Below are positions 1-32,029 of a DNA stretch of 32,029 nucleotides, piece after piece. Below the pieces are notes generated by a model. That model searched no databases, was not told the DNA's origin, and saw nothing but the letters and a program-made list of their open reading frames with translations. The stretch spans positions 1 to 32,029 of the forward strand of contig MNYZ01000115.1 in NCBI GenBank assembly GCA_001873365.1, given 5' to 3'. Position numbers and translations under genes: made by a program. This stretch comes from Oscillatoriales cyanobacterium CG2_30_40_61. Its GTDB lineage: Bacteria > Cyanobacteriota > Cyanobacteriia > Cyanobacteriales > Microcoleaceae. The first letter of the stretch is position 1; every line of letters begins with the position of its first letter.

Positions 1-1
1 C

Positions 2-3000
2 CCCCGTGGTTGCCCCCATCCCCCCTTATTATTAAAACAACAACTTTCACAACTACAAGGAGAAAAAATCAATCTATTAAAGAGTTTAAATTCTAATTTG
101 GAAAAAGAAGTGAAAACCAATATTAATAAACTTAAAGAACAAAATCAAAGATATAAACTCTTAGCAGATACGGTGTTAAGAATTCGATCCTCATTAAGTT
201 TAGATGAGATGTTGAATGCTACTGTCACCGAAGTTCGTCAATTGTTAGAATGTGATCGGGTGATGATTCAGAGTTCAGAACATTCTGGAAAAATCATTGT
301 AGAATCCCTTACACCCCCTGAATTATTAACCTCAAATCCCCTAGGAATCACTGTTTTTGAGTCCTGTGATCTTATTCCCTCTGATTTGATCATTTCGATT
401 ATGGTAGATAATCAATTATGGGGATATTTAATTGTTCAAAATGGGGATAAAATTCGAGAATGGCAACCGGAAGAAAGAGAATTTTTAGAAAATTTATCGG
501 TTCATGTTGCTTTAGGAATTCAACAAGCTACCCTACTAGAAAAAGTTCAAAAAGCCAATCAAGAACTAGAAGCAAAAGTTCAGGAAAGAACAATTGAGTT
601 AGAACAAGCTAATCAACAGTTAAGGGAAGAAATAGAACAAATTAAACGCACCAAAATATTATTAAGAAAACAGGAAGAAATTCTCAGAAGTTTTTATAAT
701 TCTTCCCCAATGATGATGGGGGTAGTTGAACTGTTTGAAACGGATATTTTGCATTTATCTGATAATGCAGCAACAGCCAAATTTATGGGCAAAAATCAAG
801 AAGATATTCAAGATAAATTAGCCAGCGAATTAGGGATGAATTTTGAAGATATCCAAAATTGGATTAACTATTATCGAGAAAGTCAACAGTTAGGAAAACC
901 CATCCAGTTTGAGTATGAACATAATCGAGATCATCAGACAAAGCAATGGTTATTAGCAACGGTTTCTTATATTGATTTATCAGAACATAATCGTCCTCGG
1001 TTTTCTTATATTGTTAAGGATATTAGCGATCGCAAACGGCATGAAAAATCCCTACAACGATATGAACGTATTGTTGCTAAAACCTCCGATTGTATCTGTT
1101 TACTAGATCAAAACTATAGTTATCAAATTGCTAATCTAGCTTACTTAAAACTCATAGATAAACCCTTAGAGAGAGTGATTGGTCATTCTATTATTGAAGT
1201 TTTAGGAGAAGAAATGTTTAATCAAACCCTAAAACCTTATCTCGATCAAGCTTTAGCCGGAGAAGTGGTACAAAAAGATGGCTGGATTAATCTTAATTCC
1301 GTCAGAAAATGCTATGTCAGACGCACCTATACCCCCTATTTAGATGAACAAAATAAAATATCTGGAGTTCTCGTTAGTATTCAAGATTTTACTCATGTAA
1401 AACAAACGGAAGATGCACTCAAATACAATGAAGAACTGTTTGCTTTAACCGTACAGCACGCCCCCGATGTCTTCGTGATTTATGATCCAGAACGGCGATT
1501 TGAATATGTGAATCAACGAACATCGGAACGCACAAAAATCCCTAAAGAAAGATTTATTGGCTATCGAGATGAAGACGTTTATCCTCCAGAAGTTTATTCT
1601 CAATACCTGCCATTATTAGAAAAAACTATAGCTACAAAAACCTTACAAATTGGAGAGTTTACCCTAAAAATGTCAGGGTTAGATCCCTATATGATGATTG
1701 TTAAATATGTACCCCTTTTAGATGATGATGGAGAGATTAAACAAATTTTAGGGATGACTTTTGACATTAGCGATCGCAAACAGATCGAAGAAACCCTACG
1801 TCAACGGGAAGCCCAATTAAAAGCCCTAGCTGATAATATTCCTGGAGCTATCTATACCCATATTAAACGTCCTGATGGTTCCAGTTATATGGAATATATG
1901 AGTGATGGTTGTTTAGAAGTATTTGGCTGGAATGCCAAGCAAATTATCAAGAATCATAAAATTGTAGAACCGGGGTTTTACCCTGAAGATCTTCAACAAG
2001 AACGTGAACAAAAAATTATCAATACAGTAACATTAACTCCCATATTTTGTGAACTGCGCTATCGAATGCCAAATGGAGATTTAAAATGGATTGCAGAAGT
2101 TTCTCGCCCCGAACGTCGAGACAGTGGAGATATCGCTTGGCAAGGAATTATGTTAGATGTGAGCGATCGCAAAAGAGCGGAATTAGAATTAAGAGAAACT
2201 AGCGAGCACTTGAATTTCTGGCTTAATTATTCTCCCATTGTCATTTTCAGTTGTCAACCTGAAGGTAATTATCCGATCACCTTTGTTAGCGAAAATGTTA
2301 AGGATATTGTCGGTTATGAACCGCAAATATTTTTAGAAGATTCTGCCTTTTGGATTAAGCAAATTCATCCCGAGGATAGGGAACAGGTTTTAACTAACTT
2401 AACAACTAAATTTACCGAAGATTTTTATATCCATGAATATCGCTGGCTAAAAAGCGATGGTAACTATAGTTGGTTTCTGACACAGTTAAAAAAAGTCAAA
2501 GATGCAGCCGGAAATGTGACCGAAATTTTAGGGTACTTAATTGATATTAGCGATCGCAAAACCTTAGAACAGGAATTAGCCACATTACTCGAAGAAGAAA
2601 CCCGTCGTAGCGAAGAACTCACCCAGAAAAATATCGCCCTAGAACAAGCTAAAAGGGAAGCCGAAATAGCAAACCAAGCCAAAAGTGAATTTTTAGCGAA
2701 TATGAGCCATGAAATTAGAACACCGATGAATGCAATTTTAGGGTTCACGGATTTACTACAATCGGTTGTGACTGATCCTAAAGCTCGGCCCTATTTAGAC
2801 GCAATTATTGCGGGGGGTCGTACCCTACTGGCTTTAATTAATGATATTCTTGATTTATCTAAAATTGAAGCGGGTAAACTCGAATTAAATTATACTCCCG
2901 TGAACCTGCGACTTATGATTCAAGAAATTCAACAGATTTTTCACCCAAAAGCCTCAGAAAAAAGGTTAGTTTTGCAAACTAAGATTGATCCCCAACTTCC

Positions 3001-4132
3001 CCAAACCCTCTATATTGATGAAACTCGATTACGTCAAATTTTGTTTAATGTCGTTGGTAATGCCATTAAATTTACCAACATCGGAGCGATTACAATTTCT
3101 GTCAAAACTCAATCTTACCAAACCTTAAACGGTGAAAAATTTTGGTTAGAACTGATGATTGAGGATACGGGAATTGGGATTGCAGAAGATCAGCAAAGTC
3201 TGATTTTTGAAGCCTTTATTCAAAGTTCAGGACAAAGTAATCGTAAGTATGGAGGCACAGGTTTAGGATTAGCAATTACTCAGCGCTTAACTCAGATGAT
3301 GGGTGGAACCATATTACTTCAAAGTCAGCTTGGGAAGGGGAGTATTTTTACTTTTGTATTTCCAGAGGTATCCCCGGCTCAAAATCCTATTATTCCCGAA
3401 TATAATTTCAGTGAAGATCTCAATCTGAATCAGTTTAAACCGAGTAAAATTTTAGTGGTGGATGATATAGAATCGAACCGCAAATTGATTGAAGGATATT
3501 TTGCTGAAAGTCACCATCAATTATGGTTTGCGGAGAATGGAAAACAAGCTATTCATCAAGCCAAACTTCATCAACCCGATTTAATTTTATTGGATTTAAG
3601 AATGCCGGAAATGGACGGAAAAGTTGTGGCTCAATATCTCAAACAGGATCAGGAAACCCAAGATATTTCTATTGTGATTATTACCGCTTCCTATCAACCT
3701 GAAGAATTAAAAGAACTTCAAAATTTTTCTCAAGGATGTCTCCTAAAACCCGTGAGTTTAAAACAATTAGTCACGGAAATAAAGAAACATTTACCCCTAA
3801 ACTTTCAAACTGCGATGGCTCAAGAGACGGATGATATATTAGTTAATCTGTCTTTGGTCATCGGATCAGCAGCAGCAAAGGAATTATTTTCAAAACTTAA
3901 ACAGGAGGAAGAACAGGTCTGGAATACGTTAAGAAAAACCTTAAAAAACCGGGATTTACGGCAATTTGTTCAACGCTTACAAACCTGGGGGCAACAATAC
4001 CAATATCAGCCTTTAATTGAATATGCCAAAGTCCTAGAAACACAGTTAGACGCATTTGATTGGAATAATATTCCTGAAACCGTCAATGATTTTCCTGGAA
4101 TTACAGAAAGTCTGAAAAATTATATTAATTAG
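2..4132 (+). CDS. Hybrid sensor histidine kinase GAF-PAS(x5)-HisKA-HATPase-REC, 5' partial
   Basis: The product is a multi-sensor hybrid histidine kinase, probably cytosolic because no membrane segment is seen. The frame is open to the left edge with no stop, so the TTG at 98 is not a convincing start and the gene is 5' partial. The order is a coiled coil, a GAF domain (about nt 170-550), a second coil, five PAS/PAC units (about 680-2560), HisKA with H-box SHEIRTPMNAILGF (His codon 2708-2710), and HATPase_c with N-box FNVVGNAIKFTN, DTGIGIAEDQ and GGTGLGLAIT. A REC domain (3440-3790) follows with ILLDLRMPEMDG (Asp codon 3593-3595), then a helical tail of about 110 residues that may be HPt-like, although no clear HPt histidine motif was recognised. 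It probably autophosphorylates and passes phosphate to its own REC domain and perhaps to the REC-GGDEF protein 17 bp downstream. The ligand is unknown. Confidence 0.93.
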   Translation, partial: PRGCPHPPLLLKQQLSQLQGEKINLLKSLNSNLEKEVKTNINKLKEQNQRYKLLADTVLRIRSSLSLDEMLNATVTEVRQLLECDRVMIQSSEHSGKIIVESLTPPELLTSNPLGITVFESCDLIPSDLIISIMVDNQLWGYLIVQNGDKIREWQPEEREFLENLSVHVALGIQQATLLEKVQKANQELEAKVQERTIELEQANQQLREEIEQIKRTKILLRKQEEILRSFYNSSPMMMGVVELFETDILHLSDNAATAKFMGKNQEDIQDKLASELGMNFEDIQNWINYYRESQQLGKPIQFEYEHNRDHQTKQWLLATVSYIDLSEHNRPRFSYIVKDISDRKRHEKSLQRYERIVAKTSDCICLLDQNYSYQIANLAYLKLIDKPLERVIGHSIIEVLGEEMFNQTLKPYLDQALAGEVVQKDGWINLNSVRKCYVRRTYTPYLDEQNKISGVLVSIQDFTHVKQTEDALKYNEELFALTVQHAPDVFVIYDPERRFEYVNQRTSERTKIPKERFIGYRDEDVYPPEVYSQYLPLLEKTIATKTLQIGEFTLKMSGLDPYMMIVKYVPLLDDDGEIKQILGMTFDISDRKQIEETLRQREAQLKALADNIPGAIYTHIKRPDGSSYMEYMSDGCLEVFGWNAKQIIKNHKIVEPGFYPEDLQQEREQKIINTVTLTPIFCELRYRMPNGDLKWIAEVSRPERRDSGDIAWQGIMLDVSDRKRAELELRETSEHLNFWLNYSPIVIFSCQPEGNYPITFVSENVKDIVGYEPQIFLEDSAFWIKQIHPEDREQVLTNLTTKFTEDFYIHEYRWLKSDGNYSWFLTQLKKVKDAAGNVTEILGYLIDISDRKTLEQELATLLEEETRRSEELTQKNIALEQAKREAEIANQAKSEFLANMSHEIRTPMNAILGFTDLLQSVVTDPKARPYLDAIIAGGRTLLALINDILDLSKIEAGKLELNYTPVNLRLMIQEIQQIFHPKASEKRLVLQTKIDPQLPQTLYIDETRLRQILFNVVGNAIKFTNIGAITISVKTQSYQTLNGEKFWLELMIEDTGIGIAEDQQSLIFEAFIQSSGQSNRKYGGTGLGLAITQRLTQMMGGTILLQSQLGKGSIFTFVFPEVSPAQNPIIPEYNFSEDLNLNQFKPSKILVVDDIESNRKLIEGYFAESHHQLWFAENGKQAIHQAKLHQPDLILLDLRMPEMDGKVVAQYLKQDQETQDISIVIITASYQPEELKELQNFSQGCLLKPVSLKQLVTEIKKHLPLNFQTAMAQETDDILVNLSLVIGSAAAKELFSKLKQEEEQVWNTLRKTLKNRDLRQFVQRLQTWGQQYQYQPLIEYAKVLETQLDAFDWNNIPETVNDFPGITESLKNYIN

Positions 4133-4149
4133 GAGTAAAATTAATAAAA

Positions 4150-5085
4150 ATGGACTCATTTATACCAGAAAATTTTTTTATTTTGATTGTTGATGATATT
4201 ACGAATAATCTTAAATTAGTTGGACAAATTCTTGATGATGTGGGCTATAACACCACCTTTGCCACCAGTGGTTTTCAAGCATTAAATCGATTAAAAGATA
4301 ATAAAATAGATTTAATTTTGTTGGATTTAATGATGCCCGAAATGGATGGATTAGAGGTTTGTCAAGTTATTAAAAATGATCCAGAATTACCAGAAATTCC
4401 AATTATTTTTCTCACCGCTAGTTATGAAGAAGAAAAATTGATTCAGGCGTTTGAATTAGGGGCTGTAGATTATATTACTAAACCTTTTATTAAAAATGAA
4501 CTCCTAGCACGAGTTAAAACCCATTTAACCCTGAAACAAACAACAGATAACTTAAAAAAAGCCCTGTTAAAACTTCAACAATTATCTCAACTCGATCCCC
4601 TGACCCAAATTTTAAACCGTCGTAGCTTTTTTGAATATATTGAAAACCAATTTAATCGAGCAATTCAGGATCAAAGTTTATTTTCTTTACTGATCTTAGA
4701 TTTAGACCATTTTAAACAAATTAATGATAATTATGGTCATTTAACCGGGGATAAAATTTTAATCAATTTTACTTTAGCTATTCAGAATTATCTCCGATCC
4801 AGTGATTATTTTGGGCGCTATGGCGGAGAAGAATTCGTGATTTTACTCCCAGAAACCGATCAAGCCGATGCTCTGAAAATTGCCCAGGATATTTGTGATT
4901 TAATTGCTCACCTTTCTATTCCCACGGAAAAAGGGAATCTAAACATCACAGTTAGTATTGGAGTCGCAGTTTTTAGACCCCAGGATACTCGAATTGAGGA
5001 TATTTTTGATCGGGCGGATCAATGTCTATACCAAGCTAAAGCCCTAGGAAGAAATACTTGTTATGCCCAACAATCTCAATTATAA
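4150..5085 (+). CDS. Response regulator with diguanylate cyclase (REC-GGDEF)
   Basis: This 311-residue protein has an N-terminal REC domain (about 8-125) with VDD acidic residues near 15-17 and phospho-acceptor Asp59 in LLDLMMPEMDG, followed by KPF near 111. A short helical linker leads to a GGDEF domain (about 150-308) with an intact GGEEF active site at 225-229. RSSD at 216-219, five residues before it, fits the RxxD inhibitory I-site. It should make c-di-GMP from two GTP under control of phosphorylation. The start is an ATG 17 bp after the kinase stop; the AGGAG overlapping that stop probably serves as its ribosome site. The close spacing suggests an operon with the kinase, which is the likely phosphodonor (inference). 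Confidence 0.93.
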   Translation: MDSFIPENFFILIVDDITNNLKLVGQILDDVGYNTTFATSGFQALNRLKDNKIDLILLDLMMPEMDGLEVCQVIKNDPELPEIPIIFLTASYEEEKLIQAFELGAVDYITKPFIKNELLARVKTHLTLKQTTDNLKKALLKLQQLSQLDPLTQILNRRSFFEYIENQFNRAIQDQSLFSLLILDLDHFKQINDNYGHLTGDKILINFTLAIQNYLRSSDYFGRYGGEEFVILLPETDQADALKIAQDICDLIAHLSIPTEKGNLNITVSIGVAVFRPQDTRIEDIFDRADQCLYQAKALGRNTCYAQQSQL

Positions 5086-5155
5086 TTTTTTACCTTGTCT
5101 CCGGGTATTGCTAAACTGGGAATAATCAATATTTTAATCGCGGAGGATTCTATTT

Positions 5156-5545
5156 GTGGACTGGCGAGTTCGAGCTATTCGTGGCGCAACAACGGTTTCA
5201 GAAAATTCGGTTGCAGCCATTCGAGAAGCAGTTATAGAATTATTAGATGAATTGGAAACCCGGAATCAACTTGATCCTAATGAAATTATTAGTATGACCT
5301 TTTCTGTTACCAAAGATTTAGATGCTATTTTTCCCGCCGCGATCGCCCGTGAACGTCTCTTTTGGCAGAATGTTCCTTTATTAGATGTTCAACAAATGCA
5401 CGTCGCCGGGAGTTTAGAAAAATGTATTCGCTTCTTAGTTCATGTTAACTTACCCAGGGATAAAACCCAAGTTTATCACCCCTATTTAAGAGCAGCAGAA
5501 AATCTCCGTCCCGACTGGAATTTAAGCCCAGTTCATTCTTCATAA
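5156..5545 (+). CDS. aroH: Chorismate mutase, AroH class
   Basis: This 129-residue protein matches the monofunctional AroH fold (trimeric pseudo-alpha/beta barrel) that converts chorismate to prephenate for Phe/Tyr synthesis. It shows the N-terminal RAIRGATTV motif (Arg9 aligns with Bacillus Arg7), CIRFLVHVN (Arg92 aligns with Arg90) and Tyr110 before LRAAENLRPDW. By eye, Gln80 lies where Bacillus has catalytic Glu78. The start is GTG, supported by GGAGG at 5142-5146, nine bases upstream. The length is normal for the family. A hairpin with a T-run follows directly, so the gene seems to end its own transcript. Confidence 0.93.
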   Translation: MDWRVRAIRGATTVSENSVAAIREAVIELLDELETRNQLDPNEIISMTFSVTKDLDAIFPAAIARERLFWQNVPLLDVQQMHVAGSLEKCIRFLVHVNLPRDKTQVYHPYLRAAENLRPDWNLSPVHSS

Positions 5546-5546
5546 A

Positions 5547-5585
5547 AATCAGTCAACTTCAAGCTAAAAGTTAGTTGATTTTTTT
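5547..5585 (+). terminator. Intrinsic terminator of aroH
   Basis: Outer arms AATCA (5547-5551) and TGATT (5576-5580) and inner arms AACTT (5555-5559) and AAGTT (5568-5572) form a stem of about 13 positions, with two G-U pairs and one mismatch around an 8-nt loop. Five more T residues follow at 5581-5585. It begins two bases after the aroH stop. Confidence 0.7.
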
Positions 5586-5594
5586 CTAGTTATA

Positions 5595-5703
5595 GATCCC
5601 CCCTAACCCCCCTTAACAAGGGGGGGAACCGGATTTCTTAGTCACCCTTAGAACGGCGGAAGACTGTCAAAGTCCCCCTTTTTAATGGGGATTTAGGGGG
5701 ATC
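5595..5703. repeat. C/G-rich foldback element
   Basis: The outer arms GATCCCCCCTAA (from 5595) and TTAGGGGGATC (ending 5703) are inverted copies. Internal C-runs and G-runs (5607-5627 and 5672-5690) can also pair. The same arms and an AAGTCCCCC-type core recur at 8331-8509, so this is a dispersed non-coding repeat. It lies between the converging aroH and secF genes. Confidence 0.65.
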
Positions 5704-5764
5704 TAGTCTGGGATAAAAACCGGGATTTTCAGCCTAAGTTGAAACCGGAAAACCAACAACTAAC

Positions 5765-6733
5765 TTACTCTTTTTCCGTGGCTAAAGTCACCGAATCAGA
5801 TTGGCGATCGCGCCACCAAGCTAACATTGTACTAGCAATAAAAATACTAGAATAGGCTCCGGCGGTGAATCCCACTAATAATGCTAAAGCAAAATATTTC
5901 AGGGTTTCACCGCCAAATAGGAAAATACAAATTAGGGGCAATAAAGTTGTTAAAGTGGTATTGATAGACCGGGTTAAAGTTTGTCCTACCGCATCATCAA
6001 CTACTTGATTAATATGGAGATCAGGATTTCGGGCAATCACTTCCCGAACCCGGTCATAAATTACCACCGTATCATTAACAGAAAATCCCACAATTGTCAA
6101 CAGAGAAACTAGAAATAAACTATCAACTTCTACCCCCAAAACTAAGCCCAAAATTGAGAAAACTCCCAGGGTGACAAAAACATCATGGAATAAAGCCACA
6201 AAGGCAAAAAAGGCATAATCAAACTTAAACCGAAAGGTTAAATAAACCGTAATTCCAGCAAAAGCTAATAATAAAGCCGTTAATCCCGATATAAAAATTT
6301 GACGGCCAACGGTGGGGCCAACGGTATCAATTTGAATCCCTTTCGGGTCAAAGGCTCCGATTTTTTGACTTAAAGCTGATTGCAAATTGCTTCTTTCATC
6401 AACGTTTAAAGTTTTCGTGCGAATCGAAACAATTTGTTTATCTTGTTTAGCCGAATCTTTATCTAATAGTTGAATCGAACTATTTGCTAAACCCTGACTT
6501 GCTAAAACTTCCCGCACTTGAGTAATCTCAATTGGGCTGTCACAATTATTAGCCACCGAACAATCTAACTCTAATTGTAGACGAGTTCCACCCACAAAAT
6601 CCAAGGCTGGGCGTAAGGGAGCGCCAATATCTGGCCGACTCCAAGAAATTCCCATAGCGACAATTCCCGCCAGAATAATCGCACCGGAAATCGCCCACCA
6701 TAAGTTGCGTTGTTTAATAACACTAAAAGCCAT
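5765..6733 (-). CDS. secF: Protein translocase subunit SecF
   Basis: SecF is an inner/thylakoid membrane RND-type partner of SecD that uses the proton gradient to help SecYEG export. The 322-residue protein has TM1 near residues 11-31, a periplasmic P1 domain that opens with LDFVGGT (44-50), then five clustered TM segments from about residue 145 that contain the conserved [17 protein letters not shown] and SINTTLTT motifs. The start is an ATG. It lies 77 bp downstream of secD on the same strand, so the pair is probably co-transcribed, although that gap contains palindromic repeat DNA. Confidence 0.96.
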
Positions 6734-6740
6734 AAATCAA

Positions 6741-6832
6741 GTATCCGCATCATCAGTTATCAGTTGTAGGGGCGAGGTCTCCTCGCCCGTAACAGTAATC
6801 AGTTATCAGATTACTGACTACTGACTACCGAG
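6741..6832. repeat. Intergenic palindromic repeat between secD and secF
   Basis: This stretch holds a short palindrome GGGCGAGG-TCT-CCTCGCCC (about 6771-6789) flanked by AGTAATCAGTTATCAG-type direct and inverted copies. Related sequence recurs around 8236-8280, 8581-8670 and 29650-29685. The right part runs into the 3' end of secD and supplies its last codons. Confidence 0.6.
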
Positions 6833-8220
6833 AGATTTTTTTTCAAATTAGGACAGAATAATTCCGGTTTTCTTAACTCTGGGAAATCAATAGCTATGAA
6901 TAGGAAACTGCGACTACAAGTAATAGCAGTAAACATACTCACCACCACCCCTAATCCCAAGGTAAGAGCAAAACCTTTAACTAATCCTGTTCCAAACCAA
7001 AACAGAGCCACACAAGCAATCACCGTTGTGACGTTACCATCTAAAATACTACCAAATGCTCGATAAAAACCCGATTCCACAGAACGATATAGGGTTTTTC
7101 CCGCTCTCAATTCCTCCCGAGTGCGTTCAAAAATCAGAACATTAGCATCTACAGCCATGCCAATACTCAGAATAAATCCCGCAATTCCAGGTAAGGTTAA
7201 AGTTACACCCAATAAATTAAACAGGGCTAAACTTAATAGGGCGTAAATAATTAAAGAAAAATCAGCAATTAATCCGGGTAATCGATAATAAACGATCATG
7301 AAAATCAGAACTAAAATTAAACCCGTCACCCCGGCATAAATACTGCGTTGAATACTATCCCGTCCCAGGGTAGCCCCAACGGTGCGGTTTTCCACAATTT
7401 CCACCGGAACAGGTAAAGCTCCTCCACGCAATTGTACAGCCAAAGAACTAGCATTTTCGGCGCTAAATCGACCCGTAATTACCGCCCGACCCCCGACAAT
7501 TCCCGTATCCGCAAACTCCACCGGAACCGAGGGAGAACTTAATAAACTATTATCCAGAAAAATCCCAATAGTTCGACCGGTTCCCGCTAAATTTTTAGTC
7601 AGTTGGGTGAACCTTTCCCCACCTTCGGAACTAAACACTAAACCAATATTCCAGTTTCCTCCTCCTTGTAAGGGTTCAGGATAGGCGTCTTTTAAATCTT
7701 GACCTCTCAAAAGAGGAGTATTATAGAGTTGGGCGATCGCATCATTACTCTTATTCAAAGATTCAATAGCGGCTGCTAAAGCTTGAGAATCCCCCTTTTT
7801 TTTCGCCTCCTCAATTTGTTGTTTAATTCCCTGTTGGACTTGAAATTCTACCGCTAATTGTTGTTCAGTTCCCGATTTTTGTTCCCGAAAATCTAACTGT
7901 GCGGTTCCTCCTAAAACCCTTTCAGCTTCTTCGGGGTCATTCACTCCAGGTAACTGCACCAAAATCTGATTTTCTCCTACGGTTTGCACCAATGCTTCCG
8001 ATACCCCCAGTTCATTCACCCGGTTTTCAATTACACTTTGAACCGAGGTCAGAACCCGTTCATCAATCACAGGAACTGCTTCCGAGGGTTTCAATTGAAC
8101 AGTAAGTTGGGAACCTCCCCGTAAATCTAAACCCAACCTAAAAGGAACATTAGTTAACACAATAATAGAGGCAATTACCATCACCAAAATCAGAATTAAA
8201 GCCGAACGTTGTTTTCGCAT
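6811..8220 (-). CDS. secD: Protein translocase subunit SecD
   Basis: SecD partners SecF in proton-driven protein export. The 469-residue protein has TM1 at about 7-25, the LGLDLRGGSQLTVQL signature (30-44), a large P1 domain with VNELGVSEALVQTVG and ILVQLPGV, then five TM segments with GIAGFILSIGMAVDANVLIFER, the transmembrane aspartate motif of SecD. The start is an ATG. The last residues (roughly LSVVSSQ) are encoded by the AGTAGTCAGTAATC-type repeat that fills the secD-secF gap, so the natural C-terminus seems to have been replaced by repeat sequence. The gene lies downstream of pdhB, as I recall for other cyanobacteria. Confidence 0.96.
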   Translation of the reverse strand: MRKQRSALILILVMVIASIIVLTNVPFRLGLDLRGGSQLTVQLKPSEAVPVIDERVLTSVQSVIENRVNELGVSEALVQTVGENQILVQLPGVNDPEEAERVLGGTAQLDFREQKSGTEQQLAVEFQVQQGIKQQIEEAKKKGDSQALAAAIESLNKSNDAIAQLYNTPLLRGQDLKDAYPEPLQGGGNWNIGLVFSSEGGERFTQLTKNLAGTGRTIGIFLDNSLLSSPSVPVEFADTGIVGGRAVITGRFSAENASSLAVQLRGGALPVPVEIVENRTVGATLGRDSIQRSIYAGVTGLILVLIFMIVYYRLPGLIADFSLIIYALLSLALFNLLGVTLTLPGIAGFILSIGMAVDANVLIFERTREELRAGKTLYRSVESGFYRAFGSILDGNVTTVIACVALFWFGTGLVKGFALTLGLGVVVSMFTAITCSRSFLFIAIDFPELRKPELFCPNLKKNLSVVSSQ

Positions 8221-8284
8221 TTTTATCAGTAATCAATAATTAGTTAAAAATGAATAGTAATCAGTTCTATGGGCGAGGTCATCC

Positions 8285-8576
8285 CTCGGTGTCAACGACC
8301 GCCAAAAACCCCCGATTACATCCTAGATTTGATCCCCCTAAATCCCCCTTTAAAAGGGGGACTTTGAAGTCCAGTTCCCCGCTTTTTAAGGGGGGCTTTG
8401 AAGTCCAGTTCCCCCCTTTTTAAGGGGGGCTTTGAAGTCCAGTTCCCCCCTTTTTAAGGGGGGCTTTGAAGTCCAGTTCTCCCCTTTTTAAGGGGGGCTA
8501 GGGGGGATCTTGAACTGAAGATCAAGATCAAGGAACTAGCCTGCTTTTATTTAGTCTTAAGTTGACACCGATGGGT
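8285..8576. mobile_element. TIR element (MITE-like) with internal 34-bp tandem array
   Basis: Terminal inverted repeats TCGGTGTCAAC (8286-8296) and GTTGACACCGA (8561-8571) match perfectly. ATCC on both sides (8281-8284 and 8577-8580) fits a 4-bp target duplication. Outside it, GGGCGAGGTC (8271-8280) and TCGCC-AGTAACAGTAATCAG (from 8581) are the two halves of the palindromic repeat seen intact at 6771-6800, so the element seems to have inserted into that repeat. No protein is encoded, and the transposase that would move it is not in view. Confidence 0.6.
8331..8509. repeat. 34-bp tandem repeat array inside a foldback
   Basis: Four units of exactly 34 bp start at 8362, 8396, 8430 and 8464 with CTTTGAAGTCCAGTTC. 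Each carries a CCCCCC-TTTTTAA-GGGGGG palindrome. The array is bounded by inverted arms GATCCCCCTAA (8331-) and CTAGGGGGGATC (-8509), the same arms as the simpler element at 5595-5703. Together with its flanks it fills the whole 428-bp pdhB-secD gap, where no gene is seen. Confidence 0.85.
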
Positions 8577-8648
8577 ATCCTCGCCAGTAACAGTAATCAG
8601 TGAACAGTGAAAAGTTGATTGACTCTTAACTCTTACACTGATAACTAA

Positions 8649-9629
8649 TTACTGATAACTGATAATTGATTTAACTCCCTCAACAATTTGTTCCGGTTGC
8701 ACAATAGTCAGTCGTTCTAAAGCACCGTTATAAGGTGTAGGAATATCCTGAGACGCCAATCTTAATACAGGTGCATCCAATTCATCAAAAAGACGATCAT
8801 TAATTGAAGCCGTAATTTCTGCCCCCAGTCCCCCGGTTTTCATACATTCTTCCACGATAACCACCCGATGGGTTTTGCGAATCGATGCCCCAATCGTGTC
8901 AAAATCGAGGGGTTTAAGGGAAATCAAATCAATTACTTCTGGATCATAACCCTGTTTGACCAAGTTAGGAACCGCCTGCATGACGTGGTGGCGCATCCGA
9001 GAATAGGTCAGAATTGTCACATCTTTCCCCTGTCTGACTATTTCCGCCTTATCGATGGGGACAATATATTCCTCGTCGGGGATTTCTTCCTTGAGGTTGT
9101 ATAACAGAACGTGCTCAAAAAATAGCACCGGGTTATCATCTCTAATCGCGGCTTTGAGTAATCCCTTAGCATTATAAGGCGTCGAACAGGCGACCATTTT
9201 CAAGCCCGGAACCGACTGAAAATAGGATTCTAAGCGTTGAGAATGTTCCGCCCCCAGTTGACGGCCCACACCTCCAGGGCCACGAATCACCAGAGGCATT
9301 TTAAAATTACCCCCGGAAGTATAGCGTAGCATTCCGCCGTTGTTAGCAATTTGGTTGAAGGCGAGTAACAAAAATCCCATATTCATGCCTTCAATAATGG
9401 GCCGTAACCCAGTCATGGCAGCACCAACGGCCATTCCTGTAAAACTATTTTCGGCGATCGGAGTATCTAAAACCCGCAATTCCCCATATTTTTCATAAAG
9501 ATCTTTTGTAACTTTATAGGAACCGCCATATTGACCCACATCTTCCCCCAACACGAACACTCTGGGGTCACGGGCCATTTCTTCATCGGTTGCTTGTTTG
9601 AGGGCGTTAAAAAGTAGGGTTGGTGCCAT
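8649..9629 (-). CDS. pdhB: Pyruvate dehydrogenase E1 component subunit beta
   Basis: PdhB forms the E1 heterotetramer with PdhA and decarboxylates pyruvate with thiamine diphosphate to feed acetyl-CoA synthesis. I chose the ATG at 9627-9629 ([13 protein letters not shown]), because cyanobacterial PdhB begins this way at about 326 residues; an upstream in-frame start at 9695 would add 22 unrelated residues. Visible motifs are [37 protein letters not shown], and the C-terminal transketolase domain with [17 protein letters not shown]. pdhA is not in the window. The final residues, about SIISYQ, come from an ATCAGTTATCAG repeat, as in secD. Confidence 0.95.
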
Positions 9630-9798
9630 TGCAATTGTTGATAAGTGATTGTGGATCACAGCTAATCTTACCCGAAAACGAATGCTCAAACCCACCCGGG
9701 TAAACTCTTGTCTTTCTCTGTTGCGGTGTTCCGGTGCGATATAGCGCCACGCATTACAGTTAGGACACTTTTGAGTTATGAAACCCTTTCACTGCTTA

Positions 9799-9938
9799 CT
9801 GTTTCCTGTTTCCTGTTCCCTGTTCCCTGTTCCCTATTCCCTGTTCCCTGTTCCCTGTTCCCTATTCCCTGTTCCCTGTTCCCTGTTCCCTGTTCCCTGT
9901 TCCCTGTTCCCTGTTCCCTGTTCCCTGTTCCCTGTTCC
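9799..9938. repeat. Heptanucleotide tandem repeat, 20 copies
   Basis: Twenty consecutive 7-bp units, mostly CTGTTCC, run without indels. The first two are CTGTTTC, and those at 9834 and 9862 are CTATTCC. This is the type called short tandemly repeated repetitive (STRR) sequence in cyanobacteria. It lies between the pdhB start and the modB stop. The rest of the 331-bp gap (9630-9798) shows no gene and presumably holds the pdhB promoter. Confidence 0.92.
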
Positions 9939-9960
9939 CTAGCGCGATATCAGGAATGAT

Positions 9961-10614
9961 TTAACGATGGGCTGAATTTTTCCGTTCCAACATTCTCACC
10001 CAAAACAATAATATAAAAGCGATCGCCGTCATGATCAATACCATCACATTCGCTAGTCTATAATCTTGCCTCTGCACCGCATCATAGATAGCCAGAGGCA
10101 AAGTTTGAGTCCGTCCGGGGATGCTACCACAGACCATCATCGTCGCCCCAAACTCTCCTAAACCTCGGGCTACACTCAATCCAAAACCTGCCAAAATACC
10201 GCGATAGGCCAGGGGCAGGGTGATGCACCATAGCAACTCTAATCGAGAGCAACCGCAGATCCGGGCTGCATCTTCTATCTCAGAGTCAACCTCAGAGATC
10301 GCCACTCTAGTTGATTCCACCATCAGGGGCATGGCCACAACCGCCGCCGCGATCGCCCCGGCTTGCCAAGTAAATAACAGATCAATTCCTAGCCATTCTT
10401 TGATCGGGCTACCCCGTCCCAAGGTCAACAGTAGGAAATAACCCACCACACTGGGCGGTAAAACCAGGGGCAAATTCAGCAAAGTTGAGAGAAAAATTTG
10501 GCCTGGGAAGTTATTTTTTGCCAGCCACAGGCCCAAACTCAAACCGATAAACAATACGGCAATACTGGCGGCGATCGTAACTTTCAATGACAAAATTAGA
10601 GGGGGCAAGATCAC
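9961..10614 (-). CDS. modB: Molybdate ABC transporter permease ModB
   Basis: This 217-residue inner-membrane permease has about five hydrophobic segments and the ABC permease EAA loop (residues about 115-150: EIEDAARICGCSRLELLWCITLP), plus the ModB-typical ARGLGEFGATMMVCGSIPGRTQTL. It passes molybdate (or tungstate) delivered by ModA. Translation starts at a GTG (10612-10614) that overlaps the modA stop as GTGA, so the two are translationally coupled. No modC ATPase follows; the next DNA is the heptamer tract. Confidence 0.93.
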   Translation of the reverse strand: MILPPLILSLKVTIAASIAVLFIGLSLGLWLAKNNFPGQIFLSTLLNLPLVLPPSVVGYFLLLTLGRGSPIKEWLGIDLLFTWQAGAIAAAVVAMPLMVESTRVAISEVDSEIEDAARICGCSRLELLWCITLPLAYRGILAGFGLSVARGLGEFGATMMVCGSIPGRTQTLPLAIYDAVQRQDYRLANVMVLIMTAIAFILLFWVRMLERKNSAHR

Positions 10615-11423
10615 TTAATAGGCTCCTCTCCCGGCAAAACAAAACCATATTTGCGCATCAGAGGGCGACCCTTTTCACTATTAATAAAACTAGCAAACTG
10701 TTTAGCAGCTTCGGGGTAGGGCGCATTTTTGGGGACGGCTAACATTTGTTCCAGGGGTTTATGTAAATCGCTATTAATTAAAGTCCATCTACCGGGTTTA
10801 TTCACACTAATAGACAAAGCCACAATCGCCACATCCACATTACCCGTTTCTGCATATTGCTGAGTTTGTCGGACATTTTCACCTAAAATTAGTTTGGGCT
10901 CGAGGGTTTCCCAAATCCCTACCGATTGTAAGGCTTCTTTGGCGGCAATTCCATAGGGGGCGTGGTCAGGATTAGCGATCGCAATTCGTTTAACTTCTGG
11001 TTTGAGTAAATCTTGAAGTTGTTTAATTTCCAGGGTTGCTTCCGGTCTTTGCCAGAGTGTAATTCGCCCCACACCATAGAGGGCTTTAGTATTAGAAATA
11101 ATCAGTCCCTTGGCGTCTAAATCTTCTACAAATTGTTTATTAGCCGCGGCAAATAAATCAACCGCCGCCCCCCTATCAATCTGTTGGGCCAATTGCCCAG
11201 TGGAACCCAGATTAAATGTCACCTGATTTCCGGTTTCCTGTTCCCATAACTTACCAATTTCGGGAAAAACATAATTGAGATCGGCAGCAGCAGAAACCGT
11301 GAGATTGATGGGGGGAGGTGGCGAGGAAATAGTTTCTATAGAAGTTTTTTGATTAGCAATACCACAGGCTGATAAAAGTCCTATAAAAAATAAACATAGC
11401 CATAACCATTGATATTTTTTCAT
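10611..11423 (-). CDS. modA: Molybdate-binding lipoprotein ModA
   Basis: This periplasmic solute-binding protein for molybdate/tungstate oxyanions has 270 residues. The N-terminus is a lipoprotein signal with lipobox LLSAC (Cys20). It is followed by a proline/serine spacer and the type-2 binding fold: LTVSAAADLNYVFPEIGKLWEQ, FNLGSTGQLAQQIDRGAAVDLFAAAN, IANPDHAPYGIAAKEAL and NVDVAIVALS. These match ModA signatures for oxyanion contacts. It is the first gene of a modA-modB pair with a 4-bp overlap. No ModE-type operator was recognised upstream. Confidence 0.93.
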   Translation of the reverse strand: MKKYQWLWLCLFFIGLLSACGIANQKTSIETISSPPPPINLTVSAAADLNYVFPEIGKLWEQETGNQVTFNLGSTGQLAQQIDRGAAVDLFAAANKQFVEDLDAKGLIISNTKALYGVGRITLWQRPEATLEIKQLQDLLKPEVKRIAIANPDHAPYGIAAKEALQSVGIWETLEPKLILGENVRQTQQYAETGNVDVAIVALSISVNKPGRWTLINSDLHKPLEQMLAVPKNAPYPEAAKQFASFINSEKGRPLMRKYGFVLPGEEPIK

Positions 11424-11456
11424 AAAATTTATAAAAATTCAATATTCAATAAATAA

Positions 11457-11498
11457 ATGGCTACAATCCCCACTAATTTTAGGAATGGAGCAGTAGTT
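11457..11498 (+). pseudogene. Decayed fragment of the downstream antitoxin gene
   Basis: This stretch is a near copy of 11824-11865 inside the antitoxin gene: GGCTACAATCCCCACT is identical, and the next 25 bases differ at only a few positions. Conceptually it reads ATIPTNFRNGAVV, against ATIPTDFSNGEVD in the gene, then meets a stop. It lies in the 353-bp gap between modA and the antitoxin. The rest of that gap holds two HIP1 sites 32 bp apart (11604-11611, 11636-11643) and no gene. Confidence 0.7.
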
Positions 11499-11734
11499 CA
11501 GTCATGATTCCAGGCAATAGAGATATCACCCTATTCTATCTGATTTAGCATTGAGTAGGTGAGCCATACAATAATAATACTAACCAAAAATACCTTATAA
11601 TAAGCGATCGCACCTCAACCTCCCATCCCCAAAAAGCGATCGCACTACCATCCCCCCTAAAGTTATCAAGTTGAGGGTTTAAGTTTAGAGAATTGGGTAG
11701 AGTTATGATTATTAAATTATTATTTTGGGAAAAA

Positions 11735-11743
11735 TGTTATAAT
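11735..11743 (+). promoter_or_regulatory. Extended -10 promoter of antitoxin gene 1
   Basis: TG-T-TATAAT, a perfect extended -10, lies 34 bases before the ATG at 11777. It supports that start over the upstream in-frame ATG at 11693, which would precede the promoter. The same motif stands before the other genes of this island (12089, 12403, 13495). Confidence 0.6.
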
Positions 11744-11776
11744 GATCTGAAGTTTATTATTCAAAAGGAATGTGCA

Positions 11777-12010
11777 ATGAGAATTATCCAAACAAAAGGA
11801 ATAGTCAATGATGGGATAGTAACGGCTACAATCCCCACTGATTTTAGTAATGGAGAAGTTGATTTAGTAATTGTAGCTGAAAATGAACCTGATGAACTTG
11901 AATTAATGCGTAAACTTGCTAGGGAAAAAGGTTATGATTCTAAAGAAAAAATACTTGATTTAATTAAGCAGGTAAAAAAAGAAATGTTAACAGATAAAGG
12001 ACTAATTTAA
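11777..12010 (+). CDS. Antitoxin-like protein, type II TA, toxin lost
   Basis: This 77-residue protein (MRIIQTKGIVNDGIVTATIP...) has a short beta-rich N-terminal half (about 1-36), which fits a DNA-binding antitoxin, and a charged helical C-terminal half (DELELMRKLAREKGYDSKEK), which would wrap a toxin. AAAGGA at 11764-11769 is a well-placed ribosome site. Three bases after its stop an ATG opens a 23-codon frame reading MIELNRLFLDIN, like the first strand of a PIN (VapC) toxin, then a stop. The family is known to me only as cyanobacterial antitoxin-like proteins, so the TA role is inferred from size, context and the stub. Confidence 0.6.
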   Translation: MRIIQTKGIVNDGIVTATIPTDFSNGEVDLVIVAENEPDELELMRKLAREKGYDSKEKILDLIKQVKKEMLTDKGLI

Positions 12011-12012
12011 TA

Positions 12013-12084
12013 ATGATTGAATTAAATAGACTATTCCTTGATATCAATAAACTATCTTTAAAATCTCATGTCCAAATCCATTAA
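12013..12084 (+). pseudogene. Truncated PIN-domain (VapC-like) toxin stub
   Basis: A 23-residue frame directly after the antitoxin reads MIELNRLFLDINKLSL. NRLFLDxN is the first strand and catalytic Asp of many PIN toxins. Homology ends after about 12 residues and a stop comes at 12082-12084, immediately before the next promoter. The stub is short, so this rests on position and the FLDIN motif. Confidence 0.4.
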
Positions 12085-12088
12085 AATA

Positions 12089-12097
12089 TGCTATAAT
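12089..12097 (+). promoter_or_regulatory. Extended -10 promoter of antitoxin gene 2
   Basis: TG-C-TATAAT starts five bases after the stop of the toxin stub and 39 bases before the ATG at 12128. No clear -35 is seen, as is common for extended -10 promoters. Confidence 0.55.
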
Positions 12098-12127
12098 TTT
12101 AAAAACTAAATTTGACATTGTAAAACC

Positions 12128-12334
12128 ATGAAATTATCAATTGATGACGAAACTACAAAAGAAATGCTGACAGAAATAATGGTAGAAATTATTAAAACCA
12201 GAAAAGATTTATTTTATGATCTTATCCTAGAAGCATTGGAGGAAATTTCTCTAGCTAATGCGATTAAAGAAGGAAGACAAGATGATTTTGTTTCTGAAGA
12301 AAAAATATTTGCTTTATTAGATAGTGAAAATTAA
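12128..12334 (+). CDS. Antitoxin of a RelE/ParE-type module, toxin truncated
   Basis: This 68-residue acidic, mostly helical protein (MKLSIDDETTKEMLTEIMVEII...) resembles small cyanobacterial antitoxins encoded just before RelE/ParE toxins. Its stop overlaps the next start as TAATG, the usual coupling in such modules. The toxin frame is cut after 21 codons, so the protein would now be an orphan antitoxin. It could still repress its own promoter or neutralise a related toxin elsewhere (inference). Confidence 0.65.
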   Translation: MKLSIDDETTKEMLTEIMVEIIKTRKDLFYDLILEALEEISLANAIKEGRQDDFVSEEKIFALLDSEN

Positions 12335-12399
12335 TGAAAATCAAATTTGAATCAAGATTTGAAAAAGATTTAAGAAAAATCAAGGTTATTTTTGAGTAA
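12334..12399 (+). pseudogene. Truncated RelE/ParE-family toxin stub
   Basis: This 21-residue frame, MKIKFESRFEKDLRKIKVIFE, matches the opening of RelE/ParE toxins (first strand, then helix FEKDLRKIK). It starts in a TAATG overlap with the antitoxin. Full members have about 85-95 residues. Here a stop at 12397-12399 abuts the promoter of the next module, so everything after helix 1, including the catalytic strand region, is missing. Confidence 0.7.
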
Positions 12400-12402
12400 A
12401 AA

Positions 12403-12411
12403 TGTTATAAT
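12403..12411 (+). promoter_or_regulatory. Extended -10 promoter of vapBC-like module
   Basis: TG-T-TATAAT begins four bases after the stop of the RelE stub and 46 bases before the ATG at 12449. The surrounding AAAAATGTTATAAT is also present at 11731-11743, so the two promoters share 14 bases. Confidence 0.6.
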
Positions 12412-12448
12412 AGTTCTAATCAGTTAATTTTACAGGAGTAAAACTAAA

Positions 12449-12652
12449 ATGTCTTTATCGCAACAACAATTAGAAGAAAAGGTTATTTCTTTAGAACAAG
12501 AAATGAATCAAGTAAAAAAAATATTATCTATTAACGTTAAAAAATCTGTTCCTTGGTGGGAAGAAATAACGGGGACATTTGCTGATAATTTAGCGTTTGA
12601 GGAAGCGATAGAATTAGGTAATCAATATCGTCAATCAGATAAATCCAATTAA
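12449..12652 (+). CDS. VapB-like antitoxin
   Basis: This 67-residue protein has a heptad-rich coiled coil (about 5-30: QQLEEKVISLEQEMNQVKKIL), then a conserved-looking KKSVPWWEEITGTFADNLAFEEAIELG tail, common in cyanobacterial partners of PIN toxins. It lies 10 bp upstream of the PIN gene. AGGAG (12434-12438) is placed ten bases before the ATG. It should bind and inhibit the toxin and repress the operon; the coiled coil may serve dimerisation. Confidence 0.75.
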   Translation: MSLSQQQLEEKVISLEQEMNQVKKILSINVKKSVPWWEEITGTFADNLAFEEAIELGNQYRQSDKSN

Positions 12653-12662
12653 GTATTAATAT

Positions 12663-13085
12663 ATGTATATTTTAGATACAGATCATCTAACTATTTTACA
12701 AAGAGGTGGACAATTAGCACAGCAATTAAAGTATAAACTTGCTGATCTTGATCCTAACCAAGTATTTACGACAATTATCACTTATGAAGAACAAACAAGA
12801 GGATGGCTAAGTTATATTGCAAAACAATCTTCTATAGATAGTCAAATTATTGCTTATCAAGAATTGGAAAAACACCTTAATAATTATCGCTCTATTCCTG
12901 TCATTGGTTATGATCAAAATTCTGCTCTTAAATTTCAAGAATTAAGAAAAATTTATAAAAAACTTGGTTCAATGGACTTAAAAATAGCTTCAATTTGTAT
13001 CACTCATCAAGCATTGTTATTAACTCGTAACCTGAAAGATTTTGGTCAAATTGAGGAATTAAATACCGAAGATTGGACGATTTAA
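12663..13085 (+). CDS. VapC-like PIN-domain ribonuclease toxin
   Basis: This 140-residue PIN toxin, presumably an RNase of the VapC type, has all the acidic metal-site positions: Asp5 in YILDTDH, Glu42/Glu43 in TYEEQTRG, Asp105 in GSMDLKIAS, and the final TRNLKDF with Asn123 and Asp126. The length is typical. The VapB-like antitoxin lies just upstream, and the pair is the only complete TA module in the island. A long hairpin follows about 110 bp downstream. Confidence 0.88.
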   Translation: MYILDTDHLTILQRGGQLAQQLKYKLADLDPNQVFTTIITYEEQTRGWLSYIAKQSSIDSQIIAYQELEKHLNNYRSIPVIGYDQNSALKFQELRKIYKKLGSMDLKIASICITHQALLLTRNLKDFGQIEELNTEDWTI

Positions 13086-13183
13086 AAACTAAATTAATTA
13101 ATTTGATCAATAATAGCAATTATTCAATCTGACAATATTCCTTGATAGGTTTAATTTTTCATAAAAAATATTCCTAATTTTCA

Positions 13184-13250
13184 GTGATTATTTTTTGAAT
13201 CACAACTATGATCTTCAAAAAATATTGAATTAATCATAGCTGTGATTTTT
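13184..13250 (+). terminator. Long hairpin with alternative pairing, possible terminator
   Basis: The arms 13198-13212 and 13233-13247 pair over 15 positions with one mismatch, with an inner TTCAA/TTGAA stem, and are followed by TTT. The left arm can instead pair with GTGATT at 13184-13189. It lies in the 447-bp gene-free gap after the PIN toxin. The rest of that gap is AT-rich with no gene, apart from direct repeats near 13417 and 13460. Confidence 0.45.
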
Positions 13251-13416
13251 ATTGAAATACTAACTACAACCTTGACAAGTAGCACGATTCACGAAAGATA
13301 AATCTTACTCTTGCTTAGTTGTTTTAACTTCTGTTTTAGCAACCCATAATAATTAACCTCTTTGAAAAAACTTTTTTTATTCTAATCCTAAAACTATAAG
13401 CGATCTATACGAAAAA

Positions 13417-13472
13417 ATCAGATAATGACTGGACTTTTATTACAGAAAATTTACAAAAGATCAGATAATGAC
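13417..13472 (+). repeat. Direct repeat upstream of the STAND gene
   Basis: ATCAGATAATGAC occurs at 13417-13429 and 13460-13472, 43 bp apart (about four helical turns), just before the promoter of the gene at 13533. A partial third copy, AATGACG, follows at about 13477. Such spacing suits a pair of operator sites (inference). Confidence 0.6.
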
Positions 13473-13494
13473 GGAAAATGACGAAGATAAACTA

Positions 13495-13503
13495 TGTTAT
13501 AAT
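13495..13503 (+). promoter_or_regulatory. Extended -10 promoter of the STAND NTPase gene
   Basis: TG-T-TATAAT lies 38 bases before the ATG at 13533. This is the fourth copy of this promoter type in the island. The direct repeats at 13417 and 13460 end 23 bases upstream of it. Confidence 0.55.
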
Positions 13504-13532
13504 TGCCCAATCTATTAGTCTAGCTGAATTAT

Positions 13533-14894
13533 ATGAATGTAACAGAAGTTCTACAATTTGCAGATCAGTTGTTTTTTGAGCAAACAGGTAAACATTTAGA
13601 TGATTCCCAGGAAATAGTCATCAAGGGTGTTTGGGATGGTAAAACATACGAGGCAATAGCTGATGAATCTAATCGTAGCGAGCGTCATGTTAGAGATATA
13701 GGTTATAAATTATGGCAAATTTTATCAGAAAGATTAGGTGAAGATGTCCATAAATCTAATTTTCGTTCAACATTAGAAAGAATGTATATTAAGTCTTCTG
13801 AATTTTTTCAGAATAATTGTAGCATTTTAAATTTTGGTTCACAAACTTTTTCTAATACACCAAAAGATAATCGAGAAAAATCAACTCCCAATAAAACTCA
13901 ATCTGGATCATCCTATTACGATTTAATCCTTGCTCCCACAATACTTCAGTTTTACAATAGAGAACCTGAATTAGAAAAACTCTCTAACTGGATTTTCGAT
14001 CAAAATACTCGTTTAATCTCCGTTTTAGGTTTATCAGGCATAGGTAAAAGCCACTTAGTTAGAAAATTTATTGATTTAAACTCAGATCAGTTTCAAGTAA
14101 TTATTTGGAGAAGTTTAAAATATTCTGAACCCTTAGAATTATTGATTGATGACATACTCAATATTCATGAAAAAGAAATTAAGACTAATACCAATCATAA
14201 ACAAAAACAGTTATTTGAAATTTTCACAGAGCAACGATGCCTGATTATTTTTGATGATCTACAAAATATTTTTATGAGCGGTGCATTTGCCGGACAGTAT
14301 AAACCAGAATATCAAGATTACCAAGACTTTTTTAAGAAAATCATGACAACTGAACACCACAGTCATGTTATTGTAATTAGTCAAGAAAAATGCCAAGACA
14401 TGGAAAGTTTAGATGAAGAATTATATCCGATTAAGTGTTTGGATTTATCAGGATTATCTGATGTCAATATTCTCAAAAATACCGGATTAAAGGATGAGGA
14501 TCGTTGGTCAAATTTAATCAATTTATATGAAGGTAATCCTTTTTATCTTAAAACCATTGCTAACTCAATTAGAAGTGTTTTTAATGGTTATGTCAGTGAT
14601 TTTTTAGCGGAAAATGAATTAATTATTACTAAGGATATACAAACTAATTTACAATTATTATTTAAGGGATTATCACTCATAGAACAAAAAATTGTGATCA
14701 AATTAAGTAATTCTGAACAATTTTTATCCAGAGAAGAATTAAAAACAAGTTTAGACTTGTCTTCAACAGATTTAATTAATAGTTTAGAATCTTTACAAAA
14801 TAGATATTTACTAATGAAAATTACAGAAGACAAAATTATGTTTATATTGTCTCCAGTTTTTAGGGAATATGTAAGAAATTGCTGTAAAGATTGA
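13533..14894 (+). CDS. STAND (NB-ARC-like) NTPase with N-terminal vMAP-type HTH
   Basis: This 453-residue protein opens with an HTH domain (about 3-85: VTEVLQFADQLFF...GKTYEAIADES...GYKLWQILSERLGE) of the type called vMAP N-terminal in cyanobacterial conflict systems. After a low-complexity linker comes a STAND NTPase: YNREPELEKLSNWI (141-154), Walker A GLSGIGKS (166-173), Walker B LIIFDD (237-242), then a winged-helix region ending at the C-terminus. Most relatives continue into WD40 or TPR repeats, which are absent here, so the effector or sensor part may be supplied by a partner or lost. Its HTH is homologous to that of the broken gene at 23013. A signalling, defence-like or programmed-death role is inferred from the family. 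Confidence 0.8.
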   Translation: MNVTEVLQFADQLFFEQTGKHLDDSQEIVIKGVWDGKTYEAIADESNRSERHVRDIGYKLWQILSERLGEDVHKSNFRSTLERMYIKSSEFFQNNCSILNFGSQTFSNTPKDNREKSTPNKTQSGSSYYDLILAPTILQFYNREPELEKLSNWIFDQNTRLISVLGLSGIGKSHLVRKFIDLNSDQFQVIIWRSLKYSEPLELLIDDILNIHEKEIKTNTNHKQKQLFEIFTEQRCLIIFDDLQNIFMSGAFAGQYKPEYQDYQDFFKKIMTTEHHSHVIVISQEKCQDMESLDEELYPIKCLDLSGLSDVNILKNTGLKDEDRWSNLINLYEGNPFYLKTIANSIRSVFNGYVSDFLAENELIITKDIQTNLQLLFKGLSLIEQKIVIKLSNSEQFLSREELKTSLDLSSTDLINSLESLQNRYLLMKITEDKIMFILSPVFREYVRNCCKD

Positions 14895-14901
14895 TAGTAA
14901 T

Positions 14902-15243
14902 TTAAGCAATAGCAAACTCTGTAAATTTACGAGTTTCAGGATCATAAAAAGCTAATACAATATCTGATTTTGGTACACCTTCGGTTAATAATTCATTAGC
15001 AATACCTTCCTCTGTCCAATCTTCCTCAATATAAATTTTCTCATTTTTAATACGAATATGAACATGAGTTGATTTTAGTCGTTTATCCTCTTTCCAATCA
15101 ACTGTTAACCAAAGATAATGATCGTGAGTTTCATCAAAAACTAAACAAGTTTCAGTATTATAATCAGGTGATTTATGAACTAACTGATCATAAGCTGTTA
15201 AAATACTTTTAATTAACTCTCGATATTTTATGATTTTATCCAT
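14902..15243 (-). CDS. xisI: XisI family protein (fdxN element excision controlling factor)
   Basis: This 113-residue protein matches XisI ([15 protein letters not shown]..., [65 protein letters not shown]). XisI was named from control of fdxN-element excision in Anabaena but occurs widely as a pair with XisH, often in cyanobacteria without such elements. The biochemical function is not known to me. The start is ATG at 15241-15243, so it overlaps the xisH end by 16 bp in another frame. It is convergent with the STAND gene, with only 7 bp between stops. Confidence 0.93.
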
Positions 15244-15647
15244 GATATAATTTCCTCTTTTTTATCATTAAAAACAATCAAGTTAAGTTGATGACGTTTA
15301 ATTACAGGTTGAATTGATTTTCTTTGAAAGAAAGAATTAAAAACAGCACTTCTTACGGCTAAATAAAGTTCATAATCCTTACGAGAAAATTCAAGAAAAT
15401 CACGATATAGAAGATATTGCCCTAAAGCGTTTTGAAAATCATTCATTGGCGAAGGATTAATAAAACTTTTGATTTCGACTACAATTATACGCTTTTGTTG
15501 TTCTGGCAATAAACTCTTTTCTGCTAATAAATCAGCATAAAGGTTATCATCTTCATATTCAATTGTATAGGGATCGGCTGTGATTGTCCAACCATCCTTA
15601 ATTAAAGCATTTTTAACTGCTTCATGGTAAACATCTTTTGCTGGCAT
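15228..15647 (-). CDS. xisH: XisH family protein, PD-(D/E)xK nuclease-like
   Basis: This 139-residue protein matches XisH ([20 protein letters not shown]...). Asp39 in YADLLAEKS and Glu58-x-Lys60 in VVEIKS form the D...ExK pattern of the PD-(D/E)xK nuclease fold, with Glu9 in the preceding helix. It therefore resembles a restriction-type endonuclease, although activity is unproven. A strong ribosome site AAGGAGG stands just before the ATG. The overlap with xisI implies coupled translation and a stable pair that behaves like a TA or mobile gene module (inference). Confidence 0.93.
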
Positions 15648-15728
15648 TGTCCTCCTTATAATTTAGTTAGGTGGGCAATGCCCCTATTATACTCTCGCAG
15701 TTGTTGTTAATACATGAACCAATAAATA

Positions 15729-16121
15729 CTATTGAACTGATTGTCGGGTTGTACAAGCCCAGGTTTCAATTTTGCAAGTCCCTGTACCACATTCAATTAG
15801 AGCATTACCTTGGGCTTGTTCGGGAGTGATCGCCCAACCCCAGCCGATAATTCCTTCTGGATTCTTAGCAACTGCACCACAGGCATTTTTAAACCAAACC
15901 TGGACTTTACAATCGGATTTACCGCATTCTTTCAATGCCTTTTGTTCGGCTTCTTTTCTAGTCGGATAATCGTAACCATAACCCCAACCCCCTGATATGG
16001 AGGTGGCGATCGCTCCATAATGATCGGGTTGAGCTAGGGCGACCCCGGCGATTAAACTTTCAAGGACGATAACAGAAGCACTAATTAATAGAAAATGTTG
16101 TTTGATCCAATTTTTTTTCAT
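15729..16121 (-). CDS. Secreted DUF4189 domain protein
   Basis: This 130-residue protein has an N-terminal signal peptide (about 1-30, ending GVALA). The mature part is a DUF4189 domain: YGAIATSISGGWGYGYDYPTRKEAEQKALKECG, then a second half-repeat with WGWAITPEQAQGNALIECG. Cysteines in CGKSDC, ACGA, CGTGTC and ACT probably form disulfides in the periplasm or lumen. Function is unknown; the family is often exported and small. The ATG overlaps the stop of the upstream kinase gene as ATGA, so the two are translationally coupled. Confidence 0.85.
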   Translation of the reverse strand: MKKNWIKQHFLLISASVIVLESLIAGVALAQPDHYGAIATSISGGWGYGYDYPTRKEAEQKALKECGKSDCKVQVWFKNACGAVAKNPEGIIGWGWAITPEQAQGNALIECGTGTCKIETWACTTRQSVQ

Positions 16122-17791
16122 TCGGTTTCCGAGGTATTTTGTAAGGGTAAATAAATCGTCATTATGTTCCTTTGTTGCGGGCGCTGTTTAATTACCAGTT
16201 TCCCACCTAACGCATGAAATAGATTTTTTGTTACCGCCATATTTAGGCTTAAACTTCCCGTTTCCGGTTGGAACATTAATAACGGCCCTATTGATTTTAA
16301 TGGAGATTGGGGAGACACGGCAAAGGGGGAATTAACTTCTTTTCCGGGTTGGGATTCTAATTGTAATTTTAACTGATGTCCTGCTAATCTCACCCCGACT
16401 TTAATATGGCTACCACAGGGAAGACTGCGGGTAAAATTATCAATAACTCCAGTTAATACTTGATCAAGCATAGTCGGATCGCTGATTACTGTCGGTAGTT
16501 TATGTGGCAAAATCACCTCTAAGGTTTGGTTACGCTGACTCGCTTTTTTTTGCCATTGAGATAGACTACTTTGAAATACATCTCCTAAGGACATTGCTGT
16601 TAATGGTAGGGGTTGATCATTACTATTTCCTCGACTATTTTGTCGGCTTTGTTCTATTTCTAATTCAACGGCCCGGAAAATTAAGTTAAACCGATCAATT
16701 TGGGTTGTACATTCTTGATCAATCATTTCTAAACGTTTATGAATTACTTCTGGTGGTAGATTAGGTCGTTTTAATAGTAACCGTGTTAAGGTGCGAATAG
16801 TTGCTAAGGGTGTCCGAACTTCATGGGCGATCGCTTGTAATAATTCGACTTCTGCTGTTGGGATTGCATTTTCCAGAATGGTTGTTTCTGGATCGGGAGG
16901 AGAAGATTTTGAATTCTTATTTTTATCTAATTTAAAATTTTTTCTGGTGGCAATTCCAACGGTTTTTAACTTATTTTTTAAGGGTTCAATTTCTGGTTTT
17001 TTTTCTATTTCTAAGGGTAAATTATTTAATAATAAACGACTAAATTGCATCACCGTTTTATAATTGGGTTCAATGGGTGTAAACTGGGCAATGCTCTCTT
17101 CTAATTTAGCTTTTTGTCTGGATACTTCTACCCGTAAATCAGGGTTTGCTGTGGATTTAATTAATTCCATGCGATCGCGCAATATTAATAATGATTTTTC
17201 CACAATATCAGGATCAAAGGAAAATAGAAAAGCTGGACTTCCAGTTAAATCTTGACCAAATACCATAACTAAACTAAACTGACTTGTTAAAACTAAACAA
17301 AACTGTTCTTTAACTAGAGGATCTTTCCCATGCAAAGGACAGGCTTCTGTTTCAGGTACAGAGTTATAAAATTCCTCCGATGCCGGAAGTAATGCTTTAG
17401 GATGGCAGTATTTTAAAACTAATTCATCTGCTAATTTTGACAGGTCATGGGTAAAGATTTGGGTAGCAAAATGAATCGCTAAGTGGGGATGAATTAAAAC
17501 TGGAACTGGCCCAGAAATAATTAATCCTAAATGGAATAAGGGATTGGAATTTGGAATAGAATTTTCTGCTAATATATTAATATTGGATTGGAGTTCTTCT
17601 AATAAAAAATTCATAGATTTAACTCCACTATACCATTCTTTTTCTGCTTTTAAATATTGTTTAACTTCGGAACAAATATTAGAATTACTTTCGGAATGAT
17701 ACAAGGATTTAGACGAATAGGAATAACCTAATTTATGGGTTTCATCTTCCGCCAAAATCTGACTGAGTGTTGGTAATAATATTTGGTTCAT
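16118..17791 (-). CDS. Cyanobacterial sensor histidine kinase with degenerate ATP site
   Basis: This 557-residue protein belongs to a cyanobacterial kinase family. Its N-terminal region (about 45-260) has the typical LIISGPVPVLIHP, FCLVLTSQFSLVMVFGQD and PAFLFSFDPDIVE, with no membrane segment. HisKA has QAIAHEVRTPLATIRTL (His323), and a HIP1 site encodes the AIA before it. The HATPase part keeps an N-box-like DQVLTGVIDNFTRSLP and a G2-like SLSLNMAVTKNLFHALGG, but the DxGxG box is replaced by LQLESQPG. Kinase activity is therefore doubtful, and it could act as a phosphatase, a scaffold or a kinase with unusual nucleotide contacts. No response regulator is adjacent. Confidence 0.85.
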   Translation of the reverse strand: MNQILLPTLSQILAEDETHKLGYSYSSKSLYHSESNSNICSEVKQYLKAEKEWYSGVKSMNFLLEELQSNINILAENSIPNSNPLFHLGLIISGPVPVLIHPHLAIHFATQIFTHDLSKLADELVLKYCHPKALLPASEEFYNSVPETEACPLHGKDPLVKEQFCLVLTSQFSLVMVFGQDLTGSPAFLFSFDPDIVEKSLLILRDRMELIKSTANPDLRVEVSRQKAKLEESIAQFTPIEPNYKTVMQFSRLLLNNLPLEIEKKPEIEPLKNKLKTVGIATRKNFKLDKNKNSKSSPPDPETTILENAIPTAEVELLQAIAHEVRTPLATIRTLTRLLLKRPNLPPEVIHKRLEMIDQECTTQIDRFNLIFRAVELEIEQSRQNSRGNSNDQPLPLTAMSLGDVFQSSLSQWQKKASQRNQTLEVILPHKLPTVISDPTMLDQVLTGVIDNFTRSLPCGSHIKVGVRLAGHQLKLQLESQPGKEVNSPFAVSPQSPLKSIGPLLMFQPETGSLSLNMAVTKNLFHALGGKLVIKQRPQQRNIMTIYLPLQNTSETE

Positions 17792-17834
17792 TATCCCCCT
17801 AACCTAAAACGAATTATAGAATTTAGCAATAACT

Positions 17835-17995
17835 TTTAGAAATAAATCAAGACTCACTCCCCGACAAATACGGTTTGTTATGCTTTCACCATAGCGACAT
17901 TTGCCCAATTCGTACATTGGTAGAACCGAACCCCCTAGGGGTGGAGTTTCCCCGGTAAGGGTTAGGGGAGTGGTAACGCTCCTATCGACTCTAAC
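17835..17995 (-). other. GC-rich structured segment, possible IS200/IS605-type relic
   Basis: This stretch is clearly richer in GC than its surroundings. It holds the palindrome CCCCTAGGGG (17932-17941), then GGAGTTTCCCC-GGTAAGGG with further pairing potential. On the minus strand an open frame reads RVDRSVTTPLTLTGETPPLGG, which looks like translated structured DNA rather than a known domain. Sequence of this style occurs near ends of cyanobacterial tnpB elements in my memory, but no transposase motif is visible. It ends where the tldD fragment begins. Confidence 0.3.
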
Positions 17996-18460
17996 GAAAT
18001 GCGCTTTGCAGCCACGGCCAGAAATGGGGAAACCGTACAAACCGGACGAGAAACCACGGGCTCCCGCAAAGCATACGAAGACCTGACAAATCTCGATCAC
18101 CAGGTTCATAGTGCGGCGGGGCGGGCGGTTAACTCCCTAGCCCTTCCCCCGGTGAAAGGGAATGTTTATACCGTTGTCATTGACCCTATTTTGTCGGGTT
18201 TATTTGTCCATGAAGCCTTCGGTCATTTGTCTGAAGCGGATATGACATAACAAAATCCCGACTTATTATAAGTCATGACCTTGATCCGTCAATTTGGCCC
18301 AAAAAATCTACAAATCTTTGATGGTGCAGCCCCTGGCGGACATCGGGGAAGCTATAAATATGATGATCAAGGAACTCCGGCGACTACCACCCAACTGATC
18401 CAAGATGGGGCTTTAGTAGGTCGCCTTCATTCCCGTGAAACCGCAGGAAAATTAGGGGAA
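17996..18460 (+). pseudogene. tldD: tldD (TldD/PmbA metalloprotease) internal fragment
   Basis: The frame reads MRFAATARNGETVQTGRE, LPPVKGNVYTVVIDPILSGLF, then the zinc motif HEAFGH (18209-18226), all typical of TldD. After LSEADMT come two in-frame stops (TAA at 18248-18250 and 18269-18271). The same frame then continues with FGPKNLQIFDGAAPGGHRGSY, YDDQGTPATTTQLIQDG and VGRLHSRETAGKLGE before homology ends. About 155 of some 480-490 residues remain, and both ends are missing. Since the stops replace Tyr- and Glu-like positions in one frame, decay was by substitution. A functional copy may lie elsewhere. Confidence 0.88.
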
Positions 18461-18497
18461 ATTCCTAATGTCGTTGTCGGAGGAGAAGCAATAGAAT

Positions 18498-18533
18498 AAA
18501 AAAACCACAACCAGATTAATTTATTTTAATCTG
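18498..18533 (-). terminator. Possible terminator of the RGDGR peptide gene
   Basis: Reading leftward, CAGATTAA/TTAATCTG arms (18512-18519 and 18526-18533) with a 6-nt loop are followed eight bases later by seven T residues (18498-18504). It lies just beyond the stop of the gene at 18537. The gap before the T-run makes it a weak example. Confidence 0.4.
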
Positions 18534-18536
18534 TGA

Positions 18537-18773
18537 TTAGTTTTCCCGTCGTCCATCACCACGTTTAGGAGCAATATCCTCGGTATTTTCATCGTCGTAG
18601 TTGTGATTGGCAATTTCTATTTGATCCGAGTTCAGAGACACAAGGAATTCTCTGGACTCGAAGGACTGCATTTCTTGTGAATCACCCTGTTGTGTTGTTT
18701 GAGGTTGAGGATCAAAACTCTGAGGTAAACCCACCAGAGGAAGGATGATTAAGACTGTAAGCAGGTTAAACAT
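18537..18773 (-). CDS. Small exported-type protein ending RGDGR-REN, PatX-like paralog
   Basis: With the ATG at 18771-18773 the protein has 78 residues: a hydrophobic N-terminus (FNLLTVLIILPLVGLP) like a signal peptide, an acidic Gln/Asp-rich middle, and a C-terminal IAPKRGDGRREN. An in-frame ATG at 18858-18860 would add 29 polar residues before the hydrophobic part, so the shorter start is preferred. The layout matches the upstream neighbour that ends IPHRGSGR, with Asp replacing Ser in the pentapeptide. It may be a second peptide of the PatX/PatS type or a decoy or antagonist (inference). It lacks a strong ribosome site. Confidence 0.55.
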   Translation of the reverse strand: MFNLLTVLIILPLVGLPQSFDPQPQTTQQGDSQEMQSFESREFLVSLNSDQIEIANHNYDDENTEDIAPKRGDGRREN

Positions 18774-18902
18774 TTTAAGTTCAGAGATTAGGATAACTAC
18801 CTGTGAATACCAGTGTTTTAATTCCTGATCCGGATCGTTAATTAAATCCTGATCGATCATCCCCTGATCAAATATAAAAAAAATGGAGTAAGTGTCAGAT
18901 AC

Positions 18903-18936
18903 TAAAAAACCTATCGGGATTATCCTGTGGGGTTTT
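18903..18936 (-). terminator. Possible terminator downstream of the patX-like gene
   Basis: On the minus strand AAAACC (18936-18931) pairs with GGTTTT (18911-18906), with an inner GGAT/ATCC stem (18917-18925). The 3' arm runs into six T residues (18909-18904). It lies between the RGSGR and RGDGR genes, suggesting separate transcripts. Confidence 0.4.
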
Positions 18937-18968
18937 AAATCACTCCTCCATATTTTTGATCATGATAA

Positions 18969-19148
18969 TTAACGTCCACTTCCCCGATGAGGAATGCCTT
19001 GATTATCAATTTCTGTACTGGTTTGAGTCGCAATAAACGCCACTTTTTCTGCTTTTGAAACTGAGGTAAAGTTAACAGGATTAAGATGTTGACGAGTCAT
19101 GGCAGCGACTAACAAAGTAGATAATAAAATAGTGCTGTAGATTCGCAT
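18969..19148 (-). CDS. patX: PatX-like small protein with C-terminal RGSGR
   Basis: Starting at the ATG 19146-19148 the protein has 59 residues: a short Arg-bearing n-region and hydrophobic core (MRIYSTILLSTLLVAAM), a polar middle, and the C-terminus GIPHRGSGR. RGSGR is the pentapeptide of PatS, HetN and PatX that binds HetR and controls patterning in filamentous cyanobacteria. PatX proteins with an N-terminal hydrophobic segment occur also in non-heterocystous filaments. An ATG at 19173-19175 would add nine residues but lies inside an inverted repeat that overlaps a promoter-like element. The name is assigned from architecture and the exact pentapeptide, and hetR is not in view. Confidence 0.72.
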   Translation of the reverse strand: MRIYSTILLSTLLVAAMTRQHLNPVNFTSVSKAEKVAFIATQTSTEIDNQGIPHRGSGR

Positions 19149-19159
19149 AAGAGTTGTCC

Positions 19160-19185
19160 GTATTAGAGTGTCCATTCTCTAATAC
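19160..19185 (-). promoter_or_regulatory. Perfect inverted repeat at the patX-like gene start
   Basis: GTATTAGAG (19160-19168) and CTCTAATAC (19177-19185) are a perfect 9-bp inverted repeat with an 8-nt spacer. A third half-site, CTCTAATA, lies at 19245-19252. On the minus strand the distal arm contains TTGTATTAG, a possible -10, which would put the transcript start within the repeat and favour translation from 19148. This is the geometry of an operator; a HetR site is a tempting guess but not shown. Confidence 0.5.
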
Positions 19186-19309
19186 AAGTTGAATCAAATT
19201 GATCCGGTAAAAAAGATAAACTTTTCCGGGATTGCTTTTGATTCCTCTAATAGTGTTAAATTAAAGGGATAAATCTTGTGATTAGGAATTGGGTAAGCGA
19301 TCGCTAGTT

Positions 19310-19591
19310 ATGACAACTCAAGAACAAAAACATCCTCAATACAATACTGACCGAAAGATTGTTCTTAGTCTTTTAGAGCAAGAAGCAACGGACTATAATC
19401 TCGTAGAATTAGCTCGTCTAAAAATTCGCTATCGAGGTTTTCCAGGTGCAAAAGATATTCAAAGCAATTTAGAAATAATCTTACAAACTTGGGGATATAC
19501 CGACGAAACTTTATTTGAGAAAACTCGTCAAATTCACGCCACTGGTGAAATTTATCGAGGCAAAAAAAATGATCAAGAAGACTGGATTTGA
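19310..19591 (+). CDS. DUF3288 family protein
   Basis: This 93-residue protein (MTTQEQKHPQYNTDRKIVLSLL...) matches the cyanobacterial DUF3288 family over its full length, including LARLKIRYRGFPGAKDIQSNLEIILQTWGY and the C-terminal RGKKNDQEDWI. It is soluble and mainly helical, of unknown function. I chose the ATG at 19310, just after a HIP1 site, because family members start with this segment; an upstream in-frame start at 19289 would add seven residues. It is divergent from the patX-like gene and shares its upstream region. Confidence 0.85.
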   Translation: MTTQEQKHPQYNTDRKIVLSLLEQEATDYNLVELARLKIRYRGFPGAKDIQSNLEIILQTWGYTDETLFEKTRQIHATGEIYRGKKNDQEDWI

Positions 19592-19781
19592 AGGGTGTAT
19601 GCTTGATTCTTCACTATCAAGATCGGACTATCCGCCTAAATCCTCATCAAAATTTTCTTGGCCTACTGGGAGTTTTGTGGCGATTTTGTGCAAATATAGA
19701 AAGACTGTCTGATCAGATTACCAGTAACACTTACAGGTACTCTTACCGGGGAGTTAGAGAGGAAATACTAGGTTAAAATTT

Positions 19782-20006
19782 ATGAAGGTTGGCGATCGCG
19801 TTTCTGTTAAAACATCTGTTGTCGTTTATGTCCATCCCGAACACCGAAACCAGGAATTTGATGCTAAGGGATTGGAAGGAAATGTTGTATCTGTGATTAC
19901 CGATTGGCAGGGAAGACCCCTTAGCCCGAATTTGCCTATCGTTGTGGATTTTGGTAATAAATTCAAGGCCCATTTCCGAGAAGATGAGTTAGAATTGATA
20001 CAATAG
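19782..20006 (+). CDS. ftrV: Ferredoxin-thioredoxin reductase variable (alpha) chain
   Basis: This 74-residue SH3-like barrel protein is the variable subunit of ferredoxin:thioredoxin reductase. It shields the Fe-S catalytic subunit FtrC while electrons pass from ferredoxin to thioredoxin for light regulation of metabolism. The match spans the whole length: MKVGDRVSVKTSVVVYVHPEHRN, DAKGLEGNVVSVITDWQGRPLSPNLPIVVDFGNKFKAHFREDELE. The ATG at 19782 is followed at once by a HIP1 octamer. ftrC is not in the window. Confidence 0.95.
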   Translation: MKVGDRVSVKTSVVVYVHPEHRNQEFDAKGLEGNVVSVITDWQGRPLSPNLPIVVDFGNKFKAHFREDELELIQ

Positions 20007-20058
20007 TTTGAGAAGACAGGAGACCGGAGAATTTTGAGCAATAATTTCTCCCTGTCTC

Positions 20059-20283
20059 CTATTTTTTACCTAAAAACCAACCGAGAATATTAATATCTCT
20101 GCGCATTTTTTCCAGTTCTTGACGGTGGCGTGCTGCTGTTTGATAATACCAGGAACAATATTGAGCAAATTCATCCCGATATTCAACTTCTTGGTGAAAT
20201 TCACGGGTAAGTTGATGGACTTGCAGCGCTTCTACCACAGCTTGATCGGGTTGTTTAACCTTCTGTTCCCATTCAAATGGCAT
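20059..20283 (-). CDS. Conserved small hypothetical protein
   Basis: This 74-residue, charged, mostly helical protein (MPFEWEQKVKQPDQAVVEALQVHQL...) ends in a short hydrophobic NILGWFLG. The ATG at 20281-20283 was preferred to a GTG six bases upstream. There is no known domain. EFHQEVEYRDEFAQYCSWYYQTAARHRQELEKM reads like a family conserved in cyanobacteria, but I cannot name it. It converges with ftrV. Confidence 0.65.
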   Translation of the reverse strand: MPFEWEQKVKQPDQAVVEALQVHQLTREFHQEVEYRDEFAQYCSWYYQTAARHRQELEKMRRDINILGWFLGKK

Positions 20284-20336
20284 GATCACACAATCCTAGA
20301 TTAAGGAATGCTTTTACCTTAACACAGTAATTAGTC

Positions 20337-20425
20337 AAGGGAACAGGGAGCAGGGGGAGCACCGGGAGGCAGGGGAGGCAGGGGGAGCACCGGGAGGCAG
20401 GGGGAGCAGGGGGAGCAGGGGAAGT
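20337..20425 (+). repeat. G-rich tandem repeat with quadruplex potential
   Basis: The tract is built from GGGGGAGCA and CCGGGAGGCAGG units, with a segment of about 33 bp repeated (AGGGGGAGCACCGGGAGGCA occurs twice). Many runs of three to five G in close sequence on the plus strand could form G-quadruplexes. It lies upstream of the small gene at 20283, in a 210-bp gap with no other gene. Confidence 0.75.
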
Positions 20426-20429
20426 AAAA

Positions 20430-20485
20430 TATTACCTATTACCTATTACCTATTACCTATTACCTATTACCTATTACCCATTACC
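20430..20485. repeat. TATTACC heptamer tract
   Basis: Seven perfect TATTACC units and one CATTACC follow one another (8 x 7 bp) and end eight bases before the stop of the YdcF-like gene. The period is the same seven bases as the tract at 9799, but the sequence is unrelated. Confidence 0.9.
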
Positions 20486-20493
20486 CATCTTTA

Positions 20494-21288
20494 CTATAAC
20501 CAACCTCGAAACCGATAAACCCCTAATCCAATATATTCTTTTAAAGCTTGGGTAGTTTGATGTAGGGAGAGGGTATCGGGTATCCAACTGAGTAAAATTC
20601 CTTGCCAAGTTTTTTGAGCTTGATTAATTTCAGAAGGAATCATTAAAAAATCCGTAGGTGCTGGGATCACATCCATTCCTAGACGTTTAAAAATCAATAG
20701 CGATCGCGGAGTATGTAAAGCAGAAGTAACTAATAAAATCTGCCCTTGTATGTTATTTTCTTTTAAAATACTCTGCACATTAACAGCATTTTGATATGTA
20801 TTTAATGAAGTCGGATCTTGTAAAATTGCCGAGGAAGGAACACCCATTACTTCGGCAATTTTAGCCATATCTTGAGATTCGGGATCACCCCCTCCTTGCC
20901 AATTAATTCTCCCCCCACTTAAGATTAACCAAGGGGCTTTTTTCTGACGATGTAATAATGATCCATATAAAATGCGATCGCCAGCTTCTGAGACATCCAC
21001 CCAAGGACGCGGGGGTAAAGCGGGTTTAGTCCCACCTCCTAAAACAACAATCGCCGCCGCATTAGGAATTTCAGTCTTAGGAATATTTTGAGATTCAAGA
21101 TATCCGACTAATAATTGAGCAACTCCTCGACTACTTGCTAATAATAAAATTACTAGGGCGCAACTGATCACAGCTCCTGTCCATCGAGGATATTTCCACA
21201 GGGTAAATAGAGCTACAAACATTAATAAACAACTCAATCCTAAGGGATAAATAAATAAAGGTAAAAGTTTAGATAAAAATAGAAACAT
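20494..21288 (-). CDS. YdcF/SanA-like DUF218 membrane protein
   Basis: This 264-residue protein has two N-terminal TM segments (about 5-30 and 36-55) followed by a DUF218 domain: AAAIVVLGGGTKP, EAGDRILYGSLLHRQKKAPWLILSGG, DTSLNTYQNAVN-like and ILLVTSALHTPRSLLIFKRLGMDVIPAPTDF. Family members (ElyC, SanA, YdcF) act in envelope or peptidoglycan maintenance, but the reaction is unclear. It overlaps no neighbour and lies 9 bp downstream of the small membrane protein gene, so an operon is likely. Confidence 0.88.
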   Translation of the reverse strand: MFLFLSKLLPLFIYPLGLSCLLMFVALFTLWKYPRWTGAVISCALVILLLASSRGVAQLLVGYLESQNIPKTEIPNAAAIVVLGGGTKPALPPRPWVDVSEAGDRILYGSLLHRQKKAPWLILSGGRINWQGGGDPESQDMAKIAEVMGVPSSAILQDPTSLNTYQNAVNVQSILKENNIQGQILLVTSALHTPRSLLIFKRLGMDVIPAPTDFLMIPSEINQAQKTWQGILLSWIPDTLSLHQTTQALKEYIGLGVYRFRGWL

Positions 21289-21297
21289 GGTAAAAAA

Positions 21298-21621
21298 TCA
21301 ATTTTTATTCCGTTTAAAAATCCAACCTAAAAGGGTTGTAGCTTGGGTGGGACGGGGATTTGATTTAGATTCAGGTGATAATAGCTGGGATTTAGTTAGA
21401 ATATCGGAAAGATTATTGGTAATGGCTTCAATTTCAAAAGTTTCCGTTGATTCGGGTTTCTGATCCATTTGCCACCATTTGACCAAACAGCATACAGACC
21501 ATCCCGAAATTATCCCTAACTCTACACTGGTTAATAATGAATCCCCTAAAGCTATAAAACAGAGGGTAAAAAATAATCCTGCTCCTAATCCGGCAGGAAA
21601 TACTATTGATGATTTTAACAT
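21298..21621 (-). CDS. Small membrane protein of unknown function
   Basis: This 107-residue protein has two hydrophobic segments near the N-terminus (about 6-27 and 31-50), then a polar, Ser/Thr-rich cytosolic tail ending in GWIFKRNKN. No recognised domain is present. It is 9 bp upstream of the YdcF-like gene on the same strand, suggesting co-expression and perhaps an envelope role. Confidence 0.65.
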   Translation of the reverse strand: MLKSSIVFPAGLGAGLFFTLCFIALGDSLLTSVELGIISGWSVCCLVKWWQMDQKPESTETFEIEAITNNLSDILTKSQLLSPESKSNPRPTQATTLLGWIFKRNKN

Positions 21622-21677
21622 AGATTTTTTCGGTTGATAGAGTTTCCTTCCTGGCTTAGAGATTAGATTTCATAATT

Positions 21678-22568
21678 TTAAGCAATGGAAGAACTTTGAG
21701 GAGGAATAGGGCAATAGTTAATCGGTTTATCTTCGGGATAGTTTTTGGCAAATTCAACATTTTGATACAAGTGACTGATCATTTGGTTTCCCTCTATAGT
21801 AAAAGTTAAATAATGCAATCCAGTTTGAATATATTGGGCTACAATATTTTTAAAGAAATTGGGATAGGCTTGTCTAATATGATCAGGATGGTGATAGCCA
21901 AACTGTCGATTTGATCCGGTTTCTTCAAACTCTTGAAATAAATCGGGCATTTTATGGAGATACTTGGGATCGGCTAATTGACCAATTAAATCCGCCGCCC
22001 GAATTAAACCCGGATAATCACTGGTATCTCGATGTTCTTCATCATTAGGAACAGGAAAACGAGTTAACTCAATATAGTGTTGAATTGTGTTAATATCAAT
22101 TAAGGAATATTGCTCAAAATATTCTCGAATAAACTGTTTTCCCCGATCAACATGATAGGGTGTTAAACTGGCATCGGTTGCATCCGGTGGAAGTTGAATC
22201 ACTTCTCTATTTTTTCCCGTTGTATAGATTCTGTCTTCAATTCTATCTTCACGACAAATGCTTTTAACATAGCCAATATCGTGACACAATAAAGCAATAA
22301 TCGTATGCAGCCACTCTTGAGGGGAAACATTTTTTTCACTCAGATATTTTCCTCGCAAAATTGCTTGTCCGGTTAAAGTGACTAAAATAGTATGTTCAAC
22401 GTTGTGGTAGGGAGCATTACTTTGTAAAATTCGATGCAAAGTAAAGTTCGCTACTTCAACTATCAAGTCTGCATAATCAAGTTGTTGCTGGCTGTAAACT
22501 TGATAGTAACCTCTGTATAAACGATGAATGCAGTCTTGAATCATCAGAGTTTGAGTTCGGTGGCACAT
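21678..22568 (-). CDS. HD-domain metal-dependent phosphohydrolase
   Basis: This protein of about 296 residues has HD-superfamily metal ligands: YHNVEHT (His55, His59), CHDIGY (His96-Asp97) and a later AADLIGQLADPKYL. The YHN...HD arrangement resembles cyclic-nucleotide phosphodiesterase-like HD proteins of cyanobacteria; the substrate is unknown. The ATG at 22566-22568 (MCHRTQTLMIQ) is preferred, since the alternative at 22610 is a TTG without a ribosome site. No membrane segment is seen. The 444 bp upstream hold no gene. Confidence 0.82.
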   Translation of the reverse strand: MCHRTQTLMIQDCIHRLYRGYYQVYSQQQLDYADLIVEVANFTLHRILQSNAPYHNVEHTILVTLTGQAILRGKYLSEKNVSPQEWLHTIIALLCHDIGYVKSICREDRIEDRIYTTGKNREVIQLPPDATDASLTPYHVDRGKQFIREYFEQYSLIDINTIQHYIELTRFPVPNDEEHRDTSDYPGLIRAADLIGQLADPKYLHKMPDLFQEFEETGSNRQFGYHHPDHIRQAYPNFFKNIVAQYIQTGLHYLTFTIEGNQMISHLYQNVEFAKNYPEDKPINYCPIPPQSSSIA

Positions 22569-23012
22569 ATAGAGGGTTTTCCTTAAAGGTAGAGGGGATT
22601 TTCCATTCAATTGTGATCAAGAATGGATTTACTTATATTTTGATTCAATTTGAACCGAATGAAAACCAGAAAAGCTCATTAGTTTTGACAAATTTTTACC
22701 GACCGCTAAAATCCTCCCAGGCCAAGTTGATATTGTATCCTGAATTGTCTCCTTAAAACCTCATAAAACCTCAGAAATATTCAGGAATTACCAAGATTTG
22801 ATTGACTTTTATCACAATTCTCTATACACTTTCAGTGATTTCACTCACACAGGGATAAAAATTAATACTTATAATTAAAATCTGCCTGTGCGTAAAAGGT
22901 ATAATGGTCACGGATGGGAGAGGTTTGTGCAAAAATCTTGATTAAAATTGTAACATCATCAGTTTGATCACAGTATTTTTTATGAATAAACTAAATATAT
23001 TAGAACTAGACT
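22569..23012. other. Gene-free divergent upstream region
   Basis: There is no coding frame or strong repeat here. It separates the HD gene (minus) from the broken vMAP gene (plus) and must carry both promoters. TATAAT at 22900-22905 is a possible plus-strand -10. TTGACT (22802) and TATACA (22823) are 15 bp apart, which is short for a sigma-70 promoter. A small direct repeat AAAACCTCA lies at about 22756-22773. Confidence 0.4.
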
Positions 23013-23623
23013 ATGGATGCTAAAGCAGCATTAGAATTGATTGATCAATTGATTTTTGAACATCAGGGTAAGCATTTCAATGATTTAAAAAGGGAGGTTT
23101 TTATTGGCTCTTGGGAAGGAAAAAGTTACCATGAAATTTATCCTTTAAATCCTAGCTATATTGAAAAATATGTGGGATATAAACTTTGGCAGAAAATCTC
23201 TCAAACCTTCGGATAAAAAGTCACAAAAAAAACAATTAGAGGCGCAGTAGAACGCTATCAAAACCAAGATAATTTTGTTCATTTGAGTCAAATTCCTGGG
23301 GAACTACTGCAACTCTCTCCCCATTGTTATCGAGTATTTATCAGTATTCCATGAGTTTAGAACAATTTGCAGAAATAGCACCAACAGAAGCTGGAATTTA
23401 TGGCGACCATCTCCGCCAACATTTATGGAATTTACAACAACATCCTGAATTAGCACAAGCTTTTTATCAGGTGGTTTGTTCTTCTCAACCTGTGGAATTA
23501 GAATCAATTTTAGCGTTTAAATTACATAGTTTAGGTTTAGTTCATTTACAAGGAAATGAAGTCACTCCTCGCTTTGAACTTTATCAAAACTATTTTGGTC
23601 ATCGTTTAATGATTAAAACCTAA
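23013..23623 (+). pseudogene. Broken vMAP-HTH / AAA-like NTPase gene
   Basis: The first 67 codons encode a vMAP-type HTH (AALELIDQLIFEHQGKHFNDL...GYKLWQKISQTFG), homologous to residues 5-69 of the STAND gene at 13533. A TAA (23214-23216) stands where relatives have Glu in LGE. The same frame then continues KVTKKTIRGAVERYQNQDNFVHL, so a single nonsense change is likely. From about 23330 another frame gives MSLEQFAEIAPTEAGIYGDH, LRQHLWNLQQHPELA, ESILAFKLHSLGLVHLQGNE and FELYQNYFGHRL, the C-terminal winged-helix tail of AAA-like (PF14516-type) ATPases. The whole ATPase core is missing. It is therefore a decayed gene with a nonsense mutation, an internal deletion and a frame change. Confidence 0.82.
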
Positions 23624-23640
23624 TAATTAACCTAAATTAT

Positions 23641-25962
23641 ATGAATTTAACCTCTACTTTCAGCTATCATTATAAAGTCGGTGGACATCTATCTTTAGAT
23701 ACTCCTAGCTATGTGATTAGACAAGCAGATCGAGACTTGTATGAAGCCTTAAAAGCGGGAGAATTTTGTTATGTTTTGAATGCGCGTCAAATGGGAAAAA
23801 CCAGTTTACGAGTCAGAACTTTACATCAACTACAAGATGAAGGCTTTGCTTGTGCGGCGGTAGATTTAACCAAAATTGGTTCCCAAGATATTACACCCGA
23901 CCAATGGTATGCGGGAATTATGAGGCGTTTAGTCACCAGTTTTCGGCTTCCGATTCATTTAAAAGCTTGGTTACAAGAACGAGAATTTTTACCCCCCATT
24001 CAACGGTTAAGCGAGTTAATTGAACAGGTATTATTAGACTGTATTCAACAACCGATTATTATTTTTATTGATGAAGTTGATAGTATTCTTAGCCTTAATT
24101 TCTGTGCGGATGATTTTTTTGCATTTATTAGAACTTGTGACGAATATCCCTTATTAACCTTTGCTTTATTAGGGGTCGCCACACCCAATGATTTAATGCA
24201 GGATAAAAGCTGTAATCCTTTTAATGTCGGTCGTCCCATTCAACTGAATGGATTTTGTTATCAAGAAGTACAACCCTTAATTAATGGATTAATCGGGAAA
24301 ATTAGTCAGCCTGAATTAGTCCTAAAAACTATTTTAGACTGGACAGGGGGACAAGCTTTTTTAACTCAAAAACTGTGTTATCTAATTCATCAAAAAGTGA
24401 TTGAAAATACTCAATTTTTGGATATTCCTAGTTCTCAAGTCCAGAGTTGGGTTGAACAGTTAATCCATACCCGTTTTATTGAAAATTGGGAATCTCAAGA
24501 TGAACCTCCCCATTTAAAAACCATTCGAGATCGGATTCTAAAAGCCGATAATCGGATTACATCTCGCTTAACTTTATATCAAAATATTTTGCAAAAAGGT
24601 AGTATTCCTACGGATATTACTGTGGAACAAATGGAACTGCGATTATCGGGATTAGTGGTTAAACAGGGAACCGATTTAAAAGTCTATAACCGAATTTATG
24701 AAACGGTTTTTAACGAAAATTGGTTACAAAAAACCTTAGCCAGTCAAGAGCCAAATTTTAATCAAATTATTGCGGAAAAAGAACAAAAACTCCCGTCCAT
24801 GTTGCGAGAAATGGAAGGAAAAGAATTTGATGATATTTTAAGTAAAATTTTAGGTTTAATTGCCTTAAAACTGGTAGAATTAATGTGTGTAGATCGGATG
24901 ACGATTTATTTTATTGATCAAGATAAAAACGAAATTTGGTCAATTAGTACCAGATTTACCGGAAATCAAACCACAAAAATTTCAATTTTAGCTAATAATC
25001 AAACCGCCGGACGAGTCACGATTTATAAAAAAGCAATTCCCACGACTTCAAATTATTCTGGGGATTGGTATTCGATTTTTGCCGAAACCCAAAATCCTAG
25101 AATTGGGTATCAAATCTATAATCAGTTAACCCTTCCTCTGGGAGAAGATCATCAAACAATTTTTGCTTTTGTTCATTTAGTGAATAAACTTAAAAAAACT
25201 CATTTTTCAGCCGATTCTTTTCCAGATAAAATTGATAAAACTGGATTTACTGAAATCGAAACTCAGCAATTTTTACAATATGTTCCCGGTTTACAACGCA
25301 TTTTAACAAGCTGTTATGAAAGTTATAAACTAACCCAAAAAATACAAGCATCTGAAGCCCTAACAGAAGCCACTAGAACGGTTCATCAAAGTAGTTTAGA
25401 CTGTGAAGAAATTATTCAACGGGTGATGAAAGCAGCTAAAAAATTGATGAATGCGGATCGAAGTACCCTATGGTTATTAGATAAAATTACCCAGGAACTT
25501 TGGACACAAATTCCCTTTGAAGATGGCTCAATTCGAGAATTGCGATTAAAAATCGGACAAGGATATGCGGGAAAAGTTGCGGAAATGGGAGTTTCTTTAA
25601 ATATTCCCTTTGATTTATATGATTATCCTGACTCGGAAATATCGCAAAAAACCGATCAAAAAACCGGATATCGTACCTGTAGTTTATTGTGTATGCCTGT
25701 TTGGAACCCCGATGGCGAGTTAATTGGTGTAACTCAATTAGTTAATAAAAATAAACCCCTTGAAGATAATGATCAAGCATTAAGTTATGATACGGAAGTT
25801 CCCGAAGCATTTCGAGTCAGTTTTGATAGCAATGATCAGAAATATATGCAAGTTTTTAATAATCAAGTTGGGGTAATATTACAAAATGCTGAACTTTTAG
25901 CAGCCGTTAAACACCAGGAAAAAAGTTTCCGCGAAAAATTTAATCAAGATAATAGGGAATAG
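23641..25962 (+). CDS. AAA-like STAND-type ATPase with two GAF domains
   Basis: This 773-residue protein has an AAA-like domain (about 8-345) with [20 protein letters not shown], Walker A-type NARQMGKTS (48-56), Walker [11 protein letters not shown] (139-148), [14 protein letters not shown] and [16 protein letters not shown], then a winged-helix [24 protein letters not shown]. Two GAF domains follow (about 385-575 and 585-745; [72 protein letters not shown]). It ends soon after the second GAF, with no cyclase, kinase or WD40 output, although relatives often continue. The last codons enter AATAGGGAATAGGG repeat DNA, so a trimmed C-terminus is possible. It starts 17 bp after the broken gene and probably formed a two-gene module with it. 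Confidence 0.85.
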
Positions 25963-26015
25963 GGATCACCGATTTAAGAGGATTTCACGGATTTTAATCT
26001 GTGTTAATCTGTAAT
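25957..26015. repeat. Dispersed-type intergenic repeat
   Basis: AATAGGGAATAGGG followed by GATTTCACGGATTTTAATCTGTGTTAATCTGT has the look of a dispersed cyanobacterial intergenic repeat. ATTTTAATCTGTGTTAATCTGT contains two copies of TTAATCTGT. It overlaps the last codons of the AAA-GAF gene and lies before the converging gene at 26021. Confidence 0.45.
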
Positions 26016-26020
26016 TATTA

Positions 26021-26335
26021 TTACCATTCCCTTTCTAAACGAGGGGGTAAACGCAATTTAGGAAACTGATAAAAGGTATTTCCTTCATCATCAATTTCAG
26101 GAAATGCTGCAAAGACTTGGACTTGATGATCTAAATATTTTTGGGCAAATTCCGGGCTAACTCCGGCTAATGCTGATAGTTGAATCAAAGACACTTTCCC
26201 TCCTTGGGCTGCAACTAATCGATAAAATGCCGAATCTAATTGATGTTGTTGTTCTCGATTATTTCCTAAATTGACAATCAATAAAGTCACCAATACACCC
26301 AAACCAGCAACAGAAATTAACTCTAAAATAGCCAT
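26021..26335 (-). CDS. Conserved small membrane-anchored protein
   Basis: This 104-residue protein from the ATG at 26333-26335 (MAILELISVAGLGVLVTLLIVNLG) has one N-terminal TM segment. A soluble part with a winged-helix feel follows (LDSAFYRLVAAQGGKVSLIQLSALAGVSPEFAQKYLDHQVQVFAAFPEIDDEGNTFYQFPKL). A TTG at 26380 would add 15 residues and is less likely. The family seems conserved in cyanobacteria but has no assigned function. It is 85 bp downstream of the cyclophilin gene. Confidence 0.7.
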   Translation of the reverse strand: MAILELISVAGLGVLVTLLIVNLGNNREQQHQLDSAFYRLVAAQGGKVSLIQLSALAGVSPEFAQKYLDHQVQVFAAFPEIDDEGNTFYQFPKLRLPPRLEREW

Positions 26336-26419
26336 AATTAATAATAGATAAATTACAGAAAACCCAGGATTAACAATCAACAGTTTATGGTTTACTGTTA
26401 ATTGTTAATCCATCATAAA

Positions 26420-27532
26420 TTAAGAAGGTTGAACGAGATTTTCCGCCCCTCGAATCACTTTTGCTGATTCAATTACATCACCTTTTCGCAGTTCTTCTAA
26501 AACTTCTTTTCCTTCGGTAACATAACCAAAGACAGCATAACGACCATCTAATAAATTAAGTCCAGCCGGAGTTAATTCCGGTTCAAATAGAAAGAAGAAA
26601 ATTTGAGAAGATCCGCCGTCAGGAATGGCTTCTGGACGGGCTAAGGCTAAAGTTCCAAAAGCAGAAAAGGGTAAAACTGGATGATCTTGATAACGACCGA
26701 TTTCTTCAAAGGTGGTATTATAAATGGGTACTTGATCTCCCTGGGCTAAAATTTCTAAAGGAATTCCCCGATATTTTCCGGTTTCAGGATCAATAAAACC
26801 ATCGTCCGCGCCTTCAGGATCTCCGACTTGTAAGGCATAGGATTCTTCCGAACGAATAAATTCTAAACCATCATAAAATCCCCGTTGCACTAAATCCACA
26901 AAATTACCCGCCGTCACCGGGGCACTATAACCATCCACGACAACAGTTAAGTTACCTTTATTGGTTTGGATGTCAATGGTAGCCCGACCTTTCAATTGTG
27001 GTAAATTAGAATATTCGGCGGGAACTTCAAAGGGAAATTCCTTAACCATTAATTCTTCTAATGTGCCAATACTATCTAATATTTTACCCCGGGTTAATAG
27101 CAGGGTTTCCGCATTTTTAACCTCAACTGCTGCCCGCAAGCTCTCAATATCCTGTTTCATTTGTTCAACTAAAACTTGAGCTTGGGGTTGACGTTCTTCG
27201 GGAATATTCCCCAATAATTCTGCCTCCTTGGTGGTCAAAATTCTGGAGGCGGTGGTGATATTTCCGCTAATATTACTCCAGCGTTTTCCTCGAAGTTGGG
27301 ACTTAATCCCCTCCAAACTAGCTTGAATTTTTCTGGCCGCTTCGTTATCAATGGGTAGAGCATAGCGTAAGAGGGCTTGACCATCGGTGATCGCGTTTCC
27401 TTGAGGGAGGACACTTTCCCGTTTTGGGGAACTGTCACCCTCCCACCAGGCGGCACTCAGACCCACGGACAGGGTAAACAGCAACACAACCATTAAACCT
27501 GTTCTCAACCAATGTTTATAGGTGTTTCTCAT
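26420..27532 (-). CDS. Lumenal/periplasmic cyclophilin-type PPIase (TLP40/CYP38-like)
   Basis: From the ATG at 27530-27532 (MRNTYKHWLRTGLMVVLLF) it has a clear signal peptide; another ATG at 27553 adds seven residues. The mature protein has a helical N-terminal region (about 50-165; PIDNEAARKIQASLEGIKSQLRG, SIGTLEELMVKEFPFEVPAEYSNLPQLKGRATI), as in plant CYP38 and cyanobacterial relatives. A C-terminal cyclophilin domain follows (VDGYSAPVTAGNFVDLVQRGFYDGLEF, FGTLALAR, SSQIFFFLFEP, LDGRYAVFGYVTEGKEVLEEL). CYP38/TLP40 assists photosystem II assembly in the thylakoid lumen. The cyclophilin catalytic Arg is not obvious, so it may act mainly as a chaperone. Confidence 0.9.
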   Translation of the reverse strand: MRNTYKHWLRTGLMVVLLFTLSVGLSAAWWEGDSSPKRESVLPQGNAITDGQALLRYALPIDNEAARKIQASLEGIKSQLRGKRWSNISGNITTASRILTTKEAELLGNIPEERQPQAQVLVEQMKQDIESLRAAVEVKNAETLLLTRGKILDSIGTLEELMVKEFPFEVPAEYSNLPQLKGRATIDIQTNKGNLTVVVDGYSAPVTAGNFVDLVQRGFYDGLEFIRSEESYALQVGDPEGADDGFIDPETGKYRGIPLEILAQGDQVPIYNTTFEEIGRYQDHPVLPFSAFGTLALARPEAIPDGGSSQIFFFLFEPELTPAGLNLLDGRYAVFGYVTEGKEVLEELRKGDVIESAKVIRGAENLVQPS

Positions 27533-27641
27533 GGAATTGGACAAATGCAACATAAATCTTAACTTTTGTTTTCTATACTGATCTTGCCACTATTTAGGCC
27601 GTTGGTACGGGAAAAAAATTAATCCTCTGTTCCCCTTCCGG

Positions 27642-27669
27642 GGTAGAATAGGATGCCGATTATTCTGCC
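27642..27669 (+). promoter_or_regulatory. Inverted repeat at the efp promoter region
   Basis: GGTAGAATA (27642-27650) and TATTCTGCC (27661-27669) pair over eight of nine positions with a 10-nt spacer. TAGAAT inside the left arm could be the -10 of efp, whose ATG is at 27685. A CCCCTTCCGGGG hairpin lies just upstream. Confidence 0.35.
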
Positions 27670-27684
27670 CAGGTATTAGCTTGC

Positions 27685-28242
27685 ATGATTTCCAGTAACG
27701 ACTTTCGCACAGGTGTCACAATTGTATTAGATGGTTCAGTCTGGCGTGTAATAGAATTTCTGCACGTTAAGCCCGGAAAAGGTTCTGCTTTTGTGCGAAC
27801 AAAGCTCAAAAACTCACAGACAGGCAGTGTGGTAGAACGCACTTTCAGGGCGGGAGAGACTGTTCCTCAAGCGACCCTGGAAAAAAGCGAAATGCAACAT
27901 ACCTATAAAGATGGGGAAGACTTCGTTTTTATGGATATGGAAACCTATGAAGAAGCCCATTTGAAGGAATCTGAAATTGGCGATCGGGTTAAATATCTTA
28001 AAGATGGCATGACCGTTAACGTGGTTCGTTGGGGAGAGCAGGTTCTGGAAGTAGAACTCCCGAACTCTGTCACCTTAGAAGTGGTCGAAACCGATCCTGG
28101 AGTCAAAGGAGACACCGCCACAGGAGGGACAAAACCCGCTATTGTGGAAACAGGTGCTCAGGTGATGGTTCCCTTATTTATTACTAAGGGGGAACGGATT
28201 CGGATTGATACCCGTACCGATAGCTACCAAGGTCGAGAGTGA
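27685..28242 (+). CDS. efp: Elongation factor P
   Basis: This 185-residue EF-P has three beta-barrel domains. It enters the ribosomal E site and relieves stalling at polyproline stretches. The tip loop [15 protein letters not shown] carries Lys32, the residue modified in many bacteria; no modification gene is in view. Also visible are [21 protein letters not shown] and the C-terminal signature [21 protein letters not shown]. The start is an ATG. It is followed by accB 115 bp downstream on the same strand, an arrangement common in cyanobacteria as I recall. Confidence 0.97.
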
Positions 28243-28357
28243 AAACTCGCCGAACGATTTCATATTTTAGCGGTTTAGGCTGTTGGGCGATGGGTTAAAC
28301 ACACACCCAACGGACTGAATCAGTATAGACTGCAAATTTAGGGGAGACATACCAACT

Positions 28358-28897
28358 GTGCAACTAGATTTGAACCAGCTTCGTGAATTGCTGGCTGATC
28401 TCGATAAAACTAACATTTCAGAGCTAACACTCAAAAGCGCAGATTTTGAACTGACTGTTCGTAAAGAAGTTTCGCCGGGATCTCAAACTTTGTCCCCGGT
28501 GGAAACCCTATTAACGGCTGCGGGGGTTAGTTCACAGTTGGTGTCGTCTCCGGTGATACCCACTGCGGTTGTCGCTCCGGTTGGAGGAAATCTCACTACA
28601 GCGACCCCAGCAACGCCCTCGGTGGCGACTCCTCCACCCCTTTCGCCAGAATCGAAATGGGTCGAAATTACTTCCCCGATGGTGGGAACTTTTTATCGTT
28701 CTCCGGCCCCGGATGAACCGCCATTTGTGGCAATTGGCGATCGCATTTCTACGGGTCAGAGCGTTTGCATTATTGAAGCCATGAAGTTGATGAATGAAAT
28801 TGAGGCCGAATTTTCTGGCCAAGTGATGGAAATTTTAATTCAGAATGGTTCTCCCGTTGAATATGGCCAGCCGTTAATTAGAATTAAACCCGATTAA
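28358..28897 (+). CDS. accB: Biotin carboxyl carrier protein of acetyl-CoA carboxylase
   Basis: This 179-residue BCCP carries the biotin that shuttles carboxylate between biotin carboxylase and carboxyltransferase in fatty acid synthesis. The N-terminal part (LDLNQLRELLADLDKTNISELTL) is followed by a Pro/Ala/Thr-rich flexible linker (about 60-97). The biotinyl domain has SPMVGTFYRSPAPDEPPFV and EAMKLMNEIEAE, with biotinylated Lys143. Start GTG at 28358 is supported by GGGGAGA (28341-28347). Confidence 0.97.
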   Translation: MQLDLNQLRELLADLDKTNISELTLKSADFELTVRKEVSPGSQTLSPVETLLTAAGVSSQLVSSPVIPTAVVAPVGGNLTTATPATPSVATPPPLSPESKWVEITSPMVGTFYRSPAPDEPPFVAIGDRISTGQSVCIIEAMKLMNEIEAEFSGQVMEILIQNGSPVEYGQPLIRIKPD

Positions 28898-28924
28898 ATC
28901 CCTGGGTCTATTCCCCAAATTTCC

Positions 28925-29539
28925 CTAAAACGGAAATTCCTGATCAAAAGTTGAGCGCGTGATCGGTTGTGGAATTTCTAAGCCTTCTCCCCCCAATAGG
29001 GTTAAAGGTTTGCCGCCAACCGATAGCCAAACTTTGCCATTCGGGTTAAGGGTCGTAGAGGTATAAACGATTTGTCCTAAGCGTCCGATCATCGATGCAC
29101 TACCTCCTCCTTGGGTGAATTCCGGGGATAGGTCTACATAAATGTCATCGTTGTTGGTGGTTAAGTTCAGGAGTTTTGTTCCTTTGGGAATTTCACTCAA
29201 TTGATTTGGGTCGGAAGCCCCGGCCAATAATTGATCCAGGGCGATATTTAAAAATACCGTTGGGTCGTTTTGGGCTTGAATTTTTATCGGTTGGGAAACA
29301 ATCGCCAATTGACCGTTTTTGTCTTCTACCCAATAGAGGTTGAGGGTTTTCTCAACGATTTCCGATGGCGAGGGGGTGGGCTGGGGTAAGGTTGGGGTTG
29401 GGGAGGAAACAACGGGTTGTTTAGGAGAACGGGAGCTTAATGTCCACCAGCTTAACCCCGCGCCCACAGCAATTAATCCGGCGGCAATTCCTGCCATAAT
29501 TCCAAGGGGAATAATACGTGTCTTTTGGGGATCTTCCAT
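28925..29539 (-). CDS. GerMN domain-containing membrane-anchored protein
   Basis: This 204-residue protein has an N-terminal TM anchor (about 12-34), a Pro/Ser/Thr-rich linker (35-60), then a GerMN domain: NLYWVEDKNGQLAIVSQPIKI, LNIALDQLLAGASDPNQLSEIPKGTKLLNLTTNNDDIYVDLSPEF, RLGQIVYTSTTLNPNGKVWLSVGGKPL. The family is named from Bacillus GerM and is common in non-sporulating bacteria, where its role at the cell envelope is unclear. It converges with accB with 27 bp between. A small AATTTCC/GGAAATT hairpin spans its stop. Confidence 0.88.
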   Translation of the reverse strand: MEDPQKTRIIPLGIMAGIAAGLIAVGAGLSWWTLSSRSPKQPVVSSPTPTLPQPTPSPSEIVEKTLNLYWVEDKNGQLAIVSQPIKIQAQNDPTVFLNIALDQLLAGASDPNQLSEIPKGTKLLNLTTNNDDIYVDLSPEFTQGGGSASMIGRLGQIVYTSTTLNPNGKVWLSVGGKPLTLLGGEGLEIPQPITRSTFDQEFPF

Positions 29540-29689
29540 TGATTTTATATTTTATATTTTATAACACTGAAAAACCTGACTAGGGATAAACCGAGCCAGT
29601 GCTAAAAATAATAATACTATAATTGCCCTGAAAATATTGACATCAAAAATAACAGACTGATAACTGATAACTGAGTAACTGATCACCGA

Positions 29690-29872
29690 TTAGTCAATAG
29701 CTTTTTTAGTTGCATCCTTGACATCTTCAACCGTATGAATGATTTTTGCTTCGGCTTGCTTGGCTTTTCCTTCTGCTTGAGTTTGGGGATCGCCAGTCAC
29801 CTCTCCCACTGCTTCTTGAACTTTACCTTCAATATTTTTAGCGGTTGCTTTAATGCGATTTTCTAAACTCAT
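29690..29872 (-). CDS. CsbD family stress-response protein
   Basis: This 60-residue, highly charged, Ala/Lys/Glu-rich protein (MSLENRIKATAKNIEGKVQEAVGEVTGDPQTQAEGKAKQAEAKI...) matches CsbD. The ATG at 29870-29872 is preceded by GGGAGA, which fixes it over an upstream in-frame start at 29923. Family members are abundant stress-induced small proteins of unknown mechanism. Its 3' end touches ACTGATAACTGATAACTG repeat DNA. Confidence 0.88.
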   Translation of the reverse strand: MSLENRIKATAKNIEGKVQEAVGEVTGDPQTQAEGKAKQAEAKIIHTVEDVKDATKKAID

Positions 29873-30037
29873 GATCTTCTCCCTATTGGCTTGATGACAG
29901 TTAAATAAACCGAATTGAACCACAGTGATTTTTTTACACTTGGCTTACTCATCTGTACCAATAATAATAGTAAACACAGGGAAAAGAGTCTTCCTTTAGA
30001 CAGATATTTAAGATAGTCGTAATAGGGCATAAATTCG

Positions 30038-30080
30038 CAGAGTTTCTCAACCAAATCTCAAATTAGGTTGGGAAACTCTG
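30038..30080 (-). terminator. 15-bp hairpin downstream of the methyltransferase gene
   Basis: CAGAGTTTCTCAACC (30038-30052) and GGTTGGGAAACTCTG (30066-30080) pair at all 15 positions, one as a G-U wobble, with a 13-nt loop. It lies 25 bp beyond the stop of the gene at 30105. No long T-run follows, so it may be an mRNA-stabilising end or a repeat rather than a classic terminator. Confidence 0.5.
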
Positions 30081-30104
30081 GGAAAATTGCTGTTAACTTT
30101 TGGT

Positions 30105-31310
30105 TTAATTTTCAGGTAGGGATAACAAAATTAACTGTCGATTAATTAGCGATCGCACCCCCGCTAAATCAAAAGATACTTGAGTTAAAATTTCCCCAAC
30201 TGTCCGAGGAGATTCTGAACTTAGGTCACAGGCTTGGAGAAACTCAAATTCCGGATCAGATAAACTGATAATTTGATAATTATAGTCAAATAAACTCTGA
30301 CTCGGCCAGCCATTCATACAAGGACTACGTTCAGGAATAGCCGCTAATAAAGCCTGATCACTTGACCAATTATTCCTGGGTAAAGGGGAACGTCCGAGGA
30401 AAAATTCATAGTGACTGATCTCAGGATCGAGAAGTTCAATTAAACGATAGCGTTGGCGATCGCTCAATTGACTAGCCCGTTCTAGTAACTCCGGTGAGTC
30501 TCCAATTAAGCGCTCCAAATTCCAATAATTGGGATTAGAAAAACCCAGAAATTCCAAACCAGAAGCATCAATTAACTCAAACAAATTGTCAATATTGTAG
30601 TCAACTTCTTGAGGATGAACATACATATCAGCAAAACATTCATCTCGCTGATTTTCCCATCCCCAACGTTTAGATTCATAACTGACTAATCGATTAGTTT
30701 CCGGTAAAGCCTCAAAAATCTGACGACCAATTTTTACCCCGTCTTTATAATCCCCTTGTTTTTCACCTTGTAAAAGGGCGATCGCTTTTTGCATCAACTG
30801 AATTTCCCAGCGTCCCAATTCAGCATAGACAAAAATGTGCATTAACCCACCGGGGGCCAACTTTAAGGCCAAGGTTTGAATCCCGCGAATTGGATCGGGT
30901 AAATGGTGAAGAACACCAACACAGTTAATAAAATCAAACTGTCCGGGTAACTGTCCCGCATCATAGAGACTCAAACAGCGAAATTCTGGGGAGGGAGTAC
31001 CGGGGGTAGAAATTCCCGACCGACGACAGCGTTCTATGGCCGTTTGGATGGCTCCTTGACTCAGGTCGATCCCGATCACCGAAGCTTCTGGGTTGAGTTG
31101 AATTAAATACTCCGTACTCGAACCCGTGCCACAACCCGCATCTAAAATAGAGATAGGTTGGTTTTGGGGCTTCTGACCCGTACAAAAACTATAGGCTACC
31201 GGCCAAGACCATCGCCAGTTATAACCGGGGGGCGGTTCATCCAACAGGGGGTCAGGGGGAAAGGGATAGGTGTCATAAAGCCGTTTAACCGCAGAACTCA
31301 CTTCTTCCAT
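30105..31310 (-). CDS. Class I SAM-dependent methyltransferase
   Basis: This 401-residue protein has a Rossmann methyltransferase domain: motif I ILDAGCGTGSS (55-65), acidic Asp82 in VIGIDLS, and FDFINCVGVLHHLPDP with LKLAPGGLMHIFVY. The N-terminus contains VKRLYDTYPFPPDPLLDEPPPGYNWRW, a conserved lead seen in a cyanobacterial subgroup. A C-terminal part of about 200 residues (VHPQEVDYNIDNLFELIDASGLEFLGF onwards) is probably a substrate or partner domain. The substrate is not predictable. The start is an ATG. Confidence 0.85.
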   Translation of the reverse strand: MEEVSSAVKRLYDTYPFPPDPLLDEPPPGYNWRWSWPVAYSFCTGQKPQNQPISILDAGCGTGSSTEYLIQLNPEASVIGIDLSQGAIQTAIERCRRSGISTPGTPSPEFRCLSLYDAGQLPGQFDFINCVGVLHHLPDPIRGIQTLALKLAPGGLMHIFVYAELGRWEIQLMQKAIALLQGEKQGDYKDGVKIGRQIFEALPETNRLVSYESKRWGWENQRDECFADMYVHPQEVDYNIDNLFELIDASGLEFLGFSNPNYWNLERLIGDSPELLERASQLSDRQRYRLIELLDPEISHYEFFLGRSPLPRNNWSSDQALLAAIPERSPCMNGWPSQSLFDYNYQIISLSDPEFEFLQACDLSSESPRTVGEILTQVSFDLAGVRSLINRQLILLSLPEN

Positions 31311-32029
31311 CGTTGTAACCGATTAAAAATTTAGGGATTGATTGCTGTACAGTAGATCAAGAGATCAAAGTTTACTTGCAGTTGGGGGTCAACTGCCAAC
31401 GGTCAAACCTGAACCAGCCCCCAACGTAATAAAACTTATTCTTTTTTCTCAGATAACTACACTCAAGTCTATACAATAATTTAATTGTCGGTACGATTTT
31501 TTATCGAGAATTTGGGTCTAAAACCCCGTGCTTCTAGCACGGCTTTGGATTAAGATACAGATGGTTGGAATCCCCAAGGTGGGCGGTTGTGAAGCGGCTT
31601 TTAGTCGGCACCCTCGAACCTGAAAACTCCTTGAGAGTAACAATAAGGGTAGCGAAAACCTTGTAAAACAGAGCTAGAGAATCAACGCATTCTCATTACC
31701 AGAAAACACATAATTTGGTTTGATCAATTAAGGTAGGGCGGGACACGCCCGAACTCTAGGTCGTATCCTAGTACGCTTTTGGAGATAGACCCTCTGGGGT
31801 TGCCGTAAGTCAGGCTCGTCAATTGGTGACTTTTCACCATTGAAAGGTTTGAGTATTGCTTGAAAGAGATACGGTGCTTAAAGGTCAGTCGCTGAATTAA
31901 GAATCTCCGCCCGTTTACGCGCCGAGAGTGTCAAAAGTGTCTGGTTAATTAACCAAAATCCTTTTAATCTGAAAGATTAAATTGGCAACAACTCAAGCGC
32001 GGATAGGGTTGAAAGCGCAATGGTTCATA
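31311..32029. other. Gene-free right end of the window
   Basis: No convincing gene is seen in these 719 bp. Besides the IS-like hairpins there is a palindrome AGGGCG-GGACA-CGCCCG near 31735-31752, TGGTTAATTAACCA (31942-31955), and an 8-bp hairpin TTTAATCT-GAA-AGATTAAA near 31963-31981. ATGGTTCATA at the very end might begin a gene beyond the window. Confidence 0.5.
31516..31935 (+). mobile_element. Probable decayed IS200/IS605-type element (tnpB tail and end hairpins)
   Basis: At 31526-31542 CCGTGC-TTCTA-GCACGG is a hairpin with the look of an IS200/IS605 subterminal end. At 31904-31927 a second, imperfect hairpin (TCTC.GC.CG/CG.GC.GAGA, loop TTTA) is followed by GTGTCAA, like the right ends that follow tnpB genes. 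Just before it a frame reads VLKGQSLN and then a stop, and an earlier one reads AFGDRPSGVAVSQA, both suggestive of a tnpB 3' tail. No intact transposase frame exists between, so this would be an internally deleted, non-autonomous relic. The call rests on memory of such ends. Confidence 0.4.

Follow-up and report, generated by a model that had tools for sequence, protein, structure and literature searches.

A PatX-type peptide gene ending in RGSGR and two altered paralogues in a Planktothrix genome

Introduction

The PatX family of small proteins was reportedly named by Elhai and Khudyakov in 2018, and its genes are said to carry a DIF1-type element within 69 nt upstream. In Nostoc PCC 7120, the exported PatX precursor is matured by PatP and the resulting hexapeptide HRGTGR is reported to bind HetR at 88 nM, with export and PatP both needed (PMC12756182). 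PatS and HetN also contain RGSGR and are HetR ligands according to the literature, and cytoplasmic cleavage of their precursors is described as probable (PMC12756182). PatX is described as well for the non-heterocystous filament Leptolyngbya BL0902, which is without nif; there a DIF1 promoter is predicted, and hetR lies immediately downstream of patX (PMC11298460). The role of HetR and PatX in filaments without heterocysts is called a mystery in the same source (PMC11298460), and a role outside heterocyst patterning has been proposed by Khudyakov 2020 (PMC7761841) and also appears in Xu 2025 (PMC12756182).

Here we analysed a window of 32,029 nucleotides, contig C108 of the 4.8-Mb, 99% complete genome of Oscillatoriales cyanobacterium CG2_30_40_61, which contains a gene that we call patX-A. 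It resembles the PatX family (NF047413) in that its precursor is short, begins with a hydrophobic segment and has RGSGR at the C-terminus, and in the presence of hetR in the genome; the hexamer close upstream is DIF1-like, one base away from TCCGGA. It differs in lying far from hetR, in ending exactly at RGSGR, and in having a tandem partner, patX-C, and a paralogue with a changed pentapeptide, patX-B. Compared with the Nostoc protein, patX-A shares the hexapeptide form H-R-G-[S/T]-G-R and the predicted export of the precursor, but has Ser in place of Thr and comes from a genome without nifD. Unlike the arrangement in Leptolyngbya BL0902, patX-A, patX-B and hetR are found on three different contigs. 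PatX in non-heterocystous filaments is already published, so patX-A adds one more gene to an established family.

Results

The frame ending in RGSGR belongs to the PatX family

The sequence-only reading had described a 59-residue frame ending in GIPHRGSGR as a PatX candidate, and its coordinates, strand and sequence are all correct (Table 1). Read from 19148 to 18969 on the minus strand, the frame translates to MRIYSTILLSTLLVAAMTRQHLNPVNFTSVSKAEKVAFIATQTSTEIDNQGIPHRGSGR followed by a stop codon (59 aa, ATG at 19148). The signal-like hydrophobic N-terminus claimed for it is borne out by a 12-residue hydropathy maximum of 2.27 and an N-region charge of +1. We rejected an in-frame ATG at 19175, which would give 68 aa: the codon is Ile in one Planktothrix (L004), position 1 of the PatX profile falls on 19148 in a six-frame search, and the ATG lies upstream of the inferred transcript start.

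Table 1. Coordinates of the patX genes and their putative promoter elements in the window
Feature	Coordinates	Strand	Description
patX-A	18969..19148	-	59-aa PatX with hydrophobic N-terminus and C-terminal HRGSGR; stop codon 18969-18971
DIF1-like hexamer ACCGGA	19203..19208	-	ends 54 nt before the patX-A ATG; aligned in 9/9 Planktothrix
TATTAG, possible -10 element	19179..19184	-	18 nt after the DIF1-like hexamer; conserved in the alignment
patX-C	18537..18773	-	78-aa PatX-like small protein, C-terminus APKRGDGRREN; directly downstream of patX-A
exact DIF1 TCCGGA	18829..18834	-	ends 55 nt before the patX-C ATG

The patX-A protein matches the curated NCBIfam model NF047413 (heterocyst_PatX) from end to end with 36.4 bits (cut-off 30), while a Pfam search of the protein and a search of a plasmid collection each returned no match. 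Together with the DIF1-like element and a full-length hetR in the genome, this match upholds the PatX identity, and sequence comparison has confirmed 18969-19148 as a genuine PatX.

The frame and its RGSGR terminus are conserved in relatives of the same genus. Specifically, patX-A was found in nine of the ten Planktothrix genomes searched (eight from the first genome set plus G315) and was not among the matches in the tenth, G316, which is 73% complete; all nine copies read end in HRGSGR. The codons of this hexapeptide show synonymous differences only (CAT/CAC, CGG/AGG/CGA, GGA/GGC, AGT/AGC), which points to purifying selection on the peptide. The spacer is variable among the nine, and the whole-gene pairwise dN/dS ranges from 0.20 to 0.99; with HRGSGR invariant, the constraint on patX-A is therefore concentrated at the ends. 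Among named genomes, relatives occur in P. paucivesiculata PCC 9631 (90% identity), P. rubescens PCC7821 and Planktothrix sp. PCC 11201 (both 76%) and an Oscillatoriales bin (59%); these four overlap genomes G315, G126, G239 and G140 and were not counted twice.

The shortness of patX-A might raise the suspicion of a random open frame with RGSGR at its end by coincidence, and a degenerate DNA pattern for the terminus was no commoner genome-wide than its reversed control (8 versus 11 matches). However, patX-A is the only one of these eight matches that reads RG[S/T]GR directly before a stop codon, and the family model match, the conservation in nine congeners, the synonymous-only motif changes and the promoter motif all speak against chance. 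The earlier judgement that the terminus is not accidental thus holds; chance, which we rate as practically negligible, is refuted by the conservation seen in these comparisons.

Putative promoter elements upstream of patX-A

DIF1 is given as TCCGGA at -35 in Anabaena (PMC7377430). The hexamer upstream of patX-A departs from it in the first base, a mismatch that weighs against the DIF1 reading, and keeps its distance from the ATG in all nine Planktothrix. From the position of TATTAG, the patX-A transcript would be predicted to start near 19171. Among 251 control ORFs of at least 120 aa taken from 58 related loci, among which 8 pairs overlap in sequence, NCCGGA or TCC[G/T]GA occurs 50-60 nt upstream in two, and the looser NCC[C/G/T]GA in nine.

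Two DIF1-promoter patterns were searched across the genome. The first gave six matches, versus none for the reversed control; four of them are inside long ORFs, and L205 and L207 have no same-strand ORF of at least 40 aa starting nearby, so this search provides no evidence for further genes. The second gave two matches, versus three in the control, one being patX-C and the other lying inside a 434-aa ORF.

Two further observations concern these upstream regions. A perfect 9-bp inverted repeat, GTATTAGAG-8 nt-CTCTAATAC (z -3.6), spans 19160-19185 on the minus strand of the window and overlaps the inferred -10 element and transcript start of patX-A; four of the eight remaining Planktothrix show a single mismatch in it. 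In one genus, all 26 genomes read have TCCTGA at the DIF1 position of patX-B (e.g. L164, L189-L199), 52-54 nt ahead of the start codon, whereas 16 of the 21 patX-A genes parsed from that genus carry CCCTGA there; these hexamers are class-specific variants of the predicted DIF1 element.

HetR, nitrogenase and the distribution of PatX

The HetR partner implied by a PatX gene is present: one full-length hetR was found in the genome, encoding 300 aa, with 580 bits against NF009718 (cut-off 489) and 153.8 bits against HetR_C. This HetR keeps the six tested peptide-binding residues R223, E253, E254, D256, D270 and D278. As reported by Hu 2015, both Arg residues of the PatS hexapeptide (PatS6) bond with Glu253, Asp270 and Asp278 of HetR, while its Ser bonds with Glu253 and its N-terminus with Glu254 and Asp256 (PMC4649674); the substitution R223W is reported to abolish PatS binding (PMC7476756). 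As a separate observation, residue 254, said to hold the N-terminus of the peptide (PMC4649674), is Thr instead of Glu in all 25 in-register HetR proteins of one genus (L114, L115, L118 and others); the HetR of G264 is out of register and not included in this count.

nifD, the only nitrogen-fixation marker tested, is absent from the genome, the sole match having 40 bits versus a cut-off of 653. The suggestion of the sequence-only reading that the peptide acts outside heterocyst patterning fits this absence, while the idea itself had already been published.

The order was surveyed in 291 genomes: 128 gave a PatX match at E <= 0.01, 164 a HetR_C match and 118 both. PatX scored above the curated cut-off in 111 of the 291 (picked by E-value, in agreement with the profile-search tally), and 109 of these 111 also have HetR_C, the exceptions being G008 and G144. 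Conversely, 55 of the 164 genomes with HetR_C lack a PatX above the cut-off, a number that may include profile misses. A published survey gives the same kind of picture (PMC12756182).

A proposed role for patX-A

We consider it probable that patX-A encodes an exported short PatX precursor that holds off HetR locally, that it is expressed from a DIF1-type promoter, and that the process controlled is likely filament growth or breakage. This reading is built on the family membership, the conservation, the promoter motif, a hetR with the tested residues, the lack of nifD and the paralogues, all observed here, whereas for export, processing, transport and HetR inhibition we infer by analogy. Specifically, a DIF1-type promoter would drive transcription of patX-A, whose product would be a short exported precursor as in Nostoc; it would be trimmed outside the cytosol to an HRGSGR-like peptide acting on HetR, by analogy with the Nostoc system (PMC12756182). 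In this way HetR would be restrained locally in a filament in which no nitrogenase was detected, and its target process in Planktothrix would probably be filament growth or breakage and not heterocysts. Of the three PatX-type genes, patX-A alone retains the HetR-binding peptide; the peptides of patX-B and patX-C are altered.

Export was further considered through a simple test for [small]-x-Ala signal-peptidase sites, whose outcome weighs against export and cleavage. No site was found in three of the nine Planktothrix patX-A proteins (G075, G140, G190), in three more the sole candidates are LLA or LVA within the hydrophobic core, and among the 30 patX-A proteins of other genera two have no site. 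With such sites missing or buried in the core, the precursor may stay anchored in the membrane until a protease frees its end.

Alternatively, the product of patX-A could act through a target other than HetR, for which RGSGR would be kept. In the non-heterocystous Leptolyngbya BL0902, deletions are reported to give PatX effects on transcription basically independent of HetR, and in two gene groups the strain lacking both patX and hetR looked like the patX deletion rather than the hetR deletion (PMC11298460); HetR inhibition may therefore not hold outside heterocyst formers. The HetR_C genomes in which no PatX reaches the cut-off also indicate that the two are not strictly coupled, although some PatX genes may have escaped the profile. 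Against another target stand the near-complete co-occurrence of PatX with HetR_C, the intact set of six HetR residues and the exact HetR-binding pentapeptide in patX-A, and we consider this alternative unlikely.

A tandem partner of patX-A with an altered terminus

The genome holds three PatX-type genes, whose pentapeptides read RGSGR (patX-A), RGGGR (patX-B) and RGDGR (patX-C). The product of patX-C has a hydrophobic N-terminus; the gene, like patX-B, was absent from the sequence-only reading. It scores 19.9 bits against NF047413, below the cut-off of 30, and has no RG[S/T]GR, the terminus reading RGDGR here and PGDGR in three of nine Planktothrix. Comparison by hhalign gave a probability of 90.8% versus patX-A and 94.0% versus patX-B, values that the shared hydrophobic N-terminus may inflate.

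When the patX-A loci were parsed with wider patterns (39 of 42, the exceptions G200, G292 and G297 not being of type A), patX-C was found behind patX-A in 21 of the 39: 9/9 Planktothrix, 3/3 of a sister genus (QGCGRR or KGCGRR) and 9/27 of another genus (PGCSRR). In all nine Planktothrix the gene has exactly 78 codons without indels and an invariant GDGRR, preceded by Arg in six and Pro in three. The 12 C genes read in two other genera carry GCGRR or GCSRR, with the first Arg missing in all 12. TCCGGA stands 53-55 nt before the patX-C ATG in 9/9 Planktothrix, within surrounding DNA that has diverged; the sister genus has CCCGGA at 54-55 nt in 3/3, and the third genus has TCCGGA in five of nine (G092, G255, G306, G302, G301) and no TCCGGA in G001, G179, G209 and G264. 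A patX-C profile search of the 291 genomes gave matches at E < 0.01 in ten genomes (eight Planktothrix and two from a single sister genus); of the 79 genomes with any match, the remaining 69 have weaker ones only, some of which (G092, G255) are C genes adjoining patX-A.

Based on these termini, we expect patX-C not to bind HetR, because the Asp replacing Ser would face Glu253 and because the first Arg is missing in 15 of the 21 copies. Its export is less sure in Planktothrix, since the N-terminus is without positive charge. A literature search on RGDGR found no paper.

Convergent to patX-C, the window holds remnants of a tldD-type metallopeptidase gene at 17999-18499 (+), in two short frames; the domain match spans positions 3-103 of 220 and has two internal stops. 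A second tldD-type match in the genome (G000:C52) lies in an uninterrupted 216-aa frame and extends over positions 4-220, and several relatives keep a long tldD frame at the place of the remnant.

patX-B and its separation from hetR

patX-B, on contig C114, is a full PatX (47.2 bits) and reads EPDRGGGRRDF. Among ten Planktothrix, its pentapeptide is RGGGR in eight, RGEGR in one and RGSGR in one. In two other genera, patX-B lies 0.5 to 2.8 kb from hetR in all 27 stretches that hold both, some of which were chosen because the match lay near hetR, and each stretch has RG[S/T]GR in at least one patX-B copy. Two further sister-genus genomes place patX-B about 5 kb (G234) and 17 kb (G056) from hetR. 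On the 5.46-Mb contig of Planktothrix G126, the distance is 871 kb, and the 11-12 kb around hetR in three Planktothrix contain no gene of this type. The linkage between patX-B and hetR is gone in Planktothrix.

Both patX-A and patX-B were read in 37 related genomes; patX-A was not read in G304 and G316, nor patX-B in G309 and G310, and RGSGR genes near hetR in G200, G250, G153, G281 and G297 were not classed as either. RG[S/T]GR is lost from patX-A in five of the 37 (RGGGR once, RGEGR three times, PGDGR once) and from patX-B in eight, all Planktothrix, while loss from both was seen in 0/37, which is not significant (Fisher p = 0.56, genomes related). The pattern would be expected if one HetR ligand must remain, but proves nothing.

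Decay or diversification of the paralogues

The functions of patX-B and patX-C are putative, and both genes could be decaying, functionless duplicates, with patX-A alone of consequence. Such decay would be in line with the loss of RGSGR from patX-B in nine of ten Planktothrix and with the loss of the first Arg from patX-C in three of nine Planktothrix and in all 12 copies of the two other genera; the dN/dS of patX-C, moderately low in most pairs, reaches 1.93 in one. On the other side, the 78 indel-free codons and the invariant GDGRR of patX-C, and a DIF1 motif held at a fixed distance in diverged upstream DNA, are features that pseudogenes are not expected to keep. Taking both genes together, we regard decay as possible, if somewhat doubtful.

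A more speculative reading, and in our view a rather unlikely one, is that Planktothrix and its relatives export a small set of peptides under DIF1 control, one of them holding the HetR key RGSGR and the others changed keys (RGGGR, RGEGR, [R/P]GDGRR, GCSRRD). If true, the changed peptides would compete for processing and transport or act there as decoys, or else would address a second receptor, and in filaments without heterocysts an ancestral HetR signal would have given rise to a peptide code. The genome offers a comparison within one cell, with three related precursors, one an intact HetR ligand by its motif and two altered, all with DIF1-type upstream elements. In the literature on PatX and HetR that our searches returned, we found no mention of the tandem patX-C, its DIF1 element or the changed patX-B pentapeptide of Planktothrix. 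Literature searches on patX with two copies or Microcoleus, on HetR with necridia and on Planktothrix with hetR brought up nothing about multiple PatX; the 2018 paper that reportedly named PatX may describe multiple patX genes.

Additional PatX-type loci

Two tandem patX-B genes lie near hetR in L118 (G260), L119 (G288), L121 (G179), L180 (G166) and L165 (G001), and in two of these genomes, G260 and G288, the hetR-proximal copy carries an altered pentapeptide (KGDGR, SGSGR). Additionally, a PatX-like small frame at L187 (G292:C48) contains two RGSGR motifs, one within SRGSGRRF and one in a terminal HRGSGR.
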